Shown here in pieces: positions 1 through 64,000 of a stretch of DNA of 64,000 bases. The DNA comes from an uncultured Saprospiraceae bacterium. Lineage in GTDB: Bacteria > Bacteroidota > Bacteroidia > Chitinophagales > Saprospiraceae. The notes under the pieces were generated by a model that was not told where the DNA came from, did not search any database, and was given only the letters and a program-made list of their open reading frames with translations. Each line of letters opens with the position of its first letter. Within the stretch, counting starts at the first letter, position 1. The position numbers and the translations under genes were made by a program. The DNA is taken from assembly GCA_938001865.1 (NCBI GenBank), contig CALLAW010000021.1:1-64000 (forward strand), read 5' to 3'.

Positions 1-8
1 CCTTGACT

Positions 9-2435
9 ATGAAATATTCATATCTTATATTAATCCTCTTATTGAGTATGAGCATACATCTTGGAGCTCAGAAGCGTACATGTGGCACAGATCACTACCA
101 TCAAGAGCAACTCCAAGATCAGAGATACAAAGAAAAATTTAAAAGAACTCAGGCTAGGATCAAAGCAAAAACAGCGCAAAGTGTGAAATATCTCACTTGT
201 ACGACGATCGTAGAGATTCCTGTTGCAGTTCACTTCAGTGGTAATATCAATAACTCTAATCCTCAATGTCTCGAAGATGCATGTGTTGCTCAGGTTGATG
301 TAATGAATGAGGACTTTGCAGGCACTAATGCTGACATCTCTTACTATAATGATCTTACTGATAACTGTCCCACGACTTATCCAGCAAGTGCATTGAATGA
401 TGGCGCCTGTATAGAGTTTTGTCTTGCAAGATATGATCATCCAAGTGGGTATGGCTTAGCAGAAGGAGACTATGCAATCACTGTAGGAGAACACTCGTGG
501 CCAAATGCTGGGACCAATTGGTCAGGCTATATGAATATCTTTGTTGAAGACAACACTGGTGGTCTGGGTGTAGCGCCTCTGTACGGTGCAAGTAATCCCA
601 ATGGTAATGGCTTCCAAGTAGATGCACAAGCCTTTGGTGGACCTGGTATCAACTGTACTTCTGGGGCAGGGATCAATACGAGTAATAGCTATAATCTTGG
701 TCGTACTGCTACTCACGAAGCTGGTCATTACTTTGGCTGCCAGCATACTTTTGCAGGATGTAACGATGGAGATGACTTTCCTGATACTCCTAATCAAAGT
801 GTAGAGAACTATGGGACACCTGATGTCAACTTGACCACCTGTCTGTCTGATGCGGAAAACTCTTGTAGTACACAGGATTTTTTCTTCAATTATATGGATT
901 ATGTCAATGATGCTAGTATGATCATGTTTACCACTGATCAAGCGACAGAGATGTTGGCGACGGCAGATGATAATCAGTGGGGGATAGGTAAGTGTGTGAC
1001 AAATCCTCCAGTTGCCTCATTCTCTCCGACAACAGATCAAACTGTCTGTGCTGATAATAATCAGATTACATATACCGATACCTCTACTGATGGGCCTACG
1101 AGCTGGACTTGGAGTGTAAGCGGACCAGGAGCTTCTGTGGTCAGTGAGAGTGATGGGACATTTGTAGTAGCATTTACCTTGAGTGGTACTTATACCGTGA
1201 GTCTAACAGTGACTAACTCTGCTGGGTCAGATACTGTGACTGATCAGTCTGTAGTGACAGTGCTCCCAACATCTGATCCAAGTTGTGATCTCTGCGAGTA
1301 CGAATTGGTACTCTGGGATAGAAGACAAAATGGGTGGAGTACAGGACAGAGCCTGGATGTAGAAATCAATGGTGTGACAACTAACTATACCGGACCCGTC
1401 AGTGGTAATCTCTCCGTCACAGAAGTACTCAGTGTAAATAATGGTGACCTTGTGAATGTTACGGTCAATACAGGAAGTCAAGGTCTTGACCAGATGAGTT
1501 GGAGGCTCTTTGATGAGCAAGGATATGTGGTCTTAGGAGGTGGTGATACCTTCGGGATAGGCCCTGGCAATGCTCAAAGTGGCAATGCACCGACACTTGC
1601 TACAGTTGTAGATGGCGAAGTCAAATCTACCACTATAGACTGTAGTACGGTCTCACAATGTGAAGCGTGTACTCTGACGATCGAGTTAGATAATTTTCCA
1701 GGTGAGACGGCATGGCAGATCCTTGACGACCAAGGTAACTACGTCTACCAATCACTTGGTTATAATAATCAGACTGGTACCATTACGGAGGCACTTTGTC
1801 TTCCCGATGGATGCTATGATTTGTATTTTATAGATTACTATGGTGATGGGATCTGCTGTGGTGAAGGCTTGGGGTCTTATGAACTTACTAGAGATGTAGA
1901 TGCCTATGTCTTTGCAAGTGGTGGAGAGTTTCTAGGATCAGAGACTACGGCCTTCTGTGCTGATGATGGCTTATGTGTAGATAATCTTACTACACCTCAA
2001 CAGATACCGACTGGGACATATGTTGCTAATATACAAGTTACCTCATCGGGTATGGTCCAAGAGTCAAGTACCGTAGATTATTACGGAGGTGAGACGATTA
2101 GTCTAGAGTCTGGATTTGAGACTCCAGCTAGTACTGACTTCTCAGCAATCAATGCTGATTGTGAATCTTATGATAACCTGACGAGATTACTGGGCAAGCC
2201 AAACAAATATCATGTTGCGGACACATCCATCAAGGGATTTACACTTGGTTATAATGGAACGGTACTTTACAATTCCAATTGGGATAGTACTATCTATAGA
2301 CATCCTGATGGAACAGTCACATATACACCACCCACAATACTTACTCATGAGGACTGCGTCATCACTTACTACCATACTGATGGCACTCAAGAAGAAAAGA
2401 TTACTCCGTGCAATGAGATACATCTGAAAAAATAA
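9..2435 (+). CDS. Secreted M43-family metalloprotease with PKD domain
   Basis: Predicted secreted zinc endopeptidase of the pappalysin (M43) type. The N-terminus is a signal peptide ending near LGAQ. The zinc motif HEAGHYFGCQH, of the form HExxHxxGxxH, lies at about residues 236-246 and is followed by a Met-turn segment NYMDY. A PKD-like domain follows (about 340-420), then two Cys-rich beta modules, and a short beta segment of the kind (GGETISLESGF) often found near the C-terminus of Bacteroidota exoproteins. I see no clear type IX sorting domain after it; the chain ends in a polar tail. The ATG at 9 is preferred to the in-frame TTG at 3, but the upstream region lies outside the window. The family and zinc site are read directly; the substrate is unknown. 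Confidence 0.88.
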   Translation: MKYSYLILILLLSMSIHLGAQKRTCGTDHYHQEQLQDQRYKEKFKRTQARIKAKTAQSVKYLTCTTIVEIPVAVHFSGNINNSNPQCLEDACVAQVDVMNEDFAGTNADISYYNDLTDNCPTTYPASALNDGACIEFCLARYDHPSGYGLAEGDYAITVGEHSWPNAGTNWSGYMNIFVEDNTGGLGVAPLYGASNPNGNGFQVDAQAFGGPGINCTSGAGINTSNSYNLGRTATHEAGHYFGCQHTFAGCNDGDDFPDTPNQSVENYGTPDVNLTTCLSDAENSCSTQDFFFNYMDYVNDASMIMFTTDQATEMLATADDNQWGIGKCVTNPPVASFSPTTDQTVCADNNQITYTDTSTDGPTSWTWSVSGPGASVVSESDGTFVVAFTLSGTYTVSLTVTNSAGSDTVTDQSVVTVLPTSDPSCDLCEYELVLWDRRQNGWSTGQSLDVEINGVTTNYTGPVSGNLSVTEVLSVNNGDLVNVTVNTGSQGLDQMSWRLFDEQGYVVLGGGDTFGIGPGNAQSGNAPTLATVVDGEVKSTTIDCSTVSQCEACTLTIELDNFPGETAWQILDDQGNYVYQSLGYNNQTGTITEALCLPDGCYDLYFIDYYGDGICCGEGLGSYELTRDVDAYVFASGGEFLGSETTAFCADDGLCVDNLTTPQQIPTGTYVANIQVTSSGMVQESSTVDYYGGETISLESGFETPASTDFSAINADCESYDNLTRLLGKPNKYHVADTSIKGFTLGYNGTVLYNSNWDSTIYRHPDGTVTYTPPTILTHEDCVITYYHTDGTQEEKITPCNEIHLKK

Positions 2436-2521
2436 GGTCAACAGAATTATAAAGCTATAGCGTGCAACTGTATATCGCTAGAGAGCTATCAAGATGGGGG
2501 TGTCACACTAAGATATCCCTC

Positions 2522-3088
2522 TCAATCTTGGGTCTTAAGTACGCTATTCAACTTATTGATTTGCTTATTGTCAAGGTGCTCGCTTTTGAGAGTTGCCACT
2601 CCACTTGCATTGATCACTTCGATGAGGGTCACGGCTATGATCTGATTGTCTACGACTAGGATTAAGTACTTCCCTATATTGTTTTTGGTGGCTGAGTACC
2701 ATTCTTTGGCTCCACGATTATCCATGCTCATCTGGATTATTAGTCCTTTCTCTTCTGTCTCTAGCTCTTGGAGTCTGAGGCAGTTCTGCATAAATATCAA
2801 AGGCTCAGGATCTAGGTGAAACATCTGAGAAGATTGTGAATATTGGCGCTGTATCTTAGACTCATCTGATGTCTGATACCATCCGTTAATCAGCTTCCCC
2901 GATTGGAGGTTTTGGGCAGCAGATTTCTCTTTTTGGAGTCTATATTTTTCGCTAGTAGAGAGATCATAGACTTCATTGTAGTTGATGGTATTACTCAATC
3001 TACAGTGGACAAATGTCAACAGACTTACCGACAAGATAATTGCTGATATGGCAAAGAATCCAAGTGTCTCTGACCTTCGTGCCTTCAT
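2522..3088 (-). CDS. Membrane-anchored orphan SecD P1-head-like protein
   Basis: 188 residues with one N-terminal membrane segment (about 10-28). The C-terminal half (about 115-185) resembles the first periplasmic head subdomain of SecD: a stretch like 'GAKEWYSATKNNIGKYLIL' then 'VVDNQIIAV', matching the SecD pattern of GAxxFxxxTxxNxGKxLAIVLD followed by a val-ile-ser strand. No SecD/SecF transmembrane core is present, so it cannot be a translocase by itself. Its ATG overlaps the stop codon of the upstream lipoprotein gene (TAATG), so the two are probably translationally coupled. The SecD relation is my recognition by eye. The function is unknown; it could be an assembly or sensing domain outside the inner membrane. 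Confidence 0.7.
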   Translation of the reverse strand: MKARRSETLGFFAISAIILSVSLLTFVHCRLSNTINYNEVYDLSTSEKYRLQKEKSAAQNLQSGKLINGWYQTSDESKIQRQYSQSSQMFHLDPEPLIFMQNCLRLQELETEEKGLIIQMSMDNRGAKEWYSATKNNIGKYLILVVDNQIIAVTLIEVINASGVATLKSEHLDNKQINKLNSVLKTQD

Positions 3089-3792
3089 TATTTGATGATT
3101 GACTTGAGAGCTTCGTCCACATCTGCTCGGAGTCTATAATTGGGGTCGTAGTGTACGTACTTGATTGTGTGATCTTGACCTATCATGTAAGTCGCAGGGA
3201 CTGGTAGGTACGGATTAGTATCATCATTTCTCGTCTGGATGTAGTCTCCCTTATAATTATACACCTTTTCATTGTATTCATCAGTTACACGGAAGAATAC
3301 TTTATAGTCTTTCATGGCTACATGGTCTATATCATATAATATCGGAAAGGTAATCTCATACTCTTCGGATAGTGCCTTGGAATACTGCTGTGTCTGCGGA
3401 CTGATTGCAATGACACTTGTGCTGCTAGTATTACTGATCTCATTGATCTTATCCTGGAACTCTGCGAGGTGCTTGGTACAATATGGGCACCAATCTGCCC
3501 GATAAAATACGAGCAGTACTGGTCCTTTTTTTAGTGTTTCGTAGAGTGAGACTTTATTACCGTTTTCGTCATCTAAGTTGATGTCTGGTGCTTTGTCTCC
3601 TACCTTGAGACCACCTAAGATATTCCCCTCATAATTGGCAATACCATACTGAGTTAAGTCTTCTCTTTCGGTGTCTTGTGTAGGAGTTTCCATTGAGGAT
3701 TTTTCTGTTTTTACTGAAGCTTTATTACCCTCACTACATGAGACTAAAACTCCCAATACGAGCAAACTCAGAAGAGTGATTGACTTTTGCAT
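3088..3792 (-). CDS. Thioredoxin-fold peroxiredoxin-like lipoprotein
   Basis: 234 residues. A lipoprotein signal peptide ends at the lipobox VLVSC (Cys19). The rest is an AhpC/TSA-type thioredoxin fold: a VGDKAPDINL entry strand at about 64-73, the redox motif WCPYC at 101-105 after FYRAD, and a downstream strand with the cis-Pro region VPATYMIG. The CxxC motif suggests a thiol-disulfide oxidoreductase or PrxQ-like peroxidase acting in the periplasm and anchored to a membrane. It is the first gene of a two-gene unit with the SecD-head-like protein, overlapping by one base. A TATCTTTG -7 box lies 18 bases upstream of the start. Confidence 0.85.
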   Translation of the reverse strand: MQKSITLLSLLVLGVLVSCSEGNKASVKTEKSSMETPTQDTEREDLTQYGIANYEGNILGGLKVGDKAPDINLDDENGNKVSLYETLKKGPVLLVFYRADWCPYCTKHLAEFQDKINEISNTSSTSVIAISPQTQQYSKALSEEYEITFPILYDIDHVAMKDYKVFFRVTDEYNEKVYNYKGDYIQTRNDDTNPYLPVPATYMIGQDHTIKYVHYDPNYRLRADVDEALKSIIK

Positions 3793-4093
3793 ATCTGACT
3801 GTTTTGTGTCAAAGATACCAGTGACTCATCAAAAAATAACAGATAGGAGAGAAAAGTGAAGCAATATTGATCTGATACTTCATCCCGACCAATCAGAGAG
3901 ATGCGGCGAATATGCCCGAATTTTTATCTCATCAATAAATCATTTACTGAACAGTCAAAATCCATCCTCCACATAATCCTAGCTTTAATCAAGTTAAGCC
4001 AAAGTTAATCATGGCGTTGACATGGAGATTATTTGGTTATAACTCTCTGATTGTGAGATATAGTACTACTTTTGCGGCTTAGAAATTACACCT
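3793..4093. promoter_or_regulatory. Divergent intergenic region with -7 boxes for the lipoprotein gene and typA
   Basis: No coding sequence seen. On the minus strand TATCTTTG (plus-strand 3810-3817) is a Bacteroidota -7 box for the thioredoxin-fold gene. On the plus strand TACTTTTG at 4067-4074 is a -7 box 19 bases before the typA ATG. Neither has a convincing -33 TTG at 19-21 bases. Confidence 0.5.
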
Positions 4094-5890
4094 ATGCAAA
4101 AAATTAAGAATATTGCCATCATTGCCCACGTCGATCATGGTAAGACCACACTCGTAGATAAGATGCTCCTCGCGGGTAAGCTCTTTGGAGATCATGAGAC
4201 TCCAGGTGAGTTAATCATGGATAACAATGACCTCGAGAGAGAGAGAGGAATTACCATCTTAGCTAAGAATGTCTCTGTCAAGTACAAGGATCATAAGATC
4301 AACATCATAGATACTCCTGGTCACGCCGACTTCGGTGGTGAAGTAGAGAGAGTATTGAATATGGCAGATGGAGTCGTCCTTCTCGTAGATGCATTCGAGG
4401 GACCAATGCCTCAGACTAGATTCGTCCTCCAGAAGGCAATCGAACTTGACCTCAAAGTCATCGTAGTCGTCAACAAAGTAGATAAAGAAAACTGTACACC
4501 TGATGAGGCGGTCGATAAGGTATTTGACCTCATGTTTAGCCTAGATGCATCAGAAGAACAACTCGACTTCCCTACTGTATTTGGATCAGCGAAATTTGGC
4601 TGGATGGGTCCAGATCATGCTACTCCGACTGATAATATCACTTACCTGATGGATCAGATCATCGAGCATGTCCCATACCCTAAGGTCGACGAAGGAACTC
4701 CTCAACTCCTCATTACTTCGCTTGACTTCTCATCATTCAAAGGAAGAATTGCTATCGGTAAGCTCCGAAGAGGGACCTTGACTGATAACCAACAAGTCTC
4801 ACTTTGTAAGAGAGATGGGAGTATCGTCAAGACAAAGATCAAAGACCTCTACACATTTGAAGGATTCAACAAAATAAAGTCCAAAGAGGTAAATGCTGGT
4901 GATATCTGTGCTATCAATGGTCTAGAAGGCTTCGATATCGGAGATACCGTTGCTGACTTCGAAAATCCAGAAGCACTTGAGACTATCAAAATAGATGAAC
5001 CCACGATGTCAATGGTATTCTCGATCAATGACTCTCCATTCTTTGGTAAGGAAGGAAAGTTCGTAACATCGAGACACATTAAAGAGAGATTAGAAAAAGA
5101 ACTCGAGAAGAATCTTGCTCTCCGTGTAGAACCAGGTGCCACTGCAGACACATTTACCGTATACGGTAGAGGAGTACTCCACCTCTCTGTACTGATCGAG
5201 ACTATGCGAAGAGAAGGATACGAGCTCCAGATCGGACAACCACAAGTCATCTTCAAAGAGATAGATGGTCGGAAGTGTGAGCCAGTAGAGTTCCTTACGG
5301 TTGACCTCCCTACTGATCTCTCAGGTAAGGCCATAGAGTCAGTCACTCAGCGTAAAGGTGAGATGCTCACGATGGTGCAGAAAGGTGATAGGACAGTCAT
5401 CGAATTCCATATCCCATCAAGAGGGATCATCGGATTGCGGACATATATGATGACTGCTACTGCTGGTCAAGCCATCATGTCTCACAGATACCTTGAGTAC
5501 CAACCATACAAAGGTGAGATCTCTGGACGTATCAACGGATCACTGATCAGTATGGAGATGGGCAAAGCCATCCCTTACTCTCTCAACAATCTCCAAGATA
5601 GAGGAAAGTTCTTCGTAGAGCCTAATGAAGCAATCTATGAAGGTCAAGTAATCGGTGAGAATACGAGACCAATGGACATCGCAATCAACGTAACTAAGAC
5701 GAAGAAGATGTCTAACATGAGATCTTCTGGCGCTGATGCCAAGGTCAAATTAGCTCCACCTATCATCTTTACCCTTGAGGAAGCTCTCGAGTATATCCAA
5801 TCAGATGAGTATGTAGAGGTGACACCAGAGAGTCTTAGATTGAGAAAGATCCTTCTCAAAGAACATGACAGAAAGAGAGCAAGCAGATAA
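4094..5890 (+). CDS. typA: Translational GTPase TypA/BipA
   Basis: Ribosome-binding GTPase of the elongation factor family that assists 50S assembly and growth under stress or low temperature. At 598 residues the length is normal. The G domain starts at once: G1 AHVDHGKTT at 11-19, G3 DTPGHADFGGEV and G4 NKVDK. EF-G-like domains II, III and V follow, and a BipA-specific C-terminal domain ends in basic residues (KEHDRKRASR). It stands alone with its own -7 box upstream and a strong terminator 30 bases downstream. It is the cytosolic housekeeping form and nothing is missing. Confidence 0.97.
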   Translation: MQKIKNIAIIAHVDHGKTTLVDKMLLAGKLFGDHETPGELIMDNNDLERERGITILAKNVSVKYKDHKINIIDTPGHADFGGEVERVLNMADGVVLLVDAFEGPMPQTRFVLQKAIELDLKVIVVVNKVDKENCTPDEAVDKVFDLMFSLDASEEQLDFPTVFGSAKFGWMGPDHATPTDNITYLMDQIIEHVPYPKVDEGTPQLLITSLDFSSFKGRIAIGKLRRGTLTDNQQVSLCKRDGSIVKTKIKDLYTFEGFNKIKSKEVNAGDICAINGLEGFDIGDTVADFENPEALETIKIDEPTMSMVFSINDSPFFGKEGKFVTSRHIKERLEKELEKNLALRVEPGATADTFTVYGRGVLHLSVLIETMRREGYELQIGQPQVIFKEIDGRKCEPVEFLTVDLPTDLSGKAIESVTQRKGEMLTMVQKGDRTVIEFHIPSRGIIGLRTYMMTATAGQAIMSHRYLEYQPYKGEISGRINGSLISMEMGKAIPYSLNNLQDRGKFFVEPNEAIYEGQVIGENTRPMDIAINVTKTKKMSNMRSSGADAKVKLAPPIIFTLEEALEYIQSDEYVEVTPESLRLRKILLKEHDRKRASR

Positions 5891-5920
5891 GAGTTGCTGC
5901 ATCCCAACAGATAATTTTTT

Positions 5921-5955
5921 AAAAAAGCCAAACCCATAAAGTTTGGCTTTTTTTT
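5921..5955 (+). terminator. Rho-independent terminator of typA
   Basis: AGCCAAAC (5926-5933), a 7-base loop and GTTTGGCT (5941-5948) form a perfect 8-bp stem, extended by A/T pairs and followed by a run of eight T. The A-run on the left arm could also let it end transcription from the minus strand. Confidence 0.92.
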
Positions 5956-6142
5956 ATTTCTAGATATCAGACGACTCATCTCTCTTCTTGTGCAACAAGA
6001 GCCTGATCTACTTCTTCACTTCATTAGTCGATCAACAATCCGAGCTAGATGTTGAGTGAGGGATAGAATAAGATCAATAATTGTTATAGAGTGTAGAGCC
6101 CAATGACTCTTTGGAGTGTCGAGACCTCTCTGATTTGTGATC

Positions 6143-7294
6143 CTAGAGAGACGCTTCTTTGAACAATTGTGAGGCAATCCGATCACTCTGAAATCGACCT
6201 CTCTCAGATAATACGAGTCTCTCGGGAGTAACGACAACTAACTTTTGCGAGATCATCGCTTCGACATATTGCTCTTGACCATGAGTCAATTGCAATCTCT
6301 TACGTTCTACCCCCCACATCGTCCTGAGTCCTACCATGATAGACTCATTATACTTGTCGGTGTCGGTTAAGGTCTCTACTTCGCTAGGGAGAGTGTGTAA
6401 CTTGAGACTCTGAAGGTAGAGAGCATTATTAGACACATTCCAAGATCTCTCAGTCCCATTGTAAGAGTGTGCCCCTGGACCGATACCTAGATAGTGATTG
6501 CCCATCCAATAGCCAGTATTGTGCCTAGAGTAACTGCCCGGTCTAGCATAGTTACTGATCTCATAATGCTCATAACCAAGTGAGGTAAGGGTATCATGAG
6601 TCAGCTGGTAGAGTGCAGCATGCATATCATCTTCTAGCGGGATCACTTGACCAGATTTGATACTATGATGTAACACTGTATTGGGCTCGACTGTGAGATT
6701 ATAGCAGCTTAGATGTGGGCTACGATAGCGTGAGATTTCTTCGATGTTTTTGGACCATACTTCGTCTGTACAGAGTGGGCTACCAAAGATAAGATCTATC
6801 GAATAGTCGATAAAATGTAGATCCTCTAACACATCTAAGGCAATGTAACTTTGCTCTACTGTATGTGACCGATTCATCCATTTGAGCTCCGACTCATCGA
6901 ATGATTGGATACCGATACTCAGCCGATTGATCCCACTCTTATACAGAAGTTCGATATAGTCAGCAGATAAGTCATCAGGGTTAGCTTCGAGAGTGATCTC
7001 CACTTGAGGATGGATGGAGTAGTTATCTCTCAGAGTCTGTAGTATGCTCTGTAATTGATTGATTGTCAACACAGAAGGAGTGCCTCCACCGAAGTAGATC
7101 GTCTCTATCTTAGTGTGTGCAAGCTCCTTACTCCTAAGCTTTAGCTCTAGGCAAATGGCATCGACCATCTCGTCTTGATACGTCGTATTGGTACTAAAGT
7201 GAAAGTCACAATAGTGACATGCCTTGCGGCAAAATGGAATGTGGATATAGATACCAGCCGAGTCGTTAGAGTATTGAGGTATGTTGCTCATCAT
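6143..7294 (-). CDS. hemW: HemW-like radical SAM protein
   Basis: 383 residues, the length of HemW rather than of oxygen-independent coproporphyrinogen oxidase HemN. The radical SAM cluster motif is C22-R-K-A-C26-H-Y-C29 with HIPF in front, and GGGTPS and the EANPDD segment follow as in the family. HemW proteins lack the HemN N-terminal region and are regarded as heme chaperones that deliver heme to membrane enzymes, so a true coproporphyrinogen oxidase activity is unlikely. There are two adjacent ATG codons (7294 and 7291). It is monocistronic as far as visible; the next gene on this strand starts 2.5 kb upstream. Confidence 0.9.
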   Translation of the reverse strand: MMSNIPQYSNDSAGIYIHIPFCRKACHYCDFHFSTNTTYQDEMVDAICLELKLRSKELAHTKIETIYFGGGTPSVLTINQLQSILQTLRDNYSIHPQVEITLEANPDDLSADYIELLYKSGINRLSIGIQSFDESELKWMNRSHTVEQSYIALDVLEDLHFIDYSIDLIFGSPLCTDEVWSKNIEEISRYRSPHLSCYNLTVEPNTVLHHSIKSGQVIPLEDDMHAALYQLTHDTLTSLGYEHYEISNYARPGSYSRHNTGYWMGNHYLGIGPGAHSYNGTERSWNVSNNALYLQSLKLHTLPSEVETLTDTDKYNESIMVGLRTMWGVERKRLQLTHGQEQYVEAMISQKLVVVTPERLVLSERGRFQSDRIASQLFKEASL

Positions 7295-7404
7295 AGGTCA
7301 GTCAGTATCTTAGTAAGATGAAAGGTAACTAGTAACTTATAGTCTGATAATTGATCTCTAATCCAACCAACATCAGTGCTCATCTGGACGATTGGATCAG
7401 ACAT

Positions 7405-9858
7405 CTATCGATTAGCTCCTCCACTGCCACCGAGTCTACCTGACTCATCTTCGATACCTGTCTTCCGCTTGGAAGCTTTGACTTTGTCATTACCAAACTT
7501 ATAATTGAGGCTCAAGGCGATACGCTGGCTATCCCAGTTACCCGCCCCCTCAGAGAAGAGACCATTGAACTCTGACGAACCACTCCATCCCGCTGTAGCG
7601 AAGATATCTTGTGCAGAGAGCTTAGCTACGAGCTTATTATCAAAGAATTGCTTCTGTATCCCGAGATTGAGTGCCCACTGAGCTTCGTATCGGAATACTC
7701 CACCCCACACTCCTGGTCCACTGACCCAACTGCTCGCCTCTACACTGAGAGACTTACTGATATTATACGCCGATTGCCAATAGACATTCCATGACCATGC
7801 TTGGAGGTCTATGACAGCTCCATTGCCATAGTCGGCTTGATTATCAATATAAGATCCTGAGAGATTGAAGAATGCTGTCCACGCATCAGTAAATTGGAAT
7901 GGGAGACTCGCATTGGCATTGACCACAGTCTGCGTTGTAAGATTGTCCCAACTGATAAATCCAGCCTTGGGATCCACCTCATCTGGCCCGATCAATCTCG
8001 TCACCTGATCATCAGTCTGACTATATGAGAGAGAAAAATTGTACCGATACTTCAATGTATAATCCAACTGTACATTATTCACTATCTCTGGTCTAAGGAA
8101 GGCATTCCCCCTTGAGTAAGAGAGCTCGCTGACTTGGTTACGGAATGGATTGAGTACATTATAGTCGGGTCTATTGATCCGCTTACCATAGCTCAGACTG
8201 AAACTGTGCATCGGTCTATATTGGTACGAGAGTCCTACATTAGGAAACCAATTGTAGTAATCTTGATTCACTGTAGGCTCTGAGAGATCTGGATCAAATG
8301 CGGTGAGTATTCCCTCTGATTGGGTATGTTCCATCCTCAGACCAGTATTGAGGCTTACTTTCTGTGAGAGTTTGCGTCCATAGCTCAGGTAGGCAGCTGT
8401 GACCTGTTCGTCATAGACGAATGTATTAGATCTTTGATTATTGACGATAGAGACACCTTCCTCTATGGTACTGAAAAGAAATGTATTGTCCGTCTGTATA
8501 CTACTTAGTTTGCCCCCGAGGCCTATGTTACCCCCGAGTGCTTCTCGTTCGTAATCGAGCTTAGCCGATCTAATTGTAATATCTGTAGGAGTGCTGATCT
8601 CATTGATATTACTGCTCAGGATATCTGTAGTTGACTCTCCTCTATAGTAGATATTTGGCTGGAGTGTATATCTGAATACTGAGTAACTTCCATAGTCAAT
8701 ATCTGCATTGACTGAGGTTTTTCCTTTTTTGAATCTATAGTTGAGATTTATTCCTAAGTCATCTCGATTAGAGTTGCCAGAGTTATTTGCCCTGAGTGTA
8801 CTATCGATGATTTCGGGGGTAGCGATAGATGAGATGCGATTGACATTAGAGGAGATTTCTTCTCCTTCGTTGTTAGCTCCATTCACTATAAATCCAACTA
8901 TATGATTCTCCCCTAGGTAGACATCTGTACCCAGTTTGTATGTGAGTTGGGGGGTATCTCCAGTCTCTGTTGTGATCTCTTGCAACCTGAATCCATTCTG
9001 GTAGCTATCAAATACTCTCTGATTCCATCCAGCTTGGTCTCCAAAGTTAATACTGCCAAATGCATTGAGACGCTTATTGCGATGATTGAGATTACCTCCT
9101 ACATTATACCTATTATTGTTAGCCACTGTATAATTTGCGTTGAGTGATCCATTGGTACCATGGCTCTTATCACGCTTGAGTATGACATCGATGATACCAG
9201 CATTGCCTTCTGCTTCGTACTTAGCTCCTGGATTGGTGATGATCTCAATCTTATCTATCTGATCAGAAGGGATACTTCTCAGATAGTTAGCAAGCTCAGT
9301 ACCTGCATATGGGATACGCTTACCATCTACATAGACTAGTACTCCAGATCGACCAAGTACCGAGATGTTTTCGTTGTTATCCAAGACGACACCTGGTGCC
9401 TTCCTGAGCAGAGAGATACCATTGTCTCCAGTACTATTAATGGTGCCTTCTACATTAAATATTTTGCGATCAGCCTTGACCTCCACCATTGCTCGCTTAG
9501 CTGTCACGGTCGCAGTCTCTAGTTGTACAGATGACGGTTGGAGATCTAGACCACCCAGATCTAGTGCTTGATTGTCACTCAGAGTGATATCACTTACTGT
9601 AAGATCATCCAATCCTACATATGTGACTTGGATGTAGTACTCTCCAGCAGATAGAGATACGAATCTAAAGATGCCTACATCATCCGTGACCTCAATCTTT
9701 ACGACAGTACTATCTATAGCATCGTGAAGGACAACATTGGCATATGGGACTCCTTGACGATTGTCACTGTCTGACAGTACTCCGGTGATAGAGGCAGTCT
9801 GAGCCGTAAGTGCAAGGGTGATTATCACGAGGATGAGAGTGAGGAGATTACCTTTCAT
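7405..9858 (-). CDS. TonB-dependent-receptor-like outer membrane beta-barrel protein
   Basis: 817 residues with a signal peptide (about 1-20), a carboxypeptidase-regulatory-like beta domain (about 22-110), a plug-like region with NPGAKYEAEGNAGIIDVILK-type signature (about 205-230) and a long C-terminal barrel rich in alternating aromatic strands. This matches the 'outer membrane beta-barrel family' of Bacteroidota (OMP_b-brl_3), relatives of TonB receptors usually not paired with SusD. The substrate is unknown; no SusD or transporter lies next to it. The C-terminus is a Gly/Ser/Lys-rich tail (GGSGGANR) rather than a terminal aromatic, which is common in this family. Confidence 0.88.
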   Translation of the reverse strand: MKGNLLTLILVIITLALTAQTASITGVLSDSDNRQGVPYANVVLHDAIDSTVVKIEVTDDVGIFRFVSLSAGEYYIQVTYVGLDDLTVSDITLSDNQALDLGGLDLQPSSVQLETATVTAKRAMVEVKADRKIFNVEGTINSTGDNGISLLRKAPGVVLDNNENISVLGRSGVLVYVDGKRIPYAGTELANYLRSIPSDQIDKIEIITNPGAKYEAEGNAGIIDVILKRDKSHGTNGSLNANYTVANNNRYNVGGNLNHRNKRLNAFGSINFGDQAGWNQRVFDSYQNGFRLQEITTETGDTPQLTYKLGTDVYLGENHIVGFIVNGANNEGEEISSNVNRISSIATPEIIDSTLRANNSGNSNRDDLGINLNYRFKKGKTSVNADIDYGSYSVFRYTLQPNIYYRGESTTDILSSNINEISTPTDITIRSAKLDYEREALGGNIGLGGKLSSIQTDNTFLFSTIEEGVSIVNNQRSNTFVYDEQVTAAYLSYGRKLSQKVSLNTGLRMEHTQSEGILTAFDPDLSEPTVNQDYYNWFPNVGLSYQYRPMHSFSLSYGKRINRPDYNVLNPFRNQVSELSYSRGNAFLRPEIVNNVQLDYTLKYRYNFSLSYSQTDDQVTRLIGPDEVDPKAGFISWDNLTTQTVVNANASLPFQFTDAWTAFFNLSGSYIDNQADYGNGAVIDLQAWSWNVYWQSAYNISKSLSVEASSWVSGPGVWGGVFRYEAQWALNLGIQKQFFDNKLVAKLSAQDIFATAGWSGSSEFNGLFSEGAGNWDSQRIALSLNYKFGNDKVKASKRKTGIEDESGRLGGSGGANR

Positions 9859-10273
9859 AAGACTTATTGATAAGTGTTGGGCACAAAGGTGAGGTTTCCA
9901 TCTGAGAGCTACATAATTAATCGATGAATATTGATGAAAAGTCTACAATATGGCAAAATGGTACTTAGGTATTTGCAACTCTTGTTGGATAACCCCAGTG
10001 AAAATTATGTAAGACTGCCTGACGGAGATACGGTGAGTCCTCTCACTGGGATCTACTAGAGCAGATGAGTATCAGATTGCTCTCTCTCTGTGATCATCTG
10101 ATGTATCTCTAAAGCAGTGAGAGAGCTCACATTATGAACATCGTGCTCTTCTGTTCTTTGCAAAATATTTATTTAAGAAAATCTTATTTGCCTCTGAGCA
10201 CAAGTATGATTGGCAAACATTGTAATATTGGAGATGCTAATGTACTTGACTCTCTCCCCTAACTCCGCCTCCG
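9859..10273. promoter_or_regulatory. Long structured leader/intergenic region before the DEAD-box helicase
   Basis: 415 bases without a gene. The plus strand can form several hairpins: CCCAGTGA (9994-10001) with TCACTGGG (10043-10050), GTGAG with CTCAC inside it, CAGATGA (10062-10068) with TCATCTG (10094-10100), GCTCTCTC (10079-10086) with GAGAGAGC (10119-10126), GTGAG-AGAG-CTCAC around 10117-10130, and TTTGCC/GGCAAA around 10187-10220. Some share sequence and are mutually exclusive. On the minus strand a CACCTTTG box near 9891 may be the -7 of the barrel gene. Confidence 0.45.
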
Positions 10274-11416
10274 ATGACATTTGAATATCTCAACCTTCAT
10301 CCTCAGATACTGAAGAATATTGCTGCACAGGGTTATGTGACGCCTACTCCTATACAGATGCAGGCTGTGCCCTTGATTGATGGACGCAGAGATGTACTTG
10401 GTATCGCAAGGACAGGGTCGGGTAAGACTGCAAGCTATGTGTGGCCTATCCTCGATTATAGACTGACTAAGCGACCAACTCCCCCAGGTAGACATCCCAA
10501 GGTACTCGTATTGGTACCGACTAGAGAGTTAGCAGTCCAAGTCAGTGAAGTATTCAAGACATTTGCTGTGGGATTACCTCAAGATATCATGGTGATGGCA
10601 GTATACGGAGGTGTGTCTATCAATCCTCAGATGAAAAATCTCTATGGCGTCGATATCTTAGTAGCTACGCCTGGGAGACTCCTAGACCTCAAGCGATCGA
10701 GTGCTGTAGAGATCTCTATGGTCGAGACCCTCGTCTTAGACGAAGCAGATAAGATGCTCAATCTGGGATTCCAATCTGAGATGGCAGAGATCTTTAGACT
10801 CTTACCAAAGCGACGACAAAATCTCCTCTTCTCAGCTACACTCAACGAAGAGTTAGAAGGAATCAAAAAGGTACTCCTCGTCAACCCCACCGTCATCAAA
10901 ATAGGCGAAAGCAGTACTCCAAAAGAAGATAATCCGATCAATCTCTCAGGTTACTTCGTAAGTGATGATCGTAAGGGACCACTACTCAGACATCTCATCA
11001 GAGATCAAGAGATGAAGCAAGTCTTGGTATTCACCTCATCGGCAAAGACTGCAGATAAGGTTGCTCACAAACTCTCAAAGAATGGCATAGACGCCAAGTC
11101 GATCCATGGCAAGAAGAGTCAAGGAGCTCGACAGTCATCACTCAATGCCTTCAAAGCAGGCAACCTCAGAGTACTTGTCTCCACCGACCTTATCTCGAGA
11201 GGTATCGATATCGATGATCTACCCTATGTCATCAATTATGAACTTCCAAGATCTCCCAAAGACTTTGTCCATCGAGTCGGTAGGACTGGTAGAGCAGATG
11301 CCAGGGGGATGGCCATTACATTTGTCACTCGACAAGAGACTCACCACTTCAAAGTAATCTTGAAAAAAATGCAGCGCTATATGGATATGATTGATAGCGA
11401 TGACTTAGAGTTTTGA
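10274..11416 (+). CDS. DEAD-box ATP-dependent RNA helicase
   Basis: 380 residues, a compact two-RecA-domain helicase without a long C-terminal RNA-binding tail. Visible motifs in order: Q motif TPIQMQ, Walker A ARTGSGKT (45-52), PTRELAVQ, TPGRLLDL, DEAD (156-159), SAT, and in domain 2 STDLISRGID and HRVGRTGRA. It probably remodels rRNA or mRNA structure; RhlE is the closest group by eye, but the exact subfamily is not secure. The 415-base structured region upstream suggests post-transcriptional control, as for cold-induced helicases in other bacteria (inference). Confidence 0.93.
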   Translation: MTFEYLNLHPQILKNIAAQGYVTPTPIQMQAVPLIDGRRDVLGIARTGSGKTASYVWPILDYRLTKRPTPPGRHPKVLVLVPTRELAVQVSEVFKTFAVGLPQDIMVMAVYGGVSINPQMKNLYGVDILVATPGRLLDLKRSSAVEISMVETLVLDEADKMLNLGFQSEMAEIFRLLPKRRQNLLFSATLNEELEGIKKVLLVNPTVIKIGESSTPKEDNPINLSGYFVSDDRKGPLLRHLIRDQEMKQVLVFTSSAKTADKVAHKLSKNGIDAKSIHGKKSQGARQSSLNAFKAGNLRVLVSTDLISRGIDIDDLPYVINYELPRSPKDFVHRVGRTGRADARGMAITFVTRQETHHFKVILKKMQRYMDMIDSDDLEF

Positions 11417-11466
11417 CCCGACTGGGACATATCTATAGTCTATCTATCATCACACTTGAGGCTAAC

Positions 11467-13683
11467 TTAGTGATGATGATGTCCTCCTCCACTGTTCCAT
11501 ACTACACTCTTCATCGGGAGCTCTTTGATGAGACCATCTACTTGAGTGATCCTGTAAGCCTTGTCAGTCGCTACACCACTCAGTGCAGTCTTGGATCTCT
11601 CCTTGTCGGGCCACATGACGAGGATATCTACCGTGGGGTCACAGTCACCAAGACCTATCTCTAACCTCAGTGGGCTACTGCCAAAGCTACCTCCGGTATT
11701 GACTGTACGGTGTACCTGTCCCTTACTCGTAGTGATGATAACTTTAGCTCCGACTGCATTTCTATTTTTACTCGGCGATTGGAGATCTATCGTGATCCAT
11801 CTATTGCCATTCGTCTCATTGTCAAAGAGTACATTGGTAAATGTATCTCCCTCAAATGCTCCACCCATGACTGCATAGACCTCTTGATCTCCATCATTAT
11901 TAAGATCTGCGAATGCGACACCATGACCCTTCTGTACGTGACCAAATCCTCCGCTGTAGGTCACCTCTTCATACTTACTGCCATTGACATTCCTAAACAT
12001 CCGATTGGGTACGGTCGAGCCCAAATGTGGCGTACCTGTCCCGATATAGAAGTCGAGGTAACCATCCATATCTATGTCACCATAGTTGCTGCCCATAGCA
12101 TACATCGACTTATTGACTTGATATGCTGCTGAGGCATCTTTGAAGGTGCCGTCTTTTTGGTTGATATAGAGTCTTGGTTTTTCGTCTTGTGACGGGAGAC
12201 CAAGGAGCTCTGCTGCATAATCGTGACTTGCGATATTCTGTCGTTTGGTATCGAAGCTGCCGACAAAGATATCTTCCCATCCATCATTGTTACAATCAAA
12301 GAACCAAGTAGGGAATGACAACTTAGGCTCACCCACCCCTGCTAATCTGCTGACCTCTTTGAAAGTACCATCTTTTTGATTTTGGTAGAGGAGATTATTG
12401 CTTCCGATCGCAGAGATATAGAGATCTGGATATCCGTCATTATTATAATCACCAGCTGCCACACCTTTGACAAATCCTACAACTCCTACTCCTGCTTGCG
12501 ATGTGACATTTACATAAGTGCCATCGCCTTGATTCTGGAAGAGCTCAGACTCTGTCCTGAATGTCCGATTGGCTTCATTACCAAAGTAGAGGTCTAGATC
12601 ACCATCGAGGTCATAATCTAGAAATGTAGCAGTCTGACATGGATACTTACTCGTGAGACCAGCCTGGTATGTGACATCTTCGAATGTCCCGTCCCCTTGA
12701 TTTCTCAACAGTGAGTTGGGGTGAGTCCCTGCAGGACCGAGCCATCCTCCTCTCAGTATCAAGATATCCTTATGACCATCACCATCATAGTCTGCGTGTA
12801 GACAGTTGAGTCCTCCATCTATACCTGTGATCCCAGCTTGAGCTGTCTGATTGACGAATCCTCCCTTCCCATCATTCTGATAATATTGTGCTTGGTCTTC
12901 CATCCCGTAGCTCGTACAGAAGATATCCAAGTACCCATCTGAGTTGAAATCATCGATGCATACTCCACCTGAGAGTCCATTCTGTGCTACGCCGACTGAC
13001 ATGGCTATCTCATCAAATCGTGGAAAGTCACTTGCAGCATTTGGAAGATTGATAAGCTCTGAGGGAGATAGACTCTGCGGATACTTACCCAGAGTCATCT
13101 GAGCTAGATTGAGCAACCACCTATTCTGTAAGTCCTCTGGATGTTGTCTGACTAGCATCTTCAGGATCTTGCTTGCCTCTTCTGATCCTGACTGATCGCT
13201 GTGCTGCCCATCCTCTAGCAGAGGGACGAGACAAGAGTAAGCAGTATGATTCTGGATACAATTCTTCTGTTCGCCATCTCTAAGATATGAGAGAGCTAGT
13301 AAGTCATAGATTTCTTTTTGATTTGGCTGATAGTTATCTCTCGTGATCTTCATCTGCTTGAGTACCGATTCGATTTCTTGGGCAGTCTGCTCAGAGTTAC
13401 CTGCATTGAGATTTTCGAAACTATAGCGGAAGAACTTCTGGATGTATTGCTGAGGTGTAGCCTTGGTGATTTCATCTCTCGCAAGTATGGCTCTTTGCTT
13501 ATTCCAATGATAGTACGTCAGAGGGTCACCTTGAGTGACTAAGTCATCGAGTTCTTTCACCATAGCCTTAGTGGAGGCAGTCTGAGCTGAGGATTGTTGA
13601 GCAGAGGATTGCTGCTCTTGACCACCCGAACATCCGATGCTAATAATAATGAGGAGTAGGCAGAGTATTCTGAGTGATTTCAA
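11467..13683 (-). CDS. CRTAC1-family FG-GAP/VCBS repeat lipoprotein with ASPIC/UnbV domain
   Basis: 738 residues. The TTG start at 13683 is the one that gives an intact lipoprotein signal peptide (IISIGC). A helical region with TPR-like character follows (about 30-210), then about seven FG-GAP/VCBS beta-propeller repeats, each with a calcium-type DxDxDG-like loop (DFNSDGYLD, DYDGDGHKD, DYDLDGDLD, DYNNDGYPD, DCNNDGWED, DIDMDGYLD, DLNNDGDQE), and a C-terminal ASPIC/UnbV domain. These are surface proteins of Bacteroidota with unknown ligands. The chain ends in GGGHHHH, an unusual natural tag-like tail that might bind metal. It is transcribed alone. Confidence 0.9.
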   Translation of the reverse strand: MKSLRILCLLLIIISIGCSGGQEQQSSAQQSSAQTASTKAMVKELDDLVTQGDPLTYYHWNKQRAILARDEITKATPQQYIQKFFRYSFENLNAGNSEQTAQEIESVLKQMKITRDNYQPNQKEIYDLLALSYLRDGEQKNCIQNHTAYSCLVPLLEDGQHSDQSGSEEASKILKMLVRQHPEDLQNRWLLNLAQMTLGKYPQSLSPSELINLPNAASDFPRFDEIAMSVGVAQNGLSGGVCIDDFNSDGYLDIFCTSYGMEDQAQYYQNDGKGGFVNQTAQAGITGIDGGLNCLHADYDGDGHKDILILRGGWLGPAGTHPNSLLRNQGDGTFEDVTYQAGLTSKYPCQTATFLDYDLDGDLDLYFGNEANRTFRTESELFQNQGDGTYVNVTSQAGVGVVGFVKGVAAGDYNNDGYPDLYISAIGSNNLLYQNQKDGTFKEVSRLAGVGEPKLSFPTWFFDCNNDGWEDIFVGSFDTKRQNIASHDYAAELLGLPSQDEKPRLYINQKDGTFKDASAAYQVNKSMYAMGSNYGDIDMDGYLDFYIGTGTPHLGSTVPNRMFRNVNGSKYEEVTYSGGFGHVQKGHGVAFADLNNDGDQEVYAVMGGAFEGDTFTNVLFDNETNGNRWITIDLQSPSKNRNAVGAKVIITTSKGQVHRTVNTGGSFGSSPLRLEIGLGDCDPTVDILVMWPDKERSKTALSGVATDKAYRITQVDGLIKELPMKSVVWNSGGGHHHH

Positions 13684-13831
13684 TGTAAGTATGATTTGTT
13701 AATAGTATTGAAGGCTACGCTTTGCGCTAAATATAAATATGTTGCTAAGATAGTACATCCGATTAAGTCTCTCAACGAACTTTCTGTAGTACATTTGGAG
13801 CATCAAAGATTGCATTCAAAAAACACTAATA

Positions 13832-14902
13832 ATGAAGCACAATTTTTACGCCGGTCCTGCGATACTCCCGAGAGAAGTCTTAGATCAAGCCAGTAAGGCT
13901 GCTCACCTTGTAGAGTCAGAGGGTCTTTCAGTACTGGAGATGTCTCACCGAGGAAGCTTTATCTCCAATGTCATGGATACAGCTGTGCAGACAGCTAAGG
14001 ATCTTCTCCAAGTACCTGATGATTATGAGGTACTCTTCTTGACAGGTGGTGCTTCGTCTCAGTTCTATATGGTACCGATGAATATCCTTGGGGACAATCA
14101 GACGGCGGCCTATATCGACACAGGGGTATGGTCTACCAAGGCGATCAAGGAAGCGAAGCTCTTCGGTCATGTAGACACTGTAGCCTCGTCGAGTGATCAG
14201 AACTTCAATTATCTCCCGACTCTTGGAGATATAGAGACTAAGAAGTATAGATACCTGCATGTCACATCTAACAATACCATCTACGGGACACAGTACCATA
14301 CTGATCTTGATCTAGATGTCAGACAAGTGATCGATATGTCATCAGATATCTTCAGTCGGACTATGGATGTGTCCAAGTATGATATCATCTACGCTGGTGC
14401 TCAGAAGAATATGGGACCAGCAGGTACGACTCTAGTAATCATCAAGAAGTCTATCGTGGATCAGCTCGATAGACCTATCCCTACGATGCTTAACTATGCG
14501 ACTCACATCAAGAAGAACTCTAGCTTCAATACTCCACCAGTGTTCCCCATTTACGTAAGTATGTTGACGATGCAATGGGTACAGAAGCAAGGAGGTGTCA
14601 CTGCGATGCAAAAAATCAATGAGGACAAAGCTGCCCTACTCTATGACGAGATAGATCGGAATCCACTCTTCAGTGGGAATGTCGCAACTGATGCCAGGAG
14701 TCTGATGAATGTCACATTCCAGATCAGTGATCAATCGCTTGTAGAGAGTTTTTTACAGAAGTGTGATCAACATGATATCGTCGGACTCAAAGGACATAGA
14801 TCGGTAGGTGGCTTCAGAGCATCTATCTACAATGCGATGCCGAAATCTAGTATCCAAGTCCTCGTAGACGTGATGCAAGACTTCGAAAAATCGCATGGGT
14901 AG
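13832..14902 (+). CDS. serC: Phosphoserine aminotransferase
   Basis: PLP enzyme that converts 3-phosphohydroxypyruvate plus glutamate to phosphoserine in serine synthesis; it also serves pyridoxal phosphate synthesis in some bacteria. 356 residues, normal for SerC. The N-terminus is NFYAGPAILP; the PLP lysine is K192 in AGAQKNMGPAG; the C-terminal GLKGHRSVGGFRASIYNA segment binds phosphate. The next gene overlaps its last eight bases, so the two are co-translated. A TACATTTG -7 box lies 35 bases before the ATG. Confidence 0.97.
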   Translation: MKHNFYAGPAILPREVLDQASKAAHLVESEGLSVLEMSHRGSFISNVMDTAVQTAKDLLQVPDDYEVLFLTGGASSQFYMVPMNILGDNQTAAYIDTGVWSTKAIKEAKLFGHVDTVASSSDQNFNYLPTLGDIETKKYRYLHVTSNNTIYGTQYHTDLDLDVRQVIDMSSDIFSRTMDVSKYDIIYAGAQKNMGPAGTTLVIIKKSIVDQLDRPIPTMLNYATHIKKNSSFNTPPVFPIYVSMLTMQWVQKQGGVTAMQKINEDKAALLYDEIDRNPLFSGNVATDARSLMNVTFQISDQSLVESFLQKCDQHDIVGLKGHRSVGGFRASIYNAMPKSSIQVLVDVMQDFEKSHG

Positions 14903-15644
14903 TAATCTCTACAAGACAGTCTTCAAGAAAGATAATATCCGTGTACCTCTCAAGGTCCACATAGAGTATCGCAAGGATCATCGCTTCTCTATCGCTAAGC
15001 GGAGTGCTATCCTCAGGATGCCTATATTCTATCCTCAAGCTACTAGGCAGAAGACTTATCAACAATTCCTCGCATGGATAGAGAAGCACCACGCTGATAA
15101 TCCTGAGATGTTTGTCAGATTTGAAGTCAAAGACTACAGGACTGGTGATATCATGGAGATCTTTGGAGAGAGATACCGCTTAGAGGTAAGTGTGATCGCT
15201 GGGACTACAGTCAGAGCTACTATGGACCTAGATCAGAAAATCATCAATATCGGTACCCCCGATAGCTTGGATGAGAGTGATGATAGAGGTAAGCATATCT
15301 CCAAGGTAATAAAGATGGTAGTGAGTAAGGCACTCAAGCCCCTCGTAGAGCACAGACTGAGATATCTGGGTGATCATCTCGTAGGAGTAAGATTTAATAA
15401 CTTTAGACTGAAGGACTCTCTGTCTAATTGGGGGAGTTGTAGTGGAAAGAACAACATCAATATATCAATACGTACTCTTCTCTTACCTCTGGATAAGATT
15501 GATTACGTATTGATACATGAGTTGTGTCACCTCAAAGAGCTGAATCATAGTCCAGCCTTCTGGGGTCTTGTGGCAGAGGCACTCCCTAACTACAAAGAGG
15601 CCGAAGATTGGATCTCCGCCCATGGGAGTACTCTACATTACTAG
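14895..15644 (+). CDS. YgjP-like (DUF45) zinc metallopeptidase domain protein
   Basis: 249 residues. The C-terminal half carries a zinc motif HELCHLKELNH (about 208-218) followed by SPAFW, which is the YgjP/DUF45 (M48-related) signature, preceded by the family stretch NWGSCSGKNNINI. The N-terminal part is beta-rich and basic. The ATG lies inside the end of serC (8-base overlap), so translation is probably coupled. Its stop codon shares the palindrome CTAG with the stop of the convergent rplI gene. Substrate unknown; some YgjP homologues sit next to restriction systems, but that is not the case here. Confidence 0.85.
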   Translation: MGSNLYKTVFKKDNIRVPLKVHIEYRKDHRFSIAKRSAILRMPIFYPQATRQKTYQQFLAWIEKHHADNPEMFVRFEVKDYRTGDIMEIFGERYRLEVSVIAGTTVRATMDLDQKIINIGTPDSLDESDDRGKHISKVIKMVVSKALKPLVEHRLRYLGDHLVGVRFNNFRLKDSLSNWGSCSGKNNINISIRTLLLPLDKIDYVLIHELCHLKELNHSPAFWGLVAEALPNYKEAEDWISAHGSTLHY

Positions 15645-16087
15645 TCTTGGATTAGCTCAAACTCGATATCCTGAGCAACTTCTTTGGAGAATTGGATGGT
15701 AGCAGTAAAAGTTCCGATTTCCTTTACACCTTCTGGCATAACGATTTTCTTTCTTTCTACTTCTACACCACACTGTTCTTGAAGTGCTTGAGAGATCTGC
15801 ACACTTGTGACACTACCGAATATCTTACCGGAAGTACCTGCTTTGACTGCAATGTTGAGTTTTTTGCCTTCAAGAGAGGCTGCTGTTGCCTTGTACTCAT
15901 CAGTCTTAGCTGCTTCTGCGGCTTCGAGATCTGCGATAATAGTGTCGAGTTTTGCATTGTTAGCTGCATTAGCGATCACACCCATCCCCTGCGGGATGAG
16001 GTAGTTACGTCCGTAACCATTTTTGACTTTGACTACATCATTTTTGTAGCCTAGGTTCTCTATATCTTGTAATAATATGATATCCAT
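15641..16087 (-). CDS. rplI: Ribosomal protein bL9
   Basis: 148 residues of the large-subunit protein bL9. The N-terminal rRNA-binding domain has the signature VKNGYGRNYLIPQG at about 21-34, then a connecting helix and a C-terminal domain. Third gene of rpsF-rpsR-rplI, the usual Bacteroidota order. It ends on the CTAG that also ends the convergent YgjP-like gene. Confidence 0.98.
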   Translation of the reverse strand: MDIILLQDIENLGYKNDVVKVKNGYGRNYLIPQGMGVIANAANNAKLDTIIADLEAAEAAKTDEYKATAASLEGKKLNIAVKAGTSGKIFGSVTSVQISQALQEQCGVEVERKKIVMPEGVKEIGTFTATIQFSKEVAQDIEFELIQD

Positions 16088-16139
16088 TATCTAATGATTC
16101 TTAATTGTGATTAATAATAAACCAAACCTTGGTCTCAAG

Positions 16140-16406
16140 TTACTTGAGAAGGTCAGCTACATAAGGTAAGATTGCTAGGTGTCTAGCTCTCTTGACTGCT
16201 ACAGCTACTTTCTTTTGATACTTGAGTGAGTTACCAGTAATTCTTCTTGGAAGAAGTTTACCTTGTTCGTTGATAAATTGCAATAAGAAATCTGGGTCTT
16301 TATAATCGATATGCTTGATACCATACTTCTTGAACCTACAGTACTTCTTCTTTTTCTTTCCTATATTAGGATTGGACAAAAATTTTATATCTTCTCTAGA
16401 TGCCAT
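16140..16406 (-). CDS. rpsR: Ribosomal protein bS18
   Basis: 88 residues of small-subunit protein bS18, which pairs with bS6 on 16S rRNA. The N-terminal extension is short; the core KYCRFKKYGIKHIDYKD and the basic TGNSLKYQKKVAVAVKRARHLA-type helix are intact. It sits between rpsF and rplI with gaps of about 50 bases, which fits one transcript. Confidence 0.98.
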   Translation of the reverse strand: MASREDIKFLSNPNIGKKKKKYCRFKKYGIKHIDYKDPDFLLQFINEQGKLLPRRITGNSLKYQKKVAVAVKRARHLAILPYVADLLK

Positions 16407-16458
16407 TTTTTTTAATTTTAAAAGAGTTTACAAATTGGATAAGTGTGAGTGATTAGGA

Positions 16459-17133
16459 CTACTCTTCTTCAGAGCTAGCCTTAGCAGATCCTCCTTGGAG
16501 TTTATCCTGCATTTTTTGTAATTCATTCCACTTTCCTTGATCTGCCAGTTTAGCTTGTTCAGCCCAAGTTGCTGGATCATGCATTGTAAATGACGAACCA
16601 CCTTTAGCAAGAGCATCTTTGAGTTTGTCATGAGATGCACCTGCGAGATCAGCGTATGTGAGGATGCCGCTAGATGCGAGTACCTCAGCGATCTTAGGTC
16701 CGATCCCTTCAATCTTGGCTAGGTCTTGTTTTTTGACTGGAGTTTTTGCTCCTTTAGCGTCTTTAGAGTCAGAGTCACTCTCTGCATTCTTCTTAGCTAC
16801 GCCAATCTTGCCGTCTCTTTTGTCTTGATTGTACTTGACTGCATACTTATCCAAGGCGATTGTCAAGAATCTCATGATTCTCTCATCTCTTCTGAAGGCG
16901 AGCTCCATTTTAGCGATGACTGCTGGTGCCGTGGTAGCATACTCTATACAGTAATACACTCCTGAGTTCCGTCTATTGATCGGATAAGCGAGTTGTTTCA
17001 ATCCAAGCTCTCCTAGATTGACAATTGTACATCCTTCATCAGTCAACATGTCTGAGTAGGTCTTCGCTGCTGTCTTAATTTCATCGCTCGACAGCACTGG
17101 GTCTACGATGAAAGTTACTTCATAATTTTTCAT
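16459..17133 (-). CDS. rpsF: Ribosomal protein bS6 with C-terminal helix-hairpin-helix extension
   Basis: 224 residues against the usual 95-135. Residues 1 to about 100 are bS6 (MKNYEVTFIVDPVLSSDEI; RRDERIMRFLT). After a charged linker (about 110-135) comes a helix-hairpin-helix module, DLAKIEGIGPKIAEVLASSG at about 138-157, then TYADLAGASHDKLKDAL and a WNELQ helix, ending in an acidic tail. The same module occurs at the C-termini of some Bacteroidota ribosomal proteins such as bL21 (recalled, not checked). The extension is in frame and the operon is intact, so it is a real fusion and not an assembly artefact. It may bind nucleic acid. Confidence 0.95.
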   Translation of the reverse strand: MKNYEVTFIVDPVLSSDEIKTAAKTYSDMLTDEGCTIVNLGELGLKQLAYPINRRNSGVYYCIEYATTAPAVIAKMELAFRRDERIMRFLTIALDKYAVKYNQDKRDGKIGVAKKNAESDSDSKDAKGAKTPVKKQDLAKIEGIGPKIAEVLASSGILTYADLAGASHDKLKDALAKGGSSFTMHDPATWAEQAKLADQGKWNELQKMQDKLQGGSAKASSEEE

Positions 17134-17154
17134 GTAATAGTATATATTTTTAAT

Positions 17155-17205
17155 CCCCTTAAATTCGGGGCTGCAAAGATAGGTCTATTTCCATGTATTT
17201 CACAA
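17155..17205 (-). promoter_or_regulatory. rpsF operon promoter and leader hairpin
   Basis: On the minus strand TTG (plus 17203-17205), 21 bases, then TATCTTTG (plus 17174-17181): a textbook Bacteroidota -33/-7 promoter. The expected transcript starts near 17169. Its first bases form CCCC (17167-17170 on plus as GGGG) pairing with GGGG (plus 17155-17158) around a loop beginning with G, giving a CCG element like that of the known S6:S18 leader RNA. The second assignment is tentative. Confidence 0.75.
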
Positions 17206-17319
17206 TAAATATCATTGTATTTACACTCATCTGATTGAAAGAGAGAGAGTTAGTGTTTTTTTCTATATATAATCCACACGATTCTAGCGGTCTCCATCCA
17301 TTTCATCTCAGATATTCAC

Positions 17320-17327
17320 TATTTTTG
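17320..17327 (+). promoter_or_regulatory. -7 box of the DUF4920 gene
   Basis: TATTTTTG fits TAnnTTTG and lies 56 bases before the ATG. No matching -33 TTG at 19-21 bases. Confidence 0.4.
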
Positions 17328-17383
17328 ACTTGTAATTCATTAGACCATAGCTCCTATTACTCACTCGTAACATCTCTCTAATT

Positions 17384-17911
17384 ATGCGTAATACTCTCCT
17401 ATATCTCACTTGCTGTATCAGTTCATTGCTCATCATCTCTTGCAAGGGACAGGCTCCTCAGACAGTAGACAAAGCACTCAATACTCAGACTACTTACACT
17501 ATCGAAGAGGCGTATGGTGAGCAGTTTGAGATAGGGAATGTAGTCAGTAGTGTGGACCAGACCATCGGGCTACTCACTACTCAAGATACTGTAGAGGTAG
17601 TGCTCGAGGCAAATGTCGAAGCGGTCTGTAAGAAGAAAGGGTGTTGGATGAATCTCGTGGATATTCAGAACCCCAGTGAAGAAAACGCTTTCTTCGTGAA
17701 GTTTAAAGATTATGGATTCTTCATGCCGTTGGACTCAGAAGGATATAGAGTACTTGTCAAAGGCAAAGCATATAAAGAAGTGACATCAATCGATGAGCTC
17801 CGACACTATGCCGAAGATGAGGGACAGAGCCCAGAACAGATCGCTAAGATCACTGAACCCATGGAGGAGTTAAAAATACTATCGACTGGTGTCTATAAGG
17901 TGAAAGGGTAA
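17384..17911 (+). CDS. DUF4920 lipoprotein
   Basis: 175 residues. The signal peptide ends in a lipobox LIISC (Cys20). The mature part resembles DUF4920: an EQFEIGNVVSS start, VCKKKGCWMNL with two cysteines four residues apart (KKxCWM), an FVKFKDYGFFMPLD strand and a GKAYKE segment. DUF4920 proteins are small periplasmic beta proteins of Bacteroidota with no known function; the conserved cysteines could bind a metal. It is monocistronic, with a TATTTTTG box upstream. Confidence 0.82.
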   Translation: MRNTLLYLTCCISSLLIISCKGQAPQTVDKALNTQTTYTIEEAYGEQFEIGNVVSSVDQTIGLLTTQDTVEVVLEANVEAVCKKKGCWMNLVDIQNPSEENAFFVKFKDYGFFMPLDSEGYRVLVKGKAYKEVTSIDELRHYAEDEGQSPEQIAKITEPMEELKILSTGVYKVKG

Positions 17912-18117
17912 TAATAGGAATAAAGAAAAGTAGGTGTATAATTTTATCTACTCGATGAGTTCCGCCGAAGGTATACTCAGCTCGCTAGGCCGAGTAATAA
18001 CCGCTATACTAATCTTTGCATCTCTTTTGGAATATTCACAATCGTGATCTCTTTGGTTTTTTGGCTAACTCTTAGGCGTTAAGGATTATTTTATTGACTA
18101 GAATTATTACAATATCC

Positions 18118-18447
18118 TTATGTAAGGATTCCAGAGAGGAATGCTCCTGCCAGACTCACTATTGCCGCTAAGCAAAGTGCCCACCAAAAATTGCGTACTT
18201 TGAATCCAGGAAGAAACCAATCAGCTACCTGTATCAATATTGCATTGAGTAACCATGTAAAAATTCCTAAGGATAATACTCCTAATGTGACTATCTTCAA
18301 TAATGTCCCTAGCGTAATATCTAACAATCCGACGAGCAATGCGACAAATATCGATTGAACAAAACTCGTTAACTGAACACCTTTGAGTAACATACCACCA
18401 ATATAAAATGCTGTAGCTGCTACTAATATATTTAATATTGTATCCAT
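18118..18447 (-). CDS. Phage-holin-4_2-like small membrane protein
   Basis: 109 residues from the ATG at 18447; an upstream in-frame extension (to 18528) is polar and unlikely to be translated. Four hydrophobic segments with the pattern LVGLLDITLGTLLKIVTLGVLSLGIFTW, typical of the family wrongly named 'phage holin family' (PF04020). No phage genes are near, so it is a chromosomal inner-membrane protein of unknown function, often seen beside stress genes. Same strand as the OmpA-like gene 181 bases upstream, possibly one transcript. Confidence 0.78.
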   Translation of the reverse strand: MDTILNILVAATAFYIGGMLLKGVQLTSFVQSIFVALLVGLLDITLGTLLKIVTLGVLSLGIFTWLLNAILIQVADWFLPGFKVRNFWWALCLAAIVSLAGAFLSGILT

Positions 18448-18628
18448 ATTTTCTTTTGTAGTGTGAGTGAATGAAAAAACACTGGTGTGAGAGTATTCGT
18501 TGGACTGAAGCGAGTTTTTTTTGATCAATAATTGAATGTTGAATTTCTACTTTTTTCTTTTGGTTTTCTCTTTTCCACTCTCATTATTGACTCTTTGCTT
18601 GTTGCCCGTTTACTCCTGATCTAGGAGC

Positions 18629-19498
18629 TTATTGATAATCGTCAGAGTCATTTTTTAAATCTTTGATCGCAAAGTCCACATCTAATGACGGTTGGCAAGA
18701 CAATGGTTGATATGTCAATATCTCAAATTCTGTTCTTCGATTTTTTTGATGTTGTGTCTCTGTACATTCCACTCCATCTACACAGTTGTTTAGTAATCTT
18801 TGCTTTCCATATCCTTTTGGAATAATCCGTTGACTTGATATCCCAGCATTTATAAGGTAATCATAACAAGATCTAGCTCTTGCTTGGCTCAATTCATCGT
18901 TATAGTCATTACTTGCTCTGCTATCTGTATGGCTACTAAGCTCTATAGTTATAGACTCGTTTCTTTTCATAATAGCTGCTAATTCGTCGAGCTCCTGCTT
19001 GGCTTCTGGTCTCAATGTTTCTTTGTCGAGATCGTAATAGACGTTTTCTAATTCGTACAGGGATCCTACTCTTACAGGACTGAGAGCTAGGGTCGCTTTG
19101 AGGATGGCATTGGGCTTATCTCTTCCACCTCCTGCTACGAAGATGTAATTACGTCCTCCATAAGTACAGAGGATCTCGTTACCTTCATTACACTCATAGA
19201 TACTGAGACCACTTCTGAAGTAATCTACATGACATGTTCTAATTTCATATTCGACGAAAGGGTCAATCTCAAAAGACGCAATACCATTTACAGTGCTCTT
19301 CGTTTCTATATATTGGTCATTTATGGTTTTATATAGATACACTTCTGTGTCATCAATTCTCTGAGAGGTTTTGGAGTCAACTACTTTGATCATAAGTGTA
19401 AAAGACTCGTCGCCTCTGATGATATCTGGAGTACCTTCAGATTGCGAATAGACGAGTGTAGAGCAGAATATGAGGAGAAATAATATGGATTTTTTCAT
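18629..19498 (-). CDS. OmpA-family peptidoglycan-binding envelope protein
   Basis: 289 residues. Signal peptide (1 to about 19, ending VYSQS), a beta domain of the CnaB or carboxypeptidase-regulatory kind (about 30-130), then an OmpA C-terminal domain (about 155-275) with YYDLDKETLRPEAKQELDEL and the diaminopimelate-binding region SSHTDSRASNDYNDELSQARA. It probably links the outer membrane to the cell wall. A regulon-type promoter (19519-19546) ends 20 bases upstream of the ATG, so it is probably induced with the stress genes. Confidence 0.9.
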   Translation of the reverse strand: MKKSILFLLIFCSTLVYSQSEGTPDIIRGDESFTLMIKVVDSKTSQRIDDTEVYLYKTINDQYIETKSTVNGIASFEIDPFVEYEIRTCHVDYFRSGLSIYECNEGNEILCTYGGRNYIFVAGGGRDKPNAILKATLALSPVRVGSLYELENVYYDLDKETLRPEAKQELDELAAIMKRNESITIELSSHTDSRASNDYNDELSQARARSCYDYLINAGISSQRIIPKGYGKQRLLNNCVDGVECTETQHQKNRRTEFEILTYQPLSCQPSLDVDFAIKDLKNDSDDYQ

Positions 19499-19518
19499 GT
19501 GATGTTATTTTGTAAGGA

Positions 19519-19546
19519 GTACTTCCAAGAGCATAGATTTGTTCGA
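19519..19546 (-). promoter_or_regulatory. ECF-type promoter motif before the OmpA-like gene
   Basis: Minus strand TCGAACAA-N15-AGTAC. The -10 part ends 20 bases from the ATG. Confidence 0.75.
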
Positions 19547-19764
19547 TTGTCATTGTTTATCATTTGATCGCTTATCAACACATTGACTAATTTTAATTTG
19601 CGAAAGCGTACTCAAGTTAATGTTATTTTTACCGACATCATTTGGCCTAAAGGTGACACTCTGATACTAGTGTAATAGCGCTTACTATCAACTAAGAGTA
19701 TATCCAAAAGTGTCAATAATCATCTAGGATGCGGATCACAATCTTGTCTAAATAATAAAAAACT

Positions 19765-20724
19765 CTAGAGTGAAAACTCTACTAAGATGGGATAGTGATC
19801 TGATCCTATATTTTCACGCCTTTCTATTTTGATCAGCATGAATGAAGGGGAGCACAAGATCTGATCCAATGGAAACCGAACTGGAAAATATGTTGGAAAT
19901 GTACTGAATATACCTCGACCAACTCTTGGGTCTTTGAGTCCTGTTTTCTTTTTGAATTTTTTGGATGTTCTACTCCATACGACATCATTGAGATCACCTG
20001 CAACTATTTGGAGATACTTGTCCTTGTTAGCGATTAACTTTTGGGCTGCAGCTTCAAATTCTTGATCTTTTTGTTTTGATGTCAAGGCTTCTCCAGGTAT
20101 TGGGGGTTTAGGATGAAGGCCTAAAAATTGAATCTCTCTTCCACAGAAATCAAAGACTACATCTATAGATGGTATTTCATCATGAGAGAGATAATGTATT
20201 TTTTCTTCTTTTAATGTCAACCTACTTAGCAACATCATACCGTAAGTATCTTCTCTTATTTCCTTGACGACATCTAGATAATGTTTTTCTACTTCTCGCA
20301 GTGCATTATCCCATTTGTGATTGGTTTCTAATAATAGGAGGAGTGTGGGTCGTATAGTGTGTTGAAGTTCTATAAGATCTTCATATCGATCATTGTCTTC
20401 CTTTACATTGTAGATGAGGATACTCAAGGTTTGGACCTTGGAGTCTATTGATTTGATCTCAGAAGGATAGAGAATAGAAAAAGGAATAACATCAACAAAG
20501 CAGAGGTAACACACAATCGACAATAGCACAACTGCTATAAAAAATAGAGAAGAATACGGCAAGAGAATTATCCACAAGATCAAGCAGCACACATTCAGTA
20601 TTAGATACCATTGTCTAAAGTAAGCTTGACCTTTAATCCACCATACTTTGCTCTCTGAGATTGGCAATAGCGTACCAGCTATACTGATGAACGATACTAT
20701 TATTAATGAGAACAAATAATTCAT
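19765..20724 (-). CDS. Endonuclease/exonuclease/phosphatase-fold membrane protein
   Basis: 319 residues from the ATG at 20724; an in-frame TTG at 20775 is less likely because the membrane segment begins right after the ATG. Three hydrophobic segments (about 1-80), then a DNase I-like fold: LSILIYNVKEDNDRYED, LLLLETNHKW, LGLHPKPP, the GDLND metal-site loop and SDHYPILVEF at the C-terminus. All main metal residues (E, D/N, D, H) are visible. Such YafD-like proteins may hydrolyse phosphodiesters or phosphoinositide-like substrates outside the membrane; substrate unknown. Likely in a transcript with MscS and DUF1328. Confidence 0.83.
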   Translation of the reverse strand: MNYLFSLIIVSFISIAGTLLPISESKVWWIKGQAYFRQWYLILNVCCLILWIILLPYSSLFFIAVVLLSIVCYLCFVDVIPFSILYPSEIKSIDSKVQTLSILIYNVKEDNDRYEDLIELQHTIRPTLLLLLETNHKWDNALREVEKHYLDVVKEIREDTYGMMLLSRLTLKEEKIHYLSHDEIPSIDVVFDFCGREIQFLGLHPKPPIPGEALTSKQKDQEFEAAAQKLIANKDKYLQIVAGDLNDVVWSRTSKKFKKKTGLKDPRVGRGIFSTFPTYFPVRFPLDQILCSPSFMLIKIERRENIGSDHYPILVEFSL

Positions 20725-20849
20725 TAGATGATGAAGATCTGACTGATTAAAACTTGGAATTAAACCCTGTGTCAAATCTAAATTACAATTGTTCTACGAA
20801 ATATCTCCTCAAAATGGAGTATTGTACACTCTACATAAGACTTTGGTGC

Positions 20850-21785
20850 TTATTCTACGTCCAGTGGCCATCCTTCTCGCTGTCGAGACCGGTCACCATC
20901 ACCCTCTTCAGTTTGATCATGAATCAAGTGTACATATGTGTCATATGGCATATCTATCCTAGCCCCATCTAAGGCTTGTTTGATCGTTTGGATTACTTTG
21001 CTCTGTATGTTGATGACGCTTGCCTTATCACTTTTGGTCCACCATCTGACTCTTAGTGTCACCCAGCTGGCATCTAATCCCCAAGGTAGCACTTGGACTT
21101 CCTTACTCTGATCTACACCTTCGATAGATGTAACTTTGTCCTTGAGAATCTTCACCGCATCTTCTATTGAATCACCATATCCTATCCCTACATCATATTG
21201 AGATCTAATAAGTTCATTGGCTGTATTGACCTTCAAGGCTGAGGTGTAAATTTCACTATTAGGAACAACTATTTTGACTCCAGCATATGTGATAATAATC
21301 GTTGCACGAGTCTCTATTTTACTTACAGTACCTTCAAGACCATTTACAGATATCTGGTCTCCAATCTCAAATGGCTGATTAATGAGTAAGAGCAAGCCAG
21401 CGAGCCAATTTTGAAGAATATCTTTGAATGCAAATCCAATAGCAACGGATGATATCCCGAGTCCTGCAATCAAATCACCTGGAGACAATGAAGGTAATAC
21501 TATAGTCACACCGATCGCAATGAACGATATGAGGAGTGTCCACTTAACAAGTCTCCCTAGCATCTCCCCAAGATTTTTTCTATCTCTTGATGAGATGATT
21601 CTATTCACTACTCTACCAACAAACTTTGAGATAAAATAGCCTATCGTCACCAGTAACAGAGCAACGATTAAGTTTGGAACTAATTGGACTAATCCATCTA
21701 ACCAACTGTCTAACTTTTCGAATAATAATTCTAGATTAAAGTCTATGCCTTTGGCATTACTTTGCTGGAAAAAAATAGGGATCAT
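20850..21785 (-). CDS. Small-conductance mechanosensitive channel (MscS family)
   Basis: 311 residues, the size of E. coli MscS. Three membrane helices (about 25-130), the pore helix region GISSVAIGFAFKDILQNWLAG with the conserved FAFKDILQN signature, and a beta-plus-alpha cytosolic vestibule (QISVNGLEGTVSKIETRATII). It releases solutes at low osmotic pressure. A C-terminal charged tail follows. The DUF1328 gene is 71 bases upstream on the same strand and carries a regulon-type promoter, so the channel is probably part of that stress transcript. Confidence 0.94.
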   Translation of the reverse strand: MIPIFFQQSNAKGIDFNLELLFEKLDSWLDGLVQLVPNLIVALLLVTIGYFISKFVGRVVNRIISSRDRKNLGEMLGRLVKWTLLISFIAIGVTIVLPSLSPGDLIAGLGISSVAIGFAFKDILQNWLAGLLLLINQPFEIGDQISVNGLEGTVSKIETRATIIITYAGVKIVVPNSEIYTSALKVNTANELIRSQYDVGIGYGDSIEDAVKILKDKVTSIEGVDQSKEVQVLPWGLDASWVTLRVRWWTKSDKASVINIQSKVIQTIKQALDGARIDMPYDTYVHLIHDQTEEGDGDRSRQREGWPLDVE

Positions 21786-21856
21786 AAGGGTAGAGGTTTT
21801 AAGTAACTTGCTTTGAGTGAGGTGATATGACTGACAGTGGATCTCGATTCACCAGA

Positions 21857-22021
21857 TTATACTTTTCTTACAAAATTCATAATGAATGAAATAATAAATA
21901 GTACTATAAAAATATAGAATACAATTTTTGCCATGCCAGCAGCAGCTCCTGCTATTCCTCCGAAACCAAGGACTCCTGCGATTAATGCTATTACTACAAA
22001 TGTTAATACCCAACGTAACAT
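21857..22021 (-). CDS. DUF1328 small membrane protein
   Basis: 54 residues, too short for the usual ORF cut-off; read by translating the minus strand. It begins [20 protein letters not shown], then [18 protein letters not shown] and a second hydrophobic part ending FVRKV. The [15 protein letters not shown] loop is the DUF1328 signature. These two-helix proteins occur widely beside stress-induced genes. It is first in a likely DUF1328-MscS-endonuclease-fold transcript, with the regulon motif 41 bases before the ATG. Confidence 0.9.
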
Positions 22022-22062
22022 AATAATTGATTTTGATTATATAAATACTGCTATCATGAGTT

Positions 22063-22089
22063 ATACTTTACTTAGGATTTTTTGTTCGA
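22063..22089 (-). promoter_or_regulatory. ECF-type promoter motif before DUF1328
   Basis: Minus strand TCGAACAA-N14-AGTAT, one base shorter in the spacer than most copies. 41 bases to the ATG. Confidence 0.7.
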
Positions 22090-22189
22090 TTTTGCTCTAG
22101 CAAAAATTTTTTTCTGATCAAGGGTGCATAAAGCTTATAGACTGTCAACTTAGCTATAGTTAGCAATCTTAAATTGTAATTACACAAGC

Positions 22190-22220
22190 AAAAAAAAGAG
22201 CTCACTTACGTAAGCTCTTT
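22190..22220 (-). terminator. Rho-independent terminator after DUF2383
   Basis: On the minus strand AAAGAGCT, a 10-base loop and AGCTCTTT form an 8-bp stem followed by a U-run (plus 22190-22197 is an A-run). It lies 36 bases past the DUF2383 stop. Confidence 0.85.
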
Positions 22221-22255
22221 CTCATTATTCTATTTCTAATGTGCCTCTATTGATC

Positions 22256-22726
22256 TTATGCCATAACCGAGTTAAATTCTTCTTTGAGGGCTATGAGTGA
22301 ATCTAGCTCTCCTTCAATTTGCAATTTTTGCTGTATGAGTTTTGCTGTAAAGTGTTGAGGCATATCTACTTCATCTAATACTTTCTGATAATCAGAGATG
22401 AGAGTCGATGCTCCCCTATCTATCTCTGTAACGACAGCATCAAATTGATTTTGCATACTTGTATTATTGATCTTGATATCTATAAACATTCTATGCAAGT
22501 CTCCCAAGAAGGTAGTTTTGACCTCTGGCTCATAACCTATGGACTTGCAGAGTGATTCGAGATCTTTGTGCATATGGTGTCTCTCTTCTGAATACTTTAC
22601 GAGCCATTCCTTGAGTGGTACGCTTGATGTAGCTTTTGCTACTTCTTGGAATCCCTTCTCTGCGTCCTGTAGCCTATTGATCAAATCCTGTAATGCCGAA
22701 TAAATATTTTCTTTGTTGTCAATCAT
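22256..22726 (-). CDS. PA2169-family four-helix protein (DUF2383)
   Basis: 156 residues, all helical and soluble: a ferritin-like DUF2383 four-helix bundle with the typical LQDLINRLQDAEKGF start and SEERHHMHKDLESL with an ERHHMH segment. The ERxxxH-type residues could bind metal, but no ferritin activity has been shown for the family as far as I know. It stands in its own unit with a regulon-type promoter (22770-22797) whose -35 part overlaps the last codons of the upstream XRE gene, and has a terminator downstream. Confidence 0.85.
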   Translation of the reverse strand: MIDNKENIYSALQDLINRLQDAEKGFQEVAKATSSVPLKEWLVKYSEERHHMHKDLESLCKSIGYEPEVKTTFLGDLHRMFIDIKINNTSMQNQFDAVVTEIDRGASTLISDYQKVLDEVDMPQHFTAKLIQQKLQIEGELDSLIALKEEFNSVMA

Positions 22727-22769
22727 GATGTAGTTGTTTTAATTAAAAAAATTATTGTTTACATCAGTT

Positions 22770-22797
22770 GTACTAACCAGGGTGTCAATTTGTTCGA
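22770..22797 (-). promoter_or_regulatory. ECF-type promoter motif before DUF2383
   Basis: Minus strand TCGAACAA-N15-AGTAC, 43 bases to the ATG. The -35 element lies in the end of the XRE gene (stop at 22785). Confidence 0.75.
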
Positions 22798-23315
22798 TTA
22801 TGATTTTCGTCAGATTGGTTTTTTTGTGGAATTAAACTTTGAATTAAGCTCCAATTATTCTTAATTAAGTTTTTTAATAAATCTAATAAATCATCTAGAG
22901 TTTTTTCTAATATGTTTGACTCAGAATTAGCTTCCTCCTTTTTCAATTCCTTCAAAGCCGAATATCCTTCATAGATTTTTGTCATTTCGTTAGTCTGTTT
23001 TGTAAAGTCATCAACCTTACTTTGGAGATATTCACTCTCAGAATTTTCTGGTCCTGAAATGATCGGTTGCTCAGCTAGGTTAACTGATAACATAGTACTA
23101 GGACTGACTGCAAAATATGTACATATCTTGAGAAAGTTACTTACATTGGGTTCGACAATACTTGACTCGTACGAAGCGATATTATTACGCTTCAGTGCTA
23201 GCTGTGAGGCAAGTTCTGTCTGGCTTATACCTCTCAGTCTTCTTAGGTACTTAAGGTTTTTTCCAAATGAAGTTGGTTTGGGAATATTTTTAGACTTTTT
23301 GATTATATCAGACAT
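22785..23315 (-). CDS. XRE-family HTH regulator with helical C-terminal domain
   Basis: 176 residues. Helix-turn-helix at about 16-72 (SFGKNLKYLRRLRGISQTEL; LALKRNNIASYESSIVEPN), then a long helical, Glu/Lys-rich part (about 95-176) that probably makes a coiled-coil dimer or senses a ligand. Divergent from a second XRE gene of the same design 125 bases away. It has its own copy of the regulon motif (23350-23377). The regulated genes are unknown; autoregulation or control of the shared region is likely. Confidence 0.87.
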   Translation of the reverse strand: MSDIIKKSKNIPKPTSFGKNLKYLRRLRGISQTELASQLALKRNNIASYESSIVEPNVSNFLKICTYFAVSPSTMLSVNLAEQPIISGPENSESEYLQSKVDDFTKQTNEMTKIYEGYSALKELKKEEANSESNILEKTLDDLLDLLKNLIKNNWSLIQSLIPQKNQSDENHNRTN

Positions 23316-23349
23316 AGAGCTTTAATATAGAATAAGGATTTTGCTATAA

Positions 23350-23377
23350 ATACTCAAAACTATAGCTTTGTGTTCCA
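23350..23377 (-). promoter_or_regulatory. ECF-type promoter motif before XRE gene 1
   Basis: Minus strand TGGAACAC-N15-AGTAT, 34 bases to the ATG: GAAC and AGTA are at the same positions as in the other copies. A plus-strand TAGCTTTG box (23363-23370), with TTTG 19 bases upstream of it (23340-23343), overlaps and may be a housekeeping promoter for the divergent gene. Confidence 0.65.
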
Positions 23378-23380
23378 ATA

Positions 23381-23407
23381 TCGAACAAAATTGCAATATC
23401 TGAGTAT
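23381..23407 (+). promoter_or_regulatory. ECF-type promoter motif before XRE gene 2
   Basis: Plus strand TCGAACAA-N14-AGTAT, 33 bases to the ATG at 23441. Confidence 0.7.
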
Positions 23408-23440
23408 AAAAAGTGCATTATACTTAAGAAATTATACCCT

Positions 23441-23962
23441 ATGAATAACTCAACCCATCTTTCGAATAATATTAAAATTCTGAGAAAAGAAAAAAAACTC
23501 AGTCAGGAAGGATTGGCTGATATACTAGGAGTCAAGAGAAGTAACATCGCAGCTTATGAAACAAAAAATGTAGAGCCTAGATTACGTCTTGTATATGACA
23601 TGGCCAAGTTCTTTGATATTGACATCCGTGAATTTATAGAAAGACCCTTAAGCGAAGGTGACACTTATACAAATTTTGCCGTCAAGGCATCTAATGAATC
23701 TATTACGACTGATCTCGCAAGTATAGATAGAAATACAGATATCCAGACATTTATCAATAAGTCAATAAAAATTAAGAGAATACTCGAAGGCTTCAAAGCT
23801 TTCTACACATTCAGAAAAACCAAAATGGCTATCAATGACTCAGTCAAAAATAAACTCACTTACGAAATTGATGAGTTTATACAGCTAATAGAACATCTCC
23901 TTCTGTATAACGACTCTGTCATCAAAGCTATCCAAAACGTGAAACGTACTAATGAATCCTAG
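23441..23962 (+). CDS. XRE-family HTH regulator, second of a divergent pair
   Basis: 173 residues with the same plan as its divergent neighbour: HTH at about 8-64 (NNIKILRKEKKLSQEGLADIL, VKRSNIAAYETKNVEPR) and a C-terminal helical region of about 100 residues. The shared NNIASYE/SNIAAYE recognition-helix region shows they are paralogues. It is first in a likely operon with the unknown 296-residue gene 49 bases downstream. Regulon-type promoter at 23381-23407. Confidence 0.87.
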   Translation: MNNSTHLSNNIKILRKEKKLSQEGLADILGVKRSNIAAYETKNVEPRLRLVYDMAKFFDIDIREFIERPLSEGDTYTNFAVKASNESITTDLASIDRNTDIQTFINKSIKIKRILEGFKAFYTFRKTKMAINDSVKNKLTYEIDEFIQLIEHLLLYNDSVIKAIQNVKRTNES

Positions 23963-24011
23963 TCAAACAATCTCTTGCATAGATAAGAGTTACCCATAGA
24001 CCAATACTAGA

Positions 24012-24902
24012 ATGAAAGATGCTGAAATTTGGAAAGAATACTATAAGTTTAAAGCGACTTACAAGAAGGAACAAATACTCAGACAGCTCTTTGATACAGA
24101 CGAGGTAGAATCCTTTGAGAAAGTCTGTGAACTCCTCATTACTAATAGGAGTCAACCATTGAAGCACGTATTACTTGATATTGCAGAAGTATTAGAACAT
24201 CGGTTTAAAGATAGGCATGACCTATCAAACTTGGACGCTTATCAAAAATATCTAAAAAAAGAGAAACTCGAAGACTTCAAGAATTATTGGTATAAGAAAC
24301 TTAATAGAACATCAAGAGATGAGGCAACTCAGACTCTTCTATCCAAGATTCAAAGCAGATTTGACAAGTCTAAACCAGGTAAGTTCTCCGTTGGTATAGA
24401 ATTTCCTTATTCACATCAAATGTATGGCCATCTCATGATTACGTGTGGTCGAGGATCATATGAACCCTATCAATTGAGCCACCTTGGTTTTGGATATCAT
24501 ACCAATCTCAGAAGCTATCACAAGAGTATAATTAATAACTATCCATTCAACCAAATTCATCTAGATAAAAAATATTTTCATCCCAAAAACTTATCCAATG
24601 TTAATGGCATATTTAGGTTTGATGAAAAGATTATCTCATTAATTGATAAGTTCTATTCCTTCCATGAAAATATCTATGATGAATTTTCACAGCTAACAGT
24701 AGACAATATTGAGGACAATACATATCTAAGCGAAGGAATCTCAAACCATTGGTTTAGAAAGAATATCAGATTAATTCTAGGAATATTAAACGTTCACATC
24801 AAAGAAAAAAATGATGAACAAATTTCTGCTTTCGCAAAACTCGGTATCAAACTAGACAAGTACAATCATTATACAGATTATCTCGAAAGTCTAATCAAAT
24901 AA
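24012..24902 (+). CDS. Uncharacterised 296-residue protein downstream of XRE gene
   Basis: I do not recognise a family. It is soluble, with no signal peptide or membrane segment, rich in Lys, Tyr, His and Phe. The N-terminal third is helical and charged (KDAEIWKEYYKFKATYKKEQ); the middle has a beta-like part with FSVGIEFPYSHQMYGHLMIT; the C-terminus is helical again. It follows the second XRE gene by 49 bases, so it is probably co-regulated and may be its effector. AT-rich codon use resembles the neighbouring stress genes. Not obviously a toxin, nuclease or transposase by eye. Confidence 0.7.
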   Translation: MKDAEIWKEYYKFKATYKKEQILRQLFDTDEVESFEKVCELLITNRSQPLKHVLLDIAEVLEHRFKDRHDLSNLDAYQKYLKKEKLEDFKNYWYKKLNRTSRDEATQTLLSKIQSRFDKSKPGKFSVGIEFPYSHQMYGHLMITCGRGSYEPYQLSHLGFGYHTNLRSYHKSIINNYPFNQIHLDKKYFHPKNLSNVNGIFRFDEKIISLIDKFYSFHENIYDEFSQLTVDNIEDNTYLSEGISNHWFRKNIRLILGILNVHIKEKNDEQISAFAKLGIKLDKYNHYTDYLESLIK

Positions 24903-25317
24903 CAGTCTATACTACAGCAAGAACACTTAATAGCACCACCTTCACATCTTCTTGTTTTGTTGAATCTACAATTTTGTGATCTCACCTTATACATAAGTGA
25001 AAAGATTCGGAGTCTCTCATTATATAGATAGCCTAATCACTGTTATTCTCCTTAATCAGAATAAGCAAACAGTCTAGAATCAAATAAACATTAGATTCCA
25101 AAAGTGTGTTATATATCTACAATTTGACATCCCTGATTCAAGTTTTGTCTTATTTGTTTATAAAATGGGTAATATATACCATTTATTTAACATATTGAGT
25201 GTTTTATACTCTTATTTTGCTCTCTAAATAGCAAATTCTAAGTTTTTTTGTGATTTTAATAAACAATATGGGTTGTCTACGGTTATAGTTGTATTATTTA
25301 ATCACAAATATAGCGTT
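24903..25317. other. AT-rich non-coding region before the sigma factor gene
   Basis: 415 bases, no ORF and no hairpin with a T-run that I trust. No copy of the regulon motif is visible, so the sigma gene may use another promoter. A 14-base sequence TATTTAATCACAAA at 25295-25308, 9 bases before the sigma ATG, recurs at 25865-25878, 10 bases before the YtxH ATG, and may be a translation or leader element. Confidence 0.5.
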
Positions 25318-25827
25318 ATGGACACATTACAATTCACACAACTGTACAAAGAGAACATTGGATCATTAAAAGGATTTGCTCTCAAGCTCACAAAAAACTC
25401 AAGTGCTAGTGAAGATCTCGTACAAGAGGCTATGATTAAAGCCTTCAGAAGTAAGCATACCTTCAAAGCTGGATCAAACTTCAAAAATTGGGCCTTCACC
25501 ATTATCAAAAACACTTTTATTACTCAGTATAATAAAAGAAAGAAAAAAAATGTGGTCGATGCCCCTGTCGAAGAAGTCCACTATATGATCAGTGAATCCT
25601 CAAGAAATGGTGCTCTCTCCTCACTCAACCTAAGTGCCCTCTGGTCTAATATCAGACAGTTGAGTAGTAAGTCACAAGTTCCTCTTATACTCTCTATGAA
25701 AGGTTACAAATATGAAGAAATAGCTGAGAAACTCAACATACCCGTAGGAACTGTAAAAAGTAGAATAAACTTTGCTAGGACCAAGCTCAAAAATTCTATC
25801 AATAGAGATGTCCTAGTTGCTGCCTAA
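25318..25827 (+). CDS. ECF-type RNA polymerase sigma factor
   Basis: 169 residues from the ATG at 25318; a TTG at 25273 adds an unlikely extension. Region 2 (about 5-70) includes SASEDLVQEAMIKAFRS and FKAGSNFKNWAFTIIKNTFI; region 4 (about 115-165) includes YKYEEIAEKLNIPVGTVKSRINFARTKLK, the -35 recognition helix. No sigma region 1.1 or 3, hence ECF. No anti-sigma gene is adjacent. It stands in the middle of a block whose genes share a GAAC-N17-AGTA promoter, so it is the best candidate to read that motif (inference). Confidence 0.93.
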   Translation: MDTLQFTQLYKENIGSLKGFALKLTKNSSASEDLVQEAMIKAFRSKHTFKAGSNFKNWAFTIIKNTFITQYNKRKKKNVVDAPVEEVHYMISESSRNGALSSLNLSALWSNIRQLSSKSQVPLILSMKGYKYEEIAEKLNIPVGTVKSRINFARTKLKNSINRDVLVAA

Positions 25828-25839
25828 TAGGTATCGGCA

Positions 25840-25867
25840 TCGAACAATATCATACATAAATAAGTAT
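25840..25867 (+). promoter_or_regulatory. ECF-type promoter motif before YtxH
   Basis: TCGAACAA-N15-AGTAT, 21 bases before the YtxH ATG and just after the sigma gene stop. Confidence 0.75.
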
Positions 25868-25888
25868 TTAATCACAAAATAATAAATC

Positions 25889-26269
25889 ATGAACGATAAT
25901 CAAAGAACACATAATAGACTGACATTTTTACTTGGTGCAATAGTAGGAGCTGGGACTCTCTATTATCTCAATACTCCAAAAGGAAAAAAATTGATCAAAA
26001 CAGTAACAGAAAATGCCACCGAGATTACTGATCAATTATCATCAAAAGTAGATGCTCTCTCATCTGAGATAAGTGACAAGACTAGATCTACCGTAGAGTC
26101 AGCGACTGAGATACTCAATCAAGTTGCTGATAGCACGACGAGTAAGCTTCAGCAAGTTCAAGACAATCTTGAAACCAAAATTAATGACGCCGAAACGATC
26201 GCAACAAGTAAGCTAACGCGTCTCCAGAATGGAGCAGAAAAAGCAAAAGCAAAATTGAATAATCTCTAG
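25889..26269 (+). CDS. YtxH-like small envelope stress protein
   Basis: 126 residues. One N-terminal membrane segment with small residues (LTFLLGAIVGAGTLYYL), then a NTPKGKKLI motif typical of YtxH, then about 90 residues of continuous helix with heptad-like Thr/Ser/Ala repeats. YtxH proteins are general-stress proteins in Bacillus. First gene of a likely four-gene unit (YtxH, holin-X-like, 89-aa protein, CsbD) behind the regulon motif and directly after the sigma gene. Confidence 0.87.
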   Translation: MNDNQRTHNRLTFLLGAIVGAGTLYYLNTPKGKKLIKTVTENATEITDQLSSKVDALSSEISDKTRSTVESATEILNQVADSTTSKLQQVQDNLETKINDAETIATSKLTRLQNGAEKAKAKLNNL

Positions 26270-26316
26270 AAGACTAGTCTCTCACTGTCCTATAAGATCA
26301 TCAACTCTACAATATT

Positions 26317-26664
26317 ATGAATTCTAATCTAATAACTGACATAGGAGAAAACTTAGAATACATCAAAACGATTGTTGTAAATGAATTAGAAATCAAAAAA
26401 CTTGATTTTGTGGATTCTGGTGCTAACATTGTTAGCAAGATTGTAAGCAGTGCTCTGATTTTTTTGTTCTTGTTCTTAGCTTTTATTACAGCTATAGTGA
26501 CACTAACCATCGTACTGTCTAACTATCTAGGTTCTTCTATCTCTGCACTCCTTATCATTACTGGAGTATTGATCTTATTGAGTGTGTTGCTCTTAGTATT
26601 CCGACAGGTCCTGATCGTTAACCCTATCACTCGGATAATCTACAACCTCATCGATAATGACTAA
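26317..26664 (+). CDS. Holin-X / DUF1469-like small membrane protein
   Basis: 115 residues. An amphipathic N-terminus (about 1-45), two membrane segments (about 46-100; ALIFLFLFLAFITAIVTLTI and ISALLIITGVLILLSVLLLV) and a short polar C-terminus, as in the holin-X/DUF1469 family. Despite the name, no phage role is implied. The family usually accompanies YtxH and DUF3618-type genes, as here. It is 47 bases from YtxH and 5 bases from the next gene. Confidence 0.78.
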   Translation: MNSNLITDIGENLEYIKTIVVNELEIKKLDFVDSGANIVSKIVSSALIFLFLFLAFITAIVTLTIVLSNYLGSSISALLIITGVLILLSVLLLVFRQVLIVNPITRIIYNLIDND

Positions 26665-26669
26665 CACCT

Positions 26670-26939
26670 ATGAATAAGACTGCATTAGAATCAAGAAAGC
26701 AAGCACTGAGAAAAGAAATCAATCAAGCGAAGCTCTTGTTGAATCAAAACTTGGAAGAGATGGACCTATCGTCATATCTACTCCCAGATAAAAACCCAAT
26801 ATCAAACTACAGCCCTGACCAATCAAATATCATCAATAGTATCATTGGATTTGCTTCTGGTTATTCACAGCGTAATATTTTGGGTTACTTCAACATTGCA
26901 AGACATGGATTGAACATACTAAAATCACTTTACAAATAA
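26670..26939 (+). CDS. Small uncharacterised protein in the YtxH-CsbD unit
   Basis: 89 residues. Basic N-terminal helix (MNKTALESRKQALRKEINQA), then a polar section and a weakly hydrophobic glycine-rich end. No family recognised. Starts five bases after the holin-X-like stop, so it is almost certainly in the same transcript. Similar short proteins often follow YtxH/holin-X genes in Bacteroidota (recalled); function unknown. Confidence 0.7.
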   Translation: MNKTALESRKQALRKEINQAKLLLNQNLEEMDLSSYLLPDKNPISNYSPDQSNIINSIIGFASGYSQRNILGYFNIARHGLNILKSLYK

Positions 26940-26996
26940 CATATAATCAACAGTCTAATAGAAAACAATATTTTTTTCAAATCTAAATAATATATT

Positions 26997-27188
26997 ATGA
27001 GTGTAATAGCAGATAAACTGAAAGGCAACTGGAATGAATTGAAAGGCAAAATCAAACAAGAATATGGCGAATTGACCGACGATGACTTAGTCTATCAAGA
27101 AGGTCAAGAAGACGAGCTCCTAGGAAGAATTCAACAAAAACTAGGAAAAACTAAAGCAGAAGTCATTAGTTGGATTAATAATCTATAA
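26997..27188 (+). CDS. CsbD-family stress protein
   Basis: 63 residues. The whole chain fits Csb[51 protein letters not shown]. CsbD is a small, highly charged protein induced by general stress, and in E. coli the homologue YjbJ is among the most abundant stationary-phase proteins. Last gene of the unit, ending in the terminator at 27195. Confidence 0.95.
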
Positions 27189-27194
27189 TTTGCG

Positions 27195-27224
27195 TAGCTG
27201 ATCATTCTGATCAGCTATTTTTAT
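27195..27224 (+). terminator. Rho-independent terminator after CsbD
   Basis: TAGCTGATCA, loop TTC, TGATCAGCTA: perfect 10-bp stem, followed by TTTTTATT. It begins six bases after the CsbD stop. Confidence 0.92.
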
Positions 27225-27233
27225 TACAAAATA

Positions 27234-28316
27234 ATGATAATGACCCAATCTGAGAGTATCAAAAACTTAGCTTACACACTAATCATTATACTCATTTTGG
27301 GTTGGTTGTCATATATTGGTTCTTCTATACTCTTACCAATTATTTTCGCCTCTCTTTTCGCATTTTTCCTTTCTCCGGTCAATAGGTTCTTTTCTAGATA
27401 CATAAAGATTCGCAGTATTTCTATCCTCTGTAGTTTCCTATTTATCTTCATTATATTCTCGTTTGTCACTGCAGTATTTTCTTTTCAACTGATCAATATT
27501 ATAGATTCTTTACCATCAATTGGTGAAAACTTCAGGCTCGGTGTCGAAAAATTACTTAATACGATTTCTAATAAAATTCCTTATTTCAACTTAGATACCA
27601 ATACTTTTTTTAAGGAGAATGCAAGTAATTTTATTGCTGGTCCTCTCGATGCGATCAGTCAAGGAGTTATCGTCTCATCACATATATTGCTCAACATCGC
27701 TTTGACATTTATCTACACTTTCTTTATTCTGCTTTACAAGCGAAGTATCCGCAATTTTGCAATCTTTCAATTCGAAAAAAAATCTAGACATGATGTCAGA
27801 GTAACTCTTCATAAAATACAGGAAACCATCCAGGCATATGTTGGTGGTGTCGGCATCGTGATTATTATACTTACCATCTTGAATACTATAGGACTTTCAA
27901 TCATTGGGATTAAGTATGCATTCTTCTGGGGTGCATTAGCTGGATTGCTCGCTGTGATTCCATACGTTGGCACTCTGCTCGGTGGTCTTCTTCCCTTCAT
28001 CTATGCATTAGCCACTACTGACACTACATGGCAACCTATCGCAGTCATTATATACTACGTCATCATCCAACAGCTCGAAGGAAATATCATCACACCAAAA
28101 ATAGTGGGGGACAAAGTGGATATCAATCCTCTTGTTGCAATAATGTCATTGGTGATTTTTGGTACGCTTTGGGGAGTTGGTGGAGTAATCCTTGCATTAC
28201 CGCTAGTTTCTATTATCAAGATTATTCTTTCGAGATTTGAAAGCACCCTTGCCATTGCCCTATTGATGAGCAGCAGCATCGATAGTAATTATAATGAATT
28301 TAAGGAAATTGCATAA
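27234..28316 (+). CDS. AI-2E family transporter-like membrane protein
   Basis: 360 residues, about eight membrane helices with a periplasmic loop near 85-150. The C-terminal half has the family signature: WGALAGLLAVIPYVGTLLGG with the IPYVG motif, then VIQQLEGNIITPKIVGDKVDINPL. Members of the family include autoinducer-2 exporters but also Na+/Li+ antiporters, so the substrate is open; in this setting a salt or osmotic role is more plausible than signalling (inference). It has two start ATGs six bases apart (27234, 27240). It is separated from CsbD by a terminator, and I see no regulon motif before it. Confidence 0.9.
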   Translation: MIMTQSESIKNLAYTLIIILILGWLSYIGSSILLPIIFASLFAFFLSPVNRFFSRYIKIRSISILCSFLFIFIIFSFVTAVFSFQLINIIDSLPSIGENFRLGVEKLLNTISNKIPYFNLDTNTFFKENASNFIAGPLDAISQGVIVSSHILLNIALTFIYTFFILLYKRSIRNFAIFQFEKKSRHDVRVTLHKIQETIQAYVGGVGIVIIILTILNTIGLSIIGIKYAFFWGALAGLLAVIPYVGTLLGGLLPFIYALATTDTTWQPIAVIIYYVIIQQLEGNIITPKIVGDKVDINPLVAIMSLVIFGTLWGVGGVILALPLVSIIKIILSRFESTLAIALLMSSSIDSNYNEFKEIA

Positions 28317-28406
28317 CACCTCCTCCACAGGTACTTAGTTGACTAAGGCATTGGTATATCGCAAGGGGTGAGAGAGAGTCAACTTTCCCAGATCATACAG
28401 AGTGAG

Positions 28407-29096
28407 CTATCGTCTTTCTTCCTCTATCTTCTTCCTGAGCTTTTCAACACTTTTTTCAATTTGATCATAAAACCCTAAAGTGAAATTTCTATTTGCATCG
28501 ATTCTCCATAAGTAACTTAGCAGCCTATTTCTATCTCCTATACTTAGATTTATAGGCTGTGCTATCCCTATGATATTTCCCTTTGTATCATATTGAAAAT
28601 TCGGCGAGATCAATTCATTGATTTCTTTGTAATAATTTTGGTGGAATTGCATTTCATAATAATCTTCTTCAAGAGTCTTTAGTGTTTTGTAATCATATTC
28701 ATATAGTGAAATTATATCTGTTCTTAGTGAATCATTTTTTATCAGCTCTAAACCTCTCGATTTTAGATTTTCATATCCTGATGTATTCTGAAAACAAATG
28801 TAATCTCTGAGAAAATTAAAGTAATATGCTTGTATTGAGTCGAACTTCACTTCCTCATCTTTAATAACCTTTCTCCAAAATTGACTTGATTTTAATCCGA
28901 ATTCATGACCAAGTACATTTAGACCTACATCCTCAATATCTTTCTCAAGACCATTTGAGATTTCATCTAGAATCCTATTTTCAGCTTTACTGTCTTTACG
29001 ATTATCATTCCAATTATTTAATGCAAATGCTGATATTACCGCAATAAAAATCGACAGAAATTCAAAGGCGTATTTTCTCCAATTTTTCACTTTCAT
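28407..29096 (-). CDS. DUF6090-like membrane-anchored protein
   Basis: 229 residues. N-terminal segment WRKYAFEFLSIFIAVISAFA, followed by a NNWNDNRKDS motif and a long helical, charged part; this N-terminus is characteristic of DUF6090 proteins of Bacteroidota. Function unknown. Same strand and 82 bases downstream of the BrkB-like gene, so probably in its transcript. Confidence 0.75.
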   Translation of the reverse strand: MKVKNWRKYAFEFLSIFIAVISAFALNNWNDNRKDSKAENRILDEISNGLEKDIEDVGLNVLGHEFGLKSSQFWRKVIKDEEVKFDSIQAYYFNFLRDYICFQNTSGYENLKSRGLELIKNDSLRTDIISLYEYDYKTLKTLEEDYYEMQFHQNYYKEINELISPNFQYDTKGNIIGIAQPINLSIGDRNRLLSYLWRIDANRNFTLGFYDQIEKSVEKLRKKIEEERR

Positions 29097-29178
29097 TTCT
29101 TTGATTTTTTTTTGCTGATAGTGATATATCGATATTCAGACTGATATAGTACAGATACTATCTTCAAGTTACTATCGC

Positions 29179-30048
29179 TTAGGTTTCTAATTGAGGAGCA
29201 TTACCCTTGCCATTACTGATTATTGCTCTAGTGACCTCTGAGCCAAATAACAGAATGATTGTAGTGTAATAGACCCACACCAATATCAATATCATCGAGC
29301 CAGCAGATTCATACGTTTTAGAAAAATCTGTTTGCTTTAGATAGATTCCTATTAAGACTTTGCCCAACATAAAAAGAAGAAACGTAATAAAAGCACCTTG
29401 AAAGACCTTCCTCCAACCAAGCTTGATCTCTGGGAGTACTGTATAGATAGCTATGAATAACGCTAAGACTGTCATACTCGTCAATATAAAACTCAAGACC
29501 TCGACAAGATTAGCTGAGGTAGATCCTATGATAAGGTTGAATCTATCCATCAACAACTTAAGAAAAGTATCTGCTATCAAAGAAACAACAAATATAAATC
29601 CAAGCGAAACAATCATACCAAAAGACACTACTCTCTCAAACAGAAAACTTAACCATCCTGACTTATTAGATGTCTTGATCTCCCATGTTGCATTGAGTGC
29701 TGCTTGTAATGTTACAAAGACGGTCGTCGCCGAAAAAATAAGCGTACCTAGTCCTATGAGAGTCTCGAGTGTACCTTTACCTTTTATATTGATATTTACA
29801 ATAATATTTTCCACAGTAGCAGCTGCAGAAGATCCAATAAAGCCATCTATCTGATTTGATAACTCCCCCGTCACCGCATCTTGACCCACAAATAATCCTG
29901 CAATTATTACAATAGAGATTAATAAACCTGGCAATGAAAAAATTGTATAAAAAGCGATTGCTGCCGCAGATGTAATATGTCCATGATCTAGTGTACCTGT
30001 TACAGCATCTTTGAAGATTGAGACGAAGCTAGATAGTGTTCTTTTCAT
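29179..30048 (-). CDS. YihY/BrkB-family membrane protein
   Basis: 289 residues with about six membrane helices and the family marks AAAIAFYTIFSLPGLLISIV and WVYYTTIILLFGSEVTRA at the C-terminus. Formerly called 'ribonuclease BN' in error. Function unproven; probably a transporter or envelope stress protein. A weaker regulon motif lies at 30117-30144. DUF748 is 127 bases upstream on the same strand. Confidence 0.92.
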   Translation of the reverse strand: MKRTLSSFVSIFKDAVTGTLDHGHITSAAAIAFYTIFSLPGLLISIVIIAGLFVGQDAVTGELSNQIDGFIGSSAAATVENIIVNINIKGKGTLETLIGLGTLIFSATTVFVTLQAALNATWEIKTSNKSGWLSFLFERVVSFGMIVSLGFIFVVSLIADTFLKLLMDRFNLIIGSTSANLVEVLSFILTSMTVLALFIAIYTVLPEIKLGWRKVFQGAFITFLLFMLGKVLIGIYLKQTDFSKTYESAGSMILILVWVYYTTIILLFGSEVTRAIISNGKGNAPQLET

Positions 30049-30116
30049 ATTGTCCTATGGTTTGGTTCTCCATTTGGTAATCTATAACCATTTATACCCA
30101 ATGGCCTCAAGAGAAC

Positions 30117-30144
30117 TTACTCTTCCTATCATTGTATAGTTCAA
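30117..30144 (-). promoter_or_regulatory. Possible ECF-type promoter motif before BrkB
   Basis: Minus strand TTGAACTA-N15-AGTAA. GAAC and AGTA keep exact register with the other copies, but the flanks differ. 68 bases to the ATG. Confidence 0.45.
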
Positions 30145-30175
30145 CTAAGATTTCTTATGTACTCATTTTTTGAGC

Positions 30176-31297
30176 CTACTTTTTCTTCCAAAATTTCCAC
30201 CACTTCCTTTTTTTACTGTCTTCACTCTTTGATTCAACTTTAGCGTCTTGATACTCTATCTCATAATCTATCTCTGCCTTGAATGCTTTTACAAATGCAT
30301 TTTTGAAGATACTTATTACAGCAGGTATTGGTGAAGTATCGACTCCACTTAAGTCTCCTTCTAGAGGTACTTTGACAGCAAACTTGTCTGTTGCTCTATT
30401 CTGAAGTAAATAGTCAAATACAGAAACAAAACCTTCCCACAATTTTTCTATAGGTCTCTCTTCTTTGCCTATATACTTTGTCTCATCCATTAGGATTTTG
30501 GCATAACCTTTCAGATAACTATTAGCAATAGCTATCTCTGAAAATATTTCTACTCTCCCTTCCTCAAAATCAATGCCTCCATAGTGAGAGGTCACATCAT
30601 TGAGTGATGGTAAGTTCACATCGGTGAGTGACAGAGAGATATCCACATCTGGGATCTCTCTCAATAAATTGATCTTACCATCAATATCTAGATTACCGCT
30701 GCCAATAGACCTAGCGGTACCACTTATAGTTGATGGCAATGAGACCTCCTTATCTCTGACATTTCTAAGATTCTGAGCTACAAAATTTACTTGATTGAGT
30801 TGAAGATCTATATTGGGATCAGTTGATATTTCTACAAAGGCTATTTTACCATTATTGATACGTAAGTGGTTGATATCAATTGGTACTAATTCTGTCAATG
30901 CATGGGTCCAATCTTCACCAGTTGATTCGGATTCGGTTGACATATCTTCTTTGACATAGATGACTGCTGGGCTATTCATGATGATCTCACTCACGATCTT
31001 ACCTCTAAATAGTGATTTCCATTCAATAGAAATATCTGTATCTGGAAAGTTAAGAAAGTCTATATCAGTAGCCGCATCGGTTTTCCTTAGGTAGAGCCCT
31101 TCTATCCGATATGCACCCCTATAGAGTGCTATATCCACATCCGATACTTGACCATAATAATCTGGGATATTGGCAAGAGTCTTATTGATAAATTGCTTGA
31201 CATAGTGCGGTAGATACATCCTGACTAGCAATAACAAGATCAACACTGCAAGGATGATAAGCCACTTCTTGGATTTGAGTTTTGATAACTTCGGCAT
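30176..31297 (-). CDS. DUF748 (AsmA-like) envelope protein
   Basis: 373 residues. N-terminal membrane anchor (about 10-28) then a long beta-rich chain of DUF748 type with segments such as IDINHLRINNGKIAFV and a DLQLNQVNFVAQNLRN-like strand. The C-terminus is unusually basic: KKRKWWKFWKKK. DUF748/AsmA proteins are thought to be beta-groove proteins that move lipids between membranes (family-level inference). No regulon motif seen directly upstream; the divergent aldehyde dehydrogenase gene has one in the shared region. Confidence 0.82.
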   Translation of the reverse strand: MPKLSKLKSKKWLIILAVLILLLLVRMYLPHYVKQFINKTLANIPDYYGQVSDVDIALYRGAYRIEGLYLRKTDAATDIDFLNFPDTDISIEWKSLFRGKIVSEIIMNSPAVIYVKEDMSTESESTGEDWTHALTELVPIDINHLRINNGKIAFVEISTDPNIDLQLNQVNFVAQNLRNVRDKEVSLPSTISGTARSIGSGNLDIDGKINLLREIPDVDISLSLTDVNLPSLNDVTSHYGGIDFEEGRVEIFSEIAIANSYLKGYAKILMDETKYIGKEERPIEKLWEGFVSVFDYLLQNRATDKFAVKVPLEGDLSGVDTSPIPAVISIFKNAFVKAFKAEIDYEIEYQDAKVESKSEDSKKRKWWKFWKKK

Positions 31298-31421
31298 GGA
31301 TTTTCTAAATGTTCTTGTTCTGTATGTTGATAACTAAGTATCTTCTCTATGTACTTATGTAAATGATACTCTCACTGTGTGTAAACCTAAACAACTTTTC
31401 ACTGACTATATCCAAATACAA

Positions 31422-31449
31422 CCGAACTTTTTGGGTAATATCCGAGTAC
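31422..31449 (+). promoter_or_regulatory. ECF-type promoter motif before aldehyde dehydrogenase
   Basis: CCGAACTT-N15-AGTAC, 49 bases before the ATG. GAAC and AGTAC are in the same register as in the other copies. Confidence 0.6.
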
Positions 31450-31498
31450 AAAAAACTCAGAAAACATCCAAAGTGTTCGAACTTATTAAAAAAACATC

Positions 31499-32866
31499 AT
31501 GAAAAAACTTGTCACTATTAATCCTACTACAAATAAAAAACTTGCCTCTTTTGACTTAATGTCTTCTAGTCAAGTAGATACACTCATCAACAAAGCACAT
31601 CAGAGATATCAGAGCCACAGAAAGACCTCGTATGCCGATAGAAAAAAGATTATGTACAAGGTCGCAGAATATTTGGAAAGTAGAAAAGAGGAGCTTGCCA
31701 CCACTCTAACACTTGAAATGGGAAAAACCTTGATATCAGCCAAGGCGGAAGTCGAAAAATGTGCTTGGGTATGTAAGTATTATGCTGAGCATGCTGAGCA
31801 ATTTCTCGCCGACGAATCAGTAGATACTGAAGCGAAATCAAGTTACATTAGTTACCATCCTTTGGGAGTTCTTTTGGCAGTAATGCCTTGGAATTATCCA
31901 CTTTGGCAGGTGTTTAGATTTGCCGCTCCAGCTATTATGGCAGGCAATGTAGTACTCCTTAAGCATGCCTCCAATGTCCCACAGTCAGCAATTAATATTG
32001 AAAAACTCTTTCTAGATGCAGGATTTGAAGAATATACTTTCTCCACGTTACTCATCGATAGTGATCAAGTGGAGTCTATTATGAAAAACGACTTGGTCAA
32101 GGCTGCAACGCTGACAGGTAGTGAGGGTGCTGGAGGAGCTGTCGCAAGTATCTCAGGGCAACAAATCAAAAAAACTGTACTCGAACTAGGTGGTAGCGAC
32201 CCCTACCTTATCCTTCATGATGCTAACTTAAAACATGCCGCCAAACAGTGCATGGAATCTCGATTAATGAATACAGGCCAGAGTTGTATAGGTGCTAAGC
32301 GCTTTATAGCCGTTGAGTCAGTATATGACGAATTTTTAGAGCTCTTCAAAGGAGAAATGCAAGATGCTACCATGGGTGATCCATTGCATGCCGTAACTCT
32401 AGGACCAATGGCACGACATGATCTCAGAGATGAGGTACACGATCAAGTTGTGCAAAGTGTAAAGGCTGGAGCTCAGCTAATACTAGGTGGCCATATCCCA
32501 GAACATGAAGGTGCTTACTATCCACCAACAATACTCGTAGATGTGCAGCCTGGTATGCCCGCTTACGAAGATGAAATTTTTGGTCCAGTTGCTTCTGTTA
32601 TCAAAGCGGCGGATGAGAAAGATGCAATCAGGATTGCAAATGATACTAGGTTTGGGCTAGGTGCTTGCGTCTTTACAGAAGACTTACAAAGAGGAGAACA
32701 GATTGCCAAATACGAACTAGAAGCAGGGTGTTGTTTCGTCAATCAATACGTCAAGTCCGACCCTCGACTCCCATTTGGAGGAATCAATGTTAGTGGTTAT
32801 GGTAGAGAGTTAAGTTACTACGGTATTAGAGAGTTTACCAATATCAAAACAGTCTATGTCAAATAA
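31499..32866 (+). CDS. NAD(P)-dependent succinate-semialdehyde dehydrogenase-type aldehyde dehydrogenase
   Basis: 455 residues, the short form common for SSADH-like enzymes. Cofactor and substrate residues: MPWNYPLWQVFRFAAPA, general base E229 (LELGGSDP), catalytic C263 in NTGQSCIGAKR, EIFGPVA, and LPFGGINVSGYGRELS near the end. It oxidises an aldehyde to an acid; succinate semialdehyde is the family's commonest substrate, but the exact one is not readable from sequence. GABA transaminase is not adjacent. The regulon-type promoter suggests induction under stress, perhaps to clear toxic aldehydes. Confidence 0.93.
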   Translation: MKKLVTINPTTNKKLASFDLMSSSQVDTLINKAHQRYQSHRKTSYADRKKIMYKVAEYLESRKEELATTLTLEMGKTLISAKAEVEKCAWVCKYYAEHAEQFLADESVDTEAKSSYISYHPLGVLLAVMPWNYPLWQVFRFAAPAIMAGNVVLLKHASNVPQSAINIEKLFLDAGFEEYTFSTLLIDSDQVESIMKNDLVKAATLTGSEGAGGAVASISGQQIKKTVLELGGSDPYLILHDANLKHAAKQCMESRLMNTGQSCIGAKRFIAVESVYDEFLELFKGEMQDATMGDPLHAVTLGPMARHDLRDEVHDQVVQSVKAGAQLILGGHIPEHEGAYYPPTILVDVQPGMPAYEDEIFGPVASVIKAADEKDAIRIANDTRFGLGACVFTEDLQRGEQIAKYELEAGCCFVNQYVKSDPRLPFGGINVSGYGRELSYYGIREFTNIKTVYVK

Positions 32867-33079
32867 TAGATCTGCGCTAATATTGGACTTCGTACATCTC
32901 CTTGATGCGATGTCTCTCAGGACAGCTCATTAAATAAGAATGAGAAAAAAACTAAATCTTCAGCGTGGTGATACTGCCATAATGATCAAGAAGTAATGTA
33001 TAGGTCAACACTAATTATTCCTATAAATCTAGCTGTTAAGCTCTGTGGCAAAAAATAAATACTTACTCATACTTTTTAC

Positions 33080-34720
33080 TTAGAGTAGGCAAGTATTCTG
33101 CTTGAGTTCTACATTAAGTATCTTATGATTGAGAGAATAATCTATCGGCAGCTCTATGATATGAACTCCATCAGAGTCTATACAGTGTCTGAGTATTTCT
33201 TGGAAGTGTTCGTCACTTGATGCACAGTAGCCATTTGCCCCATAGGATTCTGCGTAGAGTTTAAAGTCAGGATTACGATAACTCAATCCATAATCCTTGA
33301 GACCCATTTCCTCTTGTTTCCACTGTATCATACCGTAACCATTATCATTGAGTATGATGACGATAATATTGAGTTGGAGTCTCAGAGCAGTCTCGATCTC
33401 TTGAGAGTTCATCATGAATCCACCATCACCACAGACTGCGACTACATTACGGTCGGGATGTACGATACTTGCTGCTATGGCTGCTGGCAGTCCTGCACCC
33501 ATTGTCGCTAGCGCATTATCTAGTAGTAGTGTGTTAGGGAAGTGGCAGTGATAGTTCCTTGCAAACCATATCTTGTACATTCCATTGTCAAGACAGATTA
33601 TATCCTTATCTGAGAGTGTTTTTCTCATAAGATAGACGAGTCTTTGAGGGAGAGTCGGGAAGGAGTCATTGTCAAAGTGCTTCGATACATGCCCTTCTAT
33701 TTCTTTTTTTATTCTCATGAAGTATGCATTCTCTCTCTCTACTGAATCTTCCAACTCATTACTTAGGTATTTGATTGAATATGCTAGATCACCTATTACA
33801 TCGAGTTGGGGATAATATACTTCATCTATAATCGAGGGTCGATTGTTGATATGGATCACCTGAGGTCCTCCATCACTCATTAAGAATGGAGGCTTCTCGA
33901 CTATATCATGTCCAATATTGATGATAAGATCAGCCCTCTCTATGGCACAATGCAAAAAGTCATGATCAGATAGCGCTGCTGTGCCTAAGTTATATTTTGA
34001 TCTTTCATCGATTGCTCCTTTACCCATTTGAGTAGTGAAGAAGTAGATGTGTGAGACTTCCACGAGTTGTGTAAGACTATCGGTGAGTAACGAGTCGTTG
34101 ACTCCTGCTCCCAATAAGAACAGAGGCGTCTTGGATTCTTTGATGAGAGCCACAGCCTGATCTAGAGATTGGTGCACTGATTTTGGATTGATGAGTTGGT
34201 TACGCTTTATCGGTTGACGATCACACTGTTCTTCTGCAACGTCCTCAGGCAACTCTAGATGTACAGCTCCTTGTCTCTCTTCTAGAGCTATCTTGAAGGC
34301 ATTTCTGACAAGTCCTGGTATTTGATTACCAACTATAACTGTCTTACTACTCTTAGTCAGAGGAGTCATCAATTCAACAATATCTAGGATCTGAAACAAT
34401 CCTTGTTTAGACTTTTTAATGGGTTTCTGACCAGTGATGATACACAACGGCATGCCACCAAGCTGAGCAAATGCGGCAGCAGTAGTGAGATTGGTAGCTC
34501 CTGGACCAAGAGTACTCATACAGACACCTACCTTACCAGTGAGACGTGCATAGGTGGCAGCCATAAAACCAGCAGCCTGCTCATGCCTAGTTAATACTAA
34601 TCTGATACTTGACTTTCTCAAAGATTCTAAAAATGCTAAATTTTCTTCTCCGGGAATTCCAAATATGTACTCAACTCCTTCGTTTTCTAGAGTCTTTACG
34701 AGTAGGTCTGATGCCTTCAT
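33080..34720 (-). CDS. Acetolactate-synthase-like TPP enzyme (large subunit type)
   Basis: 546 residues. TPP-binding fold in full: catalytic glutamate in GIPGEEN (E26), QKPIKKSKQGLFQ, the FAD/central domain, and the TPP motif CGDGGFMMNSQEIET ending in NDNGYG. It joins two pyruvates or similar 2-oxo acids. The small regulatory subunit and ilvC/ilvD are absent here, so this is probably a stand-alone synthase (catabolic acetoin/diol or another 2-oxo-acid role) rather than branched-chain amino acid synthesis. Same strand and 18 bases downstream of the baeRF gene, so in the stress-type operon. Confidence 0.88.
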   Translation of the reverse strand: MKASDLLVKTLENEGVEYIFGIPGEENLAFLESLRKSSIRLVLTRHEQAAGFMAATYARLTGKVGVCMSTLGPGATNLTTAAAFAQLGGMPLCIITGQKPIKKSKQGLFQILDIVELMTPLTKSSKTVIVGNQIPGLVRNAFKIALEERQGAVHLELPEDVAEEQCDRQPIKRNQLINPKSVHQSLDQAVALIKESKTPLFLLGAGVNDSLLTDSLTQLVEVSHIYFFTTQMGKGAIDERSKYNLGTAALSDHDFLHCAIERADLIINIGHDIVEKPPFLMSDGGPQVIHINNRPSIIDEVYYPQLDVIGDLAYSIKYLSNELEDSVERENAYFMRIKKEIEGHVSKHFDNDSFPTLPQRLVYLMRKTLSDKDIICLDNGMYKIWFARNYHCHFPNTLLLDNALATMGAGLPAAIAASIVHPDRNVVAVCGDGGFMMNSQEIETALRLQLNIIVIILNDNGYGMIQWKQEEMGLKDYGLSYRNPDFKLYAESYGANGYCASSDEHFQEILRHCIDSDGVHIIELPIDYSLNHKILNVELKQNTCLL

Positions 34721-34738
34721 TTAATAGCAATTTTTTAT

Positions 34739-35812
34739 TTAGAATCTTCGGATTCCATGTATCGTGTTACACTCTTCATTATACGCTTCATTAGCAACAA
34801 TAATATCGCCACCGTTATCATATACTGAAAACATTATTTGGTTCAATTTCTTCTTTTCATCCTTAGGCATAGTATCCCAGTGCCCTTGCCTGACTAACAG
34901 GGAATCTATATTTTTATTCTCTGCATATTTAGTGAGGTGATTCAGTCCTTCTACCACCATATCTGTCTTTGATCTATCGTCATGTCTCCTGATAAATTCT
35001 TCGACCCTCTTACTTTCTAACTCTTCAAATACTGGGTCTAATTGTTTCCTGATATCTGCAGGACTTAGATCTTCTGGATTACCTGTAATCATATGATTGG
35101 AGAAGTAATTATAACTTGTACAATCTTTATAGAGAGTGTAGTACTCTTCTACCGCAGCGATTACTAATGGTACTTTCTCATCATGAATAAACTCCATCAG
35201 CCCTACATCGACCTTTCTGAAGTATTGTTCTAATCTGATATTCTCTTTTTCTTGACCTGAATCAGTCCCATGATAGAGTATACCCTCTCCAGAAGAGTGA
35301 GACTGTATACTATTGCCATCAATATCTAGATTGAGAGCTTCATCTATATTTGATGGTACTACATCCTCAATTTTTACTGGATAAATTCCCGATTTGACTG
35401 CTTCAAAAAATCTGACTTCTTTCTGACTTATTGCCAATACAAATATTCTATCCTCATTCAGCACTTCCTTTAGCATTGGGGATAGATGAAATTCTTTGTC
35501 AACTACTGTTAATGATTCATTTACGTTGAGTAGGTGGTGGTGAGCAGAGTGCTGACTTGAGTAGAATCCAGCTAAGCCATTTGATTGGTGAGCCCAAAAA
35601 TCCATATTATCTACCAGATCCAATGCTGGCTTCATAAAGGATGTTTTTTCTACGCCTTTACTTTCTAGTATTTCGAGAGCTTTTGCACAAGCATTTTTCC
35701 AACGAATACGGTTGGCTTGGTAATCTCCCGTGATATTGGTGGGGATATAAAGGGATACAGAGTGATCATTTTTTAATTTTCTCAGTTCGCTGAGTGCTTC
35801 TTTCTTAGTCAT
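34739..35812 (-). CDS. eRF1-like baeRF-family protein
   Basis: 357 residues, all soluble. N-terminal LRKLKNDHSVSLYIPTNITGD and a later VPLVIAAVEEYYTLYK segment, plus LLVRQGHWDTMP, match the bacterial archaeo-eukaryotic release-factor-like proteins (baeRF). A GGQ-type peptidyl release motif is not seen, so release activity is not supported. The family is thought to act on ribosomes or stress; no function is proven. Second gene in a row: a 52-residue protein, this, then the acetolactate-synthase-like enzyme. Confidence 0.78.
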   Translation of the reverse strand: MTKKEALSELRKLKNDHSVSLYIPTNITGDYQANRIRWKNACAKALEILESKGVEKTSFMKPALDLVDNMDFWAHQSNGLAGFYSSQHSAHHHLLNVNESLTVVDKEFHLSPMLKEVLNEDRIFVLAISQKEVRFFEAVKSGIYPVKIEDVVPSNIDEALNLDIDGNSIQSHSSGEGILYHGTDSGQEKENIRLEQYFRKVDVGLMEFIHDEKVPLVIAAVEEYYTLYKDCTSYNYFSNHMITGNPEDLSPADIRKQLDPVFEELESKRVEEFIRRHDDRSKTDMVVEGLNHLTKYAENKNIDSLLVRQGHWDTMPKDEKKKLNQIMFSVYDNGGDIIVANEAYNEECNTIHGIRRF

Positions 35813-35858
35813 GTGAGTTGTTTTTAATTTGAAAAAAAAATGGATTGCAACTCATGAA

Positions 35859-36017
35859 TTATTCCCCTTGAGTATTTTCACTTTTTTCTTTAATTTCTTT
35901 CATGACTTTTCCTTTACTTTTTAGATGATAGAGTGGTGACTTGAGGGCTTCTTGATATTTTCCCTCAGGTTCTATATCTGGTCTGATTTGCTTAGGTGTT
36001 TTCTTTGGTTTGTCCAT
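35859..36017 (-). CDS. Small basic 52-residue protein, first in the baeRF operon
   Basis: Read from the minus strand, too short for the ORF cut-off. It begins MDKPKKTPKQIRPDIEPEGK and ends KEKSENTQGE; Lys/Pro-rich and probably disordered. No family recognised. The start follows 27 bases after the regulon -10 motif and the stop is 46 bases before baeRF, which together support real translation. Confidence 0.6.
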   Translation of the reverse strand: MDKPKKTPKQIRPDIEPEGKYQEALKSPLYHLKSKGKVMKEIKEKSENTQGE

Positions 36018-36044
36018 AAGGTTGTTTTTTTAGTTATATCTTAT

Positions 36045-36072
36045 GTACTTCAGCCGTTGACTCATTGTTCGA
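36045..36072 (-). promoter_or_regulatory. ECF-type promoter motif before the 52-aa/baeRF/acetolactate-synthase operon
   Basis: Minus strand TCGAACAA-N15-AGTAC, 27 bases to the ATG of the 52-residue gene. Confidence 0.75.
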
Positions 36073-36135
36073 TTTGATAAAATAAATTATTTCCGATTTA
36101 CTTTTATATTATCTTGTTGTCACTAAGCGTATCAC

Positions 36136-37428
36136 ATGTTATCCAAGCTCAAATCTTTACAGTTTCACTTCCTCTCCAAAATGTATAATAGCATTGCTTT
36201 TTATCCAGCTGCTGTTACACTAGGTTTCATCTTATTGGCAATTCTATTACTAGAAGTTGACAGTACTGGCAATATGAAATCACTCATGGAGAAGCATACC
36301 CCATATCTTATCATCAACAATGCTGATACAGCAAGAGTGATCCTGTCTACACTGATAGGTGGAGTGATTTCACTTACAGTATTTAGTTTCTCGATGGTGA
36401 TGATGACATTGAATCAAGCAAGTGCCAATTTTTCTCCGAGGTTATTACCTGGTCTCATTTCTGAGAAAAACAACCAGTTTGTACTTGGTTTCTACTTAGG
36501 TACCATTGTATACAATTTGATCATTATTATTAGTATTCTCCCTTCTGGAAAGGCATACACACTCAATGTGCTTTCGATATTCGTAGGTATAATGCTCGGT
36601 ATCCTTTGTCTGACTCTATTTATCTACTTTATCCATAATATTAGTAATGGTATCCAGATTGACAATATACTCTTCAAAGTATTTACCACTACCAAAAACA
36701 ATATTGCTGATTTGAAACCATCTCAGCCAGATCCACAATCAATGGTGACACAATCTGAAGGATGGACTACTCTTATTTCTCAGAAAGAAGGGTATTATTT
36801 TGGGTATGACACTCAATCACTACTCTCACTCTGTGACAAGTATGATATCTCTTTTCATATCATTATACAAGTTGGGGACTTTATCATGGCTCATCACCCT
36901 ATCCTTAAGGTCAGCAAATCTCTCGACGATGAGGTTGTTGATCAGATCATAGACCTCTTCTACTACAGTCATCAAAATGATGAAAGCTCGCATTATATAT
37001 TTGGAATAAGACAAATTACTGAAGTAGGGATACGAGCTATGTCACCAGGAATTAATGATCCTGCTACAGCAATGATTACCTTGGATTATCTCTCAGTACT
37101 CTTCAGTGAAAGAATGCAAGTATCAGACTCTATAATCCACAGATCAGAAGAGACGAATAATTATATCCGAGAGAGTCGAAATACACTGTGCAATATCATC
37201 AGTGAGTGCTTCTCTGCATATCGAATCTATGCGAGCCATGATCTCAATGTCATGAAAAAGTTACTCTCAATATTGAAAAGCTTAAAAAGCTGTAAGTCGA
37301 TTGATCAAGATTATTTAATTTGCTTAGATAACCAATTAAAAATATTGGCGGATGAAGCTAAAAACAGCATTGAGAACAAACATGATCTTACCGTATTCCT
37401 CGATCAAGTTCCTAATCTCAAAAACTAG
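36136..37428 (+). CDS. DUF2254 membrane protein
   Basis: 430 residues. Four hydrophobic segments in the first 180 residues (VTLGFILLAILLLE, VILSTLIGGVISLTVFSFSM with the following MVMMTLNQASANFSPR signature, FYLGTIVYNLIIIIS, ILCLTLFIYFIHNIS) and a long soluble C-terminus with SPGINDPATAMITLDYL. This is DUF2254, of unknown function, probably inner membrane. The upstream gap to the baeRF operon is divergent; no regulon motif on this strand. Confidence 0.88.
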   Translation: MLSKLKSLQFHFLSKMYNSIAFYPAAVTLGFILLAILLLEVDSTGNMKSLMEKHTPYLIINNADTARVILSTLIGGVISLTVFSFSMVMMTLNQASANFSPRLLPGLISEKNNQFVLGFYLGTIVYNLIIIISILPSGKAYTLNVLSIFVGIMLGILCLTLFIYFIHNISNGIQIDNILFKVFTTTKNNIADLKPSQPDPQSMVTQSEGWTTLISQKEGYYFGYDTQSLLSLCDKYDISFHIIIQVGDFIMAHHPILKVSKSLDDEVVDQIIDLFYYSHQNDESSHYIFGIRQITEVGIRAMSPGINDPATAMITLDYLSVLFSERMQVSDSIIHRSEETNNYIRESRNTLCNIISECFSAYRIYASHDLNVMKKLLSILKSLKSCKSIDQDYLICLDNQLKILADEAKNSIENKHDLTVFLDQVPNLKN

Positions 37429-37501
37429 GCAATATTATTGTTCTCTCATATACATCAACTCTCTGAGGTATCCTTTGTTACTCTGTCAAGTTATGTTTGC
37501 G

Positions 37502-37549
37502 ATATCGCGTAATCTTATCTTTATATCGCGGAGAAATATCCAAATTTAA
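37502..37549 (+). promoter_or_regulatory. Repeats upstream of the AraC-type gene
   Basis: ATATCGCG occurs twice in direct order (37502-37509 and 37523-37530, 21 bases apart, two helical turns), followed by ATATCCAAAT (37536). Direct repeats at helical spacing are typical operators of AraC-type proteins; autoregulation is possible. Confidence 0.35.
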
Positions 37550-37617
37550 ATTCATTTTAGCGGAAGCGACTTTGCTGCCCTCTACAAATAACAATTAGAT
37601 ATATCAAGAGCAATAAT

Positions 37618-38667
37618 ATGAATAAAGTAAAAGTAACTTCACTTCCACTCATAGAAGTAATCCAAGATCTCGCGAGAGTACTGGGTGCTCCACTTGCAAA
37701 TATTTGTGACGAGTATAAGATGGATATTCCCTCAACACTAGGCATTGGGTACATTCAGGGGCTGGACTTTGATGGTGGCTTAGGGTTAATCCAATATGAC
37801 TGTTTGCTCAATGATGAACTCATCATCGAGTTTGTAGAAAACGATGTTCATCCATTAAAATTTATCTATTGCTCTAAGGGAAATTTTTTGCATAGATTTG
37901 AACGGTCATCCGAGACCAACTCTATCGATCAATATCAAGGATTGATCGTCGCCAGTGATCGCAAGAATGGTCATATCCTCAAAATACCGAGTGGTACACA
38001 TGTCAGATTGACTAGTATAGAAATCAATAGAGAAATATTCGTCGAACGATACTTCTGTGATATCGATCTATTAGATACTAAGTTGAAAGAGTTATTCTTT
38101 GATATCCATGCCCTCAATGGTTTTTATCAACATGGTGACTTCAGTCTGCAGCTATCAGAGCTCATCACTCTGATGTCTAAGTACAAAAATCAAGGTTTTT
38201 CTAGAAGGCTCTATTTGGAGTCAAAAGCTTATGAGCTCCTCTCTACACAGATACATATGTATGAAGATGATCTACTGGACGAGAGAGATAGATCTCTTCT
38301 GAGAAAATCCGAAGTTATACTCATTAATGATGCAAGAAAAATCATCGATGAGTTCGTCAAGGATATTGATTCAATTGAAACATTAAGCAAGAGAGTTGGA
38401 CTGAATTCTAAAAAATTGCAAGAAGGATTTCAACATTTATATAATCTCTCTGTCAACCAATTTATCCAAAACTCGAGGATAAATAAGGCCAAATCCTTGT
38501 TACAAGATAGCGAATTACCAATAGCTCAAATCGCGGATCTTGTAGGATGGTCTAGCTCTAGTCACTTCAACAAAATGTTTAAAGAAAAAACAGGAGTAAC
38601 TCCTAGTCAATTCAGAAATACCATCTTTTACAGACACCATTCCAAAGAAGACTTTTCTAAATCATAA
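37618..38667 (+). CDS. AraC-family transcriptional regulator
   Basis: 349 residues. N-terminal ligand-binding-like part (about 1-240) without a recognisable sugar pocket; C-terminal double helix-turn-helix (about 265-340): IETLSKRVGLNSKKLQEGF and QIADLVGWSSSSHFNKMFKEKTGVTPSQFR. Closest by eye to the Bacteroidota helix-turn-helix AraC type with a long N-terminus. The regulated genes are unknown; repeats in its own upstream region suggest autoregulation. Confidence 0.88.
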   Translation: MNKVKVTSLPLIEVIQDLARVLGAPLANICDEYKMDIPSTLGIGYIQGLDFDGGLGLIQYDCLLNDELIIEFVENDVHPLKFIYCSKGNFLHRFERSSETNSIDQYQGLIVASDRKNGHILKIPSGTHVRLTSIEINREIFVERYFCDIDLLDTKLKELFFDIHALNGFYQHGDFSLQLSELITLMSKYKNQGFSRRLYLESKAYELLSTQIHMYEDDLLDERDRSLLRKSEVILINDARKIIDEFVKDIDSIETLSKRVGLNSKKLQEGFQHLYNLSVNQFIQNSRINKAKSLLQDSELPIAQIADLVGWSSSSHFNKMFKEKTGVTPSQFRNTIFYRHHSKEDFSKS

Positions 38668-38711
38668 CTCATTATGGCATTGGGTATCGCTAACACTTGT
38701 CTACTCCCTTA

Positions 38712-39470
38712 TCAATAGCCCATCTTCTCCAACGTACTTTTAGCATAAGCGTATCCTATGTTGAATGCTTGGTCCACTGACTTGATATTGAATGTTGGTA
38801 TCTTCATCATATTAGGTAAGAAGACATGCTCCGTGGCGACGAACTTTTGCTTATTGCCGTGATACATCACCATATTGTTATTCCTGATCGTCAGTTTGAG
38901 ATACCCATTGTAGGCAGTACTGTCCTCAGTGGCAAATGGCTTTACTACATAGCTTCCCCAGATACTGCCTTCTGCATTGATCATAAGTGGATCTATCGGG
39001 AAGTTATCACTCACCCCTCCGTCGGTATACATCCTATCACCGATCTGTACGGGTGTGAAGAGAAGTGGTACAGCACATGACGCCAGTACAGGGAGTACGA
39101 GCTCCCCTTTGTCAAAGTATCTTGGGTCACCACTCATCAGATCTGATGCACATACATAGAGTGAGATACTCAACTCCTCAAATGTCTCCTTAAGTGTAGC
39201 TTTGAGGATATTCTTATATCGATCTGTACTGAAGATCCCTGGCTTCTTGAGACTGAAGTTAAATGGCTGGAATATCGAGTAACTCTTGAAAAACTCTAGA
39301 ATCATATCTATAGTCATCCCCGATCCATAGAGAGCCCCCACAAGTGCTCCAGCACTCGTGCCACTGATGGATGTCACTCTGATACCATGATCCTGGAGTG
39401 CCGCTAACAATCCGACGTGTGCTAAGCCTTTGATGCCTCCACCTGAGAGGACAAGAGATATCTCTTTCAT
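38712..39470 (-). CDS. Patatin-like phospholipase
   Basis: 252 residues. The oxyanion loop GGGIKGLAHVG, the nucleophile serine in GTSAGAL (about residue 40) and the catalytic aspartate in DGGVSDNFP form the Ser-Asp dyad. No signal peptide, so probably a cytosolic lipid acyl hydrolase. Monocistronic, with a well-spaced promoter just upstream. Confidence 0.93.
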   Translation of the reverse strand: MKEISLVLSGGGIKGLAHVGLLAALQDHGIRVTSISGTSAGALVGALYGSGMTIDMILEFFKSYSIFQPFNFSLKKPGIFSTDRYKNILKATLKETFEELSISLYVCASDLMSGDPRYFDKGELVLPVLASCAVPLLFTPVQIGDRMYTDGGVSDNFPIDPLMINAEGSIWGSYVVKPFATEDSTAYNGYLKLTIRNNNMVMYHGNKQKFVATEHVFLPNMMKIPTFNIKSVDQAFNIGYAYAKSTLEKMGY

Positions 39471-39489
39471 ATTGATTGATTAGAAGACA

Positions 39490-39520
39490 CAAAGATAGGC
39501 GTATTAGCTGTGGCCCACAA
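39490..39520 (-). promoter_or_regulatory. Promoter of the patatin gene
   Basis: Minus strand TTG (plus 39518-39520), 20 bases, TATCTTTG (plus 39490-39497). Confidence 0.7.
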
Positions 39521-39522
39521 TG

Positions 39523-39564
39523 CATTCATCAATCTTCATTCGTCAATCTTCATTCGTCAATCTT
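39523..39564. repeat. Three tandem 14-base repeats at the end of the HAD gene
   Basis: Units CATTCATCAATCTT, CATTCGTCAATCTT, CATTCGTCAATCTT. On the minus strand each carries GAAGATTGA, so the stop codon of the HAD gene (39557-39559) lies in the first unit read. Copy number can vary without altering the protein. Confidence 0.9.
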
Positions 39565-39979
39565 CAAATACGTCTATCACCTTTTTCTTCTGGATGAGCT
39601 CGGTGAACTTCCCTTTGAATCGAGTAGCCTTGACCATATGATTGTCGATCCAATGATAATTGCCGCCTCTTGGCTTACCCATCAACAGACCTTGATACCT
39701 AAATCCGTGTCTGTCTAACCACTCCGTAGTCACTGCCCTATGCTCTTCGGTACGTGACGTGAAGAATGTAATGATATGTCCTTGGTCATACCATGAGTTG
39801 AGAGTCTCTAGTGCATCTGGATATGGTAGGCAAGTTGCCATTCGTTCTGGCTCTTCGTTGGGGATATCATCTGTGATCGTCCCATCAATATCAATTAAAA
39901 AATTTCTGACATCTTCTGGTAATATCGGGCTGATGAGATTGCCATCTTTGTCCTTGAGTTCTTTGAGGCTGTGATCCAT
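39557..39979 (-). CDS. HAD-superfamily hydrolase
   Basis: 140 residues. HAD motif I is LIDIDGTITDD (about 28-38), motif II TFFTSRTEEH (about 72-81), and a later IDNHMVKATRF segment. A short phosphatase without an obvious cap; databases sometimes label relatives 'phosphoheptose isomerase' wrongly. Substrate unknown. The stop codon is in a tandem repeat. Own promoter upstream. Confidence 0.82.
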   Translation of the reverse strand: MDHSLKELKDKDGNLISPILPEDVRNFLIDIDGTITDDIPNEEPERMATCLPYPDALETLNSWYDQGHIITFFTSRTEEHRAVTTEWLDRHGFRYQGLLMGKPRGGNYHWIDNHMVKATRFKGKFTELIQKKKVIDVFED

Positions 39980-40033
39980 GATTATTGGCTCTAATCTGTG
40001 CTAAATAGATATCTGTAAACTTACTTATTGGCC

Positions 40034-40064
40034 CAAAAATAAGACATTTAAACAAATATTACAA
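40034..40064 (-). promoter_or_regulatory. Promoter of the HAD gene
   Basis: Minus strand TTG (plus 40062-40064), 20 bases, TATTTTTG (plus 40034-40041), about 55 bases before the ATG. Confidence 0.68.
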
Positions 40065-40123
40065 CGTCAGCCTGTCTATATCGTGGCTGATACAAAATAT
40101 TATTTTGATTAGGAGTGTCTGGT

Positions 40124-40906
40124 CTAGAAGCGGATAAATCGTGCTGGATCAACAGCCTCTCCCTCAAACCATAGCTCAAAGTGGAGATGAGGACCATCCG
40201 ACTGCTCGCCACTATTACCTATGATCGCAATAGCCTCTCCTGCCTTCACCTTGGCACCAGTCTCCTTGAGTAATACACTCGTATGTTGATATCTAGAGAT
40301 CAGGTTGTCTGGATGGAGGATGCTGATACTATTCCCATCCTTAAGGGACCAATCCGACTGTATCACCACACCATCAAGTACGGCGACTATTGGTTGGTCC
40401 TTAGGCGCTATGACGTCGATGCCAAAGTGATCACTCTCATAGTCAAACTTGTTAGATACTGTCCCCTTGACCGGAGCGATGAGATACTTCTGATCCAGTT
40501 TGCTCAGTGTAGAGACTAGGCTCGTCGTGTTGATAGCATTCCCTTCTTTGACATTGAGCTCTGCATCAGCGTCCAGATTCTCAATCATTGTCTTGAAGCC
40601 CTCTGTATAGATTCGCTGATTCTCGACCTGCTCCTCTAGGTCTCTGATCTGATTGGTCAGATCGATAAATGCCGTGTTGGACTTGAGCTCACCATAGCCA
40701 GGAATCAATCGCTTGATCGGAGTCAAAAAAATCATCGCAGCTGTCAAAAAAATCAACGCCGCCAATCCTAGCGTAATCAACACATAAAACTTGCGTAACG
40801 TCATCCTGATATTCCTGACCTCCTTGAGGTCTTCATCATTGATTATCAATACTCTATAAGTGTTGTCTAATCGATTGGTAGCTTGAGTGTTACTTGTCTT
40901 ATCCAA
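40124..40906 (-). CDS. M23 peptidase (LytM-type) envelope protein
   Basis: 260 residues from a TTG start; the RVLIINDEDLKEVRNIRMTL region before the membrane segment (about 35-60) is typical of the Bacteroidota family. After a coiled coil, the M23 domain (about 145-258) has NKFDYESDHFGIDVIAP with the HxGxD-type metal residues and the SDGPHLHFELWFEG motif. It probably cleaves peptidoglycan cross-bridges or, if inactive, activates other hydrolases. A TAATTTTG box (plus 40968-40975) is a candidate -7. Divergent from PorW. Confidence 0.87.
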   Translation of the reverse strand: MDKTSNTQATNRLDNTYRVLIINDEDLKEVRNIRMTLRKFYVLITLGLAALIFLTAAMIFLTPIKRLIPGYGELKSNTAFIDLTNQIRDLEEQVENQRIYTEGFKTMIENLDADAELNVKEGNAINTTSLVSTLSKLDQKYLIAPVKGTVSNKFDYESDHFGIDVIAPKDQPIVAVLDGVVIQSDWSLKDGNSISILHPDNLISRYQHTSVLLKETGAKVKAGEAIAIIGNSGEQSDGPHLHFELWFEGEAVDPARFIRF

Positions 40907-41052
40907 ATTGGGTGTTAATACTCTGTATGATGAAATATTTTTTCCTAATCAAAGTTATTACAAGGTGCAAAATTAACCTGATTTTTAATTAAAATCCCCC
41001 GTGGAGCTTTTATCTATTGATCAGAGCTTGCAAATTACTTAAATTATATCCA

Positions 41053-43986
41053 GTGAAGCGACTCTTACTTCTCATCATACCGATCCTCATATACACGAGT
41101 TGTACTACAACCAAGAGTACTAGTGATATCACTAAGTTCCAACGATTCTACCATAATCTTACAGGAGAGTTTAATGGCTATTTTAATGCAAATGAGATCT
41201 TAGATATCTCTATCCAAGAGATAGAAATGTCTACTCCTGATAACTATACTCAGCTCCTTCCCATCTACCCATATACGAGCAACTACGATGCGAGTAACTA
41301 TAAGCAAAATCTCGACAAAGCAATCACCAAAGTCACTACAGTAGCCACAATCCATGAGAAAGGGCAGTGGGTCGATGACTCCTATGTACTCCTGGGTAAA
41401 GCTCAATACCTCAAGAAAGATTACGAATCAGCAGAAGAAACTCTCGAATACTTCAGAGAAGAATTTGACAACAGTCGCTATCACATCGGCAGAGAAAAAA
41501 GTAATAATAAACTCTCAAGAGCAGAAAGGGAAAAACAACGAAAGGCTGCTGCCAAAGTAAAAGAAGCTGAGAAAAAAGAAAGAGACAAGGAGAGAAAAGA
41601 AATCGCCGAGGAGAGAGATGATGAAAGAAAAGAAAGAGACAAAGAGAGAAAAGCTGAAATAAAAGCCAGAGCAAAAGCAAAAAAGAAAGGAAACTCTAGA
41701 GAACGAGCAGCCGAAGGAGTCAAATGGGACGATCCAGCACTCCAAGGCAAATCAGACAGCAAAGAGAAAAAAGAGCCAACAAGAGAAGAAAAAAAGAAAG
41801 AAGAAGAGAAAAAGGAAAAAGAAGCTCAAGAGAAAAAAGAAGAAAAAGCAACCAAAAAATCAAATAGAAAACATACTCCCGCATACTATGAAGGACTCCT
41901 CTGGTTAGCTAAGACTTATAGCGAACGAGAGCGGTACGCATCAGCCGAGTACATCTTCAACAGTCTCCAAGAAGAAGACGATGCTCCCAAAGATGTCAAA
42001 AAACAAATTCCACTCTCCAAGGCGAGAATGTACCTCGTCAAAAATGACTACGAGAAAGCTATCGCAAGCCTGGACGATGCCATAGATGTACAGAAGGACA
42101 AAAGACTCAAAGCTAGATACAGTTACATCCAAGCTCAGATCTATAGTCAAAAAGGTGAACCAGGGATGGCTCTGAAGTCATACGAAAAGGTCAAAAAGTA
42201 CAGACCTAACTTCGAGATGGAGTTTAACTCTGATCTCAACAAAGTCATCCTGCGTAATGAGATCGGTAGCACTAATACCAAATCATCCCTCAAAGCATTG
42301 AATAAGATGCTCAAAGAAGAGAAGTACTCCAACTATCAAGGACAGATACACTACGCCATCGGAGAGATCAACTATAAGTCAGGTAAGATAGACCAAGCGA
42401 TCAATGACTTCCAGAAGAGTATCTACTCCAATAATGGCAATGATCCACAGAAAGCAGAATCCTACTTCAGACTCGGTAAGCTCTTCTTCGATATCGAGGA
42501 CTTTGCTCAAGCCAAATACTACTACGATAGTACTCTCATCTATATGCCCAAGTCTGATTATCGCTACGATGAGACTAATCTCTATGCGAGTAGTCTGACC
42601 AATATTGCCAAAAATATCGAAATCATCAATACTCAAGATAGCCTGCTCGCTATCGCCAAACTCTCTAAGAGTGAGCAAAGAGCCTATGCGATCAATGTAC
42701 TCGACGAACAAGGTGCATCTGCAAGTACGCAGAGACCCACGAGTACTAATCTCGCGAGTAGTGGCAGTATCATCAAGCTCAATGCCAGTTCATTCTTCGC
42801 CTATAACCCCCAAGCTCTCTCACGAGGCAAAAAAGCATTTATCTCAGAATGGGGCGATCGGAGTAACCAAGATAATTGGAGAACTCTCTCTGATAGCGAT
42901 GAGACTAAGTTCAGTGATGAAGAAGGAAGCCAAAACTCCTACTCTGATATCCAAATAGACAATGTACTACGGTCAATCCCCAATAATCAAGCTCAGAAAG
43001 CTCTCGCTAGCAAGAAAGTCCAAGACGCTATGTTTGAGTTGGGTATCCTCTATAGAGAAAAACTCAAAAACCCCGAAGCAGGATTCGCAATACACAAGAG
43101 ACTATTGGATGAGTACCCAGGATTCTACAAAGAACCAGAACTCCTCTACTATCTCTACCTCTCTGGTAAGGATATCAACAAAAATAAGCTCGCCAACAAT
43201 TATAAAAGCAAGTTGGTCAAGAACTACGGTGACAGCGAATTTGCCAAAATCATCTCACAACCAGGATATGCTCAGTCACTGATCGATAAGGAAAAAGCAC
43301 CTCGTAAGTACTACGATGATACCTATACTCTCTTCCAAAATGAAAACTACAAAAAAGTCATTCAACGTGCGGAGAAGTCAGAGGAGATACTCAAAGATCA
43401 CAAAGACCTCCTACCTAAAATGGCACTGATCAAAGCAATCTCTATTGGAAAAGAACAAGGCAAATCCAAGTACATCGCAGCACTCAATCAAGTCATCAAG
43501 CAATATCCCAATACTGCCGAAGAGAGAAGAGCCTCTGAGATGAAGCGGTTCCTGTCCGGTGACGAAACAGCCTTCAACGAACTCATCTTCGAAGAAGACA
43601 GTGACATCTTTACATTTGACTACGATAAGCTTCACTATGGACTCATCGTCATCTACAAGGCAAGTAGCAAGGTCACTAAAGAGATGCAGACTGACATCAA
43701 AGCCTTCCATAAAAAGTACTTCAGCCTAGATCAGCTCTCGACGCAGATCTCACCACTCAGTCCAGATGACAATATCAGACTCATCCTCATCAGGACATTT
43801 GAGGACAAGTCCAAAGCAATGGATTACTATAAAGTGATAGACAAAAAAGACAAAGAGTACATCAAGAAAAAAGGTTACTCCTTTGACTTCTTTGTAATCA
43901 ATCAGAACAATTATCGCGAAGTCGTCAAAGCGAGAAGCGTCAATGAGTATAGGATATTCTTCGAAGAAAACTATCTGAATAATTAA
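41053..43986 (+). CDS. PorW/SprE-like type IX secretion lipoprotein with TPR repeats
   Basis: 977 residues from GTG at 41053, which gives a good lipoprotein signal peptide (MKRLLLLIIPILIYTSC); the alternative TTG at 41017 would place a hydrophilic stretch before it. The opening FQRFYHNLTGEFNGYFNANE is the PorW/SprE signature. TPR-like repeats occur at about 280-500 and 640-830. Between them is a very Lys/Glu/Arg-rich low-complexity stretch (about 160-260) likely to be disordered. PorW/SprE is needed for type IX secretion and gliding in other Bacteroidota. radC follows directly, overlapping its stop. Confidence 0.85.
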   Translation: MKRLLLLIIPILIYTSCTTTKSTSDITKFQRFYHNLTGEFNGYFNANEILDISIQEIEMSTPDNYTQLLPIYPYTSNYDASNYKQNLDKAITKVTTVATIHEKGQWVDDSYVLLGKAQYLKKDYESAEETLEYFREEFDNSRYHIGREKSNNKLSRAEREKQRKAAAKVKEAEKKERDKERKEIAEERDDERKERDKERKAEIKARAKAKKKGNSRERAAEGVKWDDPALQGKSDSKEKKEPTREEKKKEEEKKEKEAQEKKEEKATKKSNRKHTPAYYEGLLWLAKTYSERERYASAEYIFNSLQEEDDAPKDVKKQIPLSKARMYLVKNDYEKAIASLDDAIDVQKDKRLKARYSYIQAQIYSQKGEPGMALKSYEKVKKYRPNFEMEFNSDLNKVILRNEIGSTNTKSSLKALNKMLKEEKYSNYQGQIHYAIGEINYKSGKIDQAINDFQKSIYSNNGNDPQKAESYFRLGKLFFDIEDFAQAKYYYDSTLIYMPKSDYRYDETNLYASSLTNIAKNIEIINTQDSLLAIAKLSKSEQRAYAINVLDEQGASASTQRPTSTNLASSGSIIKLNASSFFAYNPQALSRGKKAFISEWGDRSNQDNWRTLSDSDETKFSDEEGSQNSYSDIQIDNVLRSIPNNQAQKALASKKVQDAMFELGILYREKLKNPEAGFAIHKRLLDEYPGFYKEPELLYYLYLSGKDINKNKLANNYKSKLVKNYGDSEFAKIISQPGYAQSLIDKEKAPRKYYDDTYTLFQNENYKKVIQRAEKSEEILKDHKDLLPKMALIKAISIGKEQGKSKYIAALNQVIKQYPNTAEERRASEMKRFLSGDETAFNELIFEEDSDIFTFDYDKLHYGLIVIYKASSKVTKEMQTDIKAFHKKYFSLDQLSTQISPLSPDDNIRLILIRTFEDKSKAMDYYKVIDKKDKEYIKKKGYSFDFFVINQNNYREVVKARSVNEYRIFFEENYLNN

Positions 43987-44698
43987 GTCTCAAGAGACAT
44001 CGAAGTCAGATCCCACGATCAAGGGGATCAAATCTTGGGCAGAGGAAGACAGACCAAGAGAAAAACTGCTGCTCAAAGGCAAAAAAAGCCTCACCAATGC
44101 CGAACTCCTCGCAATTATCCTCGGCTCTGGATCGCAAGATGAGTCAGCAGTCGAGCTCGCTAAGCGGATCTTAGCAGCCTCTCATAATAATCTCCTCGCT
44201 GTAGCCAAGTTAGATACGAAAGACCTCTGTCAGTTTAGAGGCATCGGTCCAGCCAAAGCTGTCAGTGTCATCGCCATGCTAGAGCTAGGTCGCCGGATGA
44301 AAGGCCATACTCCCGATGTCAAACCAAAAATAACCTCATCCTCAGATATCTATCAGATACTCAGAGCCTCTATGGAGGACCTCCCATACGAGACGTTTAA
44401 GGTCATCTATCTCAACCAACAGAATAGTGTCCTCTCTATCAAGACCATCAGCGAAGGCGGCATTGCTGGTACCGTCGTAGATCCTAGACTCATCTACAAA
44501 GAAGCTCTCAATCAGACCGCCGTAGCTCTCATCCTAGCCCATAACCACCCTTCCGGAAATCTCAAACCTAGCAGAGCTGATATCTCCATTACAGACAAGA
44601 TGAAATCTGCAGGTCTTCTCCTCGATATCAAAGTACTAGATCATCTGATTATCTCTGAACACGGCTACTACAGCTTCGCTGACGAAGGCTTGATCTAG
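43982..44698 (+). CDS. radC: RadC-family (UPF0758) JAB/MPN protein, start codon not canonical
   Basis: Complete family protein of about 238 residues if translation begins at ATT 43982, which overlaps the stop of PorW. N-terminal HhH region: IKSWAEEDRPREKLLLKGKK, SLTNAELLAIILGSGS, FRGIGPAKAVSVIAM; C-terminal JAMM motif HNHPSGNLKPSRAD followed by ISITDKM. In this frame no ATG, GTG or TTG occurs between the upstream in-frame stop (43976) and ATG 44276, which would delete the whole HhH part. Hence ATT 43982 or ATC 44018 may serve as start, or there is a sequencing change. Function debated; often with DNA repair or mobile elements. Confidence 0.82.
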   Translation: MKSQETSKSDPTIKGIKSWAEEDRPREKLLLKGKKSLTNAELLAIILGSGSQDESAVELAKRILAASHNNLLAVAKLDTKDLCQFRGIGPAKAVSVIAMLELGRRMKGHTPDVKPKITSSSDIYQILRASMEDLPYETFKVIYLNQQNSVLSIKTISEGGIAGTVVDPRLIYKEALNQTAVALILAHNHPSGNLKPSRADISITDKMKSAGLLLDIKVLDHLIISEHGYYSFADEGLI

Positions 44699-44761
44699 AG
44701 AGTCATTTCCTCCTGATTATTATAGTATTAACATTGATTGTAATTGTCTGTCGAGTCTAGT

Positions 44762-46264
44762 CTAGTAGACTAAGGTCTGCATCGCATGTGGTCCGATATC
44801 TTGCGTCACAGCATTCATCCCGATATACATCTTATATGTGATTGGCTGGTCAGTATGATTCATCACTACTGTAGCTATCGTCCCATCCTCATTAAGAAAT
44901 GATGTCGTCAGGAGGTGTGTCCTACTTGCTGTCGTACTCACCCGCCTAGCTCCTGGACGGACGTACTTAGAGAAGTGACCTAGATAATAGTAAGTAGGTG
45001 TGTAGATAAGACTCCCTGTACGAGTATCGGCATGAATTGGTGCAAAGCAAAGATTGTTGACATGGTTAGGTCCTCCAGTCTCATCCAAGAGGATATTCCA
45101 ATCAGTCCATGCCACTGTCCCTTGATTGAAATCATTAATCATAGACCGACCATACCGCTCTGCATGTGCCCAGAACTCATACTTACTCGGGTCGAAACTC
45201 TCTTGACAGCCTTCTGTAAAGATGAGATTCTTATCAGGATACGACTCTTGGATATTGTCTAGGTTATTGAAGTTGGGATCACTCCCTGTCCATGTCTCAT
45301 ACCAGTGAAATCCAATACCCCAAGCATACTTAGATGCCTCAGGATCACCAAAGATCGTATTGGCTCTATTAGCGATGAGATCCCTATTGTGATCCCATAC
45401 GATAATCTTCTTGTCACCCAACCCCTCACGAGCTAAGGTAGGACCTAGATGATTCTTGAGGAAGTCTCTCTCCTCCTCCGCTGTATAGATACATGATTCC
45501 CATCGCTGCGTTGCCATAGGTTCATTCTGGATAGTGAGTCCCCAGATCGGTACTCCCTCTGACTCATATGCTTGGATAAATCGTGCATAGTAGAGAGCCC
45601 ATGATTCTCTATACTCGGGTAAGAGACTCCCACCTTGGAGCATATTATTATTGGTCTTCATCCATGCTGGTGGGCTCCATGGACTTACATACAGAGGAAG
45701 GTCCCCTCCAGCAGCAGCGATTGCTCTTTTGATCAGTGGTATTCTATACTCTCTATCATGCTCGATGCTAAATGTCTTGAGTGCTTTGTCTTGGTCTGTC
45801 ACATATGTGTACAATCCCTCGCTGAAGTCACAACTATGGATGACTGTCCTTGCTAGTGAATACCCAATCCCATTATCCACACTATAGTATGCAGTGAGTA
45901 GTTCCTCTTGCTTGTCCTCTGGGAGTGTGGCAAATACTGTCGATGAGGCATCCGTAATAGCTCCACCAATCCCAAAGAAGGTCTGAAATGTCTTACTTGG
46001 ATTGACGAAGATTGAGACTTCTGTCTCCAAGGGTTGGTTCGCTGGTGCAAATGTAGCAGTGCCCGTATGTGTCAATCTCAGATCAGTATTCTCAGCAGTG
46101 GTGTAGATCTTCACGGTCTTATCCTCTGTCGTATAGCTGGGTTGACTCGCTGAAGAGTTATTGGATAGTGATTCGTTAGATGGTGTTGGAGTTACCGGAG
46201 ATTGAGGTGTATGGCATCCGATACTGATAAGTGCTATGATGTTGAATATGAGTAAAGTTCTCAT
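44762..46264 (-). CDS. GH30-type glycoside hydrolase lipoprotein
   Basis: 500 residues from ATG 46264; a TTG at 46288 is less likely because the signal peptide MRTLLIFNIIALISIGC follows the ATG directly. The catalytic domain (about 85-420) has GIGGAITDASS, YVSPWSPPAWMKTN, the acid/base Glu in TIQNEPMA and the nucleophile Glu in FTEGCQES: glycoside hydrolase family 30 (glucosylceramidase/beta-glucosidase/xylanase group), with a C-terminal beta side domain. The substrate is not determined. It is alone, no Sus pair next to it. An inverted repeat CCCAAT-TGT-ATTGGG lies at 46294-46308 in its leader. Confidence 0.9.
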   Translation of the reverse strand: MRTLLIFNIIALISIGCHTPQSPVTPTPSNESLSNNSSASQPSYTTEDKTVKIYTTAENTDLRLTHTGTATFAPANQPLETEVSIFVNPSKTFQTFFGIGGAITDASSTVFATLPEDKQEELLTAYYSVDNGIGYSLARTVIHSCDFSEGLYTYVTDQDKALKTFSIEHDREYRIPLIKRAIAAAGGDLPLYVSPWSPPAWMKTNNNMLQGGSLLPEYRESWALYYARFIQAYESEGVPIWGLTIQNEPMATQRWESCIYTAEEERDFLKNHLGPTLAREGLGDKKIIVWDHNRDLIANRANTIFGDPEASKYAWGIGFHWYETWTGSDPNFNNLDNIQESYPDKNLIFTEGCQESFDPSKYEFWAHAERYGRSMINDFNQGTVAWTDWNILLDETGGPNHVNNLCFAPIHADTRTGSLIYTPTYYYLGHFSKYVRPGARRVSTTASRTHLLTTSFLNEDGTIATVVMNHTDQPITYKMYIGMNAVTQDIGPHAMQTLVY

Positions 46265-46397
46265 CCTAAAGTTTTTAGTGTTTCCCAATATTACCCAATT
46301 GTATTGGGATCATTGTACTCTATTATCGTATGATTGTATGCGGCGTTGCTGTGGCGAGTACATCTCGTCAACTTCGCAGAACTAATCAGATTAGTCG

Positions 46398-47033
46398 TCA
46401 TTGCAAAAACGGATTGGTCCTCCTCTCTTCACCAATCGTAGTACTTGGTCCATGTCCTGGGTAGACTATGGTAGTATCATCTAGAGTCAAGAGCTCTCGT
46501 CGGATACTAGAGATAAGAGTGTCATGATCTCCGCCTGGTAAGTCTGATCGACCTACACTCCCTTGGAAGAGGACATCTCCTGCTATGACTTGCTTACTCT
46601 GTCTATGATGTAAACATATACTTGCTGGACTGTGTCCTGGAGTGAAGAGAATCTCTAGCGATGTCTCTCCAAATCTGAGATACTCTCCTGGCACGAGATA
46701 GGTCGATATGAGTGGTGATGGATCATAAGGTACTCCATAGATCTTACCTGACATCTCTCCCGCTGCGAGTACTATCGCCTCTCCCTCGTGTGCCTCTAAG
46801 GGCAAATGATACTTACTTGCTACGTAAGCATTACCCAAGATGTGATCGATATGGCAGTGAGTATTGACTAATCGGACTGGCTCTAGTCCTTCTGTCTCGA
46901 TATAATCTACAAGCTGTGTCTGCTCGGCAGGAGTATTGCATCCTGGGTCTATGATCACACATTGCTGAGTAGCATCCGAGATCACATATGTATTTTCCTG
47001 AAAACCATTGAACGTAAAAGTCTTTACTTGCAT
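46398..47033 (-). CDS. MBL-fold metal hydrolase (glyoxalase II-like)
   Basis: 212 residues from ATG 47033, chosen because GAGGAG lies seven bases upstream, one of the few clear Shine-Dalgarno sequences here. Metal motif THCHIDHILGN (about 55-65), HSPASICLHH, and DVLFQGSVGRSDLPGGD, then PGHGPSTTI. This is the YcbL/glyoxalase II-type branch: hydrolysis of thioesters or other esters with two zinc or iron ions. Exact substrate unknown. Confidence 0.9.
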   Translation of the reverse strand: MQVKTFTFNGFQENTYVISDATQQCVIIDPGCNTPAEQTQLVDYIETEGLEPVRLVNTHCHIDHILGNAYVASKYHLPLEAHEGEAIVLAAGEMSGKIYGVPYDPSPLISTYLVPGEYLRFGETSLEILFTPGHSPASICLHHRQSKQVIAGDVLFQGSVGRSDLPGGDHDTLISSIRRELLTLDDTTIVYPGHGPSTTIGEERRTNPFLQ

Positions 47034-47128
47034 ACTCCTCTTTAATATGTGGATTTGAATAATCGATTCACCATAGCCCAAGCTTGCGCTTTTACAAAAG
47101 TATCAAAGATTAGAGAAAGTTACCAATG

Positions 47129-48424
47129 CTATCTAGATTGGTTGCTCTCTGACAGCAGCTCATCAGAGATCAAAAACAAACAGAAAAATGAGAAAAACCC
47201 ATTGATTCCAACAGAGTACCAGATCGGCACATCGAATAGAAAGATCACTAAGTAATAGACTATATAAGACAAAGCAATCATGCGAATCGTCCCTGTCTGA
47301 CGCTGCCAGATCAGTCGCAGATACGAACCTATCATGAATAATCCAGTAAATAATCCCAATAGACCAGCACTGACCCAATAGAGCATGAGCTGATTATGCG
47401 AGTTGGGTTGGATCATAAGGTTATTAGAGAGATAGACTTGCTCTAACTCCGCAACCACATCTCCAATCCCTACACCCAAGATCCAGTGTTGCTGGATAAG
47501 TTCCCAGGTATTAGTCCAGCTAAATATCCTCCTGACACTCGTGAAGTGGGTATAATCATACTGCGTAATATCACGATAGAGATAGATGTCCATCTCCCAC
47601 ATCAATTGACCATACCGTTGTGTCACGGCAGGTACATATCTGAAGAGTAACCAAGGCAGAACCAAAAAACCCAATACTGTCCCTGTCCCTACTAACATCT
47701 TGCGTAACTTACTCAGTCGTGACTCCCACACAAACCAATAACAACAGATAAAAAATGTCGAAATCACAAATGCGAGTTGGGCTCCTCTAGCACCGATGAT
47801 CACCAAAGTAACTCCCACGATGATTGACGATAAAAGACCGATCAGTCTGAGCTGACCTCTGAGGAGATACCAGATATGGAGGATACCTCCTATACCGAGT
47901 AAGTAACCAAACTGTAACCGATCCATGAATGGACTATAGATACCAAAGGCTAATCGATTAGGACTCTCAGCGTACTCTCGTAGCCAATCTTTACCGTCAA
48001 GGAAAGCAACTAATTGCTCTTGAGGCAGACAGAAGAGGATCAGTGTCAATACTCCTGCGATGGTCAAGCCAAAAAGATATGCTGCGAAGTAATCCGTGAT
48101 CCGTGATCTGAAGAGTTCTTGATTGACAAAGACTGTTATGGGAAGTAAGATATAGGCATTCTTACGGAAGACCATATCTAATCCGAGAGAGAGATCGGCA
48201 GTATAGAATAGACTGATTGCCAATGCCACAAAAACCAATATCGGAGAGAGTAGCGTGATGTGGTCTCTGACCTTATGATCCACTGGAGTGCTGACCCACT
48301 TAACTATCGTCATGACGAATACACTTGCGACACACAGCGAGTTGAGTCCTACAGAGATCGGCAGACTGAGCATGGCACCTAGCCAGAGGAGATGGATGGT
48401 CTGATTGAGTCTTGTGATCTTCAA
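47129..48424 (-). CDS. O-antigen ligase/Wzy-like membrane protein
   Basis: 431 residues, about ten to twelve membrane helices, TTG start at 48424 (or M18). The Wzy_C-type region has FTSVRRIFSWTNTWELIQQ and GVGIGDV, then NSHNQLMLYW. It probably joins or polymerises a surface polysaccharide. No other polysaccharide genes are near. Downstream of aspS on the same strand, 109 bases apart. Confidence 0.85.
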   Translation of the reverse strand: MKITRLNQTIHLLWLGAMLSLPISVGLNSLCVASVFVMTIVKWVSTPVDHKVRDHITLLSPILVFVALAISLFYTADLSLGLDMVFRKNAYILLPITVFVNQELFRSRITDYFAAYLFGLTIAGVLTLILFCLPQEQLVAFLDGKDWLREYAESPNRLAFGIYSPFMDRLQFGYLLGIGGILHIWYLLRGQLRLIGLLSSIIVGVTLVIIGARGAQLAFVISTFFICCYWFVWESRLSKLRKMLVGTGTVLGFLVLPWLLFRYVPAVTQRYGQLMWEMDIYLYRDITQYDYTHFTSVRRIFSWTNTWELIQQHWILGVGIGDVVAELEQVYLSNNLMIQPNSHNQLMLYWVSAGLLGLFTGLFMIGSYLRLIWQRQTGTIRMIALSYIVYYLVIFLFDVPIWYSVGINGFFSFFCLFLISDELLSESNQSR

Positions 48425-48533
48425 GTCGATACTTCTGTGGGTTGAGTGATTTAGAGACAGGGTTACCCTCTGTACAGCCTACTCGTCCAGTTTGTAACTC
48501 TTGTTGATTAGACTCTATTGTATGCTACGTTGA

Positions 48534-50309
48534 CTAATCTTTATCCTTTAAGTCCAAGGCAATATTGAGTTCTACGAGTTGCTGATCATCGATAAGACTC
48601 GGGCTATTAATCATGACATCCCTACCTGAGCTATTCTTAGGGAAGGCAATGAAGTCTCTGATCGAACTCTGCCCATTCATCACTGCACATAATCGGTCGA
48701 AGCCAAATGCCAAACCTCCGTGAGGTGGTGCTCCATACTCAAATGCTCCCATCAAGAACCCAAACTGGTCCTCAGCCTCTTCCTTAGTGAATCCGAGCAA
48801 ATCAAAGTTTCTTGATTGTAATTCTCTATCATGTATCCTGATCGATCCTCCTCCGATCTCGCTTCCATTGATGACTAGATCATAGGCATCTGCTCTGAGA
48901 CTCTTCATCGTCTCGTGATCTCCTGTGAGCATCCTATCCATATCCTCTTGTTTGGGAGAGGTGAATGGATGATGCATCGCATGGAATCTTTCACTCTCTT
49001 CATCCCATTCGAGGAGTGGGAAGTCTACGACCCAGAGAGGTTTGAAGTCCCCTTCTTTGATCAATCCTAGTCTGTCTGCCATCTCTAATCGGAGGACATT
49101 CATTTGCTTCTGTGTCTTTTCTTTTTCACCTGTGAGTATGAGTACGAGATCACCTTGTGCTGCTGTGAAGACATCTGTCTTCCACTCATTGAGTACATCA
49201 TCTGAGTAGAACTTGCCGATGGATGATTTGACTTCATCATTAGCGAGGTACTTGATATTGACCAGACCTTTAGCTCCGACTTGTGGCCGCTGCATCCATT
49301 CCGTGAGTTTCTTGATATCCTTATTAGAGTACTTATCCGCTGCACCTTTGGCTACGATCGCTACTGTATACTCACTCTCATCAAATACCTTGAAATCATA
49401 TCCCTTCACTCTATCACTGATATCTATAAACTCCATATCAAACCGGAGATCTGGCTTATCACTTCCATAGCGTTGCATCGCTTCATCGTATGACATCCGA
49501 GGAAACTTGCCCAGGTCTATCTGCTTGAGATCTTTGAATACTGATCTCGTCAGTCCTTCGAAGGTGTTGAGGATATCCTCTTGTGTGACAAATGACATCT
49601 CGCAGTCTATCTGAGTGAATTCAGGCTGGCGATCAGCTCTGAGGTCCTCGTCTCTGAAGCACTTGACGATCTGGAAGTACTTGTCCATCCCAGCTACCAT
49701 CAAGATCTGCTTGAATGTCTGCGGTGATTGCGGAAGTGCATAGAACTCTCCAGGGTTCATCCGACTTGGCACGACGAAGTCTCTTGCTCCCTCGGGAGTA
49801 CTCTTGATCAACACTGGTGTCTCTACTTCGATGAAGCCAAGATCAGAGAGGTACTTCCGTGTAGCGATCGCGAGCTGACTTCTGAAGATGAGATTTTGCT
49901 GGACATTGGGTCTCCTGATATCTAGATATCTATACTGCATACGGATATCGTCTCCTCCATCTGTCTCTTCCTCTACGATGAATGGTGGGACCTTCGAAGC
50001 ATTGAGTATCTCTAGGGAGCTAGCGATGATCTCTATATTTCCCGTCGGTCTTTGAGCATTTTTATTACTTCTCTCATTGACAGTGCCTTTGACTCTTATG
50101 ACGAACTCTCTTCCTAACTTACGAGCTTGGTCACAGAGCTCAGCATTGTCATCCATGTTGAATACGATCTGTGTAATCCCATATCTATCTCTAAGATCGA
50201 CGAATGTCAAGCCTCCTAAGTCTCTTCCTATCTGTACCCATCCACTCAAGGTCACTTCTTGACCGATATGACTACTTCTGAGCTCCCCACAATTATGACT
50301 TCTGTACAT
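48534..50309 (-). CDS. aspS: Aspartate-tRNA ligase
   Basis: 591 residues, the bacterial length with the GAD insert. N-terminal OB fold ([20 protein letters not shown]), class II motif 2 [27 protein letters not shown], and motif 3 GLAFGFDRL near 530. It charges tRNA-Asp; whether it also charges tRNA-Asn cannot be decided by eye. A minus-strand -7 box TACATTTG (plus 50329-50336) lies 20 bases upstream of the ATG. Confidence 0.98.
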
Positions 50310-50529
50310 ATTCTATTTATTTTTAATGCAAATGTATATCTTTCCTCCATATTATCACCTTCTTTCTTTTGTTACAATGGGAGTTGGTAGTGATATTTGG
50401 TGTGAATTATCCACTGTCGTCTATGAGCATTTAATCTCTTATCGTGGAATTTTATCTCCAAACATTCCGTTTACTTTACTTGTAGTAAGTACTCAGATTT
50501 TGTCCATAATTTTATAAAGTAGATCTCAG

Positions 50530-53500
50530 GTGAGTAAGAGCAGTTACGAGTTATTAATACAAAGATTGGATCAATTCATACGGAAGTTTTATCTCAATAA
50601 GGTGATTCGGGGTACACTCTATTCGATCGGGCTGATCTTAGCGTTGTTTCTATTATTCAGCTTATTAGAGCATCAGTTTTACTTCGAGAAGAATATTCGT
50701 AAGGTGATGTTTTTCTCATTCATCGGTACGAGTGTCATCGCATTGGGCATCTGGATATTCGATCCACTCCTCAAGTACTTCCGCCTCGGCAAGAGGATCA
50801 GCCATCCACAGGCTGCGGATATCATTGGTAATCACTTCGTCGATGTCAAAGATAAGCTCCTCAATATCCTTCAGCTCAAGAGCCAAAGTGGAGGGAGTAA
50901 GATTAACTCTGACTTGATCGAGGCGAGTATCGAGCAGAAGACTGACGGACTCAAGTTGGTCCCCTTCAGGTCAGCCATAGATCTTACATATAATAAGAAG
51001 TATGCTAAGTTTGCATTGCCTCCTCTACTCATCTTACTTGGTCTCTTATTCGGTGCACCATCACTCATCAAGGAGAGTACTCACCGTATCATCAATAATG
51101 ACAAAGAATTTGAGAAGGCTGCACCATTTCACTTCCTGATGGAACATGATGAGATAGAGGTACTCCAGTCAGAGGATGTCTCCATTACAGTCAAGATAGA
51201 TGGGACTACCCTTCCGGAAAATGTATTCGTAGATCTGGACGAGATCCAATACGAATTGAAGAAAATCGATAGAGATATCTTCACCTATACATTTAAGAAT
51301 GTGCAGAAGGACACCAAGTTTAGACTCTTCTCAGGTGAGTTCTACTCTACTGAGAAGAAGATCAAAGTCTTGCCAAAGCCTAGTATCGAAGACTTCACTA
51401 TGACGCTTGACTATCCGAGTTACACTGGTCGGAGGGATGAGACTATCAGCAATATCGGTGATGCCTATGTACCTGAGGGTACTCTCATCAAGTGGACTTA
51501 CGCCACACAGCATACTGACAACATTACTCTGCGATTTAACTCTAATAATGTTACTAAGACATTTGACGAAAGTCGGAAGAATACCTTCAGCACGTCTCAG
51601 CGTATCATGAAGAGTGATCTCTATACGATCTCCATCGCTAATGCTTATGTCATAGAGCCTGACTCATCCGTGTATACTCTCAATGTGGCTCCTGATAATT
51701 ATCCAACCATCACTGCAGAAGAGTTCGTGGATAGTACTATCAATCAAGTCAAATACTATGTGGGTACAGCATCAGATGATTACGGTCTCACTCATCTCTC
51801 GTATCACTATACAATCACCAATGCCAAAGGACTACAGAAGGTGAGTAATAAAGTGCCAATCCCTAAGTCCCCAGGTACCGAATGGACGTATGAGTATGTA
51901 CTCGATATCAGACAGTATGATATGCAACCTGGTGATAAGATCTCATATTACTTCGAGGTGGCTGATAATGATGCAATCAATGGAAGTAAGACATCTAAGA
52001 CACAAGTCATTACATTTGCCAAGCCTACTCTAGAAGAGTTCGAAGAAGAAGAAGACCTCAATGAAGAGGAAGTCAAGGACAAAGTCGAACAAGCAATCAA
52101 AGAGTCTAAAAAACTCAAGGACGAAATCCGAAAAATGAAGGAAAGACTCCTCGAAAAGAAAGAACTCAGCTGGCAAGAACAAAAAGAACTCGAAAAACTC
52201 CTCGAGAAGCAAAAAGAAATAGAAAAAATGCTTCAAGAGGCTAAAGACGCCTTCCAAAAAAATCTCGATAAACAAGACGAGTTCAATAAGCCCGAAGAAA
52301 AAATACAAGAAAAGCAGGAACAGATCAACGAAATGTTCGAAGAGGTAATGGACCAAGAGATGAAAGATCTCCTCGAACAGATCGAAGAACTCATGCAAGA
52401 ACTCAACAAAGATGAGATGATGGAATCTCTCGAAGAGTTCGAAATGCAAGAAGAAATGCAAGAAATGGAGATGGATAGACTCCAAGAAATGTTCAAGCAA
52501 CTTGAATTTGAGAAGGAAATGAACGAACTTATGGAAAAGTTGGAAAATCTTGCAGAAAAACAAGAGGATCTCGCTAAAGAAACCGAAGAAAAAAAGAAAC
52601 CCTCAGACCAACTCAAGAAAGAACAAGAAAAGGTCAACGAAGAATTCGAAAAACTTAAAGAAGAACTCGAAAAACTCGCTGAAGAAAATAAAGAACTCGA
52701 ATATCCCAAAAAACTCGACGAGGAACAGATGGAGCAAGACTCCGAAGAAGTACAAGAAGAACTCGAAAAATCAGAGGAACAATTAGACAAGAAAGAAAAC
52801 TCTGATGCGAGTAAAAGCCAGAAAAAAGCCGCTGGCAAAATGAAGAAGATGGCAGGAAATTTGCAAGCTTCTATGGAGAGTGGAGAGGAAGAGGCACACG
52901 AAGAAGATATGAAAGCTCTGCGCCAACTCTTAGAGAATCTAGTGACTCTCTCTTACGAAGAAGAGAATCTCATCGAAGAACTCAAGACTAGCGTCACTAA
53001 TACTCCTAGGTATGTAGAGCACACAAAATATCAGTTCAAACTTAAGGAAGATTTCGAACTGATAAGCGATAGTCTCTATGCCCTTACCAAGAGGATAGAT
53101 AAGATAGAGAGCTTCGTCACAGAGAAACTCGTAGAGACCGAAAGAAGAATGGAGAAATCCATCGACGACCTCGAAAATCGCAAGAAAGCTGATGCCAGTA
53201 TCAGTCAGAGAAGAGTAATGACTAATCTCAATGACCTTGCACTCATGTTAGCTGAGTCCATGCAAGACATGCAAGAGCAGATGGGTATGAGCATGCCAGG
53301 CAATCAACAATGCAATAAGCCTGGAGGGAAGGGTAAAGGGAAATCTGGCAAACAACCCTCTGACAAAATCTCTGAAGGACAGAAAAACCTTGGAGAAGGA
53401 CTCAAGAAAATGAGTGAGAAAGCAGGCAAAAAAGGGAAAGATGGCAACTCCTCTAAAGACTTTGCAGAAGCGGCAGCCAAGCAAGCTGCTCTCCGTAAAG

Positions 53501-53874
53501 CACTAGAAGATGCCAAGAAAGATCTCCAAGAACAAGGACAAGGAGGTCAAGAACTACAGGAAATCATCGACTTGATGAATAAAATAGAAGAGGATCTCGT
53601 CAACAAGAAGCTCAACAATGAGTTACTTAAAAGACAACAGGACATAGAGACTAGATTGCTCAAAGCCGAAAAGGCAGATCGTAAAAGAGAAAAAGACAAC
53701 AAAAGAAAAGGTGAGACAGCAGAGCAAATCATCAGAGAACTGCCCCCAAACCTTCAAGAATATTTAAAACAAAAAGAATCAGAAGTTGAACTCTACAAAA
53801 AAGTCTCTCCAGATGTCTATCCTCACTATCAGAAAATGATAGAAGAGTATTACAATGCATTGAAGAGTAACTAA
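50530..53874 (+). CDS. DUF4175 large membrane-anchored coiled-coil protein
   Basis: 1114 residues, GTG start. Two or three membrane segments in the first 170 residues, beta domains (about 200-490), then an extreme Glu/Lys/Gln-rich helical region (about 500-800) of coiled coils with Met-rich parts, and a Gly-rich linker (about 910-950) before a final coiled coil. This is the DUF4175 family of Bacteroidota, of unknown function; the architecture suggests a periplasm-spanning or envelope scaffold. Charge bias makes long antisense ORFs appear here, which are not genes. RsbW-like ATPase and ybeY follow. Confidence 0.87.
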   Translation: MSKSSYELLIQRLDQFIRKFYLNKVIRGTLYSIGLILALFLLFSLLEHQFYFEKNIRKVMFFSFIGTSVIALGIWIFDPLLKYFRLGKRISHPQAADIIGNHFVDVKDKLLNILQLKSQSGGSKINSDLIEASIEQKTDGLKLVPFRSAIDLTYNKKYAKFALPPLLILLGLLFGAPSLIKESTHRIINNDKEFEKAAPFHFLMEHDEIEVLQSEDVSITVKIDGTTLPENVFVDLDEIQYELKKIDRDIFTYTFKNVQKDTKFRLFSGEFYSTEKKIKVLPKPSIEDFTMTLDYPSYTGRRDETISNIGDAYVPEGTLIKWTYATQHTDNITLRFNSNNVTKTFDESRKNTFSTSQRIMKSDLYTISIANAYVIEPDSSVYTLNVAPDNYPTITAEEFVDSTINQVKYYVGTASDDYGLTHLSYHYTITNAKGLQKVSNKVPIPKSPGTEWTYEYVLDIRQYDMQPGDKISYYFEVADNDAINGSKTSKTQVITFAKPTLEEFEEEEDLNEEEVKDKVEQAIKESKKLKDEIRKMKERLLEKKELSWQEQKELEKLLEKQKEIEKMLQEAKDAFQKNLDKQDEFNKPEEKIQEKQEQINEMFEEVMDQEMKDLLEQIEELMQELNKDEMMESLEEFEMQEEMQEMEMDRLQEMFKQLEFEKEMNELMEKLENLAEKQEDLAKETEEKKKPSDQLKKEQEKVNEEFEKLKEELEKLAEENKELEYPKKLDEEQMEQDSEEVQEELEKSEEQLDKKENSDASKSQKKAAGKMKKMAGNLQASMESGEEEAHEEDMKALRQLLENLVTLSYEEENLIEELKTSVTNTPRYVEHTKYQFKLKEDFELISDSLYALTKRIDKIESFVTEKLVETERRMEKSIDDLENRKKADASISQRRVMTNLNDLALMLAESMQDMQEQMGMSMPGNQQCNKPGGKGKGKSGKQPSDKISEGQKNLGEGLKKMSEKAGKKGKDGNSSKDFAEAAAKQAALRKALEDAKKDLQEQGQGGQELQEIIDLMNKIEEDLVNKKLNNELLKRQQDIETRLLKAEKADRKREKDNKRKGETAEQIIRELPPNLQEYLKQKESEVELYKKVSPDVYPHYQKMIEEYYNALKSN

Positions 53875-53907
53875 GATTTACAACACCACAAAATTCTTTT
53901 ATCTAAA

Positions 53908-54324
53908 GTGAATAACGTGTCAAAGGATATCATCTTTAAAATAACATCTTGTCAAAGCCAGATCGGTAAACTGGAAGAGTACGTCTCTCAGATAAGTAAG
54001 GAGTTTGACATAGATGACACTAAGTATCCAGATATACTTATCAGTCTCACAGAGGCTGTCAACAATGCGATCATCCACGGCAACTCTAGTGATGTGTCTA
54101 AGTGTGTTGACATCATGTGTAAGTGCAAAGAGCAAAATCTCACATTTACTATTAGTGATCAGGGAGATGGCTTCGATCCAGAGCAGATCAATAATCCTCT
54201 TGATGAGACCAACATAGAGCTGGAGGGCGGTAGAGGTGTACTCATCATGAAGAGCCTCTGCGATGAAGTTCAATACAAAAATGAAGGTCGTACCGTTGAA
54301 ATGACCTTCAACATCAAAAAGTGA
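53908..54324 (+). CDS. RsbW-type ATP-binding regulator
   Basis: 138 residues, GTG start (an alternative GTG is nine bases on). A GHKL ATPase of the anti-sigma/serine kinase group: N-box EAVNNAIIHGN, G1 DQGDGFDP, G2 GGRGVLIMKSL. It probably phosphorylates an anti-anti-sigma protein or binds a sigma factor; its partner is not adjacent. A SpoIIE-like phosphatase may begin at 63.7 kb, but the link is a guess. Its stop overlaps the ybeY start (GTGA). Confidence 0.88.
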   Translation: MNNVSKDIIFKITSCQSQIGKLEEYVSQISKEFDIDDTKYPDILISLTEAVNNAIIHGNSSDVSKCVDIMCKCKEQNLTFTISDQGDGFDPEQINNPLDETNIELEGGRGVLIMKSLCDEVQYKNEGRTVEMTFNIKK

Positions 54325-54752
54325 CAAATCACATAGATTTCTTTACTGAAGATACCGATTATGTGGTATCAGAGAAGAGTCTGAGACTCTGGATCACTGA
54401 GATACTTACTCAAGAGTATGATTATCAATCTTACCAAATCAATTACATCTTCTGTAGTGATGATTATCTCCATACGATCAATGTAGATTATCTCAATCAT
54501 GATACATATACCGACATCATTACATTTCCCCTTGAGGTCACTGACCATCACATCAGCTCCGATATCTTCATAAGCATCCCTCGTGTCCGGGAAAATGCTA
54601 AGCAATACCTCCAATCTGAACAAGATGAACTCCTCAGGGTAATGGCACATGGACTACTCCATCTCTTCGGACTAGATGACAAAACCGATGATGACAAAGC
54701 TCTTATGCGTAAGGCAGAATCAAAGTTAATTCAACTCTATTACACTCTATAA
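54321..54752 (+). CDS. ybeY: rRNA maturation endoribonuclease YbeY
   Basis: 143 residues, GTG start overlapping the RsbW-like stop by four bases. UPF0054 zinc motif HGLLHLFGLDDKT: the usual third histidine of HGxxHLxGxDH is replaced by Asp/Lys, which is the form I recall for Bacteroidota. Central YTDIITFPLE strand present. It helps mature 16S rRNA 3' ends and is involved in 70S quality control. Confidence 0.92.
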   Translation: MTNHIDFFTEDTDYVVSEKSLRLWITEILTQEYDYQSYQINYIFCSDDYLHTINVDYLNHDTYTDIITFPLEVTDHHISSDIFISIPRVRENAKQYLQSEQDELLRVMAHGLLHLFGLDDKTDDDKALMRKAESKLIQLYYTL

Positions 54753-55078
54753 CCTGATAGACTCTCTGCTATTAAAGGTCATTGTGTCTCCCAATGACAG
54801 CTAATACGGACCTCCTTCTCTAATACTCTCACATCCGTGCTATTTGACTCTAATTGAGATGACAATCCAAACAACTGAGCTAAGTCCACCTAGATATAGA
54901 AACAATTTTATATTTGTTTATTTGATAATATATTGATTAATAAGTAAGTAATTACATTTTACATAAAATTAAATTTCGTTTTTTATTGACAATCTCTCTA
55001 ATTAGGATTAACTTAGTTTTAAGCATTTGTAATTGATCTAGGTCAATTACTATTTTATCAACTTCCAAATTTCCTATC
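54753..55078. other. AT-rich intergenic region with palindrome
   Basis: No clear gene. Hairpin GTCATTG (54778-54784)/CAATGAC (54792-54798) just after ybeY, without a T-run. At 55029-55050 a perfect 8-base inverted repeat, GTAATTGA-N6-TCAATTAC, looks like an operator for the downstream kinase unit. Confidence 0.5.
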
Positions 55079-55273
55079 ATGAAAGACTTCCAACTTTCTA
55101 CAGCAATTCCTATTGCCGTAACCAAACTTCGTTACTTTGTTAATCCAAAGTATCCTTCAATCTATCAGATTTCTTTTTATTACTACTGCTTCTTTATTTC
55201 GAAGATAATCATTGCATTTGCTGATAAGTGTAGCTCATCATTTTCTAACCTCAAAACAGATGAGCCATGCTAG
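55079..55273 (+). CDS. Possible 64-residue protein overlapping the kinase start
   Basis: MKDFQLSTAIPIAVTKLRYF and onward, with a hydrophobic middle (YYYCFFISKIIIAFA). No family. Its stop (55271-55273) lies in the first codons of the kinase gene (ATGCTAG), a coupling pattern. It follows the palindrome region; codon use is not distinctive. May be a chance ORF. Confidence 0.3.
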   Translation: MKDFQLSTAIPIAVTKLRYFVNPKYPSIYQISFYYYCFFISKIIIAFADKCSSSFSNLKTDEPC

Positions 55274-56298
55274 TAAAGAACAAAAAAGAAATTATTACCT
55301 GCTTGATGTTTATTTTGCTCTACTTGGGTATCACCAATGCTTATACACATCATCTCTTAGAGTTCTCGATTGCCTTACTTGGAACTACTCTGATTATGAT
55401 GTTGGGGCTCATACTGATCAATAATCGTATCGTAGCCAATCTCACATATATCTTATGTACTGTGTCCAATATACTCATCTTGAATATCTATGGAGGACTT
55501 GCTATCCAATATCTCCTGCTTTCAATTGTAATCCTATTTGGTCTCAATCAGATGAAGTGCAAAGTGATCAGATCTAAAGAATGTATAGAAAAGGAAAAGA
55601 AGAAATTCGAATCTAGAAGTAAAGAAATAGAACTCTTTGCACAAGTGATGACACATGACATCAAGATGCCATTGCAAACAATTGCGAGCATCTGTAGACT
55701 ATTGAGAAAAGACATTGCAAAAGGTAAGATCAATACGACACATCATTCGATGATGAAGCATGTCGTTGCGAGTGTAGAGATGGCCCAAGATCTTGTCAAT
55801 AGTTTGACACAAAAGTTTGAAGAAGACTATGCAGAAGGAAGTGTCAAAAAACTCAATCTTCAGACCTTGATCCAAGAGACTGCAGCTACACTCAAGTATC
55901 AGATCAAGAAGACAAATACTGAACTCATCACAGATAACCTAGGAGAAGTGATGGGAGATGAGAGAGCTCTCAAGACAGTATTCTATAATCTGATCAACAA
56001 TGCGATAAAATATCAGCCCAAAGATGCGAGCCATCCAATAATTAGTATCTCTCATACAGTACAGGATCAGATGCATGTCATCCATGTAAAAGACAATGGC
56101 ATAGGGATAAATGAAGGACTAGTAAGCACAATCTTTGAGCCATTCAAAAAGCTTCACAGCAAATCAAAATACTCGGGTTCTGGACTAGGTCTCTTCCTCT
56201 GTAAGAGTATAGTAGAGAAACATCGCGGGACGATCTCTGCCACGTCTCAACTCGGATTGGGTACTGATATCAGCATCATGTTACCTCAAATGCATTAG
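55267..56298 (+). CDS. Membrane sensor histidine kinase
   Basis: 343 residues. Three or four membrane segments (about 8-100) without an extracellular sensor domain; a helical signalling part; H-box with phospho-accepting His130 in MTHDIKMPLQ; N-box VFYNLINNAIKYQ; G1 VKDNGIGINEG, F-box FEPFKKLHSKSKYSGSGLGL. No response regulator is adjacent, so it is an orphan. The receptor function is likely through the membrane segments. Ends at the parS region. Confidence 0.92.
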   Translation: MLVKNKKEIITCLMFILLYLGITNAYTHHLLEFSIALLGTTLIMMLGLILINNRIVANLTYILCTVSNILILNIYGGLAIQYLLLSIVILFGLNQMKCKVIRSKECIEKEKKKFESRSKEIELFAQVMTHDIKMPLQTIASICRLLRKDIAKGKINTTHHSMMKHVVASVEMAQDLVNSLTQKFEEDYAEGSVKKLNLQTLIQETAATLKYQIKKTNTELITDNLGEVMGDERALKTVFYNLINNAIKYQPKDASHPIISISHTVQDQMHVIHVKDNGIGINEGLVSTIFEPFKKLHSKSKYSGSGLGLFLCKSIVEKHRGTISATSQLGLGTDISIMLPQMH

Positions 56299-56384
56299 AG
56301 TGGAAGTAATTGGAGCCTCAATCAATCTACATAGCATGCTCTTCAATAATAACTAGAATGCACAACAGCTCTAGAACTAGTAAG

Positions 56385-56421
56385 CACAAGTTGTTCCACG
56401 TGGAACAACTTGTGTTTTTTT
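56385..56421 (+). terminator. 30-base palindrome with T-run, parS inside a terminator
   Basis: A perfect 30-base palindrome at 56385-56414 centred on CACGTG, followed by TTTTTTT (56415-56421). It ends the kinase transcript, and its 16-base core (56392-56407) is a perfect parS TGTTCCACGTGGAACA. Confidence 0.85.
56392..56407. other. parS site 1
   Basis: TGTTCCACGTGGAACA, perfect palindromic ParB-binding consensus (Pseudomonas-type parS; B. subtilis type differs at two positions). Confidence 0.8.
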
Positions 56422-56857
56422 GTTTCATCCTACTAACCATCATTTAAAGAAAGACGCTGTAACAGTGTCAAAAACGGCCATGAGTGATTCTCCATAGCTT
56501 ATGGTCTGTCATACTCTCTCATACATCTGATATAGGACAAGGATAACCTAATTGAAGTGGCGATTTCTCAATCTCATATCACTGACTTTCTGTAAACCAA
56601 TATCAACATAGGATAAATGACTGCATAGGAAGAATCTCTACTTATGGACAATCCCTGATAGTAGAGCAATCAAAACCATGCCTTAGATTACCTCTTTTAG
56701 TCACCTGCAACTCACTTACAAAACTGATATATCCAGCAAAGAGTGTACATTTACTTATCAGACAATATACTGCTACAACACTCTTGGTTCACAAAGAATG
56801 ACATATCTAATACCCAGAGAACTTCATCATCAATTTGAATCACACCCAATGATGGCA

Positions 56858-56873
56858 TGTTCCACGTGGAACC
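56858..56873. other. parS site 2
   Basis: TGTTCCACGTGGAACC, one base off the perfect palindrome at the edge. Confidence 0.78.
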
Positions 56874-56902
56874 AACCGTAATCTGCTATCAATCCCCGTG
56901 AC

Positions 56903-56918
56903 TGTTCCACGTGGAACA
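56903..56918. other. parS site 3
   Basis: TGTTCCACGTGGAACA, identical to site 1, 45 bases from site 2 start to start. Confidence 0.8.
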
Positions 56919-57112
56919 ATTATTAGTATCGGCTGTTTATACTGGTTCGCTATACGTCTGCAAGCACTATCCATACTATTCATCACAAGAAATACCATTA
57001 GTTAATCTCAATAATACTCAGATCTTCTCACCACTCCCTCCATCATAAGAGGAAAGCCTAGTTGAATCAATTTCCCTATCTTTGCTGCTATACTTCAGAA
57101 TAAACACACCTC

Positions 57113-59413
57113 ATGACAAGATATCACATTACCCTATTACTCGTACTGTCAATATTCTCTACTACTCTAGTCCTTGCACAAGAGAACACGAATACCAATA
57201 AGTTTAGACAGTTAGAACAAGATCTCCCGACTCCTAATAACTATAGAACAGGCTCTGGAGCACCTGGACACCAATACTGGCAGCAAAAAGTTGATTACAA
57301 AATGTCAGTAGAAATCAATGACAAAAAACAAACCCTTACTGGAAGCGAGACGATTACTTATACCAATAATTCTCCTGATAGACTCGACTACCTTTGGCTC
57401 CAGCTAGATCAAAATGTCAGAGCAACTGACTCAGATAAATATAAAATCTCTACATCCACTCTCTCTGATGATATGTCTACGAATACCCTCAAAAACTTAG
57501 AACCTTGGTTTGAAGGTGGATTCAATATCACATCAGTGACGTCTGGTGGTCAAGATATCGACTATACAATCAACAAAACAATGATGAGAATAGACCTGGA
57601 TACTCCTCTCTATACAGGAGATACCTATACTTTCTCAATTGATTGGTGGTATAATATCAACGATAGAATGCAGATAGGCGGGAGATCAGGTTACGAATAC
57701 TTCGAAGAAAACGATAACTACCTCTATACCATAGCTCAATACTTCCCGAGACTCTGTAAGTATAATGATATCTATGGATGGCAAAACAAGCAATTTCTTG
57801 GAAGGGGAGAATTTACACTAGAGTTTGGAGATTATGAAGTATCCATCACTGTACCAAGTGATCACCTTGTCGCTTCCACAGGGACACTTCTCAACCCAGA
57901 AGATGTCCTCACATCAGAACAAAGGAATAGACTAGAACAAGCAAGAGAGGAATATGTCGACCCTGTCCTTATCGTAACTCAAGATGAAGCAGAGAAAGCT
58001 GAAAAGTCTAAGTCTAAAAGGAGTAAAACCTGGACCTTCCAAGCAGAGAATATAAGAGACTTTGCATTCGCTTCATCACGAAAGTTTATCTGGGACGCTA
58101 TGGCAGTGAAGCAGTCAGATGGCAGTATCGTGATGGCGATGTCTATGTATCCTAAGGAAGGTAATCCCCTCTGGGAACTGTATAGCACCAAAGCTGTAGC
58201 GCATACACTCAAGTGGTACTCTCACTATACTTTTGACTACCCCTACCCAGTCGCTTGGTCTATTAACTCTAAGCGTATAGGGATGGAGTACCCAATGATT
58301 TGCTTCAATTATGGTAGGGTAGAAGAGGATGGGACATATAGCAAGAGAACTAAGTACGGCATGATCTCAGTCATCATACACGAGGTGGGACACAACTACT
58401 TCCCTATGATTGTTAACTCTGATGAGAGACAATGGACATGGATGGACGAAGGGCTCAATACATTTGTCCAGTACCTCGCAGAGCAACAGTGGTCACGAAA
58501 CTATCCATCTAGAAGAGGGCAAGCTCATAAGATCGTCGACTATATGAAAGGTGATAAGTCTAATATCTCTCCTATCATGACCAACTCTGAATCTATCCAC
58601 CAATTCGGTAATAATGCATATGGCAAACCAGCTACTGCTCTTAATATCCTCAGAGAGACAGTCATGGGCAGGGAATTATTTGATCATGCATTTAAGACTT
58701 ACTCTAAGCGTTGGATGTTTAAGCATCCGGCACCTGCTGATTTCTTCAGGACTATGGAAGATGCATCAGCTGTAGACTTAGATTGGTTTTGGAGAGGATG
58801 GTTCTATACCACTGATCATGTAGATATCGCAATAGATAATGTCAGTCACTCTACGCCGAGTAGCTTTGACCCAGACCTAGAGAAGTCAGGAGCCATATCA
58901 CCTCCTGATCGTATAGATATCACTACACTCCGTAATCAGACAGCAATCAAGGAAACTTACGAAGATCAAGATAGTAGACTCATAGACTTCTACTCTACTT
59001 ACGATCCAAACAAGGTGTACGATTTCGAACGAGAAGAGTACAAAGCGAAGAAGAAAAACTTAACAGATGCTGAAAAAACAGCACTCAAATCTAATAAGCA
59101 TTACTACCAAATAGACTTCAGTAATATTGGAGGGCTTGTGATGCCAATCATAGTAGAATTTAAGTATCAAGATAACTCAACAGAAATCTATAGAATACCA
59201 GCAGAGATATGGAATAAAAATTCTGAAAAAGTATCTAAGGTATTCGTCACTTCTAAAGTAGTCTCTCAAATCACATTAGATCCCTATCTCGAGACAGCTG
59301 ATACTGATAGAGATAACAATTATTATCCATCACAATCGGAGATGTCAAGGTTTGATGTCTTCGAATCTAAGCAACGATCTAGACCTAATCTTATGCAAAA
59401 GACTAAAAAATAA
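57113..59413 (+). CDS. M1-family zinc aminopeptidase-like protein
   Basis: 766 residues. Signal peptide (about 1-22), N-terminal beta domain, zinc site HEVGH (423-427) with the distal Glu446 in WMDEGLN, i.e. HEXXH-x18-E of gluzincins; GxMEN-type recognition is altered (IGMEYPMICFNY). C-terminal part is beta-rich. Probably periplasmic or cell surface; it digests peptides from N-termini. TATCTTTG box upstream; the -33 is unclear. Confidence 0.93.
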   Translation: MTRYHITLLLVLSIFSTTLVLAQENTNTNKFRQLEQDLPTPNNYRTGSGAPGHQYWQQKVDYKMSVEINDKKQTLTGSETITYTNNSPDRLDYLWLQLDQNVRATDSDKYKISTSTLSDDMSTNTLKNLEPWFEGGFNITSVTSGGQDIDYTINKTMMRIDLDTPLYTGDTYTFSIDWWYNINDRMQIGGRSGYEYFEENDNYLYTIAQYFPRLCKYNDIYGWQNKQFLGRGEFTLEFGDYEVSITVPSDHLVASTGTLLNPEDVLTSEQRNRLEQAREEYVDPVLIVTQDEAEKAEKSKSKRSKTWTFQAENIRDFAFASSRKFIWDAMAVKQSDGSIVMAMSMYPKEGNPLWELYSTKAVAHTLKWYSHYTFDYPYPVAWSINSKRIGMEYPMICFNYGRVEEDGTYSKRTKYGMISVIIHEVGHNYFPMIVNSDERQWTWMDEGLNTFVQYLAEQQWSRNYPSRRGQAHKIVDYMKGDKSNISPIMTNSESIHQFGNNAYGKPATALNILRETVMGRELFDHAFKTYSKRWMFKHPAPADFFRTMEDASAVDLDWFWRGWFYTTDHVDIAIDNVSHSTPSSFDPDLEKSGAISPPDRIDITTLRNQTAIKETYEDQDSRLIDFYSTYDPNKVYDFEREEYKAKKKNLTDAEKTALKSNKHYYQIDFSNIGGLVMPIIVEFKYQDNSTEIYRIPAEIWNKNSEKVSKVFVTSKVVSQITLDPYLETADTDRDNNYYPSQSEMSRFDVFESKQRSRPNLMQKTKK

Positions 59414-59437
59414 TATACACCTAATTAGGTATTAATA

Positions 59438-60208
59438 TTAAATAATATAATGAGTATGCTTAGTTAAAAACTGGTCTAATATCGTATTAAATTCATCTGG
59501 TCGTTCCATCATAGGAGCATGACCACACTGTGGTATGAAGTGAAGCTCACTTCCATTTATCTTTTCATTGAACTTCTCAGCTACGAATGGTGGAGTAATA
59601 GTATCTTCTTTCCCCCAGATTAATAGTGTCGGTATCTTGATAGTGCCTAGCCTCTCTTCTACATTGTGCCGGATCGCTGTCTTTGCAGTGATCACCAGCC
59701 TTATTGCTTTGTTCTTATTATTAACTAACTCATAGATCTCATCAACCATCTCCTTAGTAACCACACTGTCGGGATCATAGAATGTCAACCTCGTCTTCTC
59801 TTCTATATAACTATAGTCTCCTCGTCGGGGAAATGTATTACCCATGCTATCCTCAAATAAACCACTACTCCCTGTGAGTGTCAAAGTATGATACTTATCA
59901 GGATTGCGAAATACAACTAACTGAGACAGATGTCCACCTAGCGAATTCCCTAGTACGTTAATCTCAGTATAACCCTTCATCTCCACGAAAGACTCAACAT
60001 AATCAAGCAATCCACCTAATCCTGTTTGCTTGAGAGGCATATCAAATATTGGCATAATAGGCAATACTACGTTGTACTCCTTGCTGAATTTCTCTATGAT
60101 ACCAGTGAAGTTACTAAGAGAACCCATCAATCCATGCAGGAGTAGTAGAGTCTTCTCACCACCCAATGATTCATAATATTGAAATTTGCCTTCAGTTATT
60201 AATTCCAT
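59438..60208 (-). CDS. Alpha/beta-fold hydrolase
   Basis: 256 residues. Nucleophile elbow GNSLGG (about 86-91), oxyanion HGLMGSLSNF, acid in GKEDTITPP and histidine in PQCGHAPMMERP: a complete Ser-Asp-His triad. Similar to small esterases and MhpC-like C-C hydrolases; substrate unknown. A minus-strand TACTTTTG box (plus 60277-60284) lies 68 bases upstream of the ATG. It converges with the M1 gene. Confidence 0.9.
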   Translation of the reverse strand: MELITEGKFQYYESLGGEKTLLLLHGLMGSLSNFTGIIEKFSKEYNVVLPIMPIFDMPLKQTGLGGLLDYVESFVEMKGYTEINVLGNSLGGHLSQLVVFRNPDKYHTLTLTGSSGLFEDSMGNTFPRRGDYSYIEEKTRLTFYDPDSVVTKEMVDEIYELVNNKNKAIRLVITAKTAIRHNVEERLGTIKIPTLLIWGKEDTITPPFVAEKFNEKINGSELHFIPQCGHAPMMERPDEFNTILDQFLTKHTHYII

Positions 60209-60348
60209 ATCTCTGATTTATAATCTGCAATGTACTACCATCCCGTACACACAATTCACTGACTCAAGAAAAAGCACAAAAGTAGCGAAAGATCTCACTA
60301 ATCACCTCAATAAAGAAATTATCTCACACCAGGGCAATTAGCAAACTC

Positions 60349-61404
60349 TCACTGATTACGAATGATGGAGTGATAACGTATACTATGCCATACAGCGACA
60401 TAACTCCCGATCAGAATCAATGCTACTGCCTGATGTAATACTCCGAGACCAAGAGGGATATTCCCTTTGCAACTCACCACTGTAAGTATACCAACAATTA
60501 TCTGTATTCCTAATAGCATAGCAAATATCTTGAATCTACGCTTGGAGGTATCAATTCCAATCTGATGATAAGCTCTCCATGCTAGATACACTACCACAGC
60601 TAACAAGTAAGCAGTACCTCTATGCAGAAATTGAATAAGTGCTGGTGCAAAAGCTGATCGTTCATAATACTCAAGATTAGAGATACTCCACATCTCTCCA
60701 CGCGTAAGTATCTCTGGTATCAACTCTCCACCCATATCTGGCCACGTAGGATATACGAGACCTGCTCTCATACCACTCATGATACCACCAAGTACGATCT
60801 GTACAGCTAATAGTATTCCCAAACCGATAAATATCCGAGGGATCTGATGCCTTGTAAGACTTGTCTCCTTATCTAATTGACTATACAATGTAGCTCTCAC
60901 CAAGAAAGCAAACGTCGCTACGGCTATAGAGAGGTGGATAGATAACTTATAAGCATTGACCCAGGGTCTGTCAATCAATCCACTAGCTACCATGATCCAA
61001 CCAAAAATGGCTGCCAACATTGCAAACCCAATAACAGGAGCCATCTTAACCCATAGTCTTCGATCCATCCATTTACGTACAGTGAATATCACAGCAGGTA
61101 TCAGAAACGCCAATCCCATCATCCTTGCCCACAATCTGTGGAAGTACTCCCAGAAATAGATAAACTTAAAATCTGAGAGACTCATCCCTTCATTGAGTAG
61201 ATCGTACTGTGGTGTAGCCTTATACTTATCAAACTCTACATCCCAACTCGCCGCATCGAGTGGTGGCAGTACACCAGTGACGATTTCCCACTTAGTGATA
61301 CTCAATCCAGAACCAGTGATACGAGTGATACCTCCGATGATGACTTGCATGAAGAGCAAGAAGCATCCGAGCATTAACCAATATTGAATTTGTCTTGTGT
61401 ACAT
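60349..61404 (-). CDS. ctaA: Heme A synthase (COX15/CtaA)
   Basis: 351 residues, eight membrane helices of the COX15/CtaA family. Heme-ligand histidines fall in EYFHRLWARMMG, YKLSIHLSIA, FLHRGTAYLLA and GVLHQAVALI, the four expected sites. GGITRITGSGLSITKW is the N-terminal signature. It oxidises heme O to heme A for cytochrome oxidase. Its ATG faces the candidate oriC region. Confidence 0.96.
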   Translation of the reverse strand: MYTRQIQYWLMLGCFLLFMQVIIGGITRITGSGLSITKWEIVTGVLPPLDAASWDVEFDKYKATPQYDLLNEGMSLSDFKFIYFWEYFHRLWARMMGLAFLIPAVIFTVRKWMDRRLWVKMAPVIGFAMLAAIFGWIMVASGLIDRPWVNAYKLSIHLSIAVATFAFLVRATLYSQLDKETSLTRHQIPRIFIGLGILLAVQIVLGGIMSGMRAGLVYPTWPDMGGELIPEILTRGEMWSISNLEYYERSAFAPALIQFLHRGTAYLLAVVVYLAWRAYHQIGIDTSKRRFKIFAMLLGIQIIVGILTVVSCKGNIPLGLGVLHQAVALILIGSYVAVWHSIRYHSIIRNQ

Positions 61405-61851
61405 AGATTTCTAAACCGATGTGAAAGTATTAAGTTTTATCGAAAGAGAGCTTTCCACAAATCAACCGAAGTGTTATTATAAGTATTACTTAATTATTTA
61501 AAAAGAAAACCTATTACTTATTATAAGTACCTGTTAGAATGTGAAGAAAAGGCAATTCACACATAATCTCATAGATATTAACAGACTCAGATCATCAGAG
61601 ATTATGAACTCACTATGATTACTCACAATCTGTGAAGAGTATCTATTGTGAATAAGATCGTGTGTATAAGCTCAATGTGAAATGAGCAAAAAGATGAGTT
61701 ACCAAACATGAAATAAAGCTGTAATATATAAGAAGTTGATAATTTTTAAGACCTTGTGAATTATCAAATCTTTACACCACTTACTAACAGGCAATATCGC
61801 TTCTGATAAAGGAGTATAACGAGCAAATTGTCCCAGTACTCTGAGTAAAAA
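61405..61851. other. Candidate chromosomal origin (oriC)
   Basis: 447 bases, very AT-rich, between divergent genes. DnaA boxes (TTATNCACA): perfect TTATTCACA on the minus strand (plus 61647-61655) and TTATACACA (plus 61661-61669); with one mismatch at 61540-61548, 61619-61627 and 61755-61763; two weaker at 61553 and 61631. Runs such as 61471-61530 and 61721-61755 are almost pure A/T and could melt first. parS sites lie 4.7 kb away. dtd and a MazG-like gene follow. Confidence 0.65.
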
Positions 61852-62298
61852 ATGAGAGCAGTCATACAACGTGTCACCAACGCTAGCTTGTCAGTGGATG
61901 ATAAGTTAGTCAGTACGATAGACCAAGGCTTACTCGTCTACCTAGGTATCGGAATAGATGATGAGGATACTGATAGAGACTGGCTGATCAATAAGATAGT
62001 CAATATGCGTATCTTCAGTGATGGAGAAGGGAAGATGAATCTCTCAGTACAGGAGATACACGGTCAAGTCTTAGTTGTCAGTCAGTTTACCCTTTACGCA
62101 AGTACTAAGAAAGGAAATAGACCGAGCTATCTCAGATCAGCCAAGCCAGATATCGCTATCCCTCAGTATGAGCAATTCTTAGCTAATCTCAAAAAAATTG
62201 TCCCGACACAGTCGGGGATATTTGGTGCTGATATGCAAGTAACTTATACCAATGATGGTCCGATAACGATCACTATAGACAGCAGGCACAAAGAGTAA
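61852..62298 (+). CDS. dtd: D-aminoacyl-tRNA deacylase
   Basis: 148 residues, the usual Dtd. Motifs SQFTLYAST (about 82-90) and NDGPITI (about 136-142, cis-Pro loop) are the conserved active-site pair. It removes D-amino acids from mischarged tRNA. The next gene starts five bases after the stop. Confidence 0.97.
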   Translation: MRAVIQRVTNASLSVDDKLVSTIDQGLLVYLGIGIDDEDTDRDWLINKIVNMRIFSDGEGKMNLSVQEIHGQVLVVSQFTLYASTKKGNRPSYLRSAKPDIAIPQYEQFLANLKKIVPTQSGIFGADMQVTYTNDGPITITIDSRHKE

Positions 62299-62303
62299 CA
62301 GTC

Positions 62304-62645
62304 ATGACATTACAACAAGCACAGAGCAGAGTCGATCATTGGATCAAAGAGTATGGAGTCAGATACTTCAGCGAACTGACTAATACTGCCCTACTCATGG
62401 AAGAGGTCGGAGAGCTCAGCAGACATATCGCGAGGAAATATGGCGAACAATCATACAAGCAGACTCTCACTCCACAAGAGATCAAGCAAAGCATTGCCGG
62501 TGAGATGGCTGATGTCTTATTCGTGCTTATCTGCTTAGCTAATCAGATGGAGATTGACCTCGAGTCAGCACTTGTACAGTCTATCGATAAGAAGACAAGA
62601 CGTGATCACCAGCGACATAAGCACAATCCCAAGCTCCATGATTGA
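62304..62645 (+). CDS. MazG-like nucleotide pyrophosphohydrolase
   Basis: 113 residues, all helical. The EExxE-12..28-ExxD metal motif is readable in ALLMEEVGELSRHIA and EMADVLFVLI. It hydrolyses nucleoside triphosphates to monophosphates, cleaning the pool of damaged nucleotides. Co-transcribed with dtd. The ABC permease ATG overlaps its last codons by eight bases. Confidence 0.92.
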   Translation: MTLQQAQSRVDHWIKEYGVRYFSELTNTALLMEEVGELSRHIARKYGEQSYKQTLTPQEIKQSIAGEMADVLFVLICLANQMEIDLESALVQSIDKKTRRDHQRHKHNPKLHD

Positions 62646-63696
62646 GTCTATCAAGTCATATTGGATAGCGGCGAAGGGTGTAGGGAGGTTTGGCACAGTA
62701 GTAATCATCCTTGCGTCATTAGCAAGCATACTGGCATATGTCATCATACCTGATACAACCCACTTCGCTAATCTCCAAGTACCTGAGTACAATCTCTTAC
62801 CACCGGGATCACAACGGATATTACTCGAGCATAGAGAGAGAGGAGAGTGGTCATTACTCCAAGGCTATACTGGTCTCACCACAGCGATACCGATGACGGA
62901 GCTCGTAGGCAAATCAGGACCAATCATAACATACAAAGACCTCAATGGCAATCTGAGAGAGCAGACAGTATCCAGTCTAGAGTCATACTCTCTGCATCAG
63001 ATACAGTCCGACTTGGTTAAGACCAAGACCTATATCCTTGGCACAGATAAGTATGGACGAGACTTACTGAGCAGACTTATCTTGGGGATACGGATCTCAT
63101 TACTCTCAGGATTGATAGCGGTATTTATCTCTACAGTCATCGGAGTAATTGTAGGTCTTACGAGTGGATATTTTGGCGGTTGGTTCGATGCGATCACAGT
63201 ATTTGTAATCAACTCACTCTGGGCATTTCCGACTATCTTATTTGTGTTTGCTATTGTGATGGCATTTGGCAGGAGCATTACCATTATCTTTATAGCAGTC
63301 GGTTGCACACTGTGGATCGATGTGGCAAGACTTGTCAGAGGACAGACCAAAGAACTCAGAGAGCAAGTCTATGTCAGAGCTGCCAAGAGTTATGGTGCCT
63401 CATCGTATAGAATATTGAAGGATCACATATTACCCAATCTCTTAGGACCGTTATTAGTAATAGTAGCGGCCAACTTTGCCATTGCCATCCTGATAGAGGC
63501 GGGACTGAGCTACCTCGGATTTGGTGTCAACCCACCTCAACCTTCATTAGGTAATATCCTGAACGAAAATTACGGTTACGCCTTGAGTGGTCTTACTTTT
63601 ATGGCAGTAATCCCTGCACTCTTCATCATGGTATTAGTACTGAGCTTTAACTTTGTAAGTAAGTCTATCAAAGACTACGCTGACACAAACGGATAA
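62638..63696 (+). CDS. ABC transporter permease, DppC/OppC type
   Basis: 352 residues from ATG 62638. One early membrane helix (about 15-37), then a periplasmic part of about 100 residues which is longer than the about 40 of DppC, then the binding-protein-dependent permease domain: LGTDKYGRDLLSRLI, the EAA-like loop VRAAKSYGASSYRILKDHILPN, and four or five more helices ending at FNFVSKSIKDYAD. Probably imports peptides or nickel; partner subunits are not in the window. Confidence 0.93.
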   Translation: MIESIKSYWIAAKGVGRFGTVVIILASLASILAYVIIPDTTHFANLQVPEYNLLPPGSQRILLEHRERGEWSLLQGYTGLTTAIPMTELVGKSGPIITYKDLNGNLREQTVSSLESYSLHQIQSDLVKTKTYILGTDKYGRDLLSRLILGIRISLLSGLIAVFISTVIGVIVGLTSGYFGGWFDAITVFVINSLWAFPTILFVFAIVMAFGRSITIIFIAVGCTLWIDVARLVRGQTKELREQVYVRAAKSYGASSYRILKDHILPNLLGPLLVIVAANFAIAILIEAGLSYLGFGVNPPQPSLGNILNENYGYALSGLTFMAVIPALFIMVLVLSFNFVSKSIKDYADTNG

Positions 63697-63701
63697 CAAT
63701 C

Positions 63702-64000
63702 TTGATAAACAGAGAAACAGAATTATTAGAAAAATTAGAAGCTGAACTCAATCTCAAAGCATTGCAGATCAAAAGCTTACTTACCATCACTCAAGCAATC
63801 AATGAGAATATCTCCAAAGAAGGCCTGTATAATATGTATCGGTCATTTCTCAGTTGGGAGATGGGTATACAGAAGATGGCACTCTTCATCAGGAGTGAAG
63901 ATCTAGAGTGGGAGTGTGTCACCTCTATCAACTTTGACGAGGCCAATACTCACCTCGTCTTGCCTACAGTACTCTCTCAAGAGAGACTCTATACACTTAC
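63702..64000 (+). CDS. Start of a GAF/PP2C-type regulator (partial)
   Basis: TTG start five bases after the permease stop; open to the window end. N-terminus INRETELLEKLEAELNLKAL is a coiled coil, followed by LLTITQAINENISKEGLYNMY and LSWEMGIQKMALFI, the pattern that precedes SpoIIE/PP2C phosphatase domains in Bacteroidota regulators. The catalytic part is outside the window, so the assignment is tentative. Confidence 0.55.
   Translation, partial: MINRETELLEKLEAELNLKALQIKSLLTITQAINENISKEGLYNMYRSFLSWEMGIQKMALFIRSEDLEWECVTSINFDEANTHLVLPTVLSQERLYTL

Follow-up and report, generated by a model that had tools for sequence, protein, structure and literature searches.

The ParABS segregation systems of Bacillus subtilis, Pseudomonas aeruginosa and Caulobacter combine a 16-base palindromic site (parS) in a tight origin-proximal cluster, a parA-parB operon and SMC, and the genome treated here appears likewise equipped. 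As is common, parS here probably lies only a few thousand bases from the replication start. A Hi-C study of twelve gut bacteria, among them two Bacteroidetes, reports that parS clusters mark the origin, and that the origin is not systematically found with dnaA (PMC10197239). The principle is therefore not new.

The window, by which we mean the whole stretch of DNA analysed (64,000 bases from the draft genome of an uncultured Saprospiraceae bacterium), contains exactly three parS matches at up to three mismatches. Site 1 (TGTTCCACGTGGAACA, 56392..56407) and site 3 (again TGTTCCACGTGGAACA, 56903..56918) are exact, and site 2 (TGTTCCACGTGGAACC, 56858..56873) has a single mismatch, C for A at the outer (last) base, with the core GTTCCACGTGGAAC intact; none is assigned to a strand. 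An earlier note on this DNA had pointed to these three sites, held them unlikely to have arisen by chance, and placed them in non-coding DNA 3′ of a kinase gene. All of this was confirmed: 100 dinucleotide-preserving shuffles of the window gave a mean of 0.12 matches and never more than one at the same tolerance, and no ORF of at least 80 amino acids runs across the sites. The three sites span 527 bases, and the draft genome (3,583,248 bases in 108 contigs, completeness 100) holds no others at up to two mismatches, while a control search with the pattern read backward found one match in the assembly. Chance origin is rejected on the shuffles together with this uniqueness.

The earlier note had named scattered further sites and a missing parB as grounds against a centromere; all three genomic sites lie here, and parB is present with parA directly upstream. 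A TIGR00180 profile search of the genome (E up to 0.001) found one ParB-family gene, on contig C27, scoring 179.3 bits, above the curated cut-off of the profile. It forms an operon with parA, both on the minus strand of locus L004 (ParA 2160-2918, ParB 1216-2127), and its product of 303 amino acids, directly behind the 252-residue ParA, has the Pfam domains ParB_N, HTH_ParB and ParB_C; ParA matches AAA_31. ParB also contains GERRYRAS and ENIQR, which we take to be CTP-site motifs. SMC is encoded on contig C33 (916 bits), whereas the Hi-C study reports no known condensin in its two gut Bacteroidetes (PMC10197239).

The HTH domains of Noc and ParB are closely related, so that the palindromes might instead be the binding sites (NBS) of a Noc-type paralogue, or might serve some other CACGTG-binding regulator. 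The solved chains closest to the protein by sequence are ParB and Spo0J, and then Noc. Four positions tell ParB and Noc apart (Caulobacter 173, 179, 184 and 201), and by our reading of the alignments with ParB and Noc chains they are R, Y, K and G here, with R173 in GKKRSTV and G201 in LSMGHAR; this R and G pair is described as absolutely conserved in extant ParB (PMC7383237). These are the parS-type specificity residues and not the Q173 and R201 of Noc, and a Noc identity is rejected on them and on the single ParB-family gene in the genome; we give this whole alternative very little probability. The three palindromes very probably form the parS cluster by which a ParABS system segregates the chromosome, and the cluster, judged from sequence, is an ordinary chromosomal centromere.

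The cluster lies in an intergenic region of 814 bases delimited from the ORF list (56299..57112, no strand), and a scan of 54700-57300 gave no Rfam match at gathering threshold. Upstream of site 1 is a histidine kinase gene (55267..56298, plus strand; PF02518, E 5.9e-26, with HisKA below cut-off), and on the other side an M1-family peptidase gene (57113..59413, plus strand; PF01433), a parS neighbor in many relatives. The left flank of the window is of a type found across the phylum, with a DUF4175 gene, an RsbW-like gene and ybeY (54321..54752, plus strand; PF02130), the last a neighbor of parS in other Bacteroidota too. The right flank is of a family type: M1 peptidase, hydrolase, cox15/ctaA (60349..61404, minus strand; PF02628, E 2.2e-80), dtd (61852..62298, plus strand; PF02580, E 3.8e-55) and mazG. 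The DUF4175 gene region (50530-53874) is strongly A-rich on the plus strand (AT skew 0.21-0.24), and its product has a long stretch rich in Glu and Lys.

Across the family (order Saprospirales) parS sites are as a rule tightly clustered. Exact-core sites (GTTYCACGTGRAAC) were found in 58 of 64 family genomes (31 of 32 and 27 of 32), with one to four sites each, the other six having none, and in every one of the 58 except G066 the sites are confined to one contig; the backward-read control matched in four of the 64. The 64, out of 100 family genomes, were mostly ones whose sites a looser search at up to two mismatches had left unlisted. That looser search matched in 97 of the 100 and is given no weight, because its control also matched in 66. 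parB was found in 94 of the 100 genomes, 93 times above cut-off. In Bacteroidota as a whole, 103 of 109 genomes have exact-core parS, with one to nine sites each.

The gene neighbors recur as well. Of 87 family loci that have a strict site, 41 carry the M1 peptidase beside it, within about 1.5 kb on either side, and among 41 loci of twenty kb we scored M1 peptidase in 25, cox15 in 27, dtd in 22 and ybeY in 21. Among named relatives of the M1 peptidase, the six best come from four MAGs of Saprospiraceae, from Neolewinella aquimaris and from a Lewinella. Strict parS sites occur within the flanks covered in 12 of 80 named M1-peptidase loci, labelled Saprospiraceae (7), Neolewinella, Lewinella, Phaeodactylibacter, Chitinophagales and Bacteroidota; a thirteenth (L118) has just one weaker site, located within the gene, and the other 67 have none. 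Two loci labelled Saprospiraceae, L110 and L123 (the latter covered on its downstream side only), had no parS. Outside the family, ybeY neighbors parS in 12 of 28 sampled phylum loci.

In the window's own genome parAB is on a different contig from the parS cluster, and this remoteness would suit sites brought in by an integrated plasmid or mobile element with its own partition system. The flanking genes are however of housekeeping type and are met again beside parS in other members of the family, clusters of this kind are present in other family genomes, and in the two best-assembled relatives described below parB is just as far from parS. A mobile-element origin is rejected on these three grounds, and its probability is practically negligible.

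Several variations on parS were seen in other genomes. At least four Bacteroidota loci (L260, L269, L270 and L276) have two parS sites about 1.9 kb apart; in L260, mnmG starts beside one of them, on the side facing the other. In L068 a parS copy at 4589 lies within the threonine synthase coding sequence (3637-4938), and the flanks of the sites at L066 3902, L030 1153 and L237 1501 resemble those of the L068 site; in such loci a centromere site inside a protein-coding gene seems to have been kept. Three family genomes (G027, G060 and G064) encode a good ParB with no parS match even at two mismatches, and G042 carries TGTTCTACGTAGAACA; these four are possibly diverged ParB-parS pairs, or else reflect draft gaps.

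The earlier note had also proposed that this centromere-like cluster is close to the origin, and the proposal is supported through two relatives, extending to the window's own draft genome by synteny. The best-assembled relatives are G057 (two contigs, of which C1 has 4.35 Mb) and G062 (one contig of 7.51 Mb). Their parS sites are at 2.0396-2.0453 Mb and at 2.3638 Mb, respectively, and their parB genes at 0.78 and 5.79 Mb; dnaA is at the first bases of both records, so that both genes are more than 1 Mb from parS. Cumulative GC skew, followed over continuous stretches of 440-470 kb, has its minimum at 2,052,643 in G057 and at 2,349,196 in G062, which is 7.4-13.0 kb and 14.6 kb from parS, or about 0.2-0.3% of the chromosome. 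Sparse genome-wide sampling in 20-kb stretches agrees: in G057 each of the 11 samples up to parS has a negative GC skew, and each of the 9 after it a positive one. The G062 samples are negative in the seven before parS and positive in 8 of 10 from parS to 5.6 Mb, the exceptions at 4.0 and 5.2 Mb being slightly negative; past 5.6 Mb the skew is negative again. With the skew minimum 2.05 Mb (G057) and 2.35 Mb (G062) from dnaA, we rejected dnaA as a marker of the origin.

In both relatives the skew minimum is just upstream of cox15. That of G057 falls within a cluster of seven DnaA boxes (starts 2,052,345-2,052,657); near that of G062 we found no cluster of three DnaA boxes within 600 bases, and two boxes are 1.5 kb off. 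A further stretch of G057, 2,044,900-2,045,400 (L160 12900-13400), has several TTTTCCACA/TGTGGAAA words and four DnaA boxes interleaved with parS copies, some 7 kb from the main DnaA-box cluster. For statistics on DnaA boxes we took the window and 40 relatives with long contigs, and scored the 27 loci (26 relatives and the window) with cox15 in reach, leaving unscored the 14 of the 41 twenty-kb loci where it was out of reach. The 700 bases upstream of cox15 in these 27 loci (18.9 kb together) have 87 DnaA-box-like words at up to one mismatch where shuffles give 6.3, and perfect boxes number 15 against 0.2; two or more of the words at up to one mismatch are present in 22 of the 27. For dtd, which often borders the same gap as cox15, the count is 40 against 5.4 in shuffles, while other genes gave 1 against 5.2 (M1 peptidase), 2 against 2.9 (RsbW-like), 7 against 4.2 (ybeY) and 16 against 4.3 (abhydrolase).

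We predict, from synteny with the skew minima of the two relatives, that oriC of the window is the divergent cox15/dtd gap (61405..61851, no strand, 30% GC), about 4.5 kb from parS site 3. The gap contains two DnaA-box-like words on the minus strand, TTATTCACA (61647..61655) and TTATACACA (61661..61669), each one mismatch from TTATCCACA, a weak signal and in number no greater than in three other stretches of the window. The genome as a whole has 47 matches to TTATCCACA (25 for the backward-word control) with no tight cluster, the nearest pair being at about 1.9 kb, and the intergenic parS region has no DnaA-box-like word with fewer than two mismatches. The contig's own skew minimum, at 66,946, is some 5 kb past the predicted oriC; it is weak, and tells us little because it is near the contig end.

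Site 1 is set apart from the other two by its surroundings, a feature that the earlier note did not mention, nor did it name the likely oriC in the same window. It is the center of a perfect palindrome of 30 bases (56385-56414) followed by seven T residues (56415-56421), and the whole element (56385..56421, plus strand) is a predicted intrinsic terminator of the kinase gene by both RNA folding and a terminator scan. The fold of 56375-56430 has -24.2 kcal/mol (z -6.43), with none of 200 shuffles as good, and the scan found 16 pairs and a T-rich tail. The palindrome begins 86 bases past the kinase stop codon, and a stem-loop with a T-tract 3′ of a same-strand gene is the shape of an intrinsic terminator.

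Such a hairpin invites the reading that the palindromes are merely transcription terminators or a hairpin repeat, unconnected to ParB. Besides the long stem and T7 tail at site 1, it draws on the scan's weak flag at site 3 (six pairs, tail ATTATTAGTA) and on the four candidates it finds over 2.1 kb, where shuffles give 1.2. The perfect palindromes at sites 2 and 3 however reach only 7 and 8 bases per side, barely past the parS core, and all genomic copies fall within the one stretch of 527 bases. Of the family parS sites, moreover, 174 of 189 keep the core with no extended stem, and 61 of 189 are inside ORFs of more than 150 codons. We regard a terminator role alone as very improbable, and the three sites as parS, one of which may have a second use.

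We define an extended stem as a score of at least 8 beyond the 14-base core, and before counting left out sites less than 30 bases from a locus end, identical copies, and sites without the strict core. By this measure 14 of 188 family sites have an extended stem, against a mean of 0.65 and a maximum of 4 in 2000 re-pairings of flanks; one further locus and the scoring of both strands bring this to 15 of 189 sites, spread over 14 of 97 loci. A T-run of at least four at the stem end is present at 8 of the 15 extended sites, against 20 of the 174 others (Fisher p 2.8e-4). Fourteen of the 15 follow the stop of an ORF on the same strand within 100 bases, compared with 58 of 92 plain intergenic sites (p 0.019), and all 15 against 60 of 92 if an overlap of up to 15 bases is allowed (p 0.005); the ORFs for this test, of at least 90 codons, were called mechanically. 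On the strand of that ORF, 12 of the 15 have a T-run of at least four within 30 bases, against 17 of 60 (p 6e-4). All of these p-values treat sites as independent. The outer arm sequences vary between loci, and because they differ so, independent origins of the arms are suggested. A phylum sample of 53 sites in 28 loci (one locus per genome, for 28 of the 109 genomes searched, one of them from the window's own family) agrees weakly, with two extended stems against 0.14 expected and a maximum of 2 in 1000 re-pairings.

The extended palindrome at site 1 might also be no terminator at all, being due to chance or favoring a cruciform or ParB binding, as a symmetric DNA element may be extended with no role in RNA. 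Seven of the 15 extended sites do have no T-run of at least four at the stem end, and three of these (L067, the L196 site at 1549, and L223) also lack one anywhere within 30 bases along the neighboring gene's strand. Ten extended sites have an upstream stop on a single strand only; the T-run at the stem end is the longer one on the strand of the stop in five of them, equal in two and shorter in three. Against this, extended stems are far more numerous than the re-pairing null allows, the locus-specific arms speak against an extended ParB site, and nearly all extended sites closely follow a same-strand stop. We consider this alternative unlikely, though a good deal less so than the other rivals considered here. 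On present evidence the hairpin and U-tract of site 1 probably end transcription of the kinase gene, the same palindrome being parS in DNA and a terminator stem in RNA, and such double use of one parS site is moderately supported. It is nearly an even call, tilting slightly to the negative, that this holds across the family, with the centromere repeatedly recruited as a terminator whose inner stem is parS and whose outer arms, in many cases accompanied by a T-tract, evolved separately in different genera. Among the matches listed in a literature search covering few subscription journals, titles and the openings of abstracts did not describe parS inside a terminator.

Computation shows the sites and that they are unique, the operon of parA and parB, the specificity residues of ParB, conservation in the family, the nearness of parS to the origin in two relatives, and the hairpin; that in this organism ParB binds, the chromosome is segregated, SMC is loaded, oriC is active and transcription ends at the hairpin is our inference. 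One study describes CTP-dependent ParB loading, sliding and DNA condensation (PMC10681803). Here ParB of this genome, whose gene is on a different contig, would load at the cluster as a CTP-dependent clamp and spread over the DNA flanking parS; through ParB, ParA would move the newly copied origin region, and ParB at the cluster could load SMC. The parS sites would then be the grip by which the chromosome copies are drawn apart before division. Replication would start in the gap between cox15 and dtd, about 4.5 kb from the cluster, and the hairpin at site 1 would double as the transcription stop of the kinase gene. Overlap of parS with a terminator may keep RNA polymerase out of the ParB loading zone beside the origin. 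A need for such shielding of parS from transcription is the less favored because ParB clusters are reported not to halt RNA polymerase in vitro (PMC10681803).

A little-studied bacterial family gains with this locus a mapped centromere and a predicted origin, and dnaA is found in a further case to fail as a marker of the origin. If the overlap of parS and terminator is real, a segregation site can insulate itself from transcription. Compared with the ParABS systems of B. subtilis, P. aeruginosa and Caulobacter, the difference is that parB and dnaA in the relatives G057 and G062 are more than 1 Mb from parS. The element at site 1 resembles other intrinsic (Rho-independent) terminators in its stem, 4-base loop and T7 tail 3′ of a same-strand gene, and is unlike the usual ones in that its inner stem is a parS site. 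The uptake-sequence terminators of Neisseria and Haemophilus are another instance of a DNA motif with a different job used as a terminator stem. Those uptake sequences are present in many dispersed copies, whereas the sites used here are single centromere sites.
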